64,000 bases of DNA from Spirochaetia bacterium (GTDB lineage Bacteria > Spirochaetota > Spirochaetia > Sphaerochaetales > Sphaerochaetaceae). Location of the stretch: assembly GCA_022482625.1 (NCBI GenBank), contig JAKVOU010000001.1, positions 1,598,784 to 1,662,783 on the forward strand. The letters run 5' to 3'. Shown here piece by piece: positions 1-64,000 of the stretch. Position 1 is the stretch's first letter; each line of letters begins with the position of its first letter. The position numbers were made by a program, and so were the translations under genes. The notes under the pieces were generated by a model that was not told the DNA's origin, did not search any database, and saw nothing but the letters and a program-made list of their open reading frames with translations.

Positions 1-1000
1 TAGCAGCATTATAAAGAAGATGGCACTCAGGGTGTCCGGGAGTACCGAAATAAGCCTGCAACTCATTCGGAGCCATAACGACTTCACCTTTCAGGATCGT
101 AGCAGGACAGACACTCTCCATCAGCAGACGTATCATCCGTATCAGCATATGCGCTTCAGGTAAATTCCTGCATTTTGCCCAGAGTTTTTCCATATATAAG
201 GAACGGAATCCAATCGAAAAATCTCACAACCCCAATTTGCAAGATACAGCATACTGCATACAATTTCATTGGAAAAAGAGGGATTCGCATAGTCAAGGTC
301 CTATTGGAACGGATAAAACGAAGTAAGGACCCACTGATTGATCTCATCACACCAAGTAAAATTACCAGGAGCTGTAGAGGGAAACACCTGAAGAACCATC
401 GCATCATAGACATCGGGTATGGTCCTGTCCGGGAAAAAGTGTAAAAACCCATTGCCTTGCGGTTTCCTTTTTTTGCAGCCATAGCCCAAGGATGTGTACT
501 TGCCATATGATTCATGACAAAATCCATGCAAAGGGAAATCCCGTTTTCACGCAATGCGGCTGTAAGATCGGCCAAGTCAGATACAGTTCCAAAACACGGG
601 TCAATGGATTTGAAATCATCCACCGCATAGCCACCGTCGTTGTCAGGATGCGGCATCCTGAGCATAGGCATAAGATGCAAATAAGTGATACAAAGTTTCT
701 TCAGATAAGGAATTTTTTCCCTGAGCCCTGCAAGGTCGCCTGCAAACAAATCTGTATACAAGGTAAGACCGGGCATTTTTGGATCAAGATACCATAACGG
801 AGCAGCAAGCCGTTGCCGGTCAAGGGCCCGACGCTCCCCAGATATGCTTGCCTGGCTATTGACTTCAGCTCCTGGAACTTTGCCTCATCAGGGTATAGTC
901 CCATATAAAGCGCATCAAGCTCCGGCTCTTTTTTGGCAATTTCTGCACAAACTCCATATTCTGCTCCTATCGAAGGCAACTGTATCCTCACACAATGATA
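1..1000 (-). pseudogene. decayed amylosucrase-type GH13 enzyme, 3' end beyond window
   Basis: Amylosucrases (GH13) move glucose from sucrose to alpha-glucan. Reading the minus strand across three frames gives a continuous family match: a piece containing LDALYMGLYPDEAKF, then ALDRQRLAAPLWYLDPKM running into the TYLHLMPML and NDGGYAVDDFKSIDP motifs, then PDRTIPDVYDAMVLQVFP and GNFTWCDEINQWVLTSF, then LDYANPSF, RLDSVPYIWKNSG and finally AHMLIRMIRL through GHPECHLLYNAA. The frame changes near 830, near 440 and near 165, and an in-frame TAG near 298 stands where the family has the Trp of QWDLNYANP. With at least four lesions a single sequencing error cannot explain it. It lies directly downstream of the sulfatase on the same strand, so it was probably the last gene of that operon. 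The true N-terminus is unclear. Confidence 0.85.
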
Positions 1001-1120
1001 CAGCCCCCCCCCGACAATGATGATTCCAGGTATCAGGAACTGCGTCAAGAAAAACAAATCAAAAATCCTGATACTTTTGCTGACAATCAGCCTTCAACAA
1101 AGAGCAAACATCCAAGCAAT

Positions 1121-2584
1121 CTATATACCAAGCCTCTGGTACTGTTCCGAAGGAGCATCATCTTCTTCCATCAGTCTGCGCATCAGTTTCAGCATCCGCT
1201 GCTCTACGGCAGAGTCTTTGATCGGATGTTCCTGCTTCGGATCGGTGACCAAGTCATATAGGACGGTCCCGGCATTGTCAGACAAGGCCAAGTCTGCTTT
1301 TCCTGACAAAGTGCTGCAGGATATTTCCATGACTGGACATTCCTTGGTAAAGGAAAACGGCTCATGCCATTTCATTGTCTTCATCTCATCTACAGAGAAC
1401 ATGGACCGCATATGGGTAGGCATGAGCGTATAGTTGTTCAAAGGAGCATTGTCCTTGCCGAAACCCCGCATATAGACATATCGCCCATCCGTTACATTTA
1501 CCTGTCCGCCATGCATACCGAAAAGACAGGCTTCACGTACAGGGATATCAGTGGCTATGGTAGTTGCAAGATCCTTGCCCTCCATATCCTTCGGTACATT
1601 GATCCCAAAGAAATTCAACAAGGTCGGTGCAATATCTACGGAAGACTGGACCAAAGCCTTTCTCCTTTCCCCTTTTCTGCCAGATCTGGGATCCCAGACA
1701 AAGAAAGGAATATGCGCTACTTCATCATAGAAAGGATGGACACATTTTGCCCAGCAGTCATGTTCCCCAAGCAGGAAACCATGGTCGGTATTCACAATGA
1801 GCATCGTATCCTTCCACATGTCGTATCGGTCCATGTAGTCAATGATCTTGCCTAAATTGGCATCACACATGCTGAGCAAGGCTGCATACTCATACCTGAC
1901 ATGCCTGACCGCATCCTCGGGTTCATCGACTTTCTTGTAATCAGGCCAGTCAAACTGAGGACCGTCATAATGATGAGGATACAGCTTCTTATAGGCATCC
2001 ATCGTATAGTATGGTTCATGAGGATCAAATGCTTCAATCTGCAGGAACCAGTTGTCCTGGTCCCGGTTGGTATCAAGGAATTCAAGTCCATCCCTGAAAC
2101 AACGGGTCTGAGACTGTTTGTCTTCACAGTCCATTACCTGTCGGTTGATTATATCCTGCCGCCAGACACGTCCGTAATGGTCAGGGACAGCAGGATCCTT
2201 GACCTGAGCCTTCCAAGGATCTCCCTCCTGCCCCCTTTCTCCTTCCCATGAACTATATCTGGTATGGTAGGTACATCCTCCGTCTTCCCAGTAGTGGGCA
2301 TGGTCTGAGATAAGATGCGAATATACTCCATGGCTTTTCAGCAATTCAGGCAGGGAATCATCATAAGGTTCCATCGGCCCCCATGAACGATGCAGGAAGT
2401 TATATCTGCCGGTGTGCATTTCCCGCCTTGCCGGCATACAGGGAAGACTACCCGCATAGCAGTTGTCAAAAGTCACTGCCTTTTCTGCCAACCGAAGAAA
2501 ATTCGGAGTCTTTGTCCAATCGCAGCCATACGGTTGCAACATACCTCTGTTCAGGCTATCGAACATTACCATTATTGCTTTCAT
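1121..2584 (-). CDS. cytoplasmic Cys-type sulfatase
   Basis: A 487-residue sulfatase of the alkaline phosphatase superfamily that should hydrolyse a sulfate ester. The signature CMPARREMHTG (Cys49) fits C-x-P-x-R-x4-T-G, whose Cys is oxidised to formylglycine by the maturase encoded just upstream. Metal-ligand regions are visible as MFDS near residue 9 and NTDHGF in the middle. There is no signal peptide: the protein begins MKAIMVMFDS, directly in the first core strand. It is clearly paralogous to the divergent sulfatase at 5147-6616, sharing for example AGSLPC, TGRYNFLHRSW and RGQEGD. The gene follows the maturase by about 60 bp and probably shares its transcript. The substrate is unknown; the neighbouring sugar-type regulator and carboxylate transporter suggest a small sulfated sugar acid, which is inference. 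Confidence 0.93.
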   Translation of the reverse strand: MKAIMVMFDSLNRGMLQPYGCDWTKTPNFLRLAEKAVTFDNCYAGSLPCMPARREMHTGRYNFLHRSWGPMEPYDDSLPELLKSHGVYSHLISDHAHYWEDGGCTYHTRYSSWEGERGQEGDPWKAQVKDPAVPDHYGRVWRQDIINRQVMDCEDKQSQTRCFRDGLEFLDTNRDQDNWFLQIEAFDPHEPYYTMDAYKKLYPHHYDGPQFDWPDYKKVDEPEDAVRHVRYEYAALLSMCDANLGKIIDYMDRYDMWKDTMLIVNTDHGFLLGEHDCWAKCVHPFYDEVAHIPFFVWDPRSGRKGERRKALVQSSVDIAPTLLNFFGINVPKDMEGKDLATTIATDIPVREACLFGMHGGQVNVTDGRYVYMRGFGKDNAPLNNYTLMPTHMRSMFSVDEMKTMKWHEPFSFTKECPVMEISCSTLSGKADLALSDNAGTVLYDLVTDPKQEHPIKDSAVEQRMLKLMRRLMEEDDAPSEQYQRLGI

Positions 2585-2647
2585 GTATCATCCTCTCTCC
2601 TTTTGTACTGCAGATATGGACAATCACGTCCGATGCTGCAACAAAAG

Positions 2648-3754
2648 TCATTGTTTTCTTTTTCTCTCATCTGCTACGGATTCTGCCAAAGCCCTGAATC
2701 TATCAAGCCTGTTGTCAAAAAGGTACTTGTAGCTTGTACAGAACCTGAAATGTCCGTCATCGTCCCGATACCTCCTGCAACCACCCCGGCACAGCCCTGC
2801 ATAGGGACAGGTCCGACATTCATCTGCGGTATTGATAGAAGCTTCAATATATCTGATGTCCCTCCGTTTTCGGTCAATTTCCTCAATCGTGTCGGATTCG
2901 ATGTTTCCCAGCCTATAGGCATCAAGACAGTAGAAATCACAGGGAAACACATCCCCATTGCCCTCGATCACATACTGGATCGAACAATGCCCCCTCATAT
3001 CACAGGCCTCCGGTTCATAGCCGAGCAATATGCCAAGGAAATTATCAAACAACCTGTTATAGATTGGATATCCGCCATAGACGGCACTTTCCCATAGGTC
3101 GTAGAGCCGTACCAAAAAACGTCCATAGTTCTCGGAAGTAAGATATCTGTCGGTAGCACCTGAAATCGGATCAATACAAGGTATGTACTGCTGATAATAC
3201 AAACCGTTGCTCATGAAAAAATCCCACATCCGGTCTATATTTCTGACTGTTACATCAGTTACTACAGTCAGTATATTGAAATCGGTACCGGCTTCGCGAA
3301 GAGCCTTGAGCCCGTCCATTACCTCATGGAAACTACCCGTCCCATCTACCTTGGTCCTGCAAGTATTGTGCAACCGTGAAAATCCATCCAATGAAACTCC
3401 CACCAGATATCCTTTCTCTTTAAAAAACACAGCCCATTGGTTATCTATATTGGTTCCGTTCGTCTGAAAGGAAAATCTGGCTTGTACCTTGCCACCGTTG
3501 TACTTGGCTTCCAGTTCATGGAATTTCCTGAACCAATCAAGTCCGACAAGGGAAGGCTCACCTCCCTGGAAAGCGAAATCAACAGTATCATAGGCTGCAT
3601 AAAGCCTGCTGATAAGCTTTTCTGCGAGTGCAATAGTAAGGAACGGATATTTCCGTACCGTCCTATTTGCAGTTTCATCCAGATAGAAACAATAGGAACA
3701 TCGCAGGTTGCAGGCAGAAGAAGCAGGTTTAATCAATACTGAACAGCTTTTCAT
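2648..3754 (-). CDS. anaerobic sulfatase-maturating radical SAM enzyme (anSME)
   Basis: A 368-residue radical SAM/SPASM protein that converts the active-site Cys (or Ser) of sulfatases to formylglycine without oxygen. The N-terminus reads KPASSACNLRCSYCFYLDE, with the CxxxCxxC cluster that binds the S-adenosylmethionine 4Fe-4S centre. The C-terminal SPASM region carries further Cys at CDMRGHCS, FPCDFYC and CRTCPYAGLCRGGC for two auxiliary clusters. Size and motif order match the anSME family. It sits between the LacI regulator (33 bp upstream) and a Cys-type sulfatase, which is the expected client, and can also serve the divergent sulfatase. Oxygen-independent maturation indicates an anaerobic lifestyle. 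Confidence 0.94.
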   Translation of the reverse strand: MKSCSVLIKPASSACNLRCSYCFYLDETANRTVRKYPFLTIALAEKLISRLYAAYDTVDFAFQGGEPSLVGLDWFRKFHELEAKYNGGKVQARFSFQTNGTNIDNQWAVFFKEKGYLVGVSLDGFSRLHNTCRTKVDGTGSFHEVMDGLKALREAGTDFNILTVVTDVTVRNIDRMWDFFMSNGLYYQQYIPCIDPISGATDRYLTSENYGRFLVRLYDLWESAVYGGYPIYNRLFDNFLGILLGYEPEACDMRGHCSIQYVIEGNGDVFPCDFYCLDAYRLGNIESDTIEEIDRKRRDIRYIEASINTADECRTCPYAGLCRGGCRRYRDDDGHFRFCTSYKYLFDNRLDRFRALAESVADERKRKQ

Positions 3755-3787
3755 GGCATCTCTCTTATTTTCGGCAAAAGCCTTTTT

Positions 3788-4837
3788 TCATAAGGTTAAC
3801 TCATTTTCGAAATCTTCTACATTCTCCTTGAGCAAAATTTCTGATTTACTGAAAAAATTTGAGTTACGTTTTATGGAACCATTGATCAGGTGTTCCGCCA
3901 TGACCTTCATGACAAATGTTCCCTGGAAAAAATCTTTCTCAACTACGGCAGCCTGGACCAAACCTTCCTTGAACCCTTTCTTGGTCATTTCGTTCATGCC
4001 GGTAGTAACCACCATCAGCCTCCGTTTTTTTTCTGCTTCAAGGACGGCCTGAAGCCCACCTTGCGTAGCTGAAGTAGCATAAATGACGGTATTGATAGCC
4101 GGATATGCATCCAAGCATTGCTTTACAGACAAGTAGGAATGAATCTCATCATTCGGAAGCTCCGAAACCACCCCTATCGTATTGTTTTTATTTTCATGCA
4201 ACCTTTGCAACATGTAATCTAATTTTACATCATTGCTCAGCATCGTCTTGTTAGGAATAAAAATTGCAATGTCCTTTTTGCTGCAGCCAAGTAAATCAAC
4301 GACAGCTCCAGAAAGCAGTCCTGCTTTCTTATAATCCCTGCCTACATAAGCAAGGTAATTCGTATGTTCAAGCATTGAAGTCAACAGAATCACAGGAAAC
4401 TGCTGCTCATACAATTCATTGATCCTGTTTCTGATCTTGTCACTGTTAATCGGAATAATGATGATACCGTCACAATGCTCTTCAACGGCCTGGTCCAGCA
4501 ATGCGAGCTGACGGTCACTGTCATAGTCAGGGCATTGCCTGATCGAGACCTCTATGCCGGATTCCTTCAGTTCTTTCTCAGCCGCATTGATGCCTTTTAC
4601 AAGATTGGAAACGACATAATTATCCATGACATGGAGTATGACGGCAATCTTTCTTGTCCTTTTCCTTGCAGACAGAGAAATAGCAAGGCTATTGGGCTGG
4701 TAGTCCAATTCTCTGGTTATCCGCCGAATCTTCTCAGATACTTCAGTTCCGATCCTACCTTTGTTATTGAGAACCTTGCTCACAGTTCCTACGGAGACCC
4801 CGGCCAATTCCGCTATTTCCTTTAACGTAACGCTCAT
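3788..4837 (-). CDS. LacI-family transcriptional regulator of the sulfatase locus
   Basis: A 349-residue regulator with an N-terminal LacI helix-turn-helix (VTLKEIAELAGVSVGTVSKV, residues about 3-22), a hinge region (YQPNSLAISL) and a periplasmic-binding-protein-like sensor domain resembling those for pentoses or ribose. It is the first gene of the minus-strand operon with the maturase and sulfatase and diverges from the second sulfatase and Tct transporter. Two AAACGGTTT sites in the divergent region, one at its own promoter and one just downstream of the other promoter, are the likely operators, implying autoregulation and control of both arms. The inducer is unknown, probably the imported sulfated compound or its product. 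Confidence 0.92.
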   Translation of the reverse strand: MSVTLKEIAELAGVSVGTVSKVLNNKGRIGTEVSEKIRRITRELDYQPNSLAISLSARKRTRKIAVILHVMDNYVVSNLVKGINAAEKELKESGIEVSIRQCPDYDSDRQLALLDQAVEEHCDGIIIIPINSDKIRNRINELYEQQFPVILLTSMLEHTNYLAYVGRDYKKAGLLSGAVVDLLGCSKKDIAIFIPNKTMLSNDVKLDYMLQRLHENKNNTIGVVSELPNDEIHSYLSVKQCLDAYPAINTVIYATSATQGGLQAVLEAEKKRRLMVVTTGMNEMTKKGFKEGLVQAAVVEKDFFQGTFVMKVMAEHLINGSIKRNSNFFSKSEILLKENVEDFENELTL

Positions 4838-4854
4838 ATTCCAACCTCATGAAT

Positions 4855-4883
4855 ATAATACCACGGTTATTTTCTAAAGTAAA
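4855..4883 (-). promoter_or_regulatory. predicted promoter of the lacI-maturase-sulfatase operon
   Basis: On the minus strand TTTACT (4878-4883) and TATTAT (4855-4860) are separated by 17 bp. Transcription would begin about 10 bases before the regulator ATG at 4837. The -35 box overlaps the first AAACGGTTT site, which fits autorepression. Prediction from consensus only. Confidence 0.45.
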
Positions 4884-4889
4884 CGGTTT
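4881..4889. promoter_or_regulatory. candidate LacI-family operator 1
   Basis: AAACGGTTT is an odd-length palindrome (AAAC-G-GTTT) of the LacI-operator type. It is repeated 157 bp away with the same flank (AAACGGTTTCT). It lies at the -35 region of the regulator's own predicted promoter. Confidence 0.5.
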
Positions 4890-4994
4890 CTTTTTTTTTA
4901 ATTTAAACAAAGTATTAAATAATATTAGCTACCATGTAAATATTATTAATAATTACCTGAACTACCCGAAATTAAAAATTTTAAAAAATTTAAG

Positions 4995-5023
4995 TTGACA
5001 AATATAGATTCTCATTTTAGAAT
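4995..5023 (+). promoter_or_regulatory. predicted promoter of the sulfatase 2-tctCBA operon
   Basis: TTGACA (4995-5000) is followed after exactly 17 bp by TAGAAT (5018-5023), a near-consensus housekeeping sigma promoter. The start point would be near 5030, leaving a leader of about 115 bases before the sulfatase ATG. Confidence 0.65.
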
Positions 5024-5037
5024 TTTTCATGTTGGGA

Positions 5038-5046
5038 AAACGGTTT
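5038..5046. promoter_or_regulatory. candidate LacI-family operator 2
   Basis: Second copy of AAACGGTTT (shared block AAACGGTTTCT), placed about 8-16 bases after the predicted start point of the plus-strand operon. That position suits a repressor roadblock. Confidence 0.55.
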
Positions 5047-5146
5047 CTCAAATGTCTTTCTCCCATATTATCTGCCACAACTGACGCAAACCTATTCGGC
5101 AGCAGATCAAAACAAAATGGACAATGTCCAGCAAAAGGATACAATC

Positions 5147-6616
5147 ATGAAAGCAGTACTCATCATGTATGATTCACTGAACAAACGATATCTCCCACCA
5201 TACGGAAATAACAAAGTCGTCTGTCCGAATTTCACCCGTCTTGCGCAGTGTTGCAATACCTACGATAATTTCTATGCGGGAAGCCTTCCCTGCATACCTG
5301 CCAGACGAGAGATTCATACGGGTCGGTATAACTTCCTGCACAGGAGCTGGTCTCCAGGAGAACCGTTTGATGAATCAATGCCGGAATTGCTCAGCCAAGC
5401 AGGCATCTACACCCATTTGATCACTGATCACTGCCATTATTGGGAAAACGGAGGATTGAACTACAATACTCGGTTCACCACACACGAATACATCCGTGGA
5501 CAGGAAGGTGATGCGTGGGCCGGTACTGCAAAGGATTTTACAGGCAACAAATATGGCAAACGTCAGGATAGCTTCAACAGATTGCTGGAAGCAGAAGAAA
5601 AGGATCATTCACATGTCCGTTGCTTTGAAAAGGGACGTCAGTTTCTCTACGACAACAAGGACAATGACAATTGGTTCCTGCAATTGGAATATTTCGATCC
5701 ACATGAGCCCTTCTTTGCCCCAGACCGTTTCAAGAAGCTCTACACTGACAGCCCGAATCAAGTAGACTGGCCGGAATACAGGGTATATACCGAAGCTGAA
5801 CAGGATATGGTAGACAGTTTCCAGACAAATTATAGTGCCGTCGTTTCCATGTGTGACGAGTACCTTGGCAAAATCCTGGATGTATTCGATGAACTTGACC
5901 TATGGAAGGACACCTTGCTTATCATCAATACTGACCATGGCTTCATGTTGGGAGAAAAGGGATTCGTCGGAAAGAACTACATGCCTGTCTTCGATGATAT
6001 TGCAAATCTGCCCTTCTTCATGTATGTACCCGGCGAAGAAAAGGGAAAACGGAGAAAATCCCTCTGTCAGACCATTGATATAGCCCCGACGCTCCTGGAT
6101 TGGTTCGGCATGCAGAAAGGAAAGCATATGCTCGGAAAATCCCTGCTGGAAACAAACAAAAATGACAGAAGCGTACATGAATGCATCCTCTACGGGTATT
6201 TCGGGATGCATGTGAATATCACTGACGGGAAGTATACGTACCATAGATGTGCAAAGACCAAGGACAACACTCCGCTGTTCCAATACACATTGGAACCTGC
6301 ACATATAAAGAAATTCATGTCCAAGGAAGAAATCAAGCAGGCAGATATGCACCTGCATGATGAATTTACATGGACCGACCATGTTCCGGTCATGAAGATA
6401 CCTGTCGACGAACGGTATGACCGTAAGAAATATTACACATACAGCAACCATGCCAAATACGGTGACTTGTTGTTTGACAGAGTCAATGACCCTGAACAAC
6501 TGACACCTCTGCATGATGAGCAGATCGAGCAGCATTTCACTGCCAAAATGGTCAGTCTTATGAAAGAGAATGAAGCCCCTGAAGAACAGTATGTTCGTCT
6601 TGGACTGCAAAAGTAG
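5147..6616 (+). CDS. second cytoplasmic Cys-type sulfatase
   Basis: A 489-residue sulfatase paralogous to the one at 1121-2584. The start at 5147 is chosen over an upstream ATG at 5117 because AAAGGA lies seven bases before it and the protein then starts MKAVLIMYDS, aligned with its paralogue. The signature CIPARREIHTG (Cys49) marks a formylglycine enzyme dependent on the nearby maturase, and NTDHGFMLGE carries metal ligands. No signal peptide is present, so it acts in the cytoplasm. It heads a plus-strand operon with a tripartite tricarboxylate transporter, which argues that the transporter imports the sulfated substrate. The substrate itself cannot be read from the sequence. Confidence 0.93.
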   Translation: MKAVLIMYDSLNKRYLPPYGNNKVVCPNFTRLAQCCNTYDNFYAGSLPCIPARREIHTGRYNFLHRSWSPGEPFDESMPELLSQAGIYTHLITDHCHYWENGGLNYNTRFTTHEYIRGQEGDAWAGTAKDFTGNKYGKRQDSFNRLLEAEEKDHSHVRCFEKGRQFLYDNKDNDNWFLQLEYFDPHEPFFAPDRFKKLYTDSPNQVDWPEYRVYTEAEQDMVDSFQTNYSAVVSMCDEYLGKILDVFDELDLWKDTLLIINTDHGFMLGEKGFVGKNYMPVFDDIANLPFFMYVPGEEKGKRRKSLCQTIDIAPTLLDWFGMQKGKHMLGKSLLETNKNDRSVHECILYGYFGMHVNITDGKYTYHRCAKTKDNTPLFQYTLEPAHIKKFMSKEEIKQADMHLHDEFTWTDHVPVMKIPVDERYDRKKYYTYSNHAKYGDLLFDRVNDPEQLTPLHDEQIEQHFTAKMVSLMKENEAPEEQYVRLGLQK

Positions 6617-6637
6617 AAAAAGGAGTACGGAGGAGGT

Positions 6638-6709
6638 CATAGGAGCCTAAAGGTAAGGTCTCCTATGAGGAGAAAACAAACGGAGCTTGATAGTTTCCGT
6701 AGAAACTAT
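6638..6709 (+). other. two intercistronic hairpins between sulfatase 2 and tctC
   Basis: The first hairpin has stem CATAGGAG (6638-6645) and CTCCTATG (6660-6667). The second has stem ATAGTTTC (6690-6697) and GAAACTAT (6702-6709) with loop CGTA, followed by a short T run (ACTTTTTATA). They lie just before the gene for the binding protein. Such hairpins often attenuate read-through or stabilise the downstream message so that the binding protein is made in excess; which applies here is not known. Confidence 0.6.
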
Positions 6710-6731
6710 TGACTTTTTATAGGAGAAATAT

Positions 6732-7712
6732 ATGAAAAATTCAATCCTCAGGAAACAGCTGGCACTGCTGGTAATTGCACTGGTAGGAAGCACAGTGTTT
6801 GCAAACGGGCAGACAGAAAGTCCTGAAAAAGGCAAACTGGACTACCCGACGGAAAACATTACGATCACCAATCCTTACAAAGCAGGTGGAGCCGTTGATG
6901 TAATCTGCAGGGAAATAGCAAATCTGTCGAAAGGCGTCATTGCCAAACCGGTAGTCGTTACCAACAGAACAGGAGCAAGCGGTGTAATTGCCACAACGGA
7001 ATTCGTTTCCAAAAAACCGAATTCACATGATATCATCATGATGAGCCGGTCTATAATGGTAACTGTACCCACGGCACAGAAAGTCAAGTATACCTATGCA
7101 GATATCAAGCCTGTGATAGGACTTGAGAATGTTGACTTCATTCTTTTCGTATCAGCCAAAAACAAAAACATAGACACCTTGGAAAAGTTGATGGAATATG
7201 CTGATACCCATACAGTCACTTATGGGACTTCAGGCGTTGGTACCGATATGGACCTGATCGAAAAAGGTCTGTTCAAAAATTCGAAGACTCCCGCAAAGGC
7301 TGTGGTATTCGGCGGTGCCGTCGATGCCCTGACAAACGTGGTAGCCGGCAACATAGATGTTACGGTTGCTCCCCCGGCAGGTGCAAAAAGCTTCTTTGAA
7401 AACGGAGACCTTATTCCTCTTGGGATTTTCTCTGACAAGCCATACACAGGCTATAAGGGAACAACCATCAAGACAATGAAGGAACAGGGAGTTGACATTT
7501 CATTCCCAGGATTGAACTTTCTCGCAGTACAAGCAGAAACGGACGATGCAGTCGTAAACTATCTGTACACGAAGTTCAAACAAATCTGTGATTCACCGGA
7601 ATATCAGACTTTCGTCAAGAACTCAAACATCGACTATTGTCCGATGAGCCCATCGGAAATCGATGCCTATATCAAGAACCAACAGGCTGTCGCAGCAAAA
7701 CTCAGCGATTAG
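6732..7712 (+). CDS. tctC: tripartite tricarboxylate transporter substrate-binding protein (TctC/Bug)
   Basis: A 326-residue extracytoplasmic solute receptor of the Bug/TctC family. An N-terminal signal peptide (LLVIALVGSTVFANGQ) is followed by family motifs YPTENITITNPYKAGGAVD and VVVTNRTGASG, which line the carboxylate-binding cleft. AGGAG lies close upstream of the ATG. It captures a carboxylate-bearing ligand for the TctB-TctA membrane unit encoded next. Co-transcription with a cytoplasmic sulfatase suggests a sulfated carboxylate ligand such as a sulfated sugar acid (inference). Confidence 0.92.
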   Translation: MKNSILRKQLALLVIALVGSTVFANGQTESPEKGKLDYPTENITITNPYKAGGAVDVICREIANLSKGVIAKPVVVTNRTGASGVIATTEFVSKKPNSHDIIMMSRSIMVTVPTAQKVKYTYADIKPVIGLENVDFILFVSAKNKNIDTLEKLMEYADTHTVTYGTSGVGTDMDLIEKGLFKNSKTPAKAVVFGGAVDALTNVVAGNIDVTVAPPAGAKSFFENGDLIPLGIFSDKPYTGYKGTTIKTMKEQGVDISFPGLNFLAVQAETDDAVVNYLYTKFKQICDSPEYQTFVKNSNIDYCPMSPSEIDAYIKNQQAVAAKLSD

Positions 7713-7768
7713 TCAAGACTACCATGTCCGCCTTTTCCCAAAGGCGGGCATGATCGGAGGCTATCAAC

Positions 7769-8206
7769 ATGAAATCAGATATCGGAAGTGGTTTCTTTTT
7801 TCTCGTCTTATCCATCGTCATCTGGATTGCCATTCCTTTCCAGATCCAATCAACCAGCCAGGAAATGCTGAATGGGCAGTTCTTTCCACGGATTGTAAGC
7901 ATCATTATGTTCACAGGAAGCATACTGCAGATTGTCTCAACCCTAAGAGAAAGACACAGGAATCAATCGGCAGATAATAAACTTGACTTTTCAGATGGAA
8001 AAAAAGTAGCCATTCTGCTTGGTATCATCATAGCTTATCTTATTCTGATGACCAACTTCGGTTTTTTGGTACCTTCACTTATCATCGGAGCAGCAATACT
8101 GCTTTTCTTCAAACAGAAAAAACCTGTCTATTATCTCAGTGTTGAGTTGGCTGTCGTGGCTATTTTCTTTGTGTTCAAGTACCTGCTCAACGTACAGTTA
8201 CCCTAG
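7769..8206 (+). CDS. tctB: tripartite tricarboxylate transporter small membrane subunit TctB
   Basis: A 145-residue hydrophobic protein with four predicted transmembrane segments, matching TctB in size and in its place between the receptor and the large permease. The start is 56 bp after tctC and is preceded by GGAGGC. It has the family's N-terminal pattern (DIGSGFFFLVLSI) and early NGQFFPRIVSI segment. Its stop lies 11 bp before tctA. Confidence 0.88.
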   Translation: MKSDIGSGFFFLVLSIVIWIAIPFQIQSTSQEMLNGQFFPRIVSIIMFTGSILQIVSTLRERHRNQSADNKLDFSDGKKVAILLGIIIAYLILMTNFGFLVPSLIIGAAILLFFKQKKPVYYLSVELAVVAIFFVFKYLLNVQLP

Positions 8207-8217
8207 AGGAGAACACT

Positions 8218-9699
8218 ATGCTCGGAAATATCGGACAAGGACTGTTGCTGCTTACTTCAGTAACAAATTTCATCTGCATCAATGTCGGGCTTTTTCTCGG
8301 CATTATCTTCGGAGCTCTGCCGGGGCTGACTGTCACACTGGCAATTGCATTGTTCCTCCCCTTTACTTTCAATCTGAATTCAGTCAGTGGCATACTCATG
8401 CTGTTGGGAATCTACTGCGGAGGAACTTACGGTGGATCGATTTCAGCTATCCTGCTGAGGACTCCAGGAACCCCTTCTGCAGCAGCTACGGCAATTGACG
8501 GCTACGAACTTGCACAGAAAGGACATCCAAAGAAAGCATTGTTGATGGCACTTACGGCTTCTGCCATTGCCGGATTGATCAGTGCCTTCATATTACTGTT
8601 TGCAGGTCCTCAGATTGCAAAAGCTACCTTGTTCTTCGGATCCGCAGAATTCGCCACATTGGCAATATTCGGCCTGTCAATCGTTGCAAGCCTTTGTTCT
8701 GAAAATCTTCCGAAAGGCTTGATTTCCGTATCATTGGGGCTGTTCGTATCAACCATCGGCATCGACTCCTTCGAAGGTACCTATAGGTTCGTCTTCGACA
8801 ACTATCATCTTTATGGCGGTATCGAGCTGATCCCAGCCCTGATCGGCCTGTTCGCCATTCCCGAAATACTGAAGAAAGGGAAGACAACAACCGAGGGAAG
8901 CAGTGGACAGCTAAAGTTGCGGAAAGATGACAGACTGTCATTGAAAGAAGTCAAAGACAACCTGAAGGTCATCGTACAATCATCATTGATAGGTACGGTA
9001 ATCGGTGCAATTCCAGGAACAGGCGGAGGTATCGCGGCTTTCATAAGCTATGATCAAGCAAAGAAATCATCTACACATCCGGAAGAATTCGGAAAAGGGT
9101 GCCTGACCGGTGTTGCTGCACCTGAAGCAGGCAACAATGGTGTCACGGGTGCAACTTTGATCCCTTTGCTTGCCTTAGGCATTCCTGGAGATGCCTCTGT
9201 TGCCGTACTCCTAGGTGCTTTCATGATGCATGGATTGATTCCTGGAGCTTCTCTTTTTACAGACTACGGGCCGATAGTATATGCCTTGATGACAGGACTC
9301 ATCGTCACGAATATCTTCATGTGGATCCAAGGACGGGTGCTGATCAAATACTTTGCGATGCTGACAGTAAAGGTACCGGAAAGGGTACTTACCCCGATAT
9401 TGCTGTTCCTGTGTGTAGCAGGTACCTATTCCCTGAACAATACGATGTATGATATCTATGTCATTGTCCTTTTCGGTGCAATTGCATACACGCTCTCCAA
9501 GTTCGGTTACAGTATCATCCCGTTGCTGCTGGGCATCATACTCGGGCCTACATTGGAACAGAACATGAGGAGGGCACTGACAATTTCAAACGGCAGCCTC
9601 TCGATTTTCGTTACCAGGCCGATCAGCGTCGGTTTCATTGTAATCACGTTCCTGTCCATCGTATTGCCACTGCTACAGAAGAAAAAACAGACAAAGTAA
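8218..9699 (+). CDS. tctA: tripartite tricarboxylate transporter large permease TctA
   Basis: A 493-residue membrane protein with about a dozen hydrophobic segments and the diagnostic TctA motifs: GIIFGALPGLTVTLAIAL near residue 30, YCGGTYGGSISAILLRTPG near residue 65, AIPGTGGGIAAFISYDQAKK near residue 265, and PEAGNNGVTGATLIPLLALG near residue 300. It forms the ion-driven channel of the transporter. Start ATG follows GAGGAGAACACT. It is the last gene of the sulfatase-tct operon and is followed by a strong hairpin. Confidence 0.95.
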   Translation: MLGNIGQGLLLLTSVTNFICINVGLFLGIIFGALPGLTVTLAIALFLPFTFNLNSVSGILMLLGIYCGGTYGGSISAILLRTPGTPSAAATAIDGYELAQKGHPKKALLMALTASAIAGLISAFILLFAGPQIAKATLFFGSAEFATLAIFGLSIVASLCSENLPKGLISVSLGLFVSTIGIDSFEGTYRFVFDNYHLYGGIELIPALIGLFAIPEILKKGKTTTEGSSGQLKLRKDDRLSLKEVKDNLKVIVQSSLIGTVIGAIPGTGGGIAAFISYDQAKKSSTHPEEFGKGCLTGVAAPEAGNNGVTGATLIPLLALGIPGDASVAVLLGAFMMHGLIPGASLFTDYGPIVYALMTGLIVTNIFMWIQGRVLIKYFAMLTVKVPERVLTPILLFLCVAGTYSLNNTMYDIYVIVLFGAIAYTLSKFGYSIIPLLLGIILGPTLEQNMRRALTISNGSLSIFVTRPISVGFIVITFLSIVLPLLQKKKQTK

Positions 9700-9732
9700 T
9701 TACTCAGTTTTTCTCTTTCAGAAATACAAGAC

Positions 9733-9768
9733 TTCCCATCACTGTCATGCAGATATCGGTGATGGGAA
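9733..9768 (+). terminator. hairpin terminator after tctA
   Basis: A perfect 10-bp stem, TTCCCATCAC (9733-9742) with GTGATGGGAA (9759-9768), starts 33 bp after the tctA stop. The following T content is modest (TGATTTGTCTTGG). Confidence 0.6.
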
Positions 9769-10109
9769 TGATTTGTCTTGGTACAGTACGTCAATATTTT
9801 CAGCCAAAGACCAGCAACGGAAACATTGACAATATCATAGAGACATATTATTATATAAGTACCTACGGGTTATCGATTGACGATGTAAAAAACTTACTGT
9901 GTGACGGAGTGCAAACCGTCCCAGAAATAAATTGCACAAATAAAGATGGTTGAACTTTCGACCATCTTTGCTTTGCAATAGCCTTGTCGGTTGCAATTAC
10001 TGTACCTGAAAGAAAATCGAAACCAAAATGAATATCAGAACCAGATAAAAGATACTTTTAAGGCCCTGCAGATATCTATTACTCTCCTTTTGATGTATCA
10101 AAAAGACAA
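9769..10109. other. non-coding gap between convergent tct and chromate genes
   Basis: No convincing gene is seen. A second hairpin, AAAGATGGT (9942-9950) with ACCATCTTT (9961-9969), may be a back-up terminator. The remainder is AT-rich. Confidence 0.5.
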
Positions 10110-10132
10110 GCCTTGCCAAACTATGACAAGGC
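10110..10132 (-). terminator. terminator of the chromate transporter operon
   Basis: On the minus strand the stem GCCTTG/CAAGGC is followed by TTGTCTTTTTGAT, a plausible intrinsic terminator about 60 bp after the stop of the second half-transporter. Confidence 0.55.
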
Positions 10133-10190
10133 CTGTTACCTATAATACAATATCTAAGAAATTCTTTTTTATATTTGTCAACTCATAGTA

Positions 10191-10748
10191 CTACAGGATT
10201 CCCAATCCCAGATAGATACCACCTCCGATGACACCGGAAAGAAGCAGCACGACAATAGGATTTGGTTTCTTCCAACGGAGAACAACCAATGTCACTGCAA
10301 AGATAGCCAAGGCAAGCGGGTTGAACTTCGACGTTCCTGTCCCAAAGACAGCCAATAGGAAAATAGTGACACCAGCAGAAGCAATCATAGCAACAACAGC
10401 CGGACGGAGGCCTGTAAGTACGCCTTGCAACAGATACATGGACTTATACTTCTTGTACAGGTAGCCAAGTACTCCTACAAAAATAATGGAAGGAATCAGA
10501 ACACCAAGTGTTGCAACTACAGCTCCAAGCAAACCGGCAAGATGTATGCCTACGAAGGTCGCACTGTTGACGGCAATGGGTCCCGGAGTCATTTCAGCAA
10601 TGGAAATCAGATCAGTGAACTGGGTAAGCGTCATCCAGTGGTTAAGAGTCACTACCTGTTCCTGAATCAACGGCAAGGCAGCGTAGCCACCACCGAAGCT
10701 CAGGGCTCCGATCTGCATGAAACAAAGGAAAAGATCAATCAGCTGCAC
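10191..10748 (-). CDS. chromate transporter, second half-size ChrA subunit
   Basis: A 185-residue half-size CHR-family membrane protein. The N-terminal motif FMQIGALSFGGGYAALPLIQ and the later AEMTPGPIAVNSATFVG define the family. A GTG start at 10748 is preferred because AGGAGG lies six bases upstream; the longer reading from TTG at 10772 lacks this. It overlaps the end of the first half by about 14 bp, so translation is likely coupled. Paired half-size proteins probably form a heterodimer equivalent to full-length ChrA. Substrates may be chromate or another oxyanion; the physiological role is uncertain. Confidence 0.9.
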   Translation of the reverse strand: MQLIDLFLCFMQIGALSFGGGYAALPLIQEQVVTLNHWMTLTQFTDLISIAEMTPGPIAVNSATFVGIHLAGLLGAVVATLGVLIPSIIFVGVLGYLYKKYKSMYLLQGVLTGLRPAVVAMIASAGVTIFLLAVFGTGTSKFNPLALAIFAVTLVVLRWKKPNPIVVLLLSGVIGGGIYLGLGIL

Positions 10749-11322
10749 CGCGTTCCTCCTTCTTCTTGCCAATGACGGCCATGATGCCTCCTACCAATGC
10801 ACAGATAGCAAGGATAAGGATGATATTCAGCTTCAACTGGTAATTTGCAAAGAAAGCCAGAATCATGACAAGGATAAAAACCAGTTTCTTCTGTTTGATG
10901 ATCTTGCCGCCGAGATCCACAACTACATCGGCGATTACCGCAGCAATGGCAGGTTGCATACCCGTCAGGAAGGCGTTGACGAACCGATTGCTCCTGAACT
11001 GTGCATAAAACATCGAAATGATGGACAGGATGATAAACGGAGGCAGGATAGTTGCCAAAATCGACACGGCAGCACCCAAGGGTCCTCCGACCTTTTCACC
11101 TACCAGCATGGCGCCGTTGACTGCTACGGCACCAGGGGATGACTGTGCAATGGCAACGAGATTCAGCATCTCATCATCATCGATCCATCCCAGCCGGTCT
11201 ACAAACTCCTGTTTCATCAATGACACGATTACATATCCACCGCCAAACGTAAAAGCAGAAAGCGTGAACATAGTGCGAAACAGAGTCAGATATTCTTTTC
11301 CGGAAATCTTTTTTTCTTCCAT
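10735..11322 (-). CDS. chromate transporter, first half-size ChrA subunit
   Basis: A 195-residue CHR-family half protein with the paired motifs FTLSAFTFGGGYVIVSLM and AIAQSSPGAVAVNGAMLVG. ATG at 11322 is preferred over an upstream TTG. No good ribosome-binding site is visible. TATAGT sits seven bases upstream with TTTACT 17 bp further, so the message could be leaderless or nearly so (inference). It diverges from a LysR-type regulator 75 bp away, which probably controls it, and precedes the second half-transporter. Confidence 0.88.
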   Translation of the reverse strand: MEEKKISGKEYLTLFRTMFTLSAFTFGGGYVIVSLMKQEFVDRLGWIDDDEMLNLVAIAQSSPGAVAVNGAMLVGEKVGGPLGAAVSILATILPPFIILSIISMFYAQFRSNRFVNAFLTGMQPAIAAVIADVVVDLGGKIIKQKKLVFILVMILAFFANYQLKLNIILILAICALVGGIMAVIGKKKEERGAAD

Positions 11323-11397
11323 ACCATGACTATACTGTTTTTTCAATCAATAGTAAAATACAATATGTTAATAATACATATAAGGATTTGATTATAT

Positions 11398-12279
11398 ATG
11401 GAGCTGAGACATTTCAGGATATTCATCACTGTATGCGATACAGGAAGTACTGTTGAAGCGGCAAAGGTCCTAAGCATTGCCCAACCTACAGTCAGCCTTG
11501 CAATCAAGGAATTGGAGCAGCAGTATCACATCCAGCTGTTTGACCGGATATCCAGGCACTTGATCCTGACGGATGCAGGGAAACACTTCCTGGCTGCCGC
11601 AAACCAGATACTTGAAGATATGGACAAGCTGGAAACACAGATGCAGGGATATGAAAACATGAAAGAGTTGAAAATAGGCGCTTCCATGACCATTGCATCG
11701 ACAATGTTGCCCAACATCCTGCTCAATTTCAAAAAACAATATCCAAGCACGCATCTCGTCGTAAAAATCAAAGACTCAAATTCCCTGGCAGATATGGTAC
11801 AATCCCTCAAACTCGACCTGGCTCTGATAGAAAACACAGTCTTCAACAGCTGTCTTGAAACACAACTGTTCTGCAAAGACAAGTTAATTTTCTGCTGTGC
11901 GAAAGGCAATCCGCTATGCCAGAGAAAAAAGATCAGCCTGCATGATATCTGCAGGCAACATCTGCTCCTCAGGGAACAAGGCAGTGCCTCCAGGACTTTG
12001 ATCGATTCATTGTTCAAGGCAAAAGGTTATGAAATGAAAGTCGATATCGAAAGTACCGATTTTGTTTCACTGCTTCCATTGGTAAGGAACAATCTGGGCA
12101 TTTCCATTGTACCGCAGGCCTTGGTCGAACATGACAACAGGCTACAGATACTCCATGTCGAAGGTGCAGACTTCCAACGTGCTTACGCAATCATCAGGCA
12201 CAAGGACAAGACATTGGGAACCCTGGCACATTCTTTCATCAACCTATGCATGGAAGAAGGCAAACAGGGACTTTTCTGA
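11398..12279 (+). CDS. LysR-family transcriptional regulator
   Basis: A 293-residue LysR regulator. The N-terminal winged helix-turn-helix MELRHFRIFITVCDTGSTVE followed by AQPTVSLAIKELEQ and LFDRISRHLILTDAG is typical, and the C-terminal half is a periplasmic-binding-like effector domain (LKIGASMTIASTMLPNIL). AAGGA lies about 10 bases before the ATG. It is transcribed divergently from the paired chromate transporter genes, the usual arrangement for a LysR activator and its target. The effector is unknown. Confidence 0.93.
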   Translation: MELRHFRIFITVCDTGSTVEAAKVLSIAQPTVSLAIKELEQQYHIQLFDRISRHLILTDAGKHFLAAANQILEDMDKLETQMQGYENMKELKIGASMTIASTMLPNILLNFKKQYPSTHLVVKIKDSNSLADMVQSLKLDLALIENTVFNSCLETQLFCKDKLIFCCAKGNPLCQRKKISLHDICRQHLLLREQGSASRTLIDSLFKAKGYEMKVDIESTDFVSLLPLVRNNLGISIVPQALVEHDNRLQILHVEGADFQRAYAIIRHKDKTLGTLAHSFINLCMEEGKQGLF

Positions 12280-12283
12280 GAAT

Positions 12284-13615
12284 TCAATCCTTTGGCTTCC
12301 ACCAATCGGATTTCCACCACTCGACACGGCGAAGAGAAAGATCAAGGCCTTCGCGGAATTTCCCTGCCTTCTCATAAAAGACTTTCATCTCAACTACATA
12401 GCGATTCCTGACTTTTTCCAATTTGTCTATCATCTGCACGCGACTGAGTATCCGTCCAGGAACGACAGCAGGAACAAGGGACCTGGAATATACATCCACC
12501 ACATGGCGTGCAAACTGCAGATATCCATAGTTCTCCTTCATCCTTTGCCTTGCGTTATCTCCTAGCTGGGACCTAAGTCCGTCATCGGTAACCAACTGCT
12601 GAAGATGAGAAGAAAAATCATCAAATCCATCAAATTGATAACCGTCAGTACCATCTATGATGACACCATCCAGACACGGATCCTTCTTACAGAGCGCAGG
12701 CAACCCACTGGCAAGGGCTTCCACATATGTCAATCCCTGGGTCTCACTGGTAGAAGCACTGACAAAGATATCGCCCAAGGTATAGTATGCTGCAACTTCT
12801 TCGGGTCTGATCATTCCTGTGAAAATGACATTGGAATCCAACCCCAGTGCATGTGCCTGGGTTGCCAAGGTATCCTTATAGGGACCATCCCCTACAATGA
12901 CAAATCTCAGGGATGTCATGTCCATCTTTGCCAGATAATCCAGCAACCTGTCAATATGCTTTTCCTGTGCAACACGCCCGACATAGAGAAGTACTTTGGC
13001 ATCAGCCGGTATAGACAGTCTGGACCGAAGTTCCATACGTATCTCTTCTCTGTCAGTTGCAAAAAAACGTTCCAGATCCAAGCCTGTCGGTATGACTTCA
13101 ATCGGTTGCTTTACATTATATCCCTGCAGCATCAGCTTGACTTTTTCTGTCGGAACAATCACATAACGGGTCTGTAGGAGTATCTGTCTTGAAAACAAAG
13201 CAATGACATTGTGCCCAAGATATTCAAGAAACGGAAAATACTGGATATAATCCTCATAACTGGTATGGTAGGTATGGACAATCGGCGCCTTGGTCTTTTC
13301 TGCTATTCTCAGTGCAATCTGGAACGTGCTGAACTCACATTGAGAATGGATGATATCAGGTTTCCACGCTATCAGCGGCTGCAGGTCAACACCCGTCATT
13401 GGTTTTATGATACTGGCCCCAGGATAAATATAGTCTGCCCTGATTGCTCCGCAGTAAGTAACATCGCCTTCTACATGAAAATGCGTGGTCCGGGATAACG
13501 TCAATACCTTTACCTCATGTCCAAGTTCCCTAAGACCCTTCTCAAGGTTCAATACGGAAGTCACTACTCCGTTGACCTGAGGTTTGTACCAATCAGAAGT
13601 TATCAATATCTTCAC
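12284..13615 (-). CDS. GT4 glycosyltransferase, glycolipid type
   Basis: A 443-residue GT-B fold glycosyltransferase of family GT4. The N-terminal acceptor domain reads ITSDWYKPQVNGVVTSVLNL and the C-terminal nucleotide-sugar domain carries LLYVGRVAQEKHIDRLLDYL and ASTSETQGLTYVEALASGLP with its E-x7-E motif. The nearest relatives by motif are diacylglycerol glucosyltransferases and mannosyltransferases that glycosylate membrane lipids; the exact donor and acceptor are not assignable. Translation appears to start at a GTG with AAGGA upstream. It converges on the LysR gene with only 4 bp between the stops. A tail of about 60 residues after the GT domain is basic and aromatic, perhaps for membrane association. 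Confidence 0.88.
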   Translation of the reverse strand: MKILITSDWYKPQVNGVVTSVLNLEKGLRELGHEVKVLTLSRTTHFHVEGDVTYCGAIRADYIYPGASIIKPMTGVDLQPLIAWKPDIIHSQCEFSTFQIALRIAEKTKAPIVHTYHTSYEDYIQYFPFLEYLGHNVIALFSRQILLQTRYVIVPTEKVKLMLQGYNVKQPIEVIPTGLDLERFFATDREEIRMELRSRLSIPADAKVLLYVGRVAQEKHIDRLLDYLAKMDMTSLRFVIVGDGPYKDTLATQAHALGLDSNVIFTGMIRPEEVAAYYTLGDIFVSASTSETQGLTYVEALASGLPALCKKDPCLDGVIIDGTDGYQFDGFDDFSSHLQQLVTDDGLRSQLGDNARQRMKENYGYLQFARHVVDVYSRSLVPAVVPGRILSRVQMIDKLEKVRNRYVVEMKVFYEKAGKFREGLDLSLRRVEWWKSDWWKPKD

Positions 13616-13775
13616 AGTTGCTTTCCTTCTTTCCTTTCAGTGGTTGCAGTATAATTGAAATACTGTTGACCAGCAAATAAAAAACAATGCCTACAAATGC
13701 TTTCTGCTACATTTCATCAAATACAAACACAAAAAACATCATAGTAGCACAGACTTTCAGCCATTATACACATTT

Positions 13776-14672
13776 TCAAAGACGAAAGCTGGATGGCAAG
13801 CGCATTTTTACAGATGGGATGCTGACTACCTGGGAAGCCATGACAGCCAGGAATACCAAGCTGCAGCCCAGGATATCCCTTCCTGAAAGCTGCTGATGCA
13901 AGACAAAAAATCCTGCCAAAAGTGCAAATACAGATTCCAAGCTCATCAGCAAGGAAGCAACTTCTTCTTCCACACCTTTCTGTCCTATTACCTGGAACGT
14001 CATGCCTATGCCACTTGAACAGATACCGGCATACAGCAAAGGTATTGCACCTTGTCTGACCATTTGCAAAGTAGGATGTTCGAATGGCATGCCGACCAGA
14101 CTGAAAACAGCAGAAAAAAGAAATTCAATGAAAGCAAGGGCAAGTACATCGTATTCCCTGGAATATTTGCCTACCAGCAAAATTTGGAGCGTAAAGAACA
14201 AAGCTCCGGCCAATTCAATGAAATCTCCTCCTGAAAGGGTAAAATCACTATCAATACAAAGGAAATACATGCCAGCCAGCGCAACAAAGACAAAGACATA
14301 AAAAATCCGAGGGACTATCTTTGATAGGAACAGTACACCGAACAATGGAACAAAAACAATATAAAGCGTCGTAATAAAACCAGCTTTCCCGACTGTCGTA
14401 AAAAGCAATCCATAAGTCTGCAATACATAACCGGCACAAAGACAGGAACCAAGTTGAAAGCCGACCTTTACAACTGAAGCAAGGCTATGGTGGTGCAGTT
14501 TCTTCCTATTGAAGTATAAGAAAGGCAACAGTACCAAGGCAGCCAGCAAATTCCTATAAAAGGTAAAAATAAAAGGCCCCATGCTGTTCATTCCAACATT
14601 CTGGGCAACCATACCAAGTCCCCAGATCATGGCAGCACCTACCAGCAACAAAGATTAAAAGACTTTCTGCAT
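13776..14672 (-). pseudogene. EamA/DMT-family transporter with a stop at codon 6
   Basis: A drug/metabolite exporter with ten hydrophobic segments and EamA motifs (LLVGAAMIWGLGMVAQ, ALVLLPFL). The natural start appears to be ATG at 14672, preceded by AGGAGG at an ideal five-base spacing, but the reading is Met-Gln-Lys-Val-Phe-stop, with TAA at 14655-14657 and the transporter frame continuing straight after it. A TTG at 14651 could allow re-initiation and give 291 residues, otherwise intact to the C-terminus. So the gene is either newly inactivated, expressed weakly by re-initiation, or affected by one sequencing error. The substrate is unknown. Confidence 0.8.
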
Positions 14673-14747
14673 CGGCACCTCCTCACGTCGGAGGCATCCT
14701 AGCACTCCCATAACCTTTTGGCAACAAGAGGAAGAAAATTGTAAATC

Positions 14748-15200
14748 TCAGGAAATTTTCATCCATCCCATTGCGTTTGAAACAATTACCTTGTTCCTAT
14801 AGACAAGGTCTTCCCTGACAGCAAAACCAAGATGCTGCCAAAAGGCATTGCCTCCGACATTATCCTTGAATACGACAAATGAAACCTTTGCTATGTCTTC
14901 CTTTTGCAATGCAGCGATGGCAAGATTGACCAACTGCGTTCCGATACCGCACCTTTGCTTTTCCGACAAGACGGCAAGATGGTAAATATGACCCCTACGC
15001 CCATCATGTCCACACAGAATGCTTCCTGCAACTTCAGTATCTGCTACTGCTACAAAACAAGTCTTCGGGTTACGCAGCAGGAAACGGGAAAATCCCTCAA
15101 AGCTGTCATCAACAGCATTGAGTCCCATACCCTTTGTCCGCATCCATAGTCCACGTACCTGACCATAGTCAGAGATTGTCATTTCTCTATATGCCAGCAT
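14748..15200 (-). CDS. GNAT-family N-acetyltransferase
   Basis: A 150-residue single-domain acetyltransferase. The acetyl-CoA motif A is visible as LAVLSEKQRCGIGTQLVNLA (Q/R-x-x-G-x-G/A type), with FWQHLGFAVRED as the C-terminal motif B. The start follows the pattern MLAYREMTISDYGQVRGLW common to the family. It lies directly after another GNAT gene on the same strand with a 21-bp gap. The acceptor is unknown. Confidence 0.85.
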   Translation of the reverse strand: MLAYREMTISDYGQVRGLWMRTKGMGLNAVDDSFEGFSRFLLRNPKTCFVAVADTEVAGSILCGHDGRRGHIYHLAVLSEKQRCGIGTQLVNLAIAALQKEDIAKVSFVVFKDNVGGNAFWQHLGFAVREDLVYRNKVIVSNAMGWMKIS

Positions 15201-15221
15201 GATATCAGCATATGCTCCTTT

Positions 15222-15683
15222 TCATCTTTTCTGTCTATGGGACTTAGGTTTCTTATACAACTGCAGATATGCAACTTTCGTGAAACCAAGTTTCTGGTAC
15301 AGATGTAAAGCTGTCTTATTTGATTTTTCAACTTCAAGACGCATCAATACGACTTTATCATGATAGGTACTTTCAAGAAAAGTCAGAAACTCTGCGCCAA
15401 GTCCCTGACCTTGGAATTCTGGAAGTATATAGACTTCTTCGATTAAGAGCACAAGGCCACCTGCTTCGTTTGAATAGGTAAATGACAGAAGTACGTAGCC
15501 TATGGTTTTCCCTGCATCCTCGAATATATAGCCCTCGACATAGGGACTGTCTGCAATAATATGTTTAAATGTAGTTTGGAAATGCTCTTCTGGAATCGTA
15601 TGCAGAACAGCATCTGAACGATAAAATGCCTTTGACATTGCAAGATAAGCATCCCTATCTTGCAAGCCTATTTTCCGTATCAT
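15222..15683 (-). CDS. GNAT-family N-acetyltransferase
   Basis: A 153-residue GNAT protein. EEVYILPEFQGQGLGAEFLT supplies the acetyl-CoA binding loop and ALHLYQKLGFTKVAYLQLYK the conserved end, close to the RimI-like layout. ATG at 15683 is preceded by AAGGAG at a suitable distance. It is probably co-transcribed with the following GNAT gene. The substrate cannot be named. Confidence 0.87.
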   Translation of the reverse strand: MIRKIGLQDRDAYLAMSKAFYRSDAVLHTIPEEHFQTTFKHIIADSPYVEGYIFEDAGKTIGYVLLSFTYSNEAGGLVLLIEEVYILPEFQGQGLGAEFLTFLESTYHDKVVLMRLEVEKSNKTALHLYQKLGFTKVAYLQLYKKPKSHRQKR

Positions 15684-15825
15684 GATTACTCCTTGACTTG
15701 ATTGGTTTCATGTTACCATACAAACGCCTCCTGTCAAGCGACAGACAATACGACAAAGTACGGCCTACCAGACTGTACAAACACATCTGATGACTATATG
15801 CTTCCCATATAAGGAGAAATCAGCA

Positions 15826-16572
15826 ATGAAATTGGTATTGCTCAGACATGGAGAAAGTATTTGGAACCAAGAGAACCGTTTTACAGGCTGGACAGACGTC
15901 GATCTTTCTGAGACAGGGAAAAAAGAAGCAACCGCCGGCGGTATGGCACTGAAAGATGAAGGTTATGATTTTGACCTCTGTTATACATCTTACCTGAAAA
16001 GAGCAATCCACACATTGGATATTGTATTGGATGCCCTTGACCGCAGCTGGCTTCCTGTCATAAAAACATGGAAGCTGAATGAACGCCACTATGGGGCACT
16101 GCAAGGTCTCAACAAGTCTGATACTGCTGCAAAGTATGGAGAAGACCAAGTACATATCTGGCGCCGTTCCTTCGATGTCCGGCCTCCGATGCTCTCTGAA
16201 ACTGACGAAAGGAATCCAGCACGGCAACCGCAGTACAGAAACATAGAAAAAGCTCAGCTTCCACTGGCTGAAAGCCTCAAGGATACCATAGCAAGGACTG
16301 TGCCTTATTTCGAAGAAGAAATCAAGCCGAAGATGCTTTCCGGCAAACGGATACTGATTGCCGCCCACGGCAATTCGCTCAGAGCCTTGGTCATGTACTT
16401 TGAGCATCTGGATAACAAGGCGATCATGGATGTCAACATTCCGACAGGTATTCCTCTTGTATATGAATTCGATGAAAATCTTTCAATCATAGGCAAGGAA
16501 TATCTAGGAGACCCGAAAACCATTGCTGCAAAAATGAAAAAGGTCAGCAACCAAGGAAAAGCCAGCCACTGA
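15826..16572 (+). CDS. gpmA: 2,3-bisphosphoglycerate-dependent phosphoglycerate mutase
   Basis: A 248-residue glycolytic mutase interconverting 3- and 2-phosphoglycerate. Active-site motifs are [20 protein letters not shown] with the phosphorylated His near residue 8, [16 protein letters not shown], and [13 protein letters not shown] with the second His. The start at 15826 is chosen because AAGGAG precedes it and because the longer reading adds 12 residues not found in the family. The length is normal for dimeric GpmA. It stands alone; enolase, the next step, is at 48598. Confidence 0.95.
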
Positions 16573-16626
16573 TATAGTTTCCTGAAAATTGATATACATA
16601 GTCAGAAAGAATCTGCAGACAACTCC

Positions 16627-18150
16627 TCAGCATTTGCCGTAGGGACATCCTTCAGGAAAATGCCATGTGCTATTCTTGCAGAAGGCACATGGTCCATTTG
16701 TCCGCTGCAGATGCCCGCTAGGTGAGTCAATGACAAGGGTGCCCTTACGATATTCATCACTCAGCGCATCGGCAATAAGTCCATAAGGGTCGTAAAAACG
16801 GGAAATCAAAATCTGCCATGCGGCACAGCCTAGTTTGCTTTCAATCGGGTCATCTTTCCTGATACCTATCGGTACCATATCGTTCCGTGTCACCTGGCCT
16901 ATTCTGCCTCCTGATTCAAGGACTTGCGCATCACAGGGAAATTCAGTACAAAATCCTTTCCATGCATCGCGGGAAAACCTGGCATGAGGCACAAAATTCT
17001 CAGCATAGGAAAAATGCGGAGTAACGATTACCCGAGCACGGTACGAAACATCGCCATTTTCGTATATAAAATAGTGGCAACGAAGACACGTTTCCTTCAA
17101 CAAATCATATACATCACGATTCTCTGCAGAAAATGTAAGATGCCCTCCTTTATCTGCAAAGCTTTGGGTAAACATCTCCAAAGCACTGGTACTGACAAGC
17201 AGCAGGACCGCAGGACGGCTCTGCAGCAACTGGCGCAATACGTAGTCTTTTTCTCCGACACACCGGGCCGCAATGGAAGAACGGGGAATATCATATTTGT
17301 CACTCCATCCAGGAGAAGCACAACCGACCATATCGTACATGCTTATATCTTCACCAATCGAAAAGTCAGGAGCCGTGTCGGGCAAACCAAAACGTCGCTT
17401 GCATTCAGCCAGTACAGGAAGCAGACGCAGGTAGTATCCAGACCCCGTCACATAGACAGGAACTCCGGCCTTCGGTTTGCTCTGTATTTTTGCAGCAAGT
17501 ACCGTTCCTTTACTGAATGCAGGCGTACCACTTTCAACAATATCCTCACGGCTGACAGCAGTAAGGACAACAGCCCTCATGCCGGGTTCCCATGTCATTT
17601 CATAATATACAGGCGTTTTTTCTCCCACATATCGGACAGTAAGGCAAAGCCAACGATGATCAGTACCTCGTTCCACGGCAACAAGCCATCCATCCGACCG
17701 GGCTTTCAGTTCTGTTCCCTCTACGATCCACGAATGGATGGTCCCCTCATCAAGACATTCCTGAAAAACACTGGCATGGCGATAATAATAGGCATAGTTT
17801 GCAGCCCTTGCAAAAGAAGGATAGCATCGGACAGCCCCACCGGGACCCGCAAAATACGCTCCAAGGTTCGGGTTGATGCCCAGTGTCATGATAGGAGCTT
17901 TCCTGCATCCCTTGAGCACGGCAGGTTCCGGCAACCTGTCGCCTACGGCATCTGCCTCCGTCCACTTTACAGGAGTCGTTTCAGAAGAAGATGGTTGCGA
18001 ACAGCACAGGCCTTTCGGCAGCAACCCTTTCCAGTCAATTGCCGGATAAGGCCCATAAGGCGGTATACCTCCCCAAAACCATGGGCAGTCATTGCATTTC
18101 TTTACCTCATTGACCAATGACACTTCCACAGGCAATGTTTTCTGTTTCAT
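16627..18150 (-). CDS. uncharacterised Cys-rich protein with uracil-DNA-glycosylase-like motifs
   Basis: A 507-residue protein starting at ATG 18150 (GGAGG five bases upstream); I do not recognise the whole protein. Three segments recall the uracil-DNA glycosylase superfamily in order: LGINPNLGAYFAGPGG near residue 98 (compare the GINPGL...FAGPGN motif of mismatch glycosylases), PAVLLLVSTSALEMF, and RVIVTPHFSYAENFVPHARF in the position of the second catalytic loop. Cys clusters flank it: CNDCPW at the start and CAFCKNSTWHFPEGCPYGKC at the very C-terminus, fit for a metal or Fe-S site. It is more than twice the normal glycosylase length, with a long insertion between the motifs. The family link is an inference from motifs only. 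Confidence 0.6.
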   Translation of the reverse strand: MKQKTLPVEVSLVNEVKKCNDCPWFWGGIPPYGPYPAIDWKGLLPKGLCCSQPSSSETTPVKWTEADAVGDRLPEPAVLKGCRKAPIMTLGINPNLGAYFAGPGGAVRCYPSFARAANYAYYYRHASVFQECLDEGTIHSWIVEGTELKARSDGWLVAVERGTDHRWLCLTVRYVGEKTPVYYEMTWEPGMRAVVLTAVSREDIVESGTPAFSKGTVLAAKIQSKPKAGVPVYVTGSGYYLRLLPVLAECKRRFGLPDTAPDFSIGEDISMYDMVGCASPGWSDKYDIPRSSIAARCVGEKDYVLRQLLQSRPAVLLLVSTSALEMFTQSFADKGGHLTFSAENRDVYDLLKETCLRCHYFIYENGDVSYRARVIVTPHFSYAENFVPHARFSRDAWKGFCTEFPCDAQVLESGGRIGQVTRNDMVPIGIRKDDPIESKLGCAAWQILISRFYDPYGLIADALSDEYRKGTLVIDSPSGHLQRTNGPCAFCKNSTWHFPEGCPYGKC

Positions 18151-18198
18151 CGTAGCCTCCGACAAATAAGTATACCATACCATATCATCTGATGGCAT

Positions 18199-18390
18199 AT
18201 TTTATTTCATGTTCTTACACATCTGCATATAAATCTAGCTGCTTTCTTTCAAACAATTTCCAATCCACTCAAATAAAGGAACACAACATATATTGCATAT
18301 AATTCTTTATTTAGTTTTAAATAATTTTATTTATTATCCCTAGATATCAAATTCCTAATCAAAAAATATAAAAAATTTTATCAATTTGTA
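18199..18390. other. AT-rich intergenic start of the island
   Basis: Strongly AT-rich compared with the chromosome on the left. No gene is seen. It marks the change in composition that lasts to about 22.9 kb. Confidence 0.5.
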
Positions 18391-18419
18391 TTGACTTTTT
18401 ATATTGCCTTAGGTATCTT
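18391..18419 (+). promoter_or_regulatory. predicted promoter of the candidate structured RNA
   Basis: TTGACT (18391-18396) and TATCTT (18414-18419) are 17 bp apart, placing a start near 18426, directly before a GC-richer structured stretch that ends in a terminator. Confidence 0.45.
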
Positions 18420-18425
18420 CTTTAT

Positions 18426-18612
18426 AAGAATAATAGATTTTTAGTAGGAATGGTAAAAAAACAGGTTCGATTCCTGTTCCTATAATAGAAATGCGATGGT
18501 TAGGATCAGTGAGTGCACAAAGGTGGCCACTGAGACAGCAGTTCCGAAACATCCATAAAGTTGGCAACTCGTTTTAGCCTCATTGGAGAGCAAAGTGGGT
18601 TGCCTTTTTTTT
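18426..18612 (+). ncRNA. candidate structured non-coding RNA with a tRNA-like minihelix
   Basis: No protein is read here, but a GC-richer stretch stands out of very AT-rich flanks and is bracketed by a promoter and an intrinsic terminator. Near its 5' end, stem ACAGG/CCTGT encloses the seven-base loop TTCGATT exactly as in a tRNA T-arm, and TCCTA follows at once and can pair with TAGGA upstream, stacking into an acceptor/T-arm-like minihelix; the D and anticodon arms are missing. A second stem, TCAGTG/CACTGA, is seen in the middle. It is not a complete tRNA, tmRNA, SRP RNA or RNase P RNA. Its closeness to a defence gene pair may be meaningful or chance. Confidence 0.4.
18563..18612 (+). terminator. 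intrinsic terminator of the candidate RNA
   Basis: GGCAACTC (18563-18570) pairs with GGGTTGCC (18597-18604) over eight positions, one a G-U pair, and is followed by eight T residues (18605-18612). Confidence 0.7.
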
Positions 18613-18805
18613 GTGCAAGCAAAAAGTTCTTGAAAATTAAAGGTTACCTATAGACTCCAATGAATTTTCTCTGAAAAAGTTTTTTTTAGAACATAACACA
18701 ACTTTTAACCAGTCTTAAATCGCTTGCAGACTTTCCTTTCTACGTCTAAAGAATTTCTGTCTCTGATTCAAAATTTTGCTTGACAAGCAAAAAATATAAA
18801 TCCTA
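18613..18805. other. AT-rich spacer
   Basis: No gene is seen. A hairpin TTTTGCTT/AAGCAAAA near 18772-18793 lies just before the inverted-repeat element. Confidence 0.4.
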
Positions 18806-19089
18806 GAGTTTTTTGCAAAACTTGAAACTGATTGAACATAGTTCCTGAAGCATAGCGAAAGGCAAGAAAAAAACACATAACCAAAATGCCAAGGACAGAA
18901 AGGAATGGACAGGAGCAAACCACCTGGGCAGATATCCATCAGACGTGTGTGCACAGACTTATACAAACAACGGAAGCAACATGATGATACGGTCCGTTTT
19001 CATCCCTTTGCAGGTGTTCGGTATGCCTCCTGTATATATGTACTGTCCATGACTATTCATTCAGACATCCGTAAGTTTTGCAAAGCCTC
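18806..19089 (+). mobile_element. MITE-like inverted-repeat element, copy 1
   Basis: A 284-bp non-coding element whose ends match those of the element inside the protease gene at 21302-21546, in the opposite orientation. The left end reads GAGTTTTTTGCAAAA then CTTGAAACTGATTG; the right end reads ATTCAGACATCC then TTTTGCAAAGCCTC. The flanking four bases (CCTA and ATCA) do not match, so this copy looks older or has lost its target duplication. No transposase is encoded. The middle bears no clear similarity to copy 2. Confidence 0.7.
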
Positions 19090-19238
19090 ATCAATATATC
19101 AGTTGTTCCAAATTTTATAACTGAAAAAATCTTCCTTTTTGTCTTAAGATACTTGAAAGACTATTTTATTAATGAAATACTAAATATAGGCATACTTAAG
19201 TATGCATATAATTATTGTTTAATAAAGAGAATATATTA

Positions 19239-20354
19239 ATGATTGACGAAAAAGAATTAATCTATAAATATTTAGTCGATATTTCCCGATTTGCTATAGC
19301 TGGTGACATAGAGAATTCAAGATTATATATTGCCCGTACATCAAGAAAACTTCGGAACATTTTTCCAAACTTATCAAAACAGCTGGCAACATTGTTAAGT
19401 AACTCAAAAAATGATTCTATACTTCGTCATGTCGCTTCTACAAAAGACGTAAGACAAAACAATTTAAACGAAAATTCATTATCGTCTTTTATATCAGGTC
19501 CAATCAATTGCACCACAGCAGAAAGGCCAATACTCCAAGCTGGCTTACAAGGAATTTTTCAACGAATTATTTTAGAACGACAATCTATTGCCAAACTATC
19601 AAAATCAGGATTAAAACCAACAAGTACATTATTTTTTATTGGAAAACCAGGAGTAGGAAAAACACTTTCTGCATACTGGTTAGCAAAAATTCTTAATCTT
19701 CCGTTATATAAAATCGATCTTGCAACAGTAGTTGGCAGCTATCTTGGTCAAACAGGTAATAATCTGAAAGCCGCATTGGCTTTCGCCCAAGAACAACCAA
19801 TGGTTCTTCTTCTTGATGAAATCGACGCCTTAGCGAAAAAAAGAAATGATGACTTTGATATCGGAGAAATCAAACGAATTGTTACCGTATTGTTACAAGA
19901 AATTGATAGCTGGCCAACAACAAGTATCCTTGTTGCGGCAACAAACAATCCAGAACTTGTTGATCCTGCCCTATGGCGTCGATTTGATGAAGTTCTTGAA
20001 TTTCCATTACCAGATAAAGAACAAACAGAAGAAGCAATCATACGTTTTTTAGGCAAAAATTATGGACCATTCCAAAACTATAAAGAAATCTTTACTATTC
20101 TATTTCAAAAACAATCTTTTGCCGATATTGAAAACCAGATTTTAAAGCTTCGGCGCACCTTTATTGTTGAAAATTTTTCCGTTGAAGAAATAATGGCAAA
20201 CTTTATTAAAAATAATCTTGAAAAACATAATCGGATTGAAATGGCTAAAGTTTTGTTACGTAATGGGAAATTTTCTCAAATAAAAATAAGCAAAATAACA
20301 GGCGTTAGTCGTGATACAATTCGAAAATATAAAAATCAATTATTGCTCGAATAG
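19239..20354 (+). CDS. ietA: AAA ATPase of an IetAS-type defence pair
   Basis: A 371-residue AAA ATPase. Walker A IGKPGVGKT is at residues about 134-142, Walker B VLLLDEID at about 190, sensor 1 with the arginine finger region at AATNNPELVDPALWRRFDEV. The last 30 residues (SQIKISKITGVSRDTIRKYK) look like a helix-turn-helix. ATG at 19239 is preferred to an upstream TTG. Ten bases after its stop begins a subtilase, the gene pair known as ietAS, in which ATPase and protease together protect against phage. Codon use and base composition are markedly AT-rich compared with the chromosome around it, suggesting transfer. The ATPase itself is intact. Confidence 0.85.
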   Translation: MIDEKELIYKYLVDISRFAIAGDIENSRLYIARTSRKLRNIFPNLSKQLATLLSNSKNDSILRHVASTKDVRQNNLNENSLSSFISGPINCTTAERPILQAGLQGIFQRIILERQSIAKLSKSGLKPTSTLFFIGKPGVGKTLSAYWLAKILNLPLYKIDLATVVGSYLGQTGNNLKAALAFAQEQPMVLLLDEIDALAKKRNDDFDIGEIKRIVTVLLQEIDSWPTTSILVAATNNPELVDPALWRRFDEVLEFPLPDKEQTEEAIIRFLGKNYGPFQNYKEIFTILFQKQSFADIENQILKLRRTFIVENFSVEEIMANFIKNNLEKHNRIEMAKVLLRNGKFSQIKISKITGVSRDTIRKYKNQLLLE

Positions 20355-20363
20355 GAGGGTTTA

Positions 20364-22847
20364 ATGGGAAAACGTCACTTTATCCTTGGTAAAGGAGAAT
20401 TACTTACTTCTCCAATCAAAATCAAGCATAATTATCCAAACAAAAAAGCTTATCCATATACTTTTGAAGAATCACTTGCCCAATTAAATTCAAAATTTGT
20501 CACAATAGCAAACAATGTCGACAAGCTTCCAGCCCTTGCATGCCCAGCAGACTATGCTGTCGAAACTATAACGTTGAACCCTGCTTTCATTGCACGTTCT
20601 TACTATCCCTCTGCTTTATTCGAAAAATTAAATGTAATTCCCATAGGCAGTCGCAACATTAGTATCGTACCTCGTAAATGGAATAGGAAAATTGTTCCTA
20701 AAAAAACAACAACATCCCAGTTATTTATAGCAGGAAAACGTAAAATCCTTCGTAATATTCCTCATATCACCGAGCAATTAGATCCCAATAGTATAGAGGC
20801 GCTTGATTTTTCAAAAATTGAAGATGTGGGACTACACAACCCAATTCTTGATTCCGTAAAAGAAATAAAACAAGAAAACATATCTATGTTTTTTGAGATT
20901 GCATTGCAGCTTATTCCCTTTGATTCCCAAGCTCGTATAATTATGAATTCTTTTTGGGACTTTTCACATAACCTTTCCATTGAATGTTTACAAGATTACT
21001 CTTTTAAATCTGGCAATCTTTTATTTGTTCCTGTCCGTGGAACAAAGTTGGAAATAATGCAACTTTCTAAATTTTCGTTCATTAGAGTAATTCGGCTTAT
21101 GCCTAAAATCAGAGATATTCCCTCTTCGACTACAAGGGTTAGCCTTCCTGCTATCAAAGTTTCATTACCTTCTGTTAAGCAACCAATTTCCGACACTATT
21201 CATGTTGCAATCATGGATGGTGGATTACCACAAGATAATCCGATAAAGCCATGGCTTTACCGCTATTTAAAAGGAGATGAAAATGCAAAAGATATTATAG
21301 AGAGGTTTTTGCAAAATTCACGGATGCCTGAATAAATATTCACGGATGATGCATATCCATGCAGAAGCCAGGCCTGACGGCTGCAGGAGATGGGAACCGG
21401 CCGCATCACGTAGCCCTTATGGCCTGCCGCAGGCCTGCGCGCACACGCAGGACGGACGCCCTTCCGGACACAGGCCGGGAATCCTGCTGAGAAAACTGCA
21501 TATTTATGCACACTGACCAATCAGTTTCGAGTTTTGCAAAAACCTCTAGAATACAATAATCATGGCTTGGAAGTTTCTTCAGCATTCTTATTTGGCCCGA
21601 TATCTCCAGGAAATGCAATAATGTCACCCTATGCTCCGATTACACATATTCGCATACTGGATAAACTTAGCAACAATGAAAGTCCTCTTGTCTCATATCG
21701 AACATTAGGAATGATCCAAGATGTATTGCTATCAAGACAATATGAATTTGTCAACTTAAGCATTGGACCTGATTTACCAATCGATGATCATGAAATTCAT
21801 GCATGGACTTCTGTTATTGATGATGCACTTGCAAATGGAAAAACATTCATGACAATTGCTGTAGGAAACAATGGAGAAGCTGACAGATCATCAGGAAATG
21901 CAAGAATTGAAGTCCCATCAGATTGCGTAAATGCCGTATCCGTTGGAGCGTCAGACTCAACTGATAGCAAATGGAAAAAGGCTTCATATAGTGCAATAGG
22001 ACCAGGAAGGCAACCTGGTATCGTTAAACCAGATTTAGTTGCTTTCGGAGGATCTCCTCAAGAATATTTTCATACTCTCACAAAGGGACAAGTACCTATA
22101 ATTGTACCTCAGATGGGTACTAGTTTTGCAGCTCCACTCTTGTTGAGGACTGCTGTTGGTATCCGAGCTTATCTCGGAAATGAGTTTTCCGTTCTTGCAA
22201 TCAAAGCATTGTTAATTGATAGTGCTGAACGTAATGGAAATGACCGGATTGATGTTGGATGGGGAAGAATCCCTGATAATCTTCTATCCCTTATCACTTG
22301 CGGAGATGGTACATCAAGAATTGTTTACCAAGGAGAACTAATAGCAGGAAAATATTTACGGGTACATATACCTCTACCCAAACAACTGCAAGGAATGATT
22401 TCTCTAAAAGCTACTATCTGTTATACTACAGAAATTGACCCAGAAAATTCCGATGCATATACAGAAGCAGGAATCGAAGTAACTTTTCGTCCAGATAAAA
22501 CAAAGAATGAAGATGGAAAACAAGCTACATCAAAAAGCTTTTTCTCAAAAAAAATTTTCGCAACAGAAAAAGAACTAAGAAATGATGCCGGAAAATGGGA
22601 AACTGTTCTGAAAGGAAAAAGGAAGTTCAGGGCAAGTTCTCTCAAAGAACCGTGCTTTGATATTCATTATAATGCAAGAGAAAATGGTATGACTACTTCA
22701 AAGAAAAACAGACTTCACTATGCACTTATTATTACTATCCAAGCTACTAAAACAACAAATATAACAGAAAAAATCATGGAATCCTATCCAGAACTAGTAC
22801 CAATAATACCGAAGTCTACTATACCTGCTACAAAAATTAGGATTTAA
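20364..22847 (+). pseudogene. ietS: subtilisin-like protease of the IetAS-type pair, split by a 245-bp element
   Basis: The first part (20364-21335) has an N-terminal domain of about 270 residues and the catalytic Asp at HVAIMDGGLP (Asp285). The reading then enters an inserted element and ends at TAA. After the element the frame resumes with NNHGLEVSSAF (catalytic His), AVGNNGE (oxyanion Asn) and QMGTSFAAPL (catalytic Ser). Removing 21302-21546 plus one copy of TAGA (249 bp, a multiple of three) joins KDII to EYNNHG and gives an uninterrupted 744-residue subtilase with Asp285, His317 and Ser504. There is no signal peptide, as expected for the cytoplasmic IetS type. AGGAGGG precedes the ATG. 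As it stands the protease should be inactive. Confidence 0.92.
21302..21546 (-). mobile_element. MITE-like inverted-repeat element, copy 2, inside ietS
   Basis: A 245-bp element bounded by perfect 15-bp terminal inverted repeats, GAGGTTTTTGCAAAA (21302-21316) and TTTTGCAAAAACCTC (21532-21546), and flanked by the 4-bp target duplication TAGA (21298-21301 and 21547-21550). It is inverted relative to copy 1. Inside, the core is conspicuously GC-rich with small hairpins such as GGCCTGCCGCAGGCC, quite unlike the AT-rich gene it interrupts. No transposase is encoded, so it would move with an enzyme supplied elsewhere. The clean duplication and perfect ends point to a recent insertion. Confidence 0.9.
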
Positions 22848-22975
22848 TAGTTACAGTAATTATCAAAACCAATTACAGTTTTTTCTGTCCTGTCATTTTG
22901 ATGATATAATAAATTCTATTTTGTAATATCCAAGGGAGCAGCCAACAAATTTAGGAAAAATTTTTATCAAAGTTA

Positions 22976-23029
22976 TTGACATATGCCGAAAACTAGTATA
23001 GATTGTTTCTTGTAAATGGCATATGCCAT
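22976..23029 (+). promoter_or_regulatory. promoter with a repeated CATATGCC operator
   Basis: TTGACA (22976-22981) with TAGATT 17 bp downstream (22999-23004) forms a promoter. CATATGCC overlaps the -35 end (22980-22987) and recurs inside the perfect 14-bp palindrome ATGGCATATGCCAT (23016-23029), just after the start point. The layout suggests a dimeric repressor controlling the next gene. Confidence 0.6.
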
Positions 23030-23059
23030 AAATTAATTTCATATACAGGAGGCATACAT

Positions 23060-23575
23060 ATGATAATCGCAATACCAACTTTCAATTCACAAATCGTACC
23101 ACACCTAGGACGGAGTATGGAAATCACCTTGTTTGAAGTCGAAGGAAAAGAAATCAAATCAGAGCGAAAAGTTCCCGTCCAAAACAATGGCCCTACAGAT
23201 ATCCTTGGAGCACTCAAGGATGCAGGAACCGAAGTCCTGATCTGTGACTTCGTCGGAGAAAGGGCACTGCCCTACTTACAGCAGATGCAAATCAAACTGG
23301 TCACTGGAATACAGGGAGATGCAAAGACAGCCTTGCAGTCCTATCTTGATGGTCATTTGACAAGCATCCCTGTACAGATGCAGGACATTCCTTATGGCTT
23401 AGGCCAGGGATTCGGATACGGTTGCCGTGGCAGAGGAAACGGCATGTATGGTCCTGGCCGTTCTTGCAGACAAGGGCAAGGTCGCAGCCACGGACGTGGC
23501 TTCGGGGCCGGAAACAGGGGATTTTCAGCAGGTGGTGGCAGACGCCGCAGGGACGGCAGTTGCCGGTACTGTTGA
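23060..23575 (+). CDS. NifX/NafY-type dinitrogenase iron-molybdenum cofactor domain protein
   Basis: A 171-residue protein. Residues 1-105 form the NifX/NafY-like fold (MIIAIPTFNSQIVPHLGRS, FEVEGKEIKSERKVP), found in carriers of iron-sulfur or iron-molybdenum clusters and in many small stand-alone proteins of anaerobes. The last 60 residues are rich in Gly and Arg with four Cys, ending GSCRYC. ATG at 23060 is preferred because AGGAGG lies eight bases upstream. No nif genes are near, so nitrogen fixation is not implied; a role in Fe-S or metal handling is likelier. It lies at the right border of the AT-rich island, with normal chromosomal composition. Confidence 0.85.
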   Translation: MIIAIPTFNSQIVPHLGRSMEITLFEVEGKEIKSERKVPVQNNGPTDILGALKDAGTEVLICDFVGERALPYLQQMQIKLVTGIQGDAKTALQSYLDGHLTSIPVQMQDIPYGLGQGFGYGCRGRGNGMYGPGRSCRQGQGRSHGRGFGAGNRGFSAGGGRRRRDGSCRYC

Positions 23576-23639
23576 TTTTCAGATATTTTCCATTTCTACT
23601 TGGTCCTTCCGGTCGGAAGGGCCTTTTCCTTCCATAGCC

Positions 23640-24875
23640 CTACATCATTATTTCAAGATTGCTACGATGACGGTCTTTCTTATAGTTGACCCTCACTTGG
23701 GCTACTACCTCGGCAATGACAGGCAGGTATAGGGCAACGAAGAATACTGCAATGCCAATGCGTGGAGACACCGGGGAAAAATAACAGATAAGGAACAGCC
23801 CGATGCTCACGAGCATGAACAGCCTGCCCCAGTTCCGTGCCTGCTGATGTACCTTTACTTCCCGAAGCGTACCGATGACAATAAAAGCACAAAACAGAAA
23901 TATAGCAAGCGGCAATGTATAGTGTTCAAGGACAAAAGCATAGATGACCTGCATATCCCCGAGTATCAGCGTCCTCATCACCTGTGTACCCAGCAAACAA
24001 AGCAAAAAGTCCATGACCGCGTGCCCTACAGTCCAAAAACCAATGGATACCAATGTATCATGCGGCCTTTCAAGAGGAACCAGATCATAGTAGATCCACC
24101 AGATTGCAATGACAACCCACATGCCTATGAAAGCTTTCTTGAAGTTTATGGCCAGCACTTTTTCAGAAGAATAGACACCTGCAACCAGTTGTGCGACCAT
24201 CTGTCCGAGAATAATCAGGACCAACCGGCTGAAACGATCCTTCAGCGCATGGGTAATACCGTACCGGACAGTTACATCCAATCCTTTCTTCCTGTTCACG
24301 GCATACACGATGAAATAGATACTGAACTGCAGCAACAAAGAGAAAATCCAAAGCATGAGACGAGCTGAACGATCAACATAGACTGAAAGTACAAACAGCA
24401 GTCCGACGATAAGACAGACCAAAGCATAAGGCTTTGAATATGGTTCGTGATCGACATCATAGACACCCGTCATCAACCAGATAAGCGCAAACAGGAACAT
24501 CAGGAATGCATAGGAAAAAGCGAATCCCCTGAAATTGACTGCCAAAGGATCGGATGCATAGACGGCAACACTTCCCATACCAAACATCTGAGCGAAAGTA
24601 AACACCCTGGTCCTGACATCCTGGTTGCCATGCAGGTCGTGGTAGATACAGCTGTTGAACCAGACCCACCATCCAAGTGAAAAGATAAGGAAAAAAGTAA
24701 AAGCATGTATCCACGTCAAGGAAGCATAGGCATCCCATCGGGTAATCCGCGCAAGATAAATCGAAAAAACTATGTCATAGAACAGTTCCAATGCCGAAAC
24801 TTTCCGCTCTTCTTCAACATCACTTGCCTTCCGTGGCTCCTGCCACCAGTATTTGATGCTCTCAGACAATCTCAT
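23640..24875 (-). CDS. LtrA family membrane protein
   Basis: A 411-residue membrane protein with the LtrA (low temperature requirement A) N-terminus: after a short basic region, ERKVSALELFYDIVFSIYL carries the family ELFYD motif and leads into about ten hydrophobic helices. The family was named from a Listeria cold-growth gene; its biochemical activity is not established. It is transcribed in the same direction as the YibE/F gene upstream, separated by about 57 bp. Confidence 0.85.
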   Translation of the reverse strand: MRLSESIKYWWQEPRKASDVEEERKVSALELFYDIVFSIYLARITRWDAYASLTWIHAFTFFLIFSLGWWVWFNSCIYHDLHGNQDVRTRVFTFAQMFGMGSVAVYASDPLAVNFRGFAFSYAFLMFLFALIWLMTGVYDVDHEPYSKPYALVCLIVGLLFVLSVYVDRSARLMLWIFSLLLQFSIYFIVYAVNRKKGLDVTVRYGITHALKDRFSRLVLIILGQMVAQLVAGVYSSEKVLAINFKKAFIGMWVVIAIWWIYYDLVPLERPHDTLVSIGFWTVGHAVMDFLLCLLGTQVMRTLILGDMQVIYAFVLEHYTLPLAIFLFCAFIVIGTLREVKVHQQARNWGRLFMLVSIGLFLICYFSPVSPRIGIAVFFVALYLPVIAEVVAQVRVNYKKDRHRSNLEIMM

Positions 24876-24932
24876 ATCTATACCGGTCCTTCCTCAAAGC
24901 AATTCCATCGTACCTGTCGGAAGGCATTTTGC

Positions 24933-26069
24933 TCAAGTCCCTGCACCATTTTTTGCATACAAGAAACCGGCAACAATTGCCGTAAGAGGAGCAGTAAGAA
25001 CCAAGCCGAAGCTACCTACCATCGTATTGAGGATTTCGGCAGCAACATAATTGAGATTCAGCATCTGTACCATAGGCGTCCCCTGTGCCATGAAAACCAT
25101 CAGGAGTCCCATGTAGTTGCTGGAGTAAGCAAGCAACAGTGTAGTAGTCATCGTGCCGATCACAGAACGACCGACACGAAGTCCCGAGAAGACCAGCTCC
25201 TTCCTTGCCAAAGTCGGGTTATGCCGCTTCACCTCTTCCATGGCTGCCGCCACGTCCATCGAAATATCCATTACCGCTCCCGAAGCTGCCAGGAATACAC
25301 CGGCAATGAAAATTTTCGTCAGGTTCAGGTACGCATACCCGCTGTACAGCAAAGTCTCAGTAAAAGGTTTCACGGCTCCGCTGAGACGGAAAAGCCTGGT
25401 AAAGACCGTTGCAAGCAGCCAGGTCACTATAATTCCGGAAGCTGTGCCGAGAAAAGAAGCCAATCCCTTCTTTGTCATCTCTCCTATGAGAAAAAGGATG
25501 ACAGCAGAAAGCAACAGGACTACGATCATGGACACAAGTACAGGATCGAAGCCCTTGAGAAAGACAGGAAGCATGACCTTCCAGATCATCGCGCCGGAAA
25601 ACAGGAAAGAAACCAAGGCCTTTATTCCTGTCATACCGGCAAACAAAGCAAGAAAAATCGAAAAGAGTACGAGCAGCATACATTCATAAGGTAACCTGTC
25701 ATAGCCTACCAACGTGGCCCCCATGAGTTTACCGTCCTTGACATAGGGAGTTGCAAGCACTTTCATTCCAGGTTCATATACAGTATCAAGCTCCATCTTG
25801 CCAAGGAGCCTGTTGACACCTTTTATTTCTTTCCCGGCATAGGTTCCCGAAAGTATCCGCACCATAACAGACTGCTGCCCGACTTTTGTAATGCCATATT
25901 GTTCCATATGTGTATCGTCAACGCTGAGTACCAGGGCTTTTACCGCTGACGGGACGGTAGGTTTACTCGTGCCCAGCGAAATCGGCAGGAAAACCATGAC
26001 AAGACTCAGCACTGACAGCAACACGGTGAATGACAGGTCAAAACGCTTGCCAAGGGCAGTCTTCATCAT
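24933..26069 (-). CDS. YibE/F family membrane protein
   Basis: A 378-residue protein with one N-terminal hydrophobic segment, a soluble extracytoplasmic domain of about 100 residues, and seven or so membrane helices with the YibE/F signature GAVMDISMDVAAAMEEVKRH and SGLRVGRSVIGTMTTTL. The start at ATG 26069 is chosen because AGGAGG precedes it by six bases. Function of the family is unproven, possibly export of a small molecule. It lies 10 bp after the phosphatase gene, so it is probably its operon partner. Confidence 0.87.
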   Translation of the reverse strand: MMKTALGKRFDLSFTVLLSVLSLVMVFLPISLGTSKPTVPSAVKALVLSVDDTHMEQYGITKVGQQSVMVRILSGTYAGKEIKGVNRLLGKMELDTVYEPGMKVLATPYVKDGKLMGATLVGYDRLPYECMLLVLFSIFLALFAGMTGIKALVSFLFSGAMIWKVMLPVFLKGFDPVLVSMIVVLLLSAVILFLIGEMTKKGLASFLGTASGIIVTWLLATVFTRLFRLSGAVKPFTETLLYSGYAYLNLTKIFIAGVFLAASGAVMDISMDVAAAMEEVKRHNPTLARKELVFSGLRVGRSVIGTMTTTLLLAYSSNYMGLLMVFMAQGTPMVQMLNLNYVAAEILNTMVGSFGLVLTAPLTAIVAGFLYAKNGAGT

Positions 26070-26093
26070 GATCTTCCTCCTCATCGTGTACTA

Positions 26094-27572
26094 CTACTTC
26101 CGGATGCCAAGGGCATCCGCCATTACCTTGTAGATGTCCACATTGTCCATCATTCCATTGACCAGCTGGCTGTCAGGTCCTTCTGCATAGGTTGCAACAG
26201 GAACTGCAGTGTGTGAGTAAGTCGTCCAACCGATACCGGCGCGGCTGTTGAGGACATGGGTAATCTCCATGACAAACGGTTCGTAGCCACCATAAAGCAG
26301 GTAATCATCAGTATAGGCCGACTTGATCACTTCTCCGTCCATGCTCCTCTTGAGAGCCGCAGCAAGCTCAACGCTTTCCTGGGCGGTAAGGTTGTCAAGT
26401 CCGAAGTAATTCTTCAGATCACCTTTCAAATCATCAAGACTGCAGTTTGCTGCAGTATGGGTTTCCTTATACTGGGCAAAGGCATTTTCCGTATAGTTTT
26501 CATAGGAAATATCCTGCCCTTCCAAAGCCTTGAATGCACTCTCATATTCAGTCCCGGCAAATCCAAGGGTCAAGCCACCGGTTTCGTGGTCAGCAACAAT
26601 GATTACCAATGTGTCGCCGGAATGCTGCTTGTAGTAGTCTATGGCCTTCTGTACGGCATCATTGAAAGCAAGCGTGTCAATTATGGATGTCTTGGCATCA
26701 TTGGCATGGCAGGCATGGTCAATCCTGCCACCTTCGACCATAAGGAAGAATCCGTCATCATCCTTGCTCAAAAGCTGGATTGCCTTGTCGGTCATCTGGG
26801 CCAAGGTCGGTTGGTCAGCTTTGTCTATGGCATAGCTCAGATGGGAAGCAGAGAACAATCCCAGTACCTTGTCACCGGCTTTGGGTTGGTATGCAAGGAA
26901 ATCAGCAGTCTTTCCATCACCGACAAACGTGGTATAGCCCTTGGCACTCATTTCCTTGGTCAGGTCCCTTCCGTCAGTTCGCTTTGATTTCAAGCTTCCA
27001 CCTTGTCCGACAAAGTTACGGTAACCACCACCTGCAAGGAAATCGACACCAGAAAGGCTTTCATCTATGGCAATGGCATTCTCGTCGTCCCTGTCGACAT
27101 TATGGGCAAGGAACACTGCAGGAGTTGCATGGGTCACACGGGTCGTAGTCAGTACACCTGTAGCTTTTCCTTGTTGCTGGGCTTCAGCAAGAATGGATGT
27201 AAGAGGAGTATGGTTGTCATCGACTGAAATTGCACCACAATAGGTCTTATGGCCAGTAGCAATGGCTGTTCCTGCTGCAGCGGAATCGGTAATCAGCCTG
27301 TCGCTTGCATAAGTAGTGGTCATACCTTGGTGAGGGAAATCCTCAAAACTCAGCTTGCCCATCCAATTGCCGTCCTCTGCTCCGAGATAGGCATCGGCAG
27401 CAGCAATCTGGGGTACACCCATTCCGTCTCCGATCAGCAGGATCACATGTTTTGCACGTCCTGCCTGGCTTCCGTTCGGCTGGAGTACCGCCGATGTTTC
27501 AACTTCCCCTTCTGCAACCAGCAGACAGCTGGCAGTAAGCAGTACGGATACGATACTTAAGATTCGTTTCAT
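26094..27572 (-). CDS. alkaline phosphatase
   Basis: A 492-residue secreted phosphomonoesterase of the PhoA family. An N-terminal signal (SIVSVLLTASCLLVAEG) may be lipoprotein-like with Cys16 or a plain signal peptide. IGDGMGVPQI holds the first metal Asp, ITDSAAAGTAIATG the nucleophilic Ser, and ADHETGG the metal-binding Asp-His. It releases phosphate from organic esters outside the inner membrane. AGGAG precedes the ATG and is buried in a hairpin described separately. It follows potD with a 121-bp gap and precedes the YibE/F gene by 10 bp. Confidence 0.95.
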   Translation of the reverse strand: MKRILSIVSVLLTASCLLVAEGEVETSAVLQPNGSQAGRAKHVILLIGDGMGVPQIAAADAYLGAEDGNWMGKLSFEDFPHQGMTTTYASDRLITDSAAAGTAIATGHKTYCGAISVDDNHTPLTSILAEAQQQGKATGVLTTTRVTHATPAVFLAHNVDRDDENAIAIDESLSGVDFLAGGGYRNFVGQGGSLKSKRTDGRDLTKEMSAKGYTTFVGDGKTADFLAYQPKAGDKVLGLFSASHLSYAIDKADQPTLAQMTDKAIQLLSKDDDGFFLMVEGGRIDHACHANDAKTSIIDTLAFNDAVQKAIDYYKQHSGDTLVIIVADHETGGLTLGFAGTEYESAFKALEGQDISYENYTENAFAQYKETHTAANCSLDDLKGDLKNYFGLDNLTAQESVELAAALKRSMDGEVIKSAYTDDYLLYGGYEPFVMEITHVLNSRAGIGWTTYSHTAVPVATYAEGPDSQLVNGMMDNVDIYKVMADALGIRK

Positions 27573-27575
27573 ATA

Positions 27576-27611
27576 TTTCTCCTAATTGAGGTACTTCTAC
27601 CGTAGGAGAAA
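27576..27611 (-). promoter_or_regulatory. hairpin enclosing the phosphatase ribosome-binding site
   Basis: A perfect 9-bp inverted repeat, TTTCTCCTA (27576-27584 as complement) and TAGGAGAAA (27603-27611), forms a hairpin in the mRNA just before the phosphatase ATG. The AGGAG of one arm is the ribosome-binding site, so folding would block initiation. It could equally be an intercistronic structure ending the pot transcript. Confidence 0.55.
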
Positions 27612-27693
27612 AAAATAAGACAAATGTTAAGCACACATTAGAAAACCATGAAATACAGACAGATATACATCGGGTACAAGTGATGCACATGAC

Positions 27694-28734
27694 CTATTTG
27701 CCGGAAAACCTGATCTTTTGCCAGATATCATTGTACTTTTCCAATCCTGCACCGACATCATCCTTGATCTGGCAGGAAGCAAGCTGACTGGTAGCATACA
27801 TGGGCACAGTCGTCATATACGCAGCTGCAGCCTCATTGACACTGGGAGGAAAACGGAACTCATCAAGAAATTGTGCATATACGTCAGGTCTATGGATAAA
27901 ATTCATGAACAGCATGGCAAGTTCAGGATCCTTGGCTCCCTTTGGGATACACATGGAATCAATATACATCGGGCCGCCTTCCTTGGGAACGAAATAATCG
28001 ACCTTGTCCCAATCACTTTCCTTCAGTTCACCGAATACAATTTCAGGATACCCTTGAACCACATAGAAATCACCGGAAGCAAAACTTTTCCCGAACCCTT
28101 CACTGTCAAACTTGGCCAAGTTCGGCTTCCAGACCTTGTTGACGACATACTCTGCCTGTGCAAGCTGTCCATCATCCAGTGTATTGACACTATAGCCCTT
28201 GTACGCCAAGGCATCACCCAAGACTTCCCTCATATCATCCATCATGCTCATATGCCCGGCAAGATCGGTACGGGAAAAGATATCCCAACTGTGATCATAG
28301 CCATGGACCTTTTCCTTGTTTACCGAAACGCCGGCTGCACCCATGAAATACGGAACCGAATAGACAAACCCAGGATCATATGTCGCCTTTTCCTTGACCA
28401 AGGCAGAAAGGTATTTCACATTCGGAATCTTCGAAAGGTCAATTTTCTCCAGCATGCCAAGTTTGATCAAGATGGAAACATAATCCTGTGATGGAAAGAT
28501 AACATCGTACCCTGTCGCACCACAGAGGAGCTTTGCAAACATTTCTTCATTTGAAGCAAAGTTGTCAACTTCAACATTGACATCATAGGTATTCTCAAAT
28601 TCCTCAATCACCGATTGCGGGGTATAGCAGGTCCAATTGAACAAATACAATGTCTTTTTCTTGCTTGAACAGGATACCAACAGACAAGAAGTCAGGACAA
28701 CGGCAAAGATAGACAGCAGATCACGCTTCTTCAT
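27694..28734 (-). CDS. potD: spermidine/putrescine-binding lipoprotein PotD
   Basis: A 346-residue periplasmic receptor for polyamines. The lipobox LLVSCSSKKK places the lipidated Cys near residue 22. The mature part begins LYLFNWTCYTPQSVIEEFEN, matching the PotD/PotF start, and includes VIFPSQDYV and the aromatic PYFMGAAGV region. It is the last gene of the potABCD cluster, starting 5 bp after potC. In spirochaetes a membrane-anchored binding protein is usual. Confidence 0.93.
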   Translation of the reverse strand: MKKRDLLSIFAVVLTSCLLVSCSSKKKTLYLFNWTCYTPQSVIEEFENTYDVNVEVDNFASNEEMFAKLLCGATGYDVIFPSQDYVSILIKLGMLEKIDLSKIPNVKYLSALVKEKATYDPGFVYSVPYFMGAAGVSVNKEKVHGYDHSWDIFSRTDLAGHMSMMDDMREVLGDALAYKGYSVNTLDDGQLAQAEYVVNKVWKPNLAKFDSEGFGKSFASGDFYVVQGYPEIVFGELKESDWDKVDYFVPKEGGPMYIDSMCIPKGAKDPELAMLFMNFIHRPDVYAQFLDEFRFPPSVNEAAAAYMTTVPMYATSQLASCQIKDDVGAGLEKYNDIWQKIRFSGK

Positions 28735-28738
28735 AAGG

Positions 28739-29617
28739 TTACCTCGAGGATGCCAGCGTCTTCAGAAATTTCCTCAACGTGAAGACAACCAGGCAGATTG
28801 ACAGAAGAATAAACAGGGCCAAGGCATTGACTGCAGGAGTAATGCCGAAACGAATCAAGGAATAGATATAAAGGGGAAGAGTCGTCGACCCAGGTCCACT
28901 GACAAAAAACGTAATGACAAAATCTTCCATGCTAAGGGTAACTGCCATCAAGTAACCACTGAGAATGCCAGGCATGATGATGGGTATGACAATCTTCAGC
29001 AATGTCGTCCTTTCATCAGCACCAAGATCTTTTGCAGCTTCAATGACGGAAACGTCAAACTCATCCAATCTGGTCATGATTGTCAGGAACACAAACGGAA
29101 GACAAAAAGTCACATGGGCAAGGAAAATGGTAAACAGTCCCAACTGCAGGCCTATCTTGGCAAAAAACAGGACTGTAGAAACACCGATGATGACTTCTGG
29201 CATTACCATAGGAAGGTAGGAAACAGTCTGGATAAAACGTCTGCCAGCAAAACGGTACCGGCTTACTCCTACGGCAGCAAGCGTAGCAAGTACCGTAGAA
29301 ACTGCAGCAGAAGACAAAGCAATGATAATGCTGTTCAACACGGCCTTCCACAGAGCTGGGGAATCAAAGAAAAGTTCCTTATACCATTGCAGGGAAAAAC
29401 CAGTAAATTGTGCCCCCTTATCTTTGTTAAAGGAATAAACAATGATCAGAACAAGAGGCAACAGCAGAAACAGGAGACTTATCACCAACATTACCTTTGA
29501 AAAAGAAAATTCTTTCCGTCGCTTGAAACTTTTGCGTGCATCCCGCCCCATCTGCGTCCTATTGGGTCTTTTCCGTAACAAAGAAGAAAGGAATTCCTTG
29601 AAAAACAAAGATCTCAT
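28739..29617 (-). CDS. potC: polyamine ABC transporter permease PotC
   Basis: A 292-residue inner-membrane permease with six predicted helices and the EAA loop EAAKDLGADERTTLLKIVIP, which contacts the ATPase. A basic stretch of about 40 residues precedes the first helix, longer than usual. It overlaps potB by 4 bp, so translation is coupled. It forms the channel with PotB. Confidence 0.93.
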   Translation of the reverse strand: MRSLFFKEFLSSLLRKRPNRTQMGRDARKSFKRRKEFSFSKVMLVISLLFLLLPLVLIIVYSFNKDKGAQFTGFSLQWYKELFFDSPALWKAVLNSIIIALSSAAVSTVLATLAAVGVSRYRFAGRRFIQTVSYLPMVMPEVIIGVSTVLFFAKIGLQLGLFTIFLAHVTFCLPFVFLTIMTRLDEFDVSVIEAAKDLGADERTTLLKIVIPIIMPGILSGYLMAVTLSMEDFVITFFVSGPGSTTLPLYIYSLIRFGITPAVNALALFILLSICLVVFTLRKFLKTLASSR

Positions 29618-30471
29618 CTTTTTCCTTCCTTTCCATCATCTTTCAGCAGATAAAGCACACCGACAGTTGAGATCAAAGCAATAAGCAAGGAGAAAGCTGC
29701 CGCAAGCGGCCAGTTCCTTGTCTTTGTGACCTGGTCAGCAATCAGATTGCCAAGCAGATAAGAATCCTTGCCACCGACCAAAAGCGGGACCGTATAGTTG
29801 CCGAATGCCGAAATGAACGTAAAGACTACAGAAGTTTCTATTCCTCCTTTTATTGAAGGGAAAAGCACTTTTCGTGTCGCAGTTGCACGGGAGGCACCCA
29901 AGTCCCTGGCAGCTTCCAACAGGGCAAAGTCAAAACGGTCAATCGATGCAAACACAGGGAGAATCGCATAGGGAAGGAACATATAGACAGATACAAGGAC
30001 AACGGCAAAACTGTTATATAGCAAACTCAGATGGTCACTTGGAACTCCCAGCAAGGAAAGCAGATAGACGATGATACCGTCACTGCCAAGAAGGGACATC
30101 CATGCAAAGATACGAAGCAAGGAATTCGTCAAGAACGGAATCAATACCAGGGCAAGCAACAAAGTCTGATGCCGGCTTTTGACAATGGCATATGCTGTTG
30201 GGATTGCAAGTATCATCACGATGACCGTAATCAAGACCGACAGCAAAAAAGTTCTCAAAGCAATAAGCCCATAGGCTTTGTCAAATAACCGGGCATAGGC
30301 CTGAAGGGAAAAAATTGGTTCAACCCCACCGTAAAGAGCCTTCTGCAGGAAACTGTAGCAGATGATCACAGCCATGGGAGCAAGGAAAAATATCAAAAGC
30401 CAGGCTCCCATCGGATAAGCATAGGCACCACCGAGATTTTTTTTACGCCCATGGGACTCCTGTAATTTCAT
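29614..30471 (-). CDS. potB: polyamine ABC transporter permease PotB
   Basis: A 285-residue permease with six hydrophobic segments and EAA loop EAARDLGASRATATRKVLFP. The start overlaps the potA stop by 4 bp. Pairs with PotC to carry spermidine or putrescine across the inner membrane. Confidence 0.93.
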   Translation of the reverse strand: MKLQESHGRKKNLGGAYAYPMGAWLLIFFLAPMAVIICYSFLQKALYGGVEPIFSLQAYARLFDKAYGLIALRTFLLSVLITVIVMILAIPTAYAIVKSRHQTLLLALVLIPFLTNSLLRIFAWMSLLGSDGIIVYLLSLLGVPSDHLSLLYNSFAVVLVSVYMFLPYAILPVFASIDRFDFALLEAARDLGASRATATRKVLFPSIKGGIETSVVFTFISAFGNYTVPLLVGGKDSYLLGNLIADQVTKTRNWPLAAAFSLLIALISTVGVLYLLKDDGKEGKR

Positions 30472-31607
30472 TTGAGGATATCCTCCACTATATAGCCGTC
30501 ATTGTCTGTCCAGGAAACGAAAACCTTATCCTGCCACTCAATCTCGGGTCCATCATCAAGGAACACCTTATGCTGCTTATATACCCTGACCAATTGATTG
30601 TTTCTCAAACGGACATAGAACTTGGATTGGAAGCCAGAATACACGACTTCTTCTACGACTCCAGGAAAAACATTGAGCCCTTCCCTAAAAGGAGGCATTT
30701 CATGGGAAATATAGATTTTTTCCGGTCTGACAGTATAGCAGACTTTTTGCCCTGCTGCTGTCATTTCATAGTCAGTTACCAGAAGCGGATCCTTGAAATT
30801 ACCGATCCGAAGCCTACAGGCATACTCTTCAGGACGATCAGGGACATCAGGGAGCTTGTTACAGGTCTCGACTGTCGCCACAAAACTGTTGGTTTCTCCG
30901 ATGAAACGTGCAACGAACTGTGTTGCAGGACACTCATAGATTTCAAAGGGAGTGCCGATCTGCAGTACTTTGCCTTTGTTCATGACTGCAATACGGTCAG
31001 AAACAGAAAGTGCTTCGTTCTGGTCATGGGTCACATAGATGAAAGTAATGCCTATCTTATCATGGATGGTATCCAAATCAACCAGAAGGTTAGATCGCAG
31101 TTTTGCATCCAAGGCAGAAAGAGGTTCATCAAGAAGCAATACGCTCGGTTCCCCGATCAAGGCCCGGGCTATGGCAACCCTTTGGCGTTGCCCACCGGAA
31201 ATCTGATCCGGCATCTTTCTTTCCTGCCCTTCAAGTTGAACCAACCGTAGGTACTTGATGACTTTCTCTCTGATTTGCTTCTCAGGGACTTTTTTCAGTC
31301 TCAAAGGAAAAGCAATGTTTTCATAGACAGTCATATGAGGAAAGAGAGCATAACTTTGGAACACAGTATTTGAACGACGTTTTTCCGGAGGCAACGGCAA
31401 GACATCCTCACCGTCAAAAAGCACGGTTCCATCGTCAGGAAACTCAAAACCGGCAAGAATTCGCAACAACGTCGTCTTCCCACATCCAGAAGGTCCTAGA
31501 AGAGAAAAGAATTCCCCACTTTTGATTGTGATACTCACATCATCCAAAGCACAAAAACCACCAAATCGCTTGGATACATGGTCAATGACCACTGCACTGC
31601 CTTTCAT
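30468..31607 (-). CDS. potA: polyamine ABC transporter ATP-binding protein PotA
   Basis: A 379-residue ATPase. Walker A GPSGCGKTT, signature QISGGQRQRVAIARAL, Walker B VLLLDEPLSALD and a C-terminal TOBE regulatory domain are present in order. The start is taken as ATG 31607 (protein begins MKGSAVVIDHVSKRFGG); a longer reading to 31766 adds 53 residues without family support. It heads the potABCD operon and diverges from glycerate kinase. Confidence 0.93.
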   Translation of the reverse strand: MKGSAVVIDHVSKRFGGFCALDDVSITIKSGEFFSLLGPSGCGKTTLLRILAGFEFPDDGTVLFDGEDVLPLPPEKRRSNTVFQSYALFPHMTVYENIAFPLRLKKVPEKQIREKVIKYLRLVQLEGQERKMPDQISGGQRQRVAIARALIGEPSVLLLDEPLSALDAKLRSNLLVDLDTIHDKIGITFIYVTHDQNEALSVSDRIAVMNKGKVLQIGTPFEIYECPATQFVARFIGETNSFVATVETCNKLPDVPDRPEEYACRLRIGNFKDPLLVTDYEMTAAGQKVCYTVRPEKIYISHEMPPFREGLNVFPGVVEEVVYSGFQSKFYVRLRNNQLVRVYKQHKVFLDDGPEIEWQDKVFVSWTDNDGYIVEDILK

Positions 31608-31844
31608 CTCTCTGAAAAACTCCACAGGAAGCGTACTTCCAAACCAGCAAGGAAGTGGACGACCCCACAGAGACCCGCCACTTGATAATTTCCGTAAAGG
31701 AATCACTACAAAATTCTCAAAAAACGAATATAGCACACTTATAATACTACATGGGTTGTCAGTCAATATATCAAAATCACTTGGAATCGATTATTTTTCT
31801 CTTAATAAAATAAAAGTACTGGAAACCAATAGTGAAAATTGATT

Positions 31845-31869
31845 GATAAACATGGCTGTTGTGTTTATC
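31845..31869. promoter_or_regulatory. inverted repeat between potA and glycerate kinase
   Basis: GATAAACA (31845-31852) and TGTTTATC (31862-31869) form a perfect 8-bp inverted repeat with a 9-base spacer in the divergent region, about 40 bp before the glycerate kinase ATG. It may be an operator or a leader hairpin. Confidence 0.4.
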
Positions 31870-31908
31870 ATAGTGACAAATACGACTCAGGAGAAAAGAC
31901 ACAGACTC

Positions 31909-33042
31909 ATGAAAAATTTCATCTTGATTCCCGATTCATTCAAAGGGACCATGAGTTCCATGGAAATCTGTACCATCATGGAAAAAGCCATCAAAGCAAC
32001 CTACCCGGATGCCCATACAATAAGCCTACCCGTAGCAGACGGAGGAGAAGGAAGCGTTGATTCGTTCCTCCAAGCCTTAGGTGGAGAAAAAATCACGCTT
32101 AAGGCTACTGGGCCTTATAGAGAGCCTGTAGAAGGTTTCTATGGGATTCTTCCCGGTAACGTTGCTGTCATTGAAATGGCAGCAACCGCAGGGCTTCCAC
32201 TTGTCCAAGATCAACTTGACCCCAGCCTTACAACTACCTATGGAGTTGGAGAACTGATGATTGATGCAGCAAAAAGGGGTTGCAAGACTATCATCATAGG
32301 ACTTGGCGGTTCTGCAACAAATGATGGCGGCTGTGGCGCAGCAGCAGCTTGTGGTGTGCGTTTCCTTGACAGCAAAGGCAATGAATTCGTCCCTACGGGA
32401 AGTACATTGGATAAAGTTGCCAGCATAGATAAAAGCAAAAGAAGCTCACTTCTTGAGGGCATCCAGATCAAGACAATGTGTGACATTGACAATCCATACT
32501 ATGGCAAGACAGGAGCCGCCTATATATTCGGTCCCCAGAAAGGAGCTGATGAGAAAATGGTTGAATCCCTCGATGCCAAGATGCAGGCATTGTGCAAAGT
32601 AATGGAAAGGGATTGCAACGTAAACGTCCAAACCATACCTGGCAGCGGTGCCGCAGGAGGCATGGGTGGCGGTATGATAGCTTTCTTCGATTCAAAGCTG
32701 CAAATGGGTATCGAAACAGTCCTTGATACCGTAGAATTTGACAAAAAGCTTGAAAGTGCCGATGCGGTCTTCACAGGGGAAGGCAAAATAGATGGGCAAA
32801 GCCTGAGAGGCAAGGTAGTCATAGGCATTGCACGCCGGGCAAAGAAAAAACACGTACCGGTATTTGCCATTGTCGGTGATATCGGCGATGACGTGGCACC
32901 GGCCTACGATATGGGAGTAACCGGAATCTATTCAATCAACCGTGTAGCCAAAGATTTCAACAAAGTCAAGGGAAGGGCAAAGGACGACATGTACCTGACC
33001 ATGGATAATCTCATGAGAACATTCAAGAGATTGGGTCTGTAA
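31909..33042 (+). CDS. glycerate kinase (type I, GarK/GlxK)
   Basis: A 377-residue kinase that phosphorylates D-glycerate. The family start ILIPDSFKGTMSSMEICTIM, then VADGGEGSVDSFLQALGG, LGGSATNDGGCGAAAACG and GSGAAGGMGGGM are all present. The start is placed at ATG 31909 to align with the family; a longer frame exists to 31843 but adds an unrelated hydrophobic stretch. AGGAG lies about 15 bases before the chosen start, rather far. The product links sugar-acid breakdown to lower glycolysis. Confidence 0.93.
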   Translation: MKNFILIPDSFKGTMSSMEICTIMEKAIKATYPDAHTISLPVADGGEGSVDSFLQALGGEKITLKATGPYREPVEGFYGILPGNVAVIEMAATAGLPLVQDQLDPSLTTTYGVGELMIDAAKRGCKTIIIGLGGSATNDGGCGAAAACGVRFLDSKGNEFVPTGSTLDKVASIDKSKRSSLLEGIQIKTMCDIDNPYYGKTGAAYIFGPQKGADEKMVESLDAKMQALCKVMERDCNVNVQTIPGSGAAGGMGGGMIAFFDSKLQMGIETVLDTVEFDKKLESADAVFTGEGKIDGQSLRGKVVIGIARRAKKKHVPVFAIVGDIGDDVAPAYDMGVTGIYSINRVAKDFNKVKGRAKDDMYLTMDNLMRTFKRLGL

Positions 33043-33073
33043 GCATTGTCCATCATATCAGGAGCAACTGCAA

Positions 33074-33844
33074 GTGAAGAAGCCTGAGCTGAGAAAATTG
33101 CTTGGAAACGGAGATGAAAAACTTGCACTTTTCAACAGCAGGCTGCAAGTCAGTCCGGTTCGTCCTGTCCTAGGCATACGGACTGCCGAGCTGCGGAAAT
33201 TGGCAAAACAGCAGGCTAAAGTGAAAGGCATTGCGTTTGTAGATAACCTGTTGGAAAATACGGAAGGCCTATACTATGAAGAAGTACTGCTCTGTTACTT
33301 TGCTTTTGCCACTCTTGCTGCAAAAATGCAGCAAGAAGATGTTTTCCATTACCTTGACCGATTGTTACTCCTGAATGACAGCTGGGCAACCAACGACAGC
33401 CTTGCCAGTTCACTCAAATGTATCTCAAAAGCTTCTGATAAGTACTGGGAATACCTGAAAATAAAATTGCAAAGCAAAAATCCATGGGACCAGCGTTTTG
33501 CCATCATATGTTTCATGGATTACTATCTGGATGACACACATACAGCCACAGTCCTGGAACAGCTTTCAAAGTGTAGAAGTAATGAATATTACGTCAATAT
33601 GGCTCTTGCATGGGCTTTTGCCACGGCACTTGCAAAACAACGGGAACTAACTGCAAAATACTTTTTCACCCAGGATGCACTTACACCGGAAGTCTGGGCC
33701 ATGTCAGCATCAAAGGCCATTGAAAGCTTCAGGATTTCAAATGCTGACAAGCAGCGGTTAAAGACACTCCGCCATGAAAAACAAAAGTATGGAAACTGTC
33801 TTCAACAATCCTTTAAAGGCAGTAAAGGAAAGTGCAAGACTTAG
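33074..33844 (+). CDS. AlkD-like DNA alkylation repair protein
   Basis: A 256-residue all-helical HEAT-like repeat protein of the AlkD family, glycosylases acting on alkylated bases. Typical elements are VLGIRTAELRKLAKQ, the LLLNDSWATNDSLASSLK region and NPWDQRFAIICFMDYYLDD. Members of this group found in anaerobes are often annotated as DNA alkylation repair enzymes; the DNA activity of this subgroup is not shown. Start is GTG with AGGAG ten bases upstream, 31 bp after glycerate kinase, so it may be co-transcribed. Confidence 0.85.
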   Translation: MKKPELRKLLGNGDEKLALFNSRLQVSPVRPVLGIRTAELRKLAKQQAKVKGIAFVDNLLENTEGLYYEEVLLCYFAFATLAAKMQQEDVFHYLDRLLLLNDSWATNDSLASSLKCISKASDKYWEYLKIKLQSKNPWDQRFAIICFMDYYLDDTHTATVLEQLSKCRSNEYYVNMALAWAFATALAKQRELTAKYFFTQDALTPEVWAMSASKAIESFRISNADKQRLKTLRHEKQKYGNCLQQSFKGSKGKCKT

Positions 33845-33932
33845 GTGACAATGTCACCTACCTGTAGGAACTTTCTTTGTATAGTATAGATGTAAGCAAA
33901 AAGCTAAGGCACAAGCCAAGGAGATAAAAAAA

Positions 33933-34247
33933 ATGATCAAACATACGACAACCGCTAGTTTTCAGGATGACGTAATCAACTCAAAGGTACCTGTCCTCGT
34001 AGATTTCTGGGCAGCATGGTGTGGCCCATGCAGGATGCAGGGTTCAATACTTGAAAAATTTGATGCAAAGGAAGACAACTCAAAATTTACCATCTGCAAA
34101 GTAAACGTAGATGAAGAGGGACACCTTGCACAGCAGTTCAGTGTCATGTCCATCCCGACCCTCCTGGTCTTCAAGGACGGCAAGGTAGTACAGCAAGCTG
34201 TAGGTGTACGCCAGGAAGACGCACTTAAGAGCATGCTCGGACTCTGA
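33933..34247 (+). CDS. trxA: thioredoxin
   Basis: A 104-residue thioredoxin with the active site AAWCGPCRMQ. It has the family fold: N-terminal strand, VPVLVDFWA, and the cis-Pro loop SIPTLLVFKDG. AAGGAG lies upstream of the ATG. It reduces protein disulfides in the cytoplasm. A terminator follows. Confidence 0.95.
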   Translation: MIKHTTTASFQDDVINSKVPVLVDFWAAWCGPCRMQGSILEKFDAKEDNSKFTICKVNVDEEGHLAQQFSVMSIPTLLVFKDGKVVQQAVGVRQEDALKSMLGL

Positions 34248-34281
34248 CCCCATAAGGAACCACAGAATAGGTATATACCCG

Positions 34282-34315
34282 AAGACTATCCATCTGAAAG
34301 GAAGGGTAGTCTTTT
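34282..34315 (+). terminator. terminator between trxA and the Crp/Fnr gene
   Basis: AAGACTATCC (34282-34291) pairs with GGGTAGTCTT (34304-34313), one G-U pair, followed by TTTT. It overlaps the stop codon of the convergent regulator gene. Confidence 0.75.
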
Positions 34316-34964
34316 AGTGTTCGGACAAAGCCAGCAGGGCTGATGGGTTTACCAGTACTATCTTACCTCTGCCCTGAGTAATCCATCCCTCATTCTGGAA
34401 ATATTTGAGCATTCTCGATATTACTTCCCGGGCAGTTCCGATATCTTTTGCAATGGCATCATGGGTAATAGGAAGCTCATCAGACTGCAGGATAGCCCGT
34501 TGCTCTATCAGATAAGATGCAACACGTCTATCCATACTGCTGAAGGCGACCTGTTCAAGAGTCCACATGACATCAGATAATCTGGCAGCCATCATGGAAC
34601 CGGTAAAAGCCGTTACTTCAGGGTATTGGTTTTCCAAACGATGATAGAGTACAGTCGGAATAGTCAGGAGTTTGGTAGGGGCTTCTGCCTTGACCAGAAC
34701 TTCAAAGGAAATATTCTTCAGTCCACAAGAACCTGAGAGTACGCATATATCATTGTCAAACAACCGGTACAAAGTCATTTCCTTGCCATTCTCGTTTATG
34801 ATATATACCCGTAGACGGCCGGAAAAAACACATAGGACACCACTGCAACGCGGCAGGAGATTTCCTTCTTCATACATTTTGATCGGAAGGGAATCAAGTG
34901 CCAGTTGGTCTGAAGTACGCAATACCTTATAAAAAGGTAACATAGTATCTAATTCTTGGTTCAT
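34314..34964 (-). CDS. Crp/Fnr-family transcriptional regulator
   Basis: A 216-residue regulator with an N-terminal cyclic-nucleotide-binding-like beta barrel (LPRCSGVLCVFSGRLRVYI) and a C-terminal winged helix (ITHDAIAKDIGTAREVISRM, residues about 166-185). The N-terminal FNR cluster of Cys residues is absent, and no intact cAMP phosphate-binding motif is evident, so the signal is unknown. Proteins of this layout often respond to redox or metabolites and are sometimes placed by thioredoxin genes, as here. Confidence 0.88.
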   Translation of the reverse strand: MNQELDTMLPFYKVLRTSDQLALDSLPIKMYEEGNLLPRCSGVLCVFSGRLRVYIINENGKEMTLYRLFDNDICVLSGSCGLKNISFEVLVKAEAPTKLLTIPTVLYHRLENQYPEVTAFTGSMMAARLSDVMWTLEQVAFSSMDRRVASYLIEQRAILQSDELPITHDAIAKDIGTAREVISRMLKYFQNEGWITQGRGKIVLVNPSALLALSEH

Positions 34965-35089
34965 GATTCAATGATATGCAAAAAAAGCCCAAAAGAAAAG
35001 TAAAAAAAGAATTCTAATCCCTTTCCATGATTTTTGATACCTCCGAAAAACAAATGGCAGGACACTCAGCAAAAAAAGAGTATAATAGG

Positions 35090-35118
35090 TTGACAAATGT
35101 TTCTTCAGAAAGTAACAT
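35090..35118 (+). promoter_or_regulatory. predicted promoter of the trpL-trpB transcript
   Basis: TTGACA (35090-35095) and TAACAT (35113-35118) with a 17-bp spacer, giving a start near 35125 and a leader of about 155 bases before trpB. Confidence 0.6.
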
Positions 35119-35159
35119 AAGCCTAAAGATTCTATATAAAGAAACATAGGAGCAGCTAT

Positions 35160-35189
35160 ATGACATTCTTCTGGAGTTGGCGACACTAA
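35160..35189 (+). CDS. trpL: trp leader peptide MTFFWSWRH
   Basis: A nine-codon reading frame, Met-Thr-Phe-Phe-Trp-Ser-Trp-Arg-His-stop, lies 91 bases before trpB. AGGAG (35148-35152) stands seven bases before its ATG, an excellent ribosome-binding site. Two Trp codons in nine, the position inside a promoter-proximal leader of a tryptophan synthase gene, and the following alternative hairpins all match a ribosome-mediated attenuator, in which stalling at Trp codons senses tryptophan shortage. The peptide itself has no expected function after synthesis. Confidence 0.75.
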   Translation: MTFFWSWRH

Positions 35190-35218
35190 CTTTTAATCAA
35201 TTACACGTATTTATAAAA

Positions 35219-35276
35219 AGGGGCATAGCCCTATAACCACTGAGAGGGAATTTCCCTAAAGACAATCAACAAGGAA
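35219..35276 (+). promoter_or_regulatory. alternative hairpins of the trpB leader
   Basis: Four short segments can pair in mutually exclusive ways: GGGC/GCCC (35221-35231) as first hairpin, AGGGAA/TTCCCT (35245-35257) as last, or CCCT (35229-35232) with AGGG (35245-35248) as the alternative. No T run follows, so this is not a classical terminator. TTTCC (35251-35255) could instead pair with GGAAA at the trpB ribosome-binding site (35273-35277), which would give control of translation. Confidence 0.5.
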
Positions 35277-35280
35277 AAAA

Positions 35281-36573
35281 ATGACAAACTATATAACAAA
35301 AGACTTGGATATGACAGGCTTACCGGGTAAGGATGGTTTTTTCGGTGAATACGGCGGAGCATTTATTCCACCAGAACTCGCAAAGATAATGAAAAATGTT
35401 GCAGACCAATATCAAAGGGCTGTTTCTGATCCGAGTTTCTGTGAAGAATATGAAGACCTGCTTACACATTTTGTCGGGAGACCTTCTCCCGTCTATTTTG
35501 CCAAAAGACTTTCCCAGGCAATCGGCGGAGCAGATATCTACCTGAAGCGGGAGGATCTCAACCATACAGGTGCTCACAAAATCAACCACTGCGTAGGAGA
35601 AGCATTGCTTGCAAAACGCATGGGTTACAAGAAAATCATTGCAGAAACCGGGGCCGGACAGCATGGAGTTGCTCTTGCAACTGCCGCTGCATTGCTGGGA
35701 CTTGACTGTGACATCTACATGGGTGCCGTCGATGTAGCCAAGGAAGCTCCGAACGTCACACGCATGAAGATATTAGGAGCAAAGGTAGTTTCCGTTACAC
35801 AGGGAACACAGACATTGAAAGATGCTGTCGATGCTTGTTTCACAGCTTACCTCAAGGATCCGATCAACCAACTTTACTGCATCGGTTCCGTAGTAGGTCC
35901 CCATCCCTTCCCCATGATGGTCAGGGATTTTCAGAGTGTAGTAGGACGTGAGGCAAGAGCCCAGATGATTGAAATGACCGGCAGATTACCTGATGATGTA
36001 ATTGCCTGTGTGGGTGGCGGTTCCAATGCAGCCGGCATCTTCAGCGGTTTCCTTGCTGATAAGGATGTGCGTCTGCACGGTGTCGAACCGGCAGGAAAGG
36101 GACTCGATACCCCCTACCATGCTGCTACCCTCGCAAAGGGTACAAAAGGTATGATACACGGTTTCAAGTGCTATGTACTGCAAGATAAGGAAGGAAATCC
36201 ACTCCCTGTCTATTCCATTGCCAGCGGCCTTGATTATCCAGGCGTCGGCCCACAGCATTGCTATCTGAAAGACATCGGAAGGGTCCAATACCATACGGCA
36301 ACAGATAGGGAATGTATAGAAGCTTTCTACGGACTTTCCCGGATGGAAGGTATCATTCCTGCATTGGAGTCCAGTCATGCCGTTGCCTATGCCGTCAAGC
36401 TGGCTGAAGAACTTGGAAAAGGAAAGAATATCCTGGTCAATCTCTCCGGGCGTGGTGACAAAGATATTGACTTTGTCATTGAACATTATCCTTTGAAAGA
36501 CTATGAGCCTTCTGCAATCGATGAAAACGGATATCGTGCCTTCCTTGAACAAATCCAGGAAAAAGCGCAGTAA
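35281..36573 (+). CDS. trpB: tryptophan synthase beta chain
   Basis: A 430-residue PLP enzyme joining indole and serine into tryptophan. The motif [16 protein letters not shown] carries the PLP lysine and marks the TrpB1 type; [20 protein letters not shown] and [12 protein letters not shown] bind PLP and substrate. No trpA or other trp gene is near, so it may work with a distant alpha subunit or salvage indole. The gene follows a leader with a Trp-rich peptide, indicating regulation by tryptophan supply. AAGGA precedes the ATG and a strong terminator follows. Confidence 0.96.
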
Positions 36574-36606
36574 CAGCTAGGGAAAAGTAAAATTCAGGTT
36601 TAAAAA

Positions 36607-36633
36607 GGCAACCATGTACGGTTGCCTTTTTTT
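36607..36633 (+). terminator. intrinsic terminator of trpB
   Basis: GGCAACC (36607-36613) and GGTTGCC (36620-36626), extended by A-T pairs, loop ATGTAC, followed by TTTTTTT. Confidence 0.9.
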
Positions 36634-36825
36634 CGTTGAATAGGAACCATTTTGTCCTGCTCCAACCATCTTCCATTAGTTTTGAAAACATGCAATGGAA
36701 ATAAAGTATACGCAGGAGCAATTTAATTAGTTTTCTTTTCAATATATAATAGTAAAAACTCTTTAATTAATAATAAAACACACCTTCATATAGAGTTATA
36801 ATCGCAACATACCGCAACAACAAGA

Positions 36826-36854
36826 TTGACAGCTCAAATATTCATAGCTATACT
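36826..36854 (+). promoter_or_regulatory. predicted promoter of the xanthine dehydrogenase operon
   Basis: TTGACA (36826-36831) and TATACT (36849-36854), spacer 17 bp. The stretch 36634-36825 holds no gene. The leader of about 110 bases downstream contains a hairpin CACGGAA/TTCCGTG (about 36881-36908) and another around CCTATGGCCCATAGG, so a control element is possible. Confidence 0.6.
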
Positions 36855-36972
36855 GGAAGCGGTATAATGAATATAAATCTCACGGAACAGACAGTTTCCT
36901 TTCCGTGCACCAAGAAATTAATTATCCATCCTATGGCCCATAGGTTAATTCCAAGAATCCAGGAGGAATAAG

Positions 36973-39264
36973 ATGGTAATCGGGAAAAGGTTAAACCGAG
37001 TTGATGCCAGGGAAAAAGTCATGGGTACTGCCAAATATACCGGTGACTTCAGACCGATCAGACCTTTGTTTGCAAAAGTGCTCCATAGTACGATTGCCAA
37101 TGGCAAGGTCCTTGCAATCGACACAAGCGAAGCAGAAAAAGTTCCGGGAGTAGTAAAGATACTTACTTGTTTCGAAGTGCCTGACCGTCAGTTTCCGACA
37201 GCAGGTCACCCTTGGTCGACACAAGCGAAGCATCAGGATATTGCAGATAGGAAACTGCTCAATACGAGAGTACGGTTTTATGGTGATGACATTGCAGCCG
37301 TCATTGCGGAAACAGAACTTGCAGCAAAACAGGCTGTCGCAAAGTTGAAGGTCTCCTATGAAACATATACACCGTTCTTTACATGTGAAGATGCCCTCAA
37401 ACCTGAAGCCACCCCTCTTCATGAAGATATCCGTCCGACAAACCTGTTGGTGCACTCATCCTATGAAATAGGTGATTTCAACAAAGCAATCCAAGAAAAA
37501 GGACTGGTCAAGGTAGAAGGAGATTATGAAACTCCCATGGTCAAACATTGCCATATTGAACCGGCCAATTCTTATGCTTATATGGAAAAAGACAAAATAG
37601 TCGTCGTCAGTTCGACACAGATTCCTCACATCATCCGCAGAGTCTGTTCACAAGCCCTTGGCGTCGGTATGGGACAGATAAGGATCATCAAACCCTATAT
37701 CGGCGGAGGTTTCGGCGATAAGCAGGATGCTCTGACAGAACCTCTCAATGCTTATCTTACCACATTGGTAGGAGGTAGATGTGTCAAGCTGGCCTATACA
37801 AGAGAAGAGACTTTTGTCTGCACACGGGTCCGCCATGCCATGAAATTCCATATCACGACCTATGTACGTAAGGATGGAACTTTCGTTGCAAGGGATGTCG
37901 TAGCATTCTCCGGCCAAGGTGCCTATGCTTCCCATGCACATGCACTGGTAGCGAACGCAGTAAATGCTTTCAGGATGATGTATCCCTATGGAGCTATACG
38001 AGGTGAAGCTTCAACTGTCTATACAAATCTCCCTACAGCAGGAGCAATGAGAGCCTATGGTATACCACAGATAGCCTTTGCCTTGGAAAGTCATCTGGAA
38101 GAAGTTGCAAAAGCAATTGGAATGGATTCCATTGCATTACGTCGGAAAAACATGATGAGACTTGGCTATGTCGATCCACCGACTACCATTACCTGTCATT
38201 CCACCGGGTTGGATGAATGCATACAGAAAGGAATGGATTACATCCATTGGAATGAAAAAATAAAAGAGTATGCCCATCAGACCGGAAACAAAAGACGTGG
38301 TGTGGGTATGGCTATATTCTGCTACAAGACAGGTGTATATCCCATTTCTTTGGAAACTTCAGCCTGCAGGATGATCCTTAACCAAGATGGTTCGATCCAA
38401 CTGCAGATGGGAGCAACTGAAATCGGACAAGGTGCTGATACCGTATTTACGCAGATGGCGGCAGAAACTACAGGCCTGAGCATCGACAAAGTACATATCA
38501 TTTCCACACAGGATACAGATATTACCCCATACGATACCGGTGCCTATGCTTCAAGGCAGACCTACGTAAGTGGCATGGCTGTCAAGAAGACTGCCGAAAA
38601 GCTAAAGCAACAGATCGTAGCATACGCAGGTTTCATGCTGAACAAGGACCCTGGCGACCTGGATATTGCAGAAAACCGGATCATACACAAAACGACCAAG
38701 CAGGATATGGGCCTGTCAGTCGGAGACGTGGCCATGGAAGCTTGCTATAGCCTTGATCAGTCAAAGCATATAGCTGCAGAAGAAACCCATCATTGCACTG
38801 ACAATACCTATTCATTCGGCGTATGTTTCACTGATGTAGAAGTAGACATACCGCTTTGTCAGATCAAGATTCTGGACATCATCAACATACATGATTCAGG
38901 AACCATCATCAATCCACAGACAGCGGAAGGTCAGGTCCATGGAGGTATGAGCATGGGCATGGGTTACGGTCTATATGAGCATATGATTTACGATCCGAAG
39001 ACCGGACGGATCCTCAACGACAATCTGCTGGACTACAAGCTGATGACTGTCATGGATACTCCTGATCTCCATGCCGACTTTGTCGAACCGAAAGACCCCA
39101 GCGGTCCTTATGGCAACAAGGCTCTGGGAGAACCCCCGATCATTCCGGAAGCCCCGGCTATCAGGAATGCCGTTTACAACGCCACTGGTGTTGCCGTCAA
39201 TTCCATCCCCTTGAATCCGGAAAAACTGTTTTTCGCATTCAGGGATGCAGGACTGATCAAATAG
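36973..39264 (+). CDS. xanthine dehydrogenase-type hydroxylase, molybdenum-binding subunit
   Basis: A 763-residue molybdopterin hydroxylase large subunit. The N-terminal a/b hammerhead domain (VDAREKVMGTAKYTGDF) leads into two Moco-binding domains with IGGGFGDKQD, GAMRAYGIPQ, EIGQGADTVFTQ and a C-terminal GNKALGEPPIIPEAPAI holding the catalytic Glu region. AGGAGGA precedes the ATG. With the FAD and 2Fe-2S subunits that follow it should hydroxylate a purine or another N-heterocycle; xanthine is likely but not certain. Start of a three-gene operon. Confidence 0.92.
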   Translation: MVIGKRLNRVDAREKVMGTAKYTGDFRPIRPLFAKVLHSTIANGKVLAIDTSEAEKVPGVVKILTCFEVPDRQFPTAGHPWSTQAKHQDIADRKLLNTRVRFYGDDIAAVIAETELAAKQAVAKLKVSYETYTPFFTCEDALKPEATPLHEDIRPTNLLVHSSYEIGDFNKAIQEKGLVKVEGDYETPMVKHCHIEPANSYAYMEKDKIVVVSSTQIPHIIRRVCSQALGVGMGQIRIIKPYIGGGFGDKQDALTEPLNAYLTTLVGGRCVKLAYTREETFVCTRVRHAMKFHITTYVRKDGTFVARDVVAFSGQGAYASHAHALVANAVNAFRMMYPYGAIRGEASTVYTNLPTAGAMRAYGIPQIAFALESHLEEVAKAIGMDSIALRRKNMMRLGYVDPPTTITCHSTGLDECIQKGMDYIHWNEKIKEYAHQTGNKRRGVGMAIFCYKTGVYPISLETSACRMILNQDGSIQLQMGATEIGQGADTVFTQMAAETTGLSIDKVHIISTQDTDITPYDTGAYASRQTYVSGMAVKKTAEKLKQQIVAYAGFMLNKDPGDLDIAENRIIHKTTKQDMGLSVGDVAMEACYSLDQSKHIAAEETHHCTDNTYSFGVCFTDVEVDIPLCQIKILDIINIHDSGTIINPQTAEGQVHGGMSMGMGYGLYEHMIYDPKTGRILNDNLLDYKLMTVMDTPDLHADFVEPKDPSGPYGNKALGEPPIIPEAPAIRNAVYNATGVAVNSIPLNPEKLFFAFRDAGLIK

Positions 39265-39276
39265 GAGACAACGGAA

Positions 39277-40164
39277 ATGTACGATTTCAACAATTTATAT
39301 GAACCAAAGGATATCCGGGAAGCACTCCAAATGAAGATGGAATATCCGAATGCACTTATTCTGGCAGGAGGCAGTGATATACTGATCAAGATCAGGAGTG
39401 GCAGACTGGCAGGATGTGACCTGATCAACATCTATGGCCTGGAAGAACTGCGAGGTATCTGCATGGAAGACGACGGTACCATCCTCATACGCCCCTTGAC
39501 CAGTTTTTCTCATGTAACGGCACATCCTCTCATCAAGCAGTACATACCGACATTGGGAGAAGCAGTTGATCAAATAGGAGGTCCCCAGATACGGAATATC
39601 GGTACAATAGGAGGCAATATCTGCAATGGAGTTACTTCTGCTGATTCAGCATCTACGCTTAAGGCTTTTGATGCCATGCTTGAACTTTCCAGCATCAACG
39701 GTGTACGGATCTTGCCTTATGCAGAATTCAGCCTCGGCCCTGGAAAAGTTGATCTCAGGGAGGGAGAACTGCTGACAGGCATCAGGATTACAAAAGACAG
39801 TTATGAAAATACGTATGGGCAATACTTGAAATACTCAATGAGAAAGGCCATGGACATTGCTACCCTTGGCTGTAGCGTCAATGTCCGACTGACGAAAGAC
39901 AAAAAGGCAATCGACAGACTACGGATCGGTTTTGGCGTTGCAGCTCCTACCCCCATCAGGGCAACTACTGCCGAAACAGCAGGCAATGGACACGTACTGG
40001 ATAGCAGCCTGCTTGATCTCGTTGCAGGAAAAGCCTGCGAAGACGTAAATCCCAGGACCTCATGGCGTGCATCCAAAGAATTCAGGATGCATCTGATCAA
40101 GGAACTGGCAAAACGGGCTTTGAAGACTTCAATCGAAAAGGCAGGAGGAAAAATCGATGGCTAA
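39277..40164 (+). CDS. xanthine dehydrogenase-type hydroxylase, FAD-binding subunit
   Basis: A 295-residue FAD subunit. ALILAGGSDILIKIRSG and QIRNIGTIGGNICNGVTSAD are the FAD-binding signatures of the CO-dehydrogenase/xanthine-dehydrogenase medium chain. It starts 12 bp after the large subunit and overlaps the Fe-S subunit by 8 bp. Passes electrons from the clusters to NAD or another acceptor. Confidence 0.93.
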   Translation: MYDFNNLYEPKDIREALQMKMEYPNALILAGGSDILIKIRSGRLAGCDLINIYGLEELRGICMEDDGTILIRPLTSFSHVTAHPLIKQYIPTLGEAVDQIGGPQIRNIGTIGGNICNGVTSADSASTLKAFDAMLELSSINGVRILPYAEFSLGPGKVDLREGELLTGIRITKDSYENTYGQYLKYSMRKAMDIATLGCSVNVRLTKDKKAIDRLRIGFGVAAPTPIRATTAETAGNGHVLDSSLLDLVAGKACEDVNPRTSWRASKEFRMHLIKELAKRALKTSIEKAGGKIDG

Positions 40165-40651
40165 GAAACTCATCACCTGTACCATCAATGGTGAAAAAGT
40201 AGAAAATTATGTTGATGTAAGAGCTTCCCTTACCGATATGCTGAGAAACGATTATGAGCTTACAAGCGTCAAGAAAGGATGTGAAGTCGGTGAATGCGGT
40301 GCCTGTACTGTGCTCATAAATGGGGAACCTTTCAATTCATGTATCTATCTAGCCATCTGGGCAGATGGAAAGGATATCCTTACGCTTGAAGGATTGACGG
40401 ATAAAGAAGGTACTATTTCCGATATCCAGCAGGCATTTATCGATGAAGGTGCAGTGCAGTGCGGGTTCTGTACACCAGGATTCATCATGTCGTCACTCCC
40501 CATCATCAACAGTGACAGAGAGTTCACCAGAGACGAAATCAAAAAAAATATTTCAGGCAATTTCTGTCGCTGTACCGGCTACCAGAATATTGTCAATGCA
40601 ATAGAGAAAACAGCAAAAGCCAGGAAGGCAAACAAGACAAGGCAAAAGTAA
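40157..40651 (+). CDS. xanthine dehydrogenase-type hydroxylase, 2Fe-2S subunit
   Basis: A 164-residue iron-sulfur subunit with the two expected clusters: the plant ferredoxin-type set GCEVGECGACTV plus the later Cys of FNSCIYLA, and the helical-domain set CGFCTPGFIMS and FCRCTGYQNIV. Its start lies inside the end of the FAD gene with GGAGGAAAA upstream, so translation is coupled. Shuttles electrons from Moco to FAD. Followed by a strong terminator. Confidence 0.94.
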   Translation: MAKKLITCTINGEKVENYVDVRASLTDMLRNDYELTSVKKGCEVGECGACTVLINGEPFNSCIYLAIWADGKDILTLEGLTDKEGTISDIQQAFIDEGAVQCGFCTPGFIMSSLPIINSDREFTRDEIKKNISGNFCRCTGYQNIVNAIEKTAKARKANKTRQK

Positions 40652-40684
40652 ATCTGGAAAGATAGACTCGATATTTTATTTTGC

Positions 40685-40715
40685 GACGTCCCATAACTTA
40701 TGAGGACGTCTTTTT
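40685..40715 (+). terminator. terminator of the hydroxylase operon
   Basis: GACGTCC (40685-40691) pairs with GGACGTC (40704-40710), followed by TTTTTCTTTTT. The loop contains the stop codon of the convergent YitT gene. Confidence 0.85.
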
Positions 40716-41637
40716 CTTTTTGGCAACAGCAATATCCATGCTCTTGTTACCTTCCAAGACCTTCTGCATAGGTACGAATCCAAAACCAAGGACCTGATAG
40801 GTCTCCAGCACAAACATAAAGGCCTGGGCATCTTCTTCGTGGACAATTTTTGTCAAATGTGTTATCTCCATATTAGGCACGACAGCCATGAGAAGTTTTC
40901 TGTTTTGCCCTGTAAAAATGCCTACACCATCGATGACAGTTCCTCCATGATGAAGTTCCGCAATAATACGTTTACCTATTGTTTCATAGGCAGGACTTAC
41001 AATATAGGCTGTCTTTGCATAACGATTCCCCATATTCATGACCACATAATTGACCATCTGGCCTGAAATATACAACGTGCATAAGGCAAACAAAGCTCTT
41101 TCGAAACCAAAAGCCAAGCCCCCTGCAACTACAATCAGTCCATCACAGAGAAAAAGTGCGTTACCCAACGGTATACCGGTATATCGGCAAAGAATCTGTG
41201 CAACGATATCAGTTCCTCCGGTATTTGCACCAGCTTTCATCACAGTACCTACGCCACCACCAAGCAGGACGCCTCCGAAAATTGCCGACAAAAGGATATC
41301 AATCTTATCTGAGTAATCAAGAAAACCTCTATAGTCGGTCAGTTGCCCAAATAGTGTCACGAAAAGAGAAAGAAGCAACATACCAAAGAAACTCTTGGCA
41401 CCATACAATGGCCCGAATATCTTGATTCCGATAAGAAAGAGAGGAATCGACACCACGAGCATCGTAAGACCCTGTATCAAGTCCAAGCAGATAATAGACG
41501 ATCGTCGCTATACCATTGACTCCACCAGGGGCAATTTTAGCGGGTGTAACAAAACAGGCAATGCCAAAACCAGCAATTGCCGTTCCTAGGATAATGAAAA
41601 AATAATCTCGCAGATATTTCAAAGCCGGCCTCTCCAT
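40698..41637 (-). pseudogene. YitT/DUF2179 family membrane protein, frameshifted
   Basis: Two frames together make one YitT-family protein: the N-terminal piece from 41637 (FVTPAKIAPGGVNGIATIVY, the family signature) and the C-terminal piece ending at 40698 with the remaining membrane helices and the soluble DUF2179 domain (KLLMAVVPNMEITHLTKIVH). The shift falls at the run CCC at 41470-41472, where one base fewer would join YYLLGLDTG to LTMLVVSIPL. This may be a genuine mutation, a slippery tract or a single sequencing error. Function of the family is unknown. Confidence 0.85.
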
Positions 41638-41658
41638 GCAACAAGGTCAGCCCTGTTG

Positions 41659-42033
41659 CTACAGAATTTGATTGAATTCCAAAGTTTCCTTGTTAGGTCC
41701 TTGAATCATAAAGAATTTGACACCGTTCTTAAAAAAAGGCAAGAACTGAATACCAGGTTCAAGTATATTGCAACCTTTTCTTTTTACAAATGCACAGACT
41801 TCCTCAATATCATCTACATCGAGTGAAAGATGAGCAAGGGCTCCTGTCACCATTGCAGGATTATCATCTTCGTAAATTTCAAGCTGAAGATCGCCCAAAG
41901 AAAGGAAATTAACCCGTGACTTACCATTGATCGTTGAATAGTCAGATGTAAACCCGAGTTTTTCATAGAACTCAATTGTTTTATCATAGCAGCTAGTCGG
42001 AAGACCGACGTGCTGTAATCCCATGATTCTCAT
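41659..42033 (-). CDS. VOC/glyoxalase-fold protein
   Basis: A 124-residue single-module protein of the vicinal oxygen chelate superfamily. It starts MGLQHVGLPTSCYDKTIEFY (after a few residues), with the metal-binding His of the first beta-alpha unit, and ends GPNKETLEFNQIL with the conserved Glu. Members include glyoxalase I, dioxygenases and resistance proteins, so the reaction is not assignable. It lies just upstream of the YitT gene on the same strand. Confidence 0.85.
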   Translation of the reverse strand: MRIMGLQHVGLPTSCYDKTIEFYEKLGFTSDYSTINGKSRVNFLSLGDLQLEIYEDDNPAMVTGALAHLSLDVDDIEEVCAFVKRKGCNILEPGIQFLPFFKNGVKFFMIQGPNKETLEFNQIL

Positions 42034-42159
42034 AGTAGGTTCTCCTTATCAAAATCATGATACCATGGATACTCACGGGACACAAACAAAATCATACTCT
42101 TATTTCTTTGTCATTTTCTTTACAAAAATTTTAGGAAAAGATAATACAGAGAACCTTTT

Positions 42160-42909
42160 TCAGTATCTTTGCCTGAGATCACCAAAAACCAACATAGAAG
42201 AAGGAAGGTCAAGGAACAGGCTGCACTCTTTCTTTCTGCGAAGGACTGTACAAGGTTGCAGGGGATTGATCTGACCAAAAAGACAAGTCGCTACCCCTCT
42301 GGCCTTCCTTTGGTCAGGACATGAAACAATGATACTGTCTGATGACAACAGTTTGTGTATAGAAAGTGTCACTGCATGTTCAGGCACATCTTCAAATTTT
42401 TCGAACCAGCCCTCACCAGCAAGTTGCTTGCGCGACCTTATTTCGAGATTGACTTCAATATAGGGATCCCTGGTAATGAAATTGGCAGGAGGATCATTGT
42501 ATCCTAGGTGTCCGTTTTCACCTATGCAGGCAAAAGCAACATCAAAATCCCTTTCAGCCAATAAACGATTCATCGCAGGTATACCCTGGCTATCAGAACT
42601 GAGAGAATGAAAAGCCTTCGGATGCTGACTGAGCAAATCAATAAATCTATTTTGTAAGAAATACCGATTGCTCTTGGAAGATTCCTGGTCGATACCAAGG
42701 AACTCATCAAATTGGAAGACTTCAACTTTACTCCAATCAATATCATCATAGGTAGCAAGACTATCCAATGTCGCGATTTGGCTTGCACCTGATTCCAATA
42801 CAATTGCAGCTTCACCTTTCAGCTCAATTGCATCCTTTATCTTTGAGGCACCCAACTTGGCGGCCTCTATTCCCAGGTCCTGCTTATCATCGCAAATCGT
42901 AATTCTCAT
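42160..42909 (-). CDS. glucosamine-6-phosphate deaminase-like protein
   Basis: A 249-residue NagB-family sugar phosphate isomerase/deaminase. VFQFDEFLGIDQESSKSNRY and CIGENGHLGYNDPPANF align with the catalytic Asp and the His-containing lid region of NagB, and VPEHAVTLSIHKLL with the substrate phosphate site. It releases ammonia from glucosamine 6-phosphate if it keeps the classical role. The C-terminus is diverged and a little shorter than in E. coli NagB. On the minus strand it precedes the VOC gene by about 125 bp. CGCTTTCC-type sequence in the upstream region may be a carbon-control site. Confidence 0.85.
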   Translation of the reverse strand: MRITICDDKQDLGIEAAKLGASKIKDAIELKGEAAIVLESGASQIATLDSLATYDDIDWSKVEVFQFDEFLGIDQESSKSNRYFLQNRFIDLLSQHPKAFHSLSSDSQGIPAMNRLLAERDFDVAFACIGENGHLGYNDPPANFITRDPYIEVNLEIRSRKQLAGEGWFEKFEDVPEHAVTLSIHKLLSSDSIIVSCPDQRKARGVATCLFGQINPLQPCTVLRRKKECSLFLDLPSSMLVFGDLRQRY

Positions 42910-43005
42910 ATGCCAACTGCTCCTTTTTTGATTTTAGCGCTTTCCTTTACAAGGAGCAATACAAAGCAAAATATCAACATTTTTCGTTTTGTGGCAATTC
43001 TACAC

Positions 43006-44238
43006 TTATTTATGCACTTGGCAATAGTCAAAGAGCTGGGTACTGAGCCCACCTACTCGCATAAGCTGAGCATCAGTAACATGTGTATAATGTTTTTCCA
43101 TACTTTCGGACCTATGTCCCATAATCATCATCCTATCTTCCATAGAAATTCTCTCATCTTTGCCAATGGTTGAGAAACTATGTCGCAGAGAGTGAAAAGT
43201 CAGATTCCTTTTCTTACGTTGCCTACTGTCGATTCCAATTGCATCCAATACCTTGTAAAAAGTTTTCCGGATAGTTGTATCAGTCAGCACACCCCTGCTA
43301 CGCGAATTCCAAAATACAAAACCAGACCTACCAGGATCCTCCTGTGCCCTGAGACGCAGTTCTTCGCCCAGAGAATGAGGTATGCAAAGGTAACGGTTAT
43401 ATTTACCCTTTGTCCCCTTAAGTCCCGTGTACGGGGCAATGGATGCACATACATTGACTTTATCCAGCAAGTTGCCGTCCTCATCTTTCATACCAGTCTG
43501 TAGGATATCCTTGGCTTGTAAAGCTCTCACTTCTCCCATTCTCATTCCGGTAGATAAAGCCAATGAAATAGCCAATGCATATGCTTTATCCAAATCTTGG
43601 ACCTTTTTCCCAATTTCTTGGAGTTCTTTCAAGGTAAAGGTTCCCTTTTCTTTGGTTTGACGGGCAATTGATTCAATTCTTGCTGCAGGATTTATTGGTA
43701 TCATCCCCAGTCGATGTGCTTCTCTAAGAGGAATTGAGATTGACAGTAACACTTGCGCAATGGTACCGCTTGACAGTTGTTTTTCACTGAAGAGACAAGA
43801 AATCATATCTTCTATATGACGAGTCCTTACTTCGCATAATCGAATTCCCTGAGGCAGAAAAAGCGCTGCATTGTGCACATAGTTGCTCAGCATATTGATA
43901 CAGTATTCCTTTCCAATAGTGTCGGGTTTGTGTTGGTTCTTACGCTTGACATACCCTGAAGTGTCATAGTCCCAGAAGGTTTTGCAATACGTATCAAAAG
44001 GTTGCTGGCTGTCACTGGCAAAGACCAATCCAGCTTCCAGTGCTTTCTGAGCAATGATGCAGGCATCATCACGATAAACTACCGGTTCAATGGAGACAAT
44101 GCCAAGCCTCTCCCTGAGCACTTCAACACTTTTGGCCGTCATTTGTTTTCCTGTTTCCAAATTGATGTAGGAAACATACCAGTATCGGCCATGTTTTTTT
44201 GTTCGTCGAGAGAGATAAAATGCTTTTCTACGTGCCAT
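43006..44238 (-). CDS. tyrosine-type site-specific recombinase/integrase
   Basis: A 410-residue integrase. The N-terminus has an arm-type domain (YWYVSYINLETGKQMTAKSV), the middle a core-binding SAM-like domain, and the catalytic domain shows ALSTGMRMGEVRALQ (first Arg), FHSLRHSFSTIG (His-x-x-Arg) and MGHRSESMEKHYTH (final His and Tyr). The second of two adjacent ATG codons is chosen from its better spacing to GAGG. No phage genes, excisionase or tRNA target are visible near it, so it is an orphan. It lies next to two inverted barrel paralogues. Confidence 0.9.
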   Translation of the reverse strand: MARRKAFYLSRRTKKHGRYWYVSYINLETGKQMTAKSVEVLRERLGIVSIEPVVYRDDACIIAQKALEAGLVFASDSQQPFDTYCKTFWDYDTSGYVKRKNQHKPDTIGKEYCINMLSNYVHNAALFLPQGIRLCEVRTRHIEDMISCLFSEKQLSSGTIAQVLLSISIPLREAHRLGMIPINPAARIESIARQTKEKGTFTLKELQEIGKKVQDLDKAYALAISLALSTGMRMGEVRALQAKDILQTGMKDEDGNLLDKVNVCASIAPYTGLKGTKGKYNRYLCIPHSLGEELRLRAQEDPGRSGFVFWNSRSRGVLTDTTIRKTFYKVLDAIGIDSRQRKKRNLTFHSLRHSFSTIGKDERISMEDRMMIMGHRSESMEKHYTHVTDAQLMRVGGLSTQLFDYCQVHK

Positions 44239-44312
44239 CATTTCCTCACTTATTTATTCACTCATAATATCTATATTTAATCAGTACAATCTTTTATATA
44301 CCCCATTACACA

Positions 44313-44406
44313 TGGAGGAAGTATGAAGAAGAAAGTACTACTTACTACTACTGCTATGGCTCTGATCGCAGCCATGACTGTTTCTGCAGACGTAAACTTC
44401 AGCGGA
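44313..44406 (+). repeat. inverted repeat arm shared with the second barrel gene
   Basis: A 94-bp block from the ribosome-binding site through codon 28 matches the block at 47075-47168 on the other strand with four mismatches; the first 52 bp are identical. Confidence 0.9.
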
Positions 44407-45450
44407 AAATTCAGACAAGGCTACAAATTCTCTTGGACAGGAAGCGATTATACTGCTGATGCTTATCGCTCCAGTACTGCAAGCAAGAAAGAAGGCAAAT
44501 TGACCTTCAAAATCAATGATGCAGATGGGTTGTGGAGTGTTTCATTCGGTGACTTGAACGGGACCCTTGATTCCAATGATAAGTTGGGTGCTACAGCAAC
44601 CATCAATTTCAGTCAGGCTCTCAAGGCTCAGAAGGGTATTGAACTTCCCGTAGGTGTTGTCCTTGGTATCGGTAATACTGACAATGATACCCAACTGACT
44701 GCATATGATGATGTAACTGGCAACGAATACTACAAGTTCAAGAACTATGCAGCAGGAAGTGTCTATACCGGTGATGCAATCATCTCTTATGAGAATCTTG
44801 CATCTGTAAAACTCTCGGTAAACCCAGTTAACGTTTCTTATGGAGAAGGTGAAGACGCTGTTTCCTATAGGCCTTCCATGGCTGTCAGTGCAAAGATTTC
44901 TCCTGTTGATGGTATTTCTGCTACTGCAGGCTATGCATATCGTGGCTTTACCTATGACCAGGCAGGAAATACACTAAGCACTGAAGATTATGGCTTCAAC
45001 GGATCTGCTTTAGTTGATGTTGCCAAATTTGCTGGTCTTGATAGTAGCTATAAGTTGAGTGTATCAGCTTATGAGTCATATCTGAGCGGAACCGTTACGA
45101 AAACTACAAGCAGTGGAACTTCTACTGGTGATGGCGCCAATCAATTTGCAATCAATGTCGACGGTGGCGTCGGTGATATTTCCGCTTATGCTGAATTCTT
45201 GATTGGAACACTTGATAGTGACAGTACTTATGCTATGAATACCTGTGTTACTTATAGTGGTATCGAAGATACTAGCCTTGACATCTATCTTGATGTTGCA
45301 GACTTCGACAATTTTGCTGATACCATTGCAATTGGCGGTGATGCTGCCTATACCTTGGGTGGTGCTACGTACAACCTCAATATGGAGTATGATACAGCTT
45401 CAGGCGATGATACATTCAGTGTTACACCTAAAGTTACCATTTACTTCTAA
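44323..45450 (+). CDS. outer-membrane beta-barrel protein (porin-like), paralogue A
   Basis: A 375-residue exported protein. The signal peptide MKKKVLLTTTAMALIAAMTV is cleaved near SADVNFSG. The mature part alternates polar and aromatic residues with many Gly and ends in VTPKVTIYF, a terminal Phe as in outer-membrane barrels. GGAGGAAG precedes the ATG. Related proteins are common in Sphaerochaeta-like and Treponema-like spirochaetes as abundant surface proteins. It differs from its inverted paralogue B through most of the mature region while sharing the leader. A channel role is inference. Confidence 0.85.
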   Translation: MKKKVLLTTTAMALIAAMTVSADVNFSGKFRQGYKFSWTGSDYTADAYRSSTASKKEGKLTFKINDADGLWSVSFGDLNGTLDSNDKLGATATINFSQALKAQKGIELPVGVVLGIGNTDNDTQLTAYDDVTGNEYYKFKNYAAGSVYTGDAIISYENLASVKLSVNPVNVSYGEGEDAVSYRPSMAVSAKISPVDGISATAGYAYRGFTYDQAGNTLSTEDYGFNGSALVDVAKFAGLDSSYKLSVSAYESYLSGTVTKTTSSGTSTGDGANQFAINVDGGVGDISAYAEFLIGTLDSDSTYAMNTCVTYSGIEDTSLDIYLDVADFDNFADTIAIGGDAAYTLGGATYNLNMEYDTASGDDTFSVTPKVTIYF

Positions 45451-45462
45451 AAGAGAATTTAT

Positions 45463-45494
45463 AAGCAAGGCTAGTAATGGCCTTGCTTTCTTTT
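45463..45494 (+). terminator. terminator of barrel gene A
   Basis: AAGCAAGGC (45463-45471) pairs with GCCTTGCTT (45480-45488), followed by TTTCTTTT. Confidence 0.85.
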
Positions 45495-45890
45495 ACCATA
45501 ATATGTACACAATTTATACATATTTTTGTCAAAAATCACGATTTATTAACAAATCTGATGAAATATACTGCTTTAATGAGGAAATATTCAATTAATAAAT
45601 GAAACAATTCTAATTATAATCACGTAATCAACATATTTGTGTTAAAGTAAATTACAAATATATTTAAATGGCAATTGATTTTAATAATATCTAATTTGTT
45701 TAGTTATCAAGAGAAATATGATAAAAAAATTTTAATATACATATTTATAATGAATATGTATATTAATTGATGTCTTGCATAGCTATCCAATATGATATAA
45801 GCAATTATGACTATTAATCCAATACTATCAAGAATGATGTTTTTTAGGATAATACATAAATTTCAATGAGGAAGTTGCGATGAGAAAAAA
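45495..45890. other. AT-rich gap between convergent barrel genes
   Basis: About 400 bases of very AT-rich sequence without a plausible gene, RNA or repeat that I can see. Confidence 0.5.
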
Positions 45891-45919
45891 AAGCTACTAT
45901 AGATTAAATCTACAGTAGC
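45891..45919 (-). terminator. terminator of barrel gene B
   Basis: A stem of about 14 bp with one mismatch, AAGCTACTATAGATT against AATCTACAGTAGCTT, whose minus-strand transcript ends in a run of eight T. Confidence 0.85.
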
Positions 45920-45943
45920 TTAATAACCTAATCTGAATCAAGA

Positions 45944-47158
45944 CTAGTAGGAAAGCCCAATTTGCGGTGTAATGCTGAATGTATCATCACCCTTAGCAGT
46001 TGCATATTCCATGTTGACCTTATAGGTTATGCCACCCATTGTATAAGTTGCATCAGCACCGAATACCTGGTTGTCAGCAACCTTTGAAAGTTTGAGGATT
46101 CTATAATAACCGTCAAGGCCGACCTTCTCAATACCAGAATAGGCAGCACCAAACCACAGTGACTGCTGTGAATCTTTGTCATCCAATTTGTAGCTTGTCA
46201 TAGCAAACTGTACATAGCCAGTAATATCCTGTGCACCGCCCTGTACGTTTACTGCGACTGTATTCTGATTGTTGTCAGAATCATCGCCATCATTCAGGTA
46301 GGTATCCATTACAGAAGCTTTTGCAGTGTAACCAGTCAACTGGGCAAGTTTGGCAATATCAACTGTAGCAGCACCATTGAAGCCGTAATCATATGCCAAG
46401 GATGTGCTGGCCAAGTAACTATTGTAATCTGCATCAGTCGAAGCTGTTGTATACTCAGCACCCTGTTCTGCCTTTGCATAGTCATAACCGGTGACATAAC
46501 CGCTCTTACCATGTCCATAGGCATATCCAGCAGAAACAGATACACCATCAATTGGATTTACGATTGCACTGATACCAAGGCACTGTCCGCCACTGATAGG
46601 TCCACCAGCCAACTTTGCTGTGATGAGTGTTGCCTCGGTGTTCGGATCTGCATAGGAAACAGTCATGTTTGAAACATTCTCGTTACCATGTGCCTTCAGT
46701 TTATAGAAGTCCTTGCCAGTCACATTGTTGTAAGCAGAAAGAGCAGTGTCAGAACCACTGTTGCCAATTGTGAATGATGCATCAAATGGTAAAGTAATAT
46801 TCTCATCTGCTGCCAAAGCCTTTGTCAAGCTCACGGTAGCTGATGCTCTCAATGCATTGTCACTTCCAAAGAGATCAAAAGGTGCATCATCATCATCATC
46901 ATCATCACCCGTCTTACCCTGGTTGCCGATATCAACACTCCACAGACCATCGCTGTCTGCAAAGTTAACATACATGCTTGCTTCAAAGTTATCATCACCA
47001 GAAGTCAAATCTTCCTCATTGCTGACAGTAAGATCGTCACCCTTCCAAGCAAATTTATAGCCTTGGTCAAAGCTTCCGCTGAAGTTGACATCTGCAGAAA
47101 CAGTCATGGCTGCAACCAGAGCCATAGCAGTAGTAGTAAGTAGTACTTTCTTCTTCAT
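45944..47158 (-). CDS. outer-membrane beta-barrel protein (porin-like), paralogue B
   Basis: A 404-residue protein with signal peptide MKKKVLLTTTAMALVAAMTV and the same cleavage region SADVNFSG as paralogue A. The mature barrel shares GLDGYY-type strands, YSGIEKVGLDGYYRI and KVNMEYATAKGDDTFSITP, close to the end of A (LNMEYDTASGDDTFSVTP), and finishes PQIGLSY. Residues around 83 form a run of seven Asp encoded by seven ATC/GAT units, a possible calcium-binding or variable loop. ATG at 47158 is chosen from GGAGGAAG upstream. It has its own terminator. Confidence 0.85.
   Translation of the reverse strand: MKKKVLLTTTAMALVAAMTVSADVNFSGSFDQGYKFAWKGDDLTVSNEEDLTSGDDNFEASMYVNFADSDGLWSVDIGNQGKTGDDDDDDDAPFDLFGSDNALRASATVSLTKALAADENITLPFDASFTIGNSGSDTALSAYNNVTGKDFYKLKAHGNENVSNMTVSYADPNTEATLITAKLAGGPISGGQCLGISAIVNPIDGVSVSAGYAYGHGKSGYVTGYDYAKAEQGAEYTTASTDADYNSYLASTSLAYDYGFNGAATVDIAKLAQLTGYTAKASVMDTYLNDGDDSDNNQNTVAVNVQGGAQDITGYVQFAMTSYKLDDKDSQQSLWFGAAYSGIEKVGLDGYYRILKLSKVADNQVFGADATYTMGGITYKVNMEYATAKGDDTFSITPQIGLSY
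46886..46906. repeat. trinucleotide repeat, seven units, encoding poly-Asp
   Basis: Seven tandem ATC units (plus strand) inside barrel gene B give seven consecutive Asp. Slippage would change the loop length without shifting the frame. Confidence 0.85.
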
Positions 47159-47168
47159 ACTTCCTCCA
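47075..47168 (-). repeat. inverted repeat arm shared with the first barrel gene
   Basis: Partner of 44313-44406. It covers the ribosome-binding site and first 28 codons of barrel gene B. Sequence upstream of the block differs between the genes. Confidence 0.9.
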
Positions 47169-47431
47169 AATAGTTCGGGGAGCCACTCCAAGAATAGCTT
47201 TTTCCCCTTTTTTCCATTATATGACTTGAATTCTAACAGTGGTCATATAATATGTCAAGATAAAAATAAGCCGTTTTCCTTTGCTAAACTATGTTGAAAA
47301 CCGCCTTTTCCATCTTTAGACTGACGGAATCTGTTGCACTGTTACAATAGAAACAGCAGGTCTGATTCCATCTATTCCTATATATCCAAACATCAAGACT
47401 AATTTTAGATTTATAGGTTACAAAAAGTCTA

Positions 47432-48373
47432 TCAAACTTCCAATAATTCAGTTGAAATTCTATTTTCATTCCAAGAAGCCGGCGAAATTGCCAATCTTCT
47501 GGAATCACAAAGGACCTTTATGTCGTCAAACATCCGGGTAAGGCATTCTCCATTCGTCGAAAAATCAATAATGATAGCAGATACCCCTTTCCTTGCCATA
47601 GTGCGGGAAAAACGGTCAAACAGCAAATGGAATACCCCTAAATCAGTAAATTCCGCAGCAACCCCATAGCAAATCAATTCAACGACGTCTGAAGCCAGAT
47701 ATCCATATTCCAGAAAACCTACCAACATACGCTCAGGTGTCAATGCATAAAACTTATCCGTCTCTGTAAAACTTGCTATCTGTTTTTCCACCATCAGACG
47801 GTCAAGCCTTGGCAATGTAGCCAATACGCTGTCTTTCAACTTTTTGAATTCTGGCCGGAGAGAATCATCAATAGTCTCTTCGATGGAAAAGTCTTCAATA
47901 AGCAAGTCATCCGGCAATTCTTCAAATTCTTCCTCTAGCTTGACTACGGAAACCGTTCCTTGATTCCTTGTATACCAGTTTGTAGCAACAGCTTTCATCT
48001 TGGCATCTTTAAATGCATACCATTGTTTCTCCAATAAAGGCTGGTCACGCAGCACATCCTTGAATTTACGGAACACACCTCGGCCATGATGCAATGCTTG
48101 GTCAAGTTTCCGTGCATAGATGTCATTTTTTACCGTAGAAGCAAAGAGTTCCATCAAATGGAAACCATCTGCAGGTCCCCAACCAGGCAAAGCCAAATAA
48201 CGCCCCTTTTTCTGCAAAGGAGCTTGGTTTTTGTCAAAAGCAACGACCTTGCCATCTTCCAGATCTAAAAAACTTATCTGCTTTTGATTTTCCATGGCAA
48301 ATATAATCGACTCCAAAAGCATATCGGTCAATAACGGCATCGTAGGCTTTTTCACTGAAACATTGTCAGACAT
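47432..48373 (-). CDS. UPF0158 family protein with a C-terminal extension
   Basis: A 313-residue protein. Residues about 20-150 match UPF0158: QISFLDLEDGKVVAFD, then LALPGWGPADGFHLMELFAS, HHGRGVFRKFKD and QPLLEKQWYAFKDAKM. The C-terminal 110 residues (DKFYALTPERMLVGFLEYGY onward) are a separate domain that recalls part of a GNAT-like fold but lacks a clear acetyl-CoA motif. No function is known. It diverges from enolase. Confidence 0.75.
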   Translation of the reverse strand: MSDNVSVKKPTMPLLTDMLLESIIFAMENQKQISFLDLEDGKVVAFDKNQAPLQKKGRYLALPGWGPADGFHLMELFASTVKNDIYARKLDQALHHGRGVFRKFKDVLRDQPLLEKQWYAFKDAKMKAVATNWYTRNQGTVSVVKLEEEFEELPDDLLIEDFSIEETIDDSLRPEFKKLKDSVLATLPRLDRLMVEKQIASFTETDKFYALTPERMLVGFLEYGYLASDVVELICYGVAAEFTDLGVFHLLFDRFSRTMARKGVSAIIIDFSTNGECLTRMFDDIKVLCDSRRLAISPASWNENRISTELLEV

Positions 48374-48437
48374 GAAGATTCTCTCCCAATATAATCATCC
48401 ACTCCCAGTGTAAAGGAGAAAGTGTAATTTGAAAAGC

Positions 48438-48470
48438 AACAGATTACAAATGCTGCAATTGCAGTCTGTT
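48438..48470. promoter_or_regulatory. palindrome upstream of enolase
   Basis: The perfect 12-bp palindrome CTGCAATTGCAG (48453-48464) is bracketed by AACAGA (48438-48443) and TCTGTT (48465-48470). It lies in the divergent region, 70 bp before a possible enolase promoter (TTGACT at 48537-48542). Candidate operator. Confidence 0.35.
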
Positions 48471-48588
48471 CTCAACATTAACAAAAACTCATTCCAACCT
48501 GAACTACTGAACCTACAAAAACAACATGTTTATTCCTTGACTTAATTGCCGTTTTTGATGATATTTGTGGTATGAATACAAAAACTAG

Positions 48589-49893
<1,305 letters not shown>

Positions 49894-49919
49894 TCAATCA
49901 TTGAAAACAGACATTGCAA

Positions 49920-49953
49920 CAGGGGAGAAGCAAAACGCTTCTCCCCTGTTTGT
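49920..49953 (+). terminator. terminator of enolase
   Basis: A perfect 12-bp stem, CAGGGGAGAAGC (49920-49931) with GCTTCTCCCCTG (49937-49948), loop AAAAC, then TTTGT. Confidence 0.9.
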
Positions 49954-49998
49954 ATTCAAATCTCTATTTTTTAATTTTACTTGTCTTTCAATTGCAAA

Positions 49999-51051
49999 CT
50001 ACCCCATGAAGTAACTTGCAATTGTTCCGGCAATATAGGCAACAAGAAGAACCATACCGACAGGCCTTTTCAATGTCTTTTTCGAAAGAAGCACTGACCC
50101 TTTGAAAATAATGAGCACAAAGAGCATGACAGGAAACAGGAGCCGGAAAAAACGGGCATCTACAAGCAGGCCACCTTTGGTTACCGACGCTGCACATCCA
50201 ACTACAAAAAGGACATTGAGAATATCAGCTCCCATAATATTGCCAATTGCCAAATCTCCATGGCCCCTCCTTGTAGAAGCTATTGCCGTCACAAGTTCAG
50301 GAAGGCTGGTACCGAAGGCAACAAGCGTAGCCGCGATGACAGTCTGAGGAACATGCAGCCGTATAGCAACTTCCTGGACCGCAGGGATCAGCACCTTGGA
50401 AGATATGATGACCAGAAACATTCCTAACAACAGTTTGACCATGATCTGCCACGTAGAAGCTACCGGCCCAGCCGATTCCCCTGCCGTATCCTCACTGTTT
50501 TTCACATGTCTGTCTTTTCTTGCCTGTCTGATGGAAAACCAGATATACAAGGCAAGCAGCCCAAGATATATCCACCCGACAAATTGTGGAATCTGACCAC
50601 CGTCAGTAAAGATATTCCCGTTTCGTCCGGCCAAAAAAGCAGTAAGGACAAGCAACAGACCTGCAGCGAACTGCATCCAACTCTGTCTGTTGATTACTTT
50701 CTTCTCAAATGGCAGAGGCTTGATCAAGGCCGCAATACCCAATATCATACCGGTATCACAGATTATTGAACCAACGGCATTTCCCATGGCAAGATCAGGA
50801 ATCCCGTTCAAAGCAGACACAACCGATACCGTCACCTCGGGAAGCGTCGTTCCCAAGGAAACTATCGTAGCACCGATAATCATCTTGGGTACTCCCCAAC
50901 GGACCGAAAGGGAAACCGCTTCATCAACCAACATGTCTGCAGCCTTGCTCAGGATGACCAAGGAAACTGCAATTATGGCAAACAGAGCAACAATACCCCA
51001 GATTCCATCAGGAAGTGCTACTATGATCCGTCCCATCAGATTTTCTATCAC
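49999..51051 (-). CDS. CaCA-family sodium/calcium exchanger
   Basis: A 350-residue membrane antiporter with two homologous halves, each with an alpha-repeat: GATIVSLGTTLPEVTVSVVS near residue 65 and AATLVAFGTSLPELVTAIAS near residue 245. The layout is that of YrbG-type exchangers that move calcium or another cation against sodium or protons. Its start overlaps the recX stop by 4 bp, so the two are translationally coupled. Confidence 0.93.
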   Translation of the reverse strand: MIENLMGRIIVALPDGIWGIVALFAIIAVSLVILSKAADMLVDEAVSLSVRWGVPKMIIGATIVSLGTTLPEVTVSVVSALNGIPDLAMGNAVGSIICDTGMILGIAALIKPLPFEKKVINRQSWMQFAAGLLLVLTAFLAGRNGNIFTDGGQIPQFVGWIYLGLLALYIWFSIRQARKDRHVKNSEDTAGESAGPVASTWQIMVKLLLGMFLVIISSKVLIPAVQEVAIRLHVPQTVIAATLVAFGTSLPELVTAIASTRRGHGDLAIGNIMGADILNVLFVVGCAASVTKGGLLVDARFFRLLFPVMLFVLIIFKGSVLLSKKTLKRPVGMVLLVAYIAGTIASYFMG

Positions 51052-51674
51052 ACATCCTTCCTTTCCGATAATTCAGACAATTCTCGCTTTGCCTTGGCGT
51101 AGGGAAAACCACTCCGGACCAAGTACGCCAATTGCTTCTGGCAATCCTTGCCATACTTCTTGATTGCAAGCCGGACAGCCCTGTCCAGTAGACTGGCTTC
51201 GGTAGCTTCGTCCACTTCCTCTTGCCATGCTGCATCACAGACAGCCCTACAGACACCCTTTTGTTTCAACCTTTCCAAGACAATGGCTTTTCCTTCCGGT
51301 TTCCTTCGTAATCGGGAACGAATGAATACCTTGGCAAAACGAAAATCGCTCACATAACCCTTTTCCTGCAGATATGCCAAGGTTTTTTCAATTTCCATGG
51401 TCCCGAATTGCCTTTTGCCCAATTTCAGGCGAAGTTCAAAGACAGAATGTTCGCGTGCCGCCAACAATTGCATAGCTTTTTTCCTGCATATAAAACAATT
51501 ATACAAAGATTGCAGATCAGCAAGCTTATGTTCGTCAATCGCTTCGCCATCATATACAGATAACCCTGTGTGTTCAGATAGTAACTTTTCTGAAATAAAA
51601 AAGGAAGCCCCTTCCGCAGGAATGATATAAAAACCATCCCCGGAAGCTCTCCCTTTGACCACGGCAGCAGGCAT
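51048..51674 (-). CDS. recX: RecX regulatory protein
   Basis: A 208-residue modulator of RecA filaments. The three-helix repeats are recognisable: AMQLLAAREHSVFELRLKLG, IEKTLAYLQEKGYVSDFRFA, and the later KKYGKDCQKQLAYLVRSGFP. The N-terminal 55 residues are a beta-rich extension common in spirochaete and clostridial RecX. It starts 4 bp after the rpsI stop, so it shares the ribosomal protein transcript; recA is not in the window. Confidence 0.88.
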   Translation of the reverse strand: MPAAVVKGRASGDGFYIIPAEGASFFISEKLLSEHTGLSVYDGEAIDEHKLADLQSLYNCFICRKKAMQLLAAREHSVFELRLKLGKRQFGTMEIEKTLAYLQEKGYVSDFRFAKVFIRSRLRRKPEGKAIVLERLKQKGVCRAVCDAAWQEEVDEATEASLLDRAVRLAIKKYGKDCQKQLAYLVRSGFPYAKAKRELSELSERKDV

Positions 51675-51677
51675 TTG

Positions 51678-52088
51678 TCAACGCTTGCTGAACTGGAACT
51701 TGCGTCTTGCTCCCTTCTGGCCGAACTTTTTCCTTTCAACCATACGGGAATCCCGTGTCATGAATCCATTGGAATGCAGGACAGGACGATAGTCCTCGCT
51801 TTTATTGCAAAGCGCACGGGCAATACCATGACGTGCGGCACCAGCTTGGCCGGCAATACCGCCACCGGAACATCTGATGATAACATCATATTTGTCAAGT
51901 GTCTCTGTTACGACAAGCGGCTGCTTGAGCATGTCAACAAGAAGAGGTCTGGTAAAATATTCATCGGCACCTTTTCCATTGACAGTAATCTTTCCATTAC
52001 CAGCACGCAGATATACGCGCGCAGTTGCAGTTTTCCTATGGCCGACGCCACGGCCGAGATTGATGGTATCTGAAATTTCTTTAGCCAT
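51678..52088 (-). CDS. rpsI: 30S ribosomal protein S9
   Basis: A 136-residue S9 with GVGHRKTATARVYLRAGNGK and GGIAGQAGAARHGIARALC, ending in the conserved basic tail that finishes FSKR and reaches the P site. It follows rplM by 13 bp with GGGGGGAG upstream, the standard rplM-rpsI pair. Confidence 0.98.
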   Translation of the reverse strand: MAKEISDTINLGRGVGHRKTATARVYLRAGNGKITVNGKGADEYFTRPLLVDMLKQPLVVTETLDKYDVIIRCSGGGIAGQAGAARHGIARALCNKSEDYRPVLHSNGFMTRDSRMVERKKFGQKGARRKFQFSKR

Positions 52089-52101
52089 TTTGCTCCCCCC
52101 C

Positions 52102-52530
52102 TTAAAGTTCTACCTTGATAGGTTGCTGTGCTGCATGCGGATGATCTGCACCTGCATATACTTTCAAATTGGTAAAAAGCTTTCTGCCAAGAGGTCCATT
52201 GGGAAGCATACCCTTAATGGCATGTTCCATAGGGAAACAAGGCTTTCGAGCAATTACATCTGCATAATTCTCAGCTTTGAAACCACCAGGATAATTGGAA
52301 TGCCTGTAGTACATTTTGTCAGTATACTTCTTCCCTGACATTGCAGCCTTTGCTGCATTTACGATAATAACATAATCCCCCATATCCTGATGAGGTACAT
52401 ATTCAGGTTTGTTCTTGCCACGGAGGATACGTGCAGCAGCAACGGCAACATGTCCAAGCTCCTTGCCTTCGGCATCAATAAGATACCATTTTTTCTCCAT
52501 TGTCAGTGGCTTTACAAAAATAGTCTTCAT
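52102..52530 (-). CDS. rplM: 50S ribosomal protein L13
   Basis: A 142-residue L13 with KKWYLIDAEGKELGHVAVAA, the GDYVIIVNAAK motif and GMLPNGPLGRKLFTNLKVYA. First gene of the rplM-rpsI operon here. Confidence 0.98.
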   Translation of the reverse strand: MKTIFVKPLTMEKKWYLIDAEGKELGHVAVAAARILRGKNKPEYVPHQDMGDYVIIVNAAKAAMSGKKYTDKMYYRHSNYPGGFKAENYADVIARKPCFPMEHAIKGMLPNGPLGRKLFTNLKVYAGADHPHAAQQPIKVEL

Positions 52531-53118
52531 AAAATCTACCCTACATATTCATAAAATTTGACAGTACAGGCAATACTACCCGCACTTACCCGACAGTCAT
52601 TAATTTTCATGGCCTTCTTCCTTATCCACCTCGCTGTCATCTCTGTCAGTACTTCTCTTCAGTGAGCAACCTGAAGATTTCCGTCCAGGAAGGCAACAAC
52701 GTGTCCCGGGCTACCAGTACCAGGCCATAGGCAAAAAGGTAACTTCCAAGAATGTCCCAGGGAAAGTTCGGGTTTGCGGGACAGACCGAAACAATGCGGC
52801 CTTACTTGGATATATGACCTCTTGTCAAATGGATGGCTACCGGCTGCAAGAAAAAAAGCAATCCAGAAATCCATCGATCGGTTTGAGAAACCAGCAGATA
52901 GACTCCCATGTACTTTTCATCCTGCTCTTTGACGTCATTGTTCACCTTAACGTCAGAGAAGCCAGAAAAACACCATGGCATTGACATGATATATTGCCTT
53001 TCAGCAACACATCCTGTCACAGATTCATTTCAAATGACACACACTCTGACCTCTCTTGGCCGACTATGCGACAGTCCTCATTTTTATCACAGTAACAATT
53101 CTTTGTCTAGTAGGGAAC
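52531..53118. other. 588-bp gap before rplM with no clear gene
   Basis: No intact gene is supported. On the minus strand, fragments in more than one frame (for example RSVPQTRTFPGTFLEVTF) look like they might once have been coding, but I cannot match a family. The promoter for rplM should lie near 52540-52580. Confidence 0.4.
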
Positions 53119-55392
53119 TCAATCCTTTGCTATTTTTTCCAACATAGCGAACTGAGCCCTATATTTTGCAGTTTTCCCTGTATCATACACGACGAAAAGG
53201 ACCATATGATCGCCACTTCCATCAATTTTTCTAATCCAGCCTTTCCCATTCCTGTCACTGTATACTCTGTCCCCGACCTCAAAGTCAGAGCCGGCAGCAT
53301 CCTCTCTTTCAGGCTGTTGGTAGGTAAAAGTCCTTGGCTTTGATGAAAAACCTGTAGTGACTAAATTACTATGCTTACGAGTCCCACTTCTATAATCAGA
53401 ACGGTAAGATGATCCTCCGTTCCATTTCCTTTTTTCCTCCAGTCTGCTCAGACCTGCATAACCGGAAAACCTGTCTGTTTTCTTTTCCACAATCTCATAA
53501 AGCCCTTTATCGATCTCACTGAGGAAACGGGAGGGGAGCCTGCCATATTCAGTATGGCCCCATACTTTACGGGATTGCGCAGTAAAAAGGTGAAGCTCAC
53601 TGCGGGCTCGAGTCGAAGCAACATAAAAAATCCGCCGTTCCTCTGCCTCATCATCACTGCCGGTTTCACATCCATACCCAGGGAAAAGATTCTCTTCCAA
53701 TCCCACCATGAAAACCCTGTCAAATTCCAAGCCTTTCGTATTATGCATCGTAATCAAAGTTACTCCAGGCTTTTCTGAAGGGTCATCATGCCCTATCTTT
53801 GTATGGTCAAGAGAAACTTCTTCAAGGAATGAAAGCAAACCATCTTCAGAAGAATCATAGTTGCTGAGGGCATTGACCAGCTGGTCAAGGTTTGAGACCT
53901 TGTCGGTCTTGTCTGCAAGGTCTTTGCTCTGATAGAAGTCTTTCAGTCCGGACTGTTCAATCAGGTAAATAGCAGCATTGACCAACGAATCTGCTGAAAT
54001 CATATCATAAGCTTTCAACATCATATCCAAGAAACCCAAGGCATTGGCCTTGGCTCTGGCTGAAATGAGGTCACGGTCACAGGCCGCTTTGAGCGAAGCA
54101 ATGACATCGCCATTGAATTCCTCTGACAACGATAGGATCTTTTCCTGTGTCATATTTCCTATACCTCTCGGAGGTTTGTTTATCATGCGGGAAAATGAGA
54201 CGACATCCCTGCTGTTCTCAAACAGATAAAGCAAGGAAATCACATCCTTGACCTCTTCCCTGTCATAGAACTTGAGCGCTCCGACAACTTTATGAGGGAT
54301 ACCCATCCGCGTAAAAAGTGTTTCAAAAGGTACAGATTGGGCATTGGTCCTGTATAACACGGCAGATCCATCAAATTTGCCATCTTTCATCAGTATGTCT
54401 GCAACCTGTCTGGCTTCTTCCGTTTCGTCAGAAACAATATGAAGTACGGGTTTTTCTCCCCCCTTCCGATCAGTTCTGAGCGTCTTGTCATATCGTTCCT
54501 TGTTATGCTTGATGACACAGGAAGCCAATTTCAGGATTGCATCGGTAGACCGGTAATTCTGTTCGAGCTTGACGGTCCTGGTACCAGGGTAATGTTCAGG
54601 AAACGACAGGATATTCCTCACTTCCGCGCCACGGAAACGATAAATGCTCTGGTCATCATCGCCGACTACACAGACACGTGTATCAGGACCTGCCAATCGT
54701 CGCAGAAGCTGGAATTGTGCAATATTGGAATCCTGATATTCATCGACAAGAACCACCTTGAACCGATTCCAGACATGATTCCTCGCATCAACACTTTGAT
54801 CCAGCACCTTGATGGAAAGTTTGATCAAATCTCCGAAATCTACATTGCCGGTATTGCGAAGCATATCTTCATATCCCCGGTAATATCTTTTGATCTCATA
54901 CATATGGGAATAACTGGACAAATCGTCATCAGGTCCCAAGCCTATATCCTTGAGCTTGCTGATCAGCTTCATTATGGGAGCAAGATCTTTCTTACGTTCA
55001 TTAGGAAAAGCACGGGAAAGCACAGCCAAGGAATCTGCATCATCATAGATGGAAAAGCCATGGTCCAGTCCAATGGTATCTCCATGAAGCCTAAGCAACC
55101 ATACTCCGAATGAATGAAAGGTCTTGATGAAAAAATCATTCGTATCATAGTCAGGAAGCATCTGTCCGACCCTATTTCTCATCTCACCGGCAGCTTTGTT
55201 GGTGAAAGTCACTGCAAGGATCTGCCAAGGCTTTATGCCGCACCGTTCGACACAATAAGCAATCTTTGTCGTGATGACCCGTGTTTTTCCTGACCCAGCC
55301 CCTGCAAGTACAAGCAGAGGATGTTCCATTTCCAATACAGCTTCTTTCTGAGCTGGGTTCAAGTCATCGAGCCATTTATCAAGATCAGCCAT
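53119..55392 (-). CDS. UvrD/PcrA-type DNA helicase
   Basis: A 757-residue superfamily 1A helicase. In order: LNPAQKEAVLEMEHPLLVLA (Q motif), GAGSGKTRVI (Walker A), VDEYQDSN (motif II), GDDDQSIYRFRGA (motif III), LEQNYRST (motif IV), TMHNTKGLEFDRVFMVGLEE (motif V) and VASTRARSEL (motif VI). It unwinds DNA in repair and rolling-circle processes. ATG at 55392 with GGAG upstream is preferred, overlapping rimO by 8 bp. A C-terminal tail with GDRVYSDRNGKGWI resembles the PcrA Tudor-like RNA-polymerase-binding module. Confidence 0.93.
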   Translation of the reverse strand: MADLDKWLDDLNPAQKEAVLEMEHPLLVLAGAGSGKTRVITTKIAYCVERCGIKPWQILAVTFTNKAAGEMRNRVGQMLPDYDTNDFFIKTFHSFGVWLLRLHGDTIGLDHGFSIYDDADSLAVLSRAFPNERKKDLAPIMKLISKLKDIGLGPDDDLSSYSHMYEIKRYYRGYEDMLRNTGNVDFGDLIKLSIKVLDQSVDARNHVWNRFKVVLVDEYQDSNIAQFQLLRRLAGPDTRVCVVGDDDQSIYRFRGAEVRNILSFPEHYPGTRTVKLEQNYRSTDAILKLASCVIKHNKERYDKTLRTDRKGGEKPVLHIVSDETEEARQVADILMKDGKFDGSAVLYRTNAQSVPFETLFTRMGIPHKVVGALKFYDREEVKDVISLLYLFENSRDVVSFSRMINKPPRGIGNMTQEKILSLSEEFNGDVIASLKAACDRDLISARAKANALGFLDMMLKAYDMISADSLVNAAIYLIEQSGLKDFYQSKDLADKTDKVSNLDQLVNALSNYDSSEDGLLSFLEEVSLDHTKIGHDDPSEKPGVTLITMHNTKGLEFDRVFMVGLEENLFPGYGCETGSDDEAEERRIFYVASTRARSELHLFTAQSRKVWGHTEYGRLPSRFLSEIDKGLYEIVEKKTDRFSGYAGLSRLEEKRKWNGGSSYRSDYRSGTRKHSNLVTTGFSSKPRTFTYQQPEREDAAGSDFEVGDRVYSDRNGKGWIRKIDGSGDHMVLFVVYDTGKTAKYRAQFAMLEKIAKD

Positions 55393-56734
55393 TGTATTGC
55401 TCCAAAACTGCAGCATCCAAGTCTACACCGTTGACTCCTCTGATTCCAGCTTTTACCAACATACCAGGCAACAGGTCCCTACCCATGACGACAGTTGCCC
55501 CATCAACCTCCGGTGCTTGGCTGTATATCCTACCGATGGAAAGGTCTTCTCCTTCTATTTTCTCTTCAATAAGTACATCATAGACATTCCCGACGAATTT
55601 CTTTTCAAGAAGTTCTGCAGTAATAGCCTCCTGTACGGACTCCAACTCTTTTTTCCGTCTGGCAGCTTCCTTTTCATTCTTCTTTTGCGTCTCTGCACTT
55701 ACCAATGCATATGCCTTTGTATTTTCTTCCCTGCTATAGACGAAACAACCAAGCCAATCAAACCGGGCTTCTTTCACAAATGCAAGCAATTGCTTGAAAT
55801 CATCTTCCGTCTCTCCTGGATAGCCCAGCATCATGGTGGTCCTGATTACTGCATCAGGAAGGCCGGAACGAATCTTATTGACCAGGCTCAGATAGGTATC
55901 GGCATCCCCGGTCCGTCCCATGGAACGGAGGACAGGTACTGCTACGTGTTGGATAGGAATATCAAAATAAGGCAAGACCTGTCTGTGGGACTGTACAAAA
56001 GCAACCAACTCAGGAGGAAAAGCATCAGGATGAATATACAGTAACCGATACCGATAATTCCCTTCTATCTTACAGAGATCATCCAACAGTTCCATGAAAT
56101 GGGATTTACCATCCATATCCTGGCCATAGGCAGCCAGATCCTGGGCAATGATATCTATTTCTTTTACACCCTTGTCATGGATCAAGAACCTGGCATCATC
56201 CAATATACGATGAGCAGGACGGGAACGAAGGGGCCCTCTGATTATCGGAATCGCACAATAGGCACAGCGATGATCACATCCTTCACTGATTTTAAGATAG
56301 GCACTTCCCTTGAAATTGAGCAGTTCATTACGCTGATCATCTTCTCTGTCTGGATCAGGATATGAAGGAGTCAGGACAACCTGTCCGTCATCCTGTTCCA
56401 TTTCATCCAGCAATTCATTCAACCTTCCCAAATCTCTATTTCCGAAAATTGCGTCAGCCTCCGGAAGTTCCAATTGATCTGCATACCTTTGTGCAAGACA
56501 ACCTGAAAGTATGAGCTTCGCCTTTGGGTTGAGTGCTTTCAAAGAAAAAAATGCATTGATGGATTCCACCCTTGCAGGTTCTATGAAACCACAGGTATTT
56601 ACGATGATAAGATCAGCCTGTGAAGCATCCAAGACATGTTGCCACCCACGGTCTGAGAGCAACTTGAGCATAACTTCAGCATCGACTTGATTCTTAGCAC
56701 ATCCCAGATTCTCCAAGTATACTTTCTTGGACAT
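55385..56734 (-). CDS. rimO: ribosomal protein S12 methylthiotransferase RimO
   Basis: A 449-residue radical SAM methylthiotransferase that modifies an Asp of ribosomal protein S12. N-terminal MTTase domain Cys are at ENLGCAKNQVDAE, VNTCGFI and SGCLAQRY; the radical SAM cluster is CDHRCAYC; a TRAM domain ends the protein (VDGATVVMGRDLLPGMLVKA). ATG 56734 with AGAGGTGA upstream is preferred over a longer frame. Overlaps the helicase gene. Confidence 0.95.
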   Translation of the reverse strand: MSKKVYLENLGCAKNQVDAEVMLKLLSDRGWQHVLDASQADLIIVNTCGFIEPARVESINAFFSLKALNPKAKLILSGCLAQRYADQLELPEADAIFGNRDLGRLNELLDEMEQDDGQVVLTPSYPDPDREDDQRNELLNFKGSAYLKISEGCDHRCAYCAIPIIRGPLRSRPAHRILDDARFLIHDKGVKEIDIIAQDLAAYGQDMDGKSHFMELLDDLCKIEGNYRYRLLYIHPDAFPPELVAFVQSHRQVLPYFDIPIQHVAVPVLRSMGRTGDADTYLSLVNKIRSGLPDAVIRTTMMLGYPGETEDDFKQLLAFVKEARFDWLGCFVYSREENTKAYALVSAETQKKNEKEAARRKKELESVQEAITAELLEKKFVGNVYDVLIEEKIEGEDLSIGRIYSQAPEVDGATVVMGRDLLPGMLVKAGIRGVNGVDLDAAVLEQYNG

Positions 56735-56841
56735 ATGATGTTCACCTCTGCAAAATAGATTCTCTGCCACACAAGGCAAAGGTCAAAGGACGACAGTGCC
56801 GGCCCTCCCTTGGAAAGACCGGCATCCTACGAAAAGAAAAC

Positions 56842-57927
56842 TTATTTTTTCTCTGCAGGCACACGATGCTGCTGAAAATCCTGCATAGCTTCCTTTTCAC
56901 TGACTTTACTATAATCACGTTTTTTGTCATATAGCCAACAGGCCACCTTATGCTTGTCATCAATATCAAAAAACGGAGGAATATGGCAAGTACACCAAGG
57001 CATACGCTTGGAACAGCGGGCTTCAAAGTAACACCCGATTCGTTCCTTGTCCGGCGAAGGCACATCACCATTCAGGATAATGCGCTGTCTTTTCCTTTCA
57101 ATCTTGGGATCCGGAATGGGAGCAGCAGAAAGCAAAGCCTGTGTATATGGATGAGCTGGTGCATCATATAATTCGCCAGCTTCTGACAATTCCATGATTT
57201 TTCCCAAATACATAACGGCAACTCTGGTTGAAATATGCTGAATAACAGCCAAATCATGAGCAATGAACAGATACGTCAATCCCATATCTTTCTGTAAATC
57301 TGACAAAAGGTTCAGTATCTGGGCTTGAATAGAAACATCAAGAGCAGAAACAGGTTCATCAGCCAGAATGATTTTTGGCCGCAAAGCAAGGGCACGGGCA
57401 ATACCGATCCTCTGACGTTGTCCGCCGGAAAACTCATGTGGATATCTGTTCTTGAAGACTTTATTCAGGCCAACCCGTTCCATTAAGTTCTCGACCCGTT
57501 CCTCAATCTGCACATCAGTCATCTGGGTATCCAGCATATGCATCTTGTTATAGATAACCATTGGCTCTGCAATGATAGAGCGAACAGTCATCCTAGGATC
57601 AAGAGAAGCATATGGATCCTGAAAGATCATTTGGATCTGACGTCTGGCCAACATAAGTTCTGATTCGGACGCCGTTACAAGATTATGTCCATCAAATATC
57701 ACCGAACCACTGGTTGGTTTGTAAAGCTGGGCAATGGACCTGACTGTTGTAGATTTACCACAGCCGGACTCACCTACGATTCCCAGGGTCTCACCTTCAT
57801 ACACATCAAGAGACACACCATCAACAGCCCTGATATCTCCGACCTTGCGATTCAGGAAACCGCCTGTAATCGGAAAATATTGTTTCAGATCCTTTACGGA
57901 CAACAAGGGTTTTCTTTCACTGCTCAT
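56842..57927 (-). CDS. oppF: oligopeptide ABC transporter ATP-binding protein OppF
   Basis: A 361-residue ATPase. [20 protein letters not shown] (Walker A), [20 protein letters not shown] (signature), [20 protein letters not shown] (Walker B) and a C-terminal oligopeptide domain with a Cys set ([14 protein letters not shown]...C) for an Fe-S site. ATG at 57927 has AAGGAGG six bases upstream and overlaps the oppD stop. Last gene of the oppBCDF operon. Confidence 0.94.
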
Positions 57928-58999
57928 CACTGCCCTCCTTGGTTGCCTGCTCCAACGCCTGGGCAATTTCTTCTTCACTTGCATAAAGCCAACAGGAAAC
58001 TTCATGCCCTGGACCAATTGTCTTCATAGATGGTTTTGCTTTCTTACAGATTTCCATAACCTTATGACAACGTGGATGGAACGGGCAGCAAGGAGGCAAA
58101 TCTATGACATTCGGAGGCTGTCCTTCGATGGAAAACAACCTTTCTTTCCTAGATGTAGTATCCATGCGAGGGACACTGGCAATCAATCCTTCAGTATATG
58201 GATGACAAGGCTTCTCAAACAAATCATCAGTACTTGCTTTCTCAACAATCTTACCTGCATACATAACACAGACTTTGTCACACATACCGGCAACGACACC
58301 AAGGTCATGGGTAATGAGTATGACAGCAGTCCCCAGCTTTGCATTGATGGATTGGATCAACTCAAGGATCTGCGCCTGTATAGTAACATCCAAAGCTGTA
58401 GTAGGTTCATCAGCAATAAGCAGATCGGCATCACAGGAAAGTGACATGGCAATCATGACTCGCTGTCTCATACCACCGGAAAATTGATGCGGATAATTGT
58501 CAATTCTTTTTTCGGGACTTGGAATACCTACAAGTTTAAGCATTTCAACTGAACGTTCCCTAGCCTGCTGCTTTGTAACGGAATCATCATGCAACATTAT
58601 TGTTTCAATCATCTGAGTAGAAATTCTCAAGAAAGGATTGAGACTGGTCATAGGATCCTGAAAAATCATGGAGATTTTGTTTCCGCGTATATTCCTGAGT
58701 TCTTTTTCGGGAAGTTTCAGCACATCCACGGTCTTGCCGGTTGTTTTGTCAGTGAAAAGCACTTTGCCCCCGACAATCTTTCCAGGCGGTGAAGGAATCA
58801 GTTTCATGATGGAAAGATTCGTTACGCTCTTTCCGCTTCCAGATTCTCCGACAAGCCCTAGGGTCTCTCCCTTGTGAATCTTGAATGAAACCCCATCTAC
58901 AGCCTTGACGACTCCGGCATCAGTTCTAAAATAAGTCTGGAGCCCTTCTACATCAAGAATCATATCATTGTCATCATGTATTGCGTTTTTTTCTGGCAT
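57917..58999 (-). CDS. oppD: oligopeptide ABC transporter ATP-binding protein OppD
   Basis: A 360-residue ATPase with [40 protein letters not shown] and [20 protein letters not shown]. The C-terminal [15 protein letters not shown] holds the cluster Cys. The second of two close ATG codons (58999) fits AGGAG spacing better. Works with OppF to drive peptide import. Confidence 0.94.
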
Positions 59000-59010
59000 C
59001 TGCATATCTC

Positions 59011-60633
59011 CTACAGCTGGTTCTTGCTCTGGGGATCAAAGGCATCCCGTAGTCCATCACCAAGAAAATTCATGGCAAAGAGAAAGGCAGTCATTGCAAT
59101 CGAAGGGAAAATCAATCTCCACGGATACAAAGTCATACTTGCAACGCCGTCACTGATCAGAGAGCCCCAAGAAGCATATGGAGCTTGTACGCCTAATCCA
59201 AGGAAAGACAAGAAAGATTCTTCCATTATGAATCCAGGAATACGCAAAGTTGAATATACTATAATGATCGAAAGGGAATTCGGAATCATATGGCGGAATA
59301 TAATCCGCCAGGTCTTTGCGCCCATCGAACGGGCAGCCTCGACATATTCACTGTTCTTGAGGCTCATTATCTGCCCACGGACCATCCTGGCTATTGTGAG
59401 CCAGCTGACCAGTGCCAATGCCACAAACAGATTTATGATATTTCTTCCGAATACTGCCATGCAGATAATGACAATCAGCATATAAGGCAAACCGTACAGT
59501 ACATCAACGATACGCATGATCAGGGAATCAACTCTCCCGCCACGGTATCCGGCCAAAGCTCCCAGTACTATACCTATAAAGACAGAACACAATGTCCCGA
59601 CCAAACCTATAAGCATCGAAATCTGACCGCCATAGATGATACGGGCCAGCATGTCACGTCCACTGTAATCCGTTCCAAGCAAATAATGCCTGCTGTCTTT
59701 TTTTGAAGCCTGCACAGAAGCCACCACATTATCGGAAACCTTCATGTCCTCAGAAAAAGGAAATTGCACTTCTCCGGTTTTATTCTTAGCCTTGATATCT
59801 TTTGTGGCGACCCGGATACTTTGTGCTTTGATTTTTCCAATAAGATTCAGCTTGACCTTTTCGTCATATTCAGATCCCATTGATTTTCTCTCATTCTTGA
59901 TCATGAGCTCCAAATCAGCATCTGAAGGCTTTGAATCCGTACCGTTCTGAGCCAAGACTTCATTTTCTATAAGACTGTGCATTTCCTGGTCCAGCTGCTT
60001 GTTAACCTTTTCCACGTCGATTCCAAGCATATCTGCATAGACTTGGGACAGTGTCTTGTTGTTAAGTTTTGTTACAGATTCTTTCTTACCATTCCGCGTC
60101 ACATACATCTTGCTGACATCTATGAAAAGATCTGTATCAATTTTTTTCTGAAGACGATCGATTGCCTTCTGGTCACTGTCACTCCAATGGAAAGTACCGG
60201 CTGCAAGTTGGGCTTCACCCTGAGCATAGCATATATTCCAGACTTCATTGGTCTTGTTCATCTTGATCAGCGTCTTGATCTGCGCATTCAGCTCATCCCC
60301 AACTACCAACCTGCCGTCCTTCCAAGCCTGGAAAAACAGGTTGTTGAGTTTATCCTTCATCATGAGATCCCCAGCTGTCTTGTTCCATGATGGGGGCAGG
60401 TTCTGGTGATCAAGAATGATTTCATCATAGGGATGAATAGGAAGCAACGGTGCGGAAAGTGCCAGGCAAGCATAAATGATTACGACAAACATACCGATGA
60501 CAGCCATTTTGTTTTTTTTGAGACGTTTCCATGCATCTTTTGCCAAGCTATTGCCAACCATGACCTGATCAAACTCATTGACTGCAACTTCTCGCTTATG
60601 CTTATCTTTCAATCTATGTAAAATTTTCTTCAT
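59011..60633 (-). CDS. oppC: oligopeptide ABC transporter permease OppC with a giant extracytoplasmic insertion
   Basis: A 540-residue permease, against about 300 usual. The normal OppC parts are present: TM1 at residues about 43-65, then from about 316 [20 protein letters not shown], five further helices and EAA loop [20 protein letters not shown]. Between TM1 and TM2 there are about 240 extra hydrophilic residues, mostly helical and charged (for example [20 protein letters not shown]), facing the periplasm. The insertion reads as one frame without low complexity, so it is probably a functional domain, perhaps docking the binding protein or acting in the periplasm. Start at 60633 follows GGGAG. 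Confidence 0.9.
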
Positions 60634-60650
60634 TTTTCCATCTCCCCCGT

Positions 60651-61577
60651 TCAATAGGTAATCCGCGGGTCAAGCAGGGCATATACGATGTCCACAAGGA
60701 AATTCATGAAGACAAGGATAACCGAAAAGACGATGACAACACCGACAATCAGGGTGTAGTCCCTGTTGAAGGAACTTTGTACAAAGAACTTGCCTATGCC
60801 AGGAACTCGGAATACTTGTTCGATGACTATTGAGCCAGTTACAATACCTGCAAAAGCAGGCCCCAGGTAACTCACAATAGGGAGCATTGCACCTTTCATG
60901 GCATGTTTCATAATGATTGTCGAATTTTTCATTCCCTTGGCTTTTGCTGTCCGTATATAGTCACTTCTCAGCGTATCCAGCATAGAAGACCTTGTCAGGC
61001 GTGCAATAGTAGCAAAATAGGCGAATGATAGAGAAAGAGCGGGCAATACGATAGTAGAATATCCCTCCCCCGTCGTATACCAGCCCGAAGTAGGAAACCA
61101 ATGGAGGTTCATCGCAAAAACCAGTTGCAACACAGGACCGATAACGAATAGAGGAACAGAAATTCCGATGACAGCCAGCCCCATCGTCAGGTAATCAATC
61201 CAAGAATTCTGGTACACAGCTGCCAAGACACCGAACAGGATACCGAATATAAGAGCAAGTACCATAGCAATAGAACCAAGAACAACAGAATTCGGCAATG
61301 AATGGCCAATGTAATAATTGACGTTATAGTCTTTATATTTATAGGAAGGACCCAAATCACCTCTCAATACATCGAACAGGTACCTCCCATATTGCTGGAC
61401 AAGTGGTTCATTCAGGTGATACTTTGCTTCTATGTTTTCTTTTATGGTCTCTGGAAGTACTCGTTCACCATCAAAAGGGCCGCCAGGTGCAACCCTCACT
61501 ATAAAAAAACTTAGGGTAATGATCACCAATAAGGTAGGAATCATTCCCAATAGACGACGTACAATATATTTTGCCAT
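60651..61577 (-). CDS. oppB: oligopeptide ABC transporter permease OppB
   Basis: A 308-residue permease. It begins MAKYIVRRLLGMIPTLLVII and includes VRVAPGGPFDGERVLPE and YIRTAKAKGMKNSTIIMKHA (EAA-like loop), with IEQVFRVPGIGKFFVQS near the end. ATG 61577 has AAGAGGAA upstream. First gene of the oppBCDF operon; the binding protein is separate. Confidence 0.94.
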   Translation of the reverse strand: MAKYIVRRLLGMIPTLLVIITLSFFIVRVAPGGPFDGERVLPETIKENIEAKYHLNEPLVQQYGRYLFDVLRGDLGPSYKYKDYNVNYYIGHSLPNSVVLGSIAMVLALIFGILFGVLAAVYQNSWIDYLTMGLAVIGISVPLFVIGPVLQLVFAMNLHWFPTSGWYTTGEGYSTIVLPALSLSFAYFATIARLTRSSMLDTLRSDYIRTAKAKGMKNSTIIMKHAMKGAMLPIVSYLGPAFAGIVTGSIVIEQVFRVPGIGKFFVQSSFNRDYTLIVGVVIVFSVILVFMNFLVDIVYALLDPRITY

Positions 61578-61793
61578 GCCTTCCTCTTTTAAAATACCGA
61601 CTGACCAGACACCAAAGAACATATTGGAACCTGTTTGAGCATGGTTACTGATAATACAGGAAAATGACATTTTATGCAATATATATACATTTATTTATTG
61701 CAAAAGCATATAACTCCAATTTCACCTCTGCAGGACGGTCAAACAGATCAAAGACTGTACATATTCTCTGCATGTTTATGACATTATCATTCC

Positions 61794-62342
61794 TTAAAGA
61801 TCCCTAAAACCAACATGCAGATCCATATCCCGAGGGCGGTCGACATATAAAGGCAAACCGGTAAAACTGCTGATTTTCGCTGCACAGCTTTCACTATGAC
61901 CTGCACTCCTATGTTCTGCGACAGCTTCAATCAAAAGCAGTTCATCATCTGACAACCGTATGCCAAACTTCAGATAGGCACGATAGCGCCTATGTTTCCG
62001 ATCTTCCTTTTTTTCCTTTTCATATGTTCCCTTGATGAAATGAGTAACTTCAAGGGTGTTTATTTCATCATAGGGAACAGAACGTCTGCTGACAAACGGG
62101 AATACCCCGAATCTGGCAACGACTTGTCGATTTCCATTGTCAAATAACCAGTCTTCCTTGTAAAGCAAACCAATCAGAGCTAAAAAATCCATGATAAAGG
62201 GAACAAGAAGATGATCGCTTGTACCTATGGACAGGTAGTAAACAAGGTAGTAACTCAGGTAGATAAAGAAAAATAAACACATTATATGGACAGAACGTCC
62301 ACCTCTGTAACTAATGGTATTCCGTTTTTGTTTGATATGCAT
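61794..62342 (-). CDS. small membrane protein with PH-like domain, unrecognised
   Basis: A 182-residue protein that I do not recognise. Two hydrophobic segments (about residues 20-37 and 45-62) are followed by a soluble part with the beta-rich pattern of bacterial PH-like domains (RQVVARFGVFPFVSRRSVPY, INTLEVTHFIKG). A very basic stretch KEKKEDRKHRRYR follows. It lies between opp genes and oppA but is not an evident component of the transporter. Confidence 0.65.
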   Translation of the reverse strand: MHIKQKRNTISYRGGRSVHIMCLFFFIYLSYYLVYYLSIGTSDHLLVPFIMDFLALIGLLYKEDWLFDNGNRQVVARFGVFPFVSRRSVPYDEINTLEVTHFIKGTYEKEKKEDRKHRRYRAYLKFGIRLSDDELLLIEAVAEHRSAGHSESCAAKISSFTGLPLYVDRPRDMDLHVGFRDL

Positions 62343-62414
62343 AGCTATATAGTTCCTTAAGTACCAATAATATGAATAATCAGACGCCTTTTCTCCAATT
62401 GCTGATTTTCATAC

Positions 62415-62460
62415 TTGACTGAATCGTTATTACATCGTTTACTTATACTAACGTATCGTT
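62415..62460 (+). promoter_or_regulatory. oppA promoter with three phased ATCGTT repeats
   Basis: TTGACT (62415-62420) with TTTACT 17 bp downstream forms a weak promoter. ATCGTT occurs at 62423, 62434 and 62455, spaced 11 and 21 bp, thus on one face of the helix. This arrangement suits a response regulator or another dimeric regulator. Confidence 0.5.
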
Positions 62461-62517
62461 TCATCTTATTGCAACGATAAAGGAAACATAGCAAACCAAG
62501 TATCAAGGAGATTACCT

Positions 62518-64000
62518 ATGAAGAAGACATTGTCCATTGCTTTATGCCTGCTTCTGACGGCAACCGTCTTTATTTCCTGCGGGAAAAAAGCAGAGACGGC
62601 TACTACAGAAACAGCTACAAAGACAGAAACAACGGCTACGGCTGCTCCTACGACAACAGCACCTGCTGCTGCAACAACTACTACAACCACTGCCACTACT
62701 ACAACCACTGCTCCCGCTGCTACGACAACAGCACCTGCTGCTCCAGCAAAAGAAAGCGAAGGCGTAGTATTCCGTATTTCAAATGGTGCAGAACCAGAAT
62801 CTCTTGACCCGGCCCTGATCCAGGGTGTCCCGGAACACAGAATCTACGACGCACTCTTCGAAGGCCTGGTCGCACCCGACCCCAAGACCTCAAACGCCAT
62901 CCCCGGCCTGGCAAAGAGCTGGGAATCCAATGCCGACGGCACGCAGTGGACATTCCATCTGAGAAAGACCACATGGTCTGACGGCACACCGATCACCGCA
63001 AAAGACGTAGTCTACTCATGGCTGCGAGAACTCGACCCGAAGACTGCAGCCCCGTATGCATGGTTCCCATGCATGTTCCTCAAGGGTGCTTCCGACTATA
63101 ACAGCGGCAAGGCCGGTGCTGACACAGTCGGCATCAGGGCCCTTGACGACTACACCTTCCAGATGGACCTCATCGGACCTATTCCGTATGCCATCGATGC
63201 CCTTACCCATTATTCCTTTGCGGTCGTCCCGCAGCATGCCATCGAGAAGTACGGCGACAGCTGGACGACTCCCGAGAACTTCGTAGGCGACGGCCCGTAC
63301 GTATTGAGCAAGAGGGTCGCACAGTCCTACATCGAATGCGTGCCGAACGAGAAGTACTGGGACAAGGACAACGTCAAGCTTGACAAGGTCATCTTCCAGT
63401 CCTCCGACGACGACAACACGAACTACAACATGTACATCAACGGCGAGACCGACTGGGTCACGACCGTACCGAATGACATGATCAGCAGTGCCTCCATGAG
63501 AGACGACTTCAGCAAGTACCCGCAGCTGGCAACCTACTACTACACGTTCAACTGTACCAAGGCCCCGTTCAATGACGCCAGGGTCAGGAAGGCCTTCTCA
63601 CTTGCAGTGGACCGCCAGGCATTGGTCGACGGCGTGACCAAGGGCGGGCAGATTCCTGCCTACGGCATGGTGCCCCCGCTTTCAGGCTACGACAAGATGG
63701 CAACCCCGTATGACAGCCAGGATGATGCGAATGCAGCAGCCCAGGATCTCCTGTCCCAGGCCGGCTATCCCAACGGCACAGGCATCGGTCCCATCACGAT
63801 CCTCTACAACACCAACGCAAGCCACAAGGCAATTGCTGAGTTCATCCAGCAGGAATGGAAGAACAACCTGGGTGTTGACGTTACACTGGAGAACGAGGAA
63901 TGGTCCACTTACCTTTCCGACAGGAATGCCGGCAACTTCCAGGTTGCAAGGGCAGGATGGGTCGGAGACTATCAGGATCCGAACACGTTCCTTGACATGT
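62518..64000 (+). CDS. oppA: oligopeptide-binding lipoprotein OppA, 3' end beyond window
   Basis: The first 494 codons of a solute-binding lipoprotein. The signal MKKTLSIALCLLLTATVFIS ends at a lipobox Cys (ISCGKK). Next comes a linker of about 55 residues almost only Thr and Ala with Pro, then the SBP family 5 domain: NGAEPESLDPALIQGVPEHR, FEGLVAPDP, LRKTTWSDGTPITAKDVVYS, VGDGPYVLSK and ARVRKAFSLAVDRQAL. AAGGAG lies seven bases before the ATG. It should bind peptides for OppBCDF. From about 62.76 kb the gene is conspicuously GC-rich with C or G in most third positions, unlike nearly every other gene here. Confidence 0.95.
   Translation, partial: MKKTLSIALCLLLTATVFISCGKKAETATTETATKTETTATAAPTTTAPAAATTTTTTATTTTTAPAATTTAPAAPAKESEGVVFRISNGAEPESLDPALIQGVPEHRIYDALFEGLVAPDPKTSNAIPGLAKSWESNADGTQWTFHLRKTTWSDGTPITAKDVVYSWLRELDPKTAAPYAWFPCMFLKGASDYNSGKAGADTVGIRALDDYTFQMDLIGPIPYAIDALTHYSFAVVPQHAIEKYGDSWTTPENFVGDGPYVLSKRVAQSYIECVPNEKYWDKDNVKLDKVIFQSSDDDNTNYNMYINGETDWVTTVPNDMISSASMRDDFSKYPQLATYYYTFNCTKAPFNDARVRKAFSLAVDRQALVDGVTKGGQIPAYGMVPPLSGYDKMATPYDSQDDANAAAQDLLSQAGYPNGTGIGPITILYNTNASHKAIAEFIQQEWKNNLGVDVTLENEEWSTYLSDRNAGNFQVARAGWVGDYQDPNTFLDM
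62648..62742 (+). repeat. direct repeats in the Thr/Ala linker of oppA
   Basis: A 23-bp sequence beginning CTACGACAACAGCACCTGCT occurs at 62648-62670 and again at 62720-62742, exactly 72 bp (24 codons) apart; ACTACTACAACCACTGC also repeats between them. Recombination would shorten or lengthen the linker in frame. Confidence 0.85.

Follow-up and report, generated by a model that had tools for sequence, protein, structure and literature searches.

Organization of the ietA–ietS-like locus

The window, a 64-kb stretch of DNA, contains an AAA ATPase gene followed directly by a subtilase gene, the second of which is interrupted by a short mobile element. The features referred to throughout the text are listed below.

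18806-19089, minus strand: older relative of the element, now decayed, a short way upstream of ietA; both insertion sequence (IS) ends align
19239-20354, plus strand: ietA-like AAA ATPase gene, 371 aa, intact (PADLOC IetA, E = 1.9e-72; Pfam AAA, E = 5e-29; translation)
20364-21301, plus strand: ietS-like gene, 5' part, with catalytic Asp285; covers codons 1-312 in full and codon 313 up to its second base (PADLOC IetS, E = 6.9e-9)
21298-21301, no strand: left copy of the target duplication TAGA, 4 bp
21302-21546, no strand: MITE-like element, 245 bp, an internal-deletion derivative of a 1,621-bp IS1182-like IS (end alignments and base-by-base comparison)
21547-21550, no strand: right copy of the target duplication TAGA, 4 bp
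21551-22847, plus strand: 3' part of the ietS-like gene, with catalytic His317 and Ser504 (Pfam Peptidase_S8, E = 2e-16; PADLOC IetS, E = 3.5e-30)

The translated ATPase carries a Walker A motif (GKPGVGKT) and a Walker B motif (LLLDEID). The ietS-like gene starts 10 bp past the ietA stop codon and is preceded by a good ribosome-binding sequence. An AAA ATPase gene directly upstream of an S8 subtilase gene is the arrangement of IetAS, a toxin-antitoxin/anti-phage pair represented by ietA/ietS of pTiC58, sgiA/sgiT of SGI1 and the PADLOC IetA and IetS profiles, both of which are matched here; gene order, length and catalytic residues are likewise common to the window pair. Unlike IetAS, the window pair has an interrupted protease, with the complete Asp/His/Ser triad found only in the joined frame and not on a single polypeptide, and it is more divergent. 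Since its scores fall far under the cut-offs of the NCBIfam equivalog models (NF042959 and NF042956; 199.9 against 510 and 74.7 against 900 bits), we treat the pair as a divergent relative and refer to it as IetAS-like. The 5' part of the subtilase gene is 35–41% identical at the protein level to the N-terminal parts of intact homologues, and its open frame continues into the element up to a stop at 21333-21335. The 3' part, at most 58% identical to intact homologues, is open from a TTG codon within the element (21534). Judged from sequence, the interrupted subtilase gene is an IetS descendant and presumably now a pseudogene.

A 245-bp element separates the catalytic Asp from the catalytic His

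The insertion site falls within the region encoding the catalytic domain, after the codon for the catalytic Asp and before that for His. The element ends, GAGGTTTTTGCAAAA and TTTTGCAAAAACCTC, form perfect inverted repeats over their outer 15 bases, and the exact end motif occurs at just these two ends within the 64-kb window. Element and one copy of the duplication together amount to 249 bp (245 + 4), or 83 codons, and a straight read-through stays in register. Along the way, the upstream frame meets three stops, all within the element (21333, 21375 and 21411), and no other before 22845. Because these in-frame stops fall between Asp and His, no complete protease would be made. When the flanks are joined without the 249 bp, the resulting frame comprises 744 codons with no internal stop and contains D285, H317 and S504. 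The original prediction of a 245-bp element, with 15-bp ends that match perfectly and TAGA as its duplicated target, was thus borne out at 21302-21546, and the joined translation confirmed its further claim that removing 249 bp restores a 744-residue frame with an Asp285/His317/Ser504 triad. The evidence strongly supports the view that a mobile element has inactivated the predicted IetS-like protease.

Homologues read through the junction

We compared the joined frame with homologues at 106 loci from genomes and viral contigs, gathered by a search that favoured loci with an intact 3' half; an alignment-based scan of genome contigs gave 80 loci. By the cut-off of the script used, a single open frame runs across the junction in 100 of the 106 homologues. 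Two of the remaining six merely reach the normal C-terminal stop, and the other four (L072, L107, L162 and L169) are damaged in their N-terminal parts by frameshifts, a stop or an insertion of 4.3 kb, in no case at the junction point. A split at the same point was found in none of the 106. The original prediction had been staked on homologues that align continuously here and do not share the split, and the 100 loci that read through the junction agree with it. All 101 sequences (the joined frame and the 100 intact homologues) share Asp285, His317, Ser504 and the oxyanion Asn419, and the Asp–His spacing of the joined frame, 32, is also that of 82 of the 100 intact homologues, the other 18 having a spacing of 31.

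Both fragments match adjoining parts of the same plasmid genes. On NZ_CP115843, a plasmid of Agrobacterium, the match to the N-terminal fragment stops at record base 39743 and that to the C-terminal fragment begins at 39759; the intervening 5 codons correspond to the 5 residues that separate these positions in the joined frame. As read from these alignments, the two fragments are one gene cut in two. No ortholog with an empty site was found in three genus mates and other genomes of the family, which hold only ~30% identical relatives, and relatives in viral contigs and phages were only 58% identical or less. Since no close relative offers an empty site, the insertion is deduced from homologues whose protein identity is no higher than 58%.

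The element derives from a resident insertion sequence

Bases 1-166 of the element are 95% identical to the left end of an IS, and bases 158-245 are 98–99% identical to its right end. These two matches have 9 bases in common, because a near-repeat (CCCTCCCGG / CCCTTCCGG) occurs at both edges of the deletion. The parent IS measures 1,621 bp and is present in this genome in ten copies with both ends, seven of them with the same sequence throughout their 1,621 bp, a further two diverged and the last truncated to 1,043 bp. The seven base-identical copies imply recent IS activity. Perfect flanking duplications of 4 bp accompany every one of the ten copies, and duplications of 5 bp accompany none. 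Given this consistency across the complete parent copies (10/10), together with 34 matches of the element in this genome, the insertion is not a chance arrangement.

The parent IS encodes a 379-aa DDE transposase (Pfam DDE_Tnp_1). In this it resembles IS1182-family insertion sequences, which are also the nearest annotated relatives of the transposase, if distant ones. The IS1182 family model scores best for the protein, yet reaches only 75.5 bits against an NCBIfam cut-off of 270; because of this score and a best identity of 33% in a plasmid collection, where the top matches are annotated as IS1182, we call the parent IS1182-like only. The element is a non-autonomous deletion derivative of this resident IS that has lost the transposase. 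Like MITEs derived from insertion sequences, it is short, lacks a transposase gene, retains the ends of a full-length, autonomous IS found in this genome and is flanked by a target duplication of the same length. Unlike them, the deletion form is single-copy, with one intact copy in the genome. The short form is absent from 138 other genomes of the family, among which one genome contains merely two brief partial matches, and the element has no match in viral contigs. With a single intact copy, it does not constitute an amplified MITE family, and single deletion derivative is the stricter name.

The older relative at 18806-19089 aligns with the right IS end at 34 of 44 bases and with the left end at 135 matches in ~200 columns. 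It is an independent deletion derivative and has no matching target duplication.

Age of the insertion

The element is identical to none of the current full IS copies. It shares several variants with the diverged copies and carries ~4 bases found in no other copy, and was therefore not made from the seven identical copies. These private bases may have arisen before or after insertion and give no sharp date. Both half-genes of the ietS-like gene are stop-free. In a neutral-decay estimate, which took 0.031 as the transition-weighted fraction of random changes that create a stop, stop-free halves are unsurprising at 1–2% divergence and unlikely only near 5% (P = 0.03), a result compatible with up to about 3–5% neutral divergence since insertion. 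The insertion had been predicted to be recent; the clean ends and stop-free half-genes agree with this, as a loose bound that extends to about 3–5% divergence.

Origin and neighbourhood of the pair

The iet genes have a GC content of 33–37%, compared with 44% for the window and 39–51% for neighbouring genes. Their closest relatives are overwhelmingly proteobacterial, with identities that reach 58% in the C-terminal part, and full-length relatives at 50–58% identity were found only outside a 393-genome sample of the phylum, in which none is better than ~30%. Horizontal acquisition of the pair is the natural reading, since the genes are AT-rich and their closest relatives proteobacterial, those from the same family and phylum being only ~30% identical. 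The genome also holds a second, uninterrupted IetAS-like pair (L178; G000 C1:478000-487000, positions 2902-6177, about 480.9-484.2 kb of C1), which comprises a 744-aa S8 protease and a 346-aa AAA ATPase and is about 28–36% identical to the window pair.

Upstream of the pair, the segment at 18461-18613 is ~72–76% identical in genus mates, with a tRNA T-arm-like start and a terminator-like T run at its end. Its equivalent begins inside a tRNA-Met gene in two genus mates and just downstream of one in the third. Here, just the T-arm-like part is left, and ARAGORN calls no tRNA. A search of Rfam gave no match for the segment even at an E value of 1, and it is possibly an unlisted small RNA. Its conservation beside tRNA-Met in the genus mates had suggested an island bounded by a tRNA-Met copy. 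We rejected this because the fragment does not have the sequence of the intact tRNA-Met gene 28 kb upstream, and because its 17-base core occurs only once in the genome. A 523-aa open frame beside the iet pair (16627-18198, minus strand) has no Pfam or NCBIfam match. On Agrobacterium and Komagataeibacter plasmids (L053 and L054), a gene for a caspase-family protein on the opposite strand adjoins the ietAS pair upstream of ietA.

Probable decay of the pair and alternative explanations

In the sgiAT pair of SGI1, to which the pTiC58 pair is the closest relative, the protease is the toxin and the ATPase the antitoxin, and relatives of IetS are toxic when the antitoxin is absent (PMC5006074). The account that we consider highly probable as a whole is that a horizontally acquired IetAS-like operon, encoding an AAA ATPase and a subtilase, was struck by the non-autonomous derivative of the resident IS1182-like IS. 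The transposase for this move, which made the 4-bp TAGA duplication, would have come in trans from a full copy, and protease function would have been lost with ietA untouched. This account builds on direct observations, namely the anatomy of the insertion, its parentage and target duplication, the homologues that are intact across the junction and the invariant triad. Because relatives of IetS are toxins restrained by the ATPase, a pair that has lost the protease but retains the ATPase is in the state that one would expect to be tolerated, while the opposite order, with the ATPase lost first, would be harmful. If loss of the protease alone is tolerated, an ordinary, irreversible one-way decay of the pair, and not a switch, is most likely.

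Each frame is open, and a 3' fragment could start at the in-frame TTG that the element contributes at 21534, so that the two fragments might be translated side by side and join into a protease that is active or has a regulatory role. We regard such a functional split as very improbable, because the cut parts Asp from His within the catalytic domain and no Shine-Dalgarno-like sequence is evident before the TTG. The homologues point the same way, as the few broken ones among the 106 owe their damage to unrelated events (frameshifts, a stop or IS insertions). A reversible switch is equally hard to credit. It would involve frequent precise excision, helped by the resident transposase or through replication slippage, and would restore the protease in part of the population, so that IetAS would serve as a bet-hedging, phase-variable defence that toggles. 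The perfect ends and duplication, the exactly rejoining ietS-like frame and the seven identical parent copies, which suggest that an active transposase is present, fit such a scheme, but perfect ends and a rejoining frame are those of any clean IS insertion and are no indication of excision. A 4-bp direct repeat such as TAGA is short for slippage, and DDE elements of this type usually leave the donor site unrestored. The one genome carries one allele, in which no excised form, empty site or excision mechanism was found, the much decayed relative persists at 18806-19089, and the word "excision" is absent from a paper on IS insertions into defence genes (PMC10359306). The original prediction that the lineage is switching the system off, possibly reversibly, therefore holds well for inactivation, while neither switching nor reversibility has positive evidence in the form of an empty or excised allele.

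That the protease is costly, and that selection therefore favours insertions which destroy it, repeatedly in different bacteria, is a more serious possibility, if still an unlikely one. In its favour, IetS relatives are toxic without the antitoxin (PMC5006074), and other copies are broken: the ietS homologue L052 on the Enterobacter hormaechei plasmid NZ_CP077309.1 (1818-5296) is interrupted by ISEc52, ~4.3 kb is inserted in the N-terminal part of the homologue at L169 (IMGVR_UViG_651053066_000003, 28-6227), and frameshifts or a stop affect the copies at L072, L162 and L107 and probably a Klebsiella plasmid copy. In its annotation, the L052 gene appears as two entries, a hypothetical protein and an S8 peptidase, and the L169 insert holds IS3-type and IS21-type (IstA/IstB-like) genes. 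Against selection for loss, broken ietS genes number 4 of 106 and broken ietA genes 1 of ~100 at the same loci, frequencies that are low and not clearly different, and ietS is twice the length of ietA. Some of the breaks are possibly assembly errors, and the search favoured intact 3' halves.

Relation to known insertions in defence genes

Insertions of MITEs and IS elements in cas genes, and of IS elements in other defence genes, are documented (PMC10359306). As in those cases, a defence gene here appears to have been disabled by an IS resident in the genome, or by a non-autonomous form of it, the difference being that the gene struck is ietS; the locus is a clean example of an already known kind of gene inactivation. 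Because both halves of the gene still match the IetS profile, defence finders that score profiles could count the broken system as present. The locus would amount to a natural, clean knock-out of an IetS-like protease that leaves the partner ATPase intact, and to a useful case for the decay of toxin-like defence pairs and the disarming of defences by resident insertion sequences.
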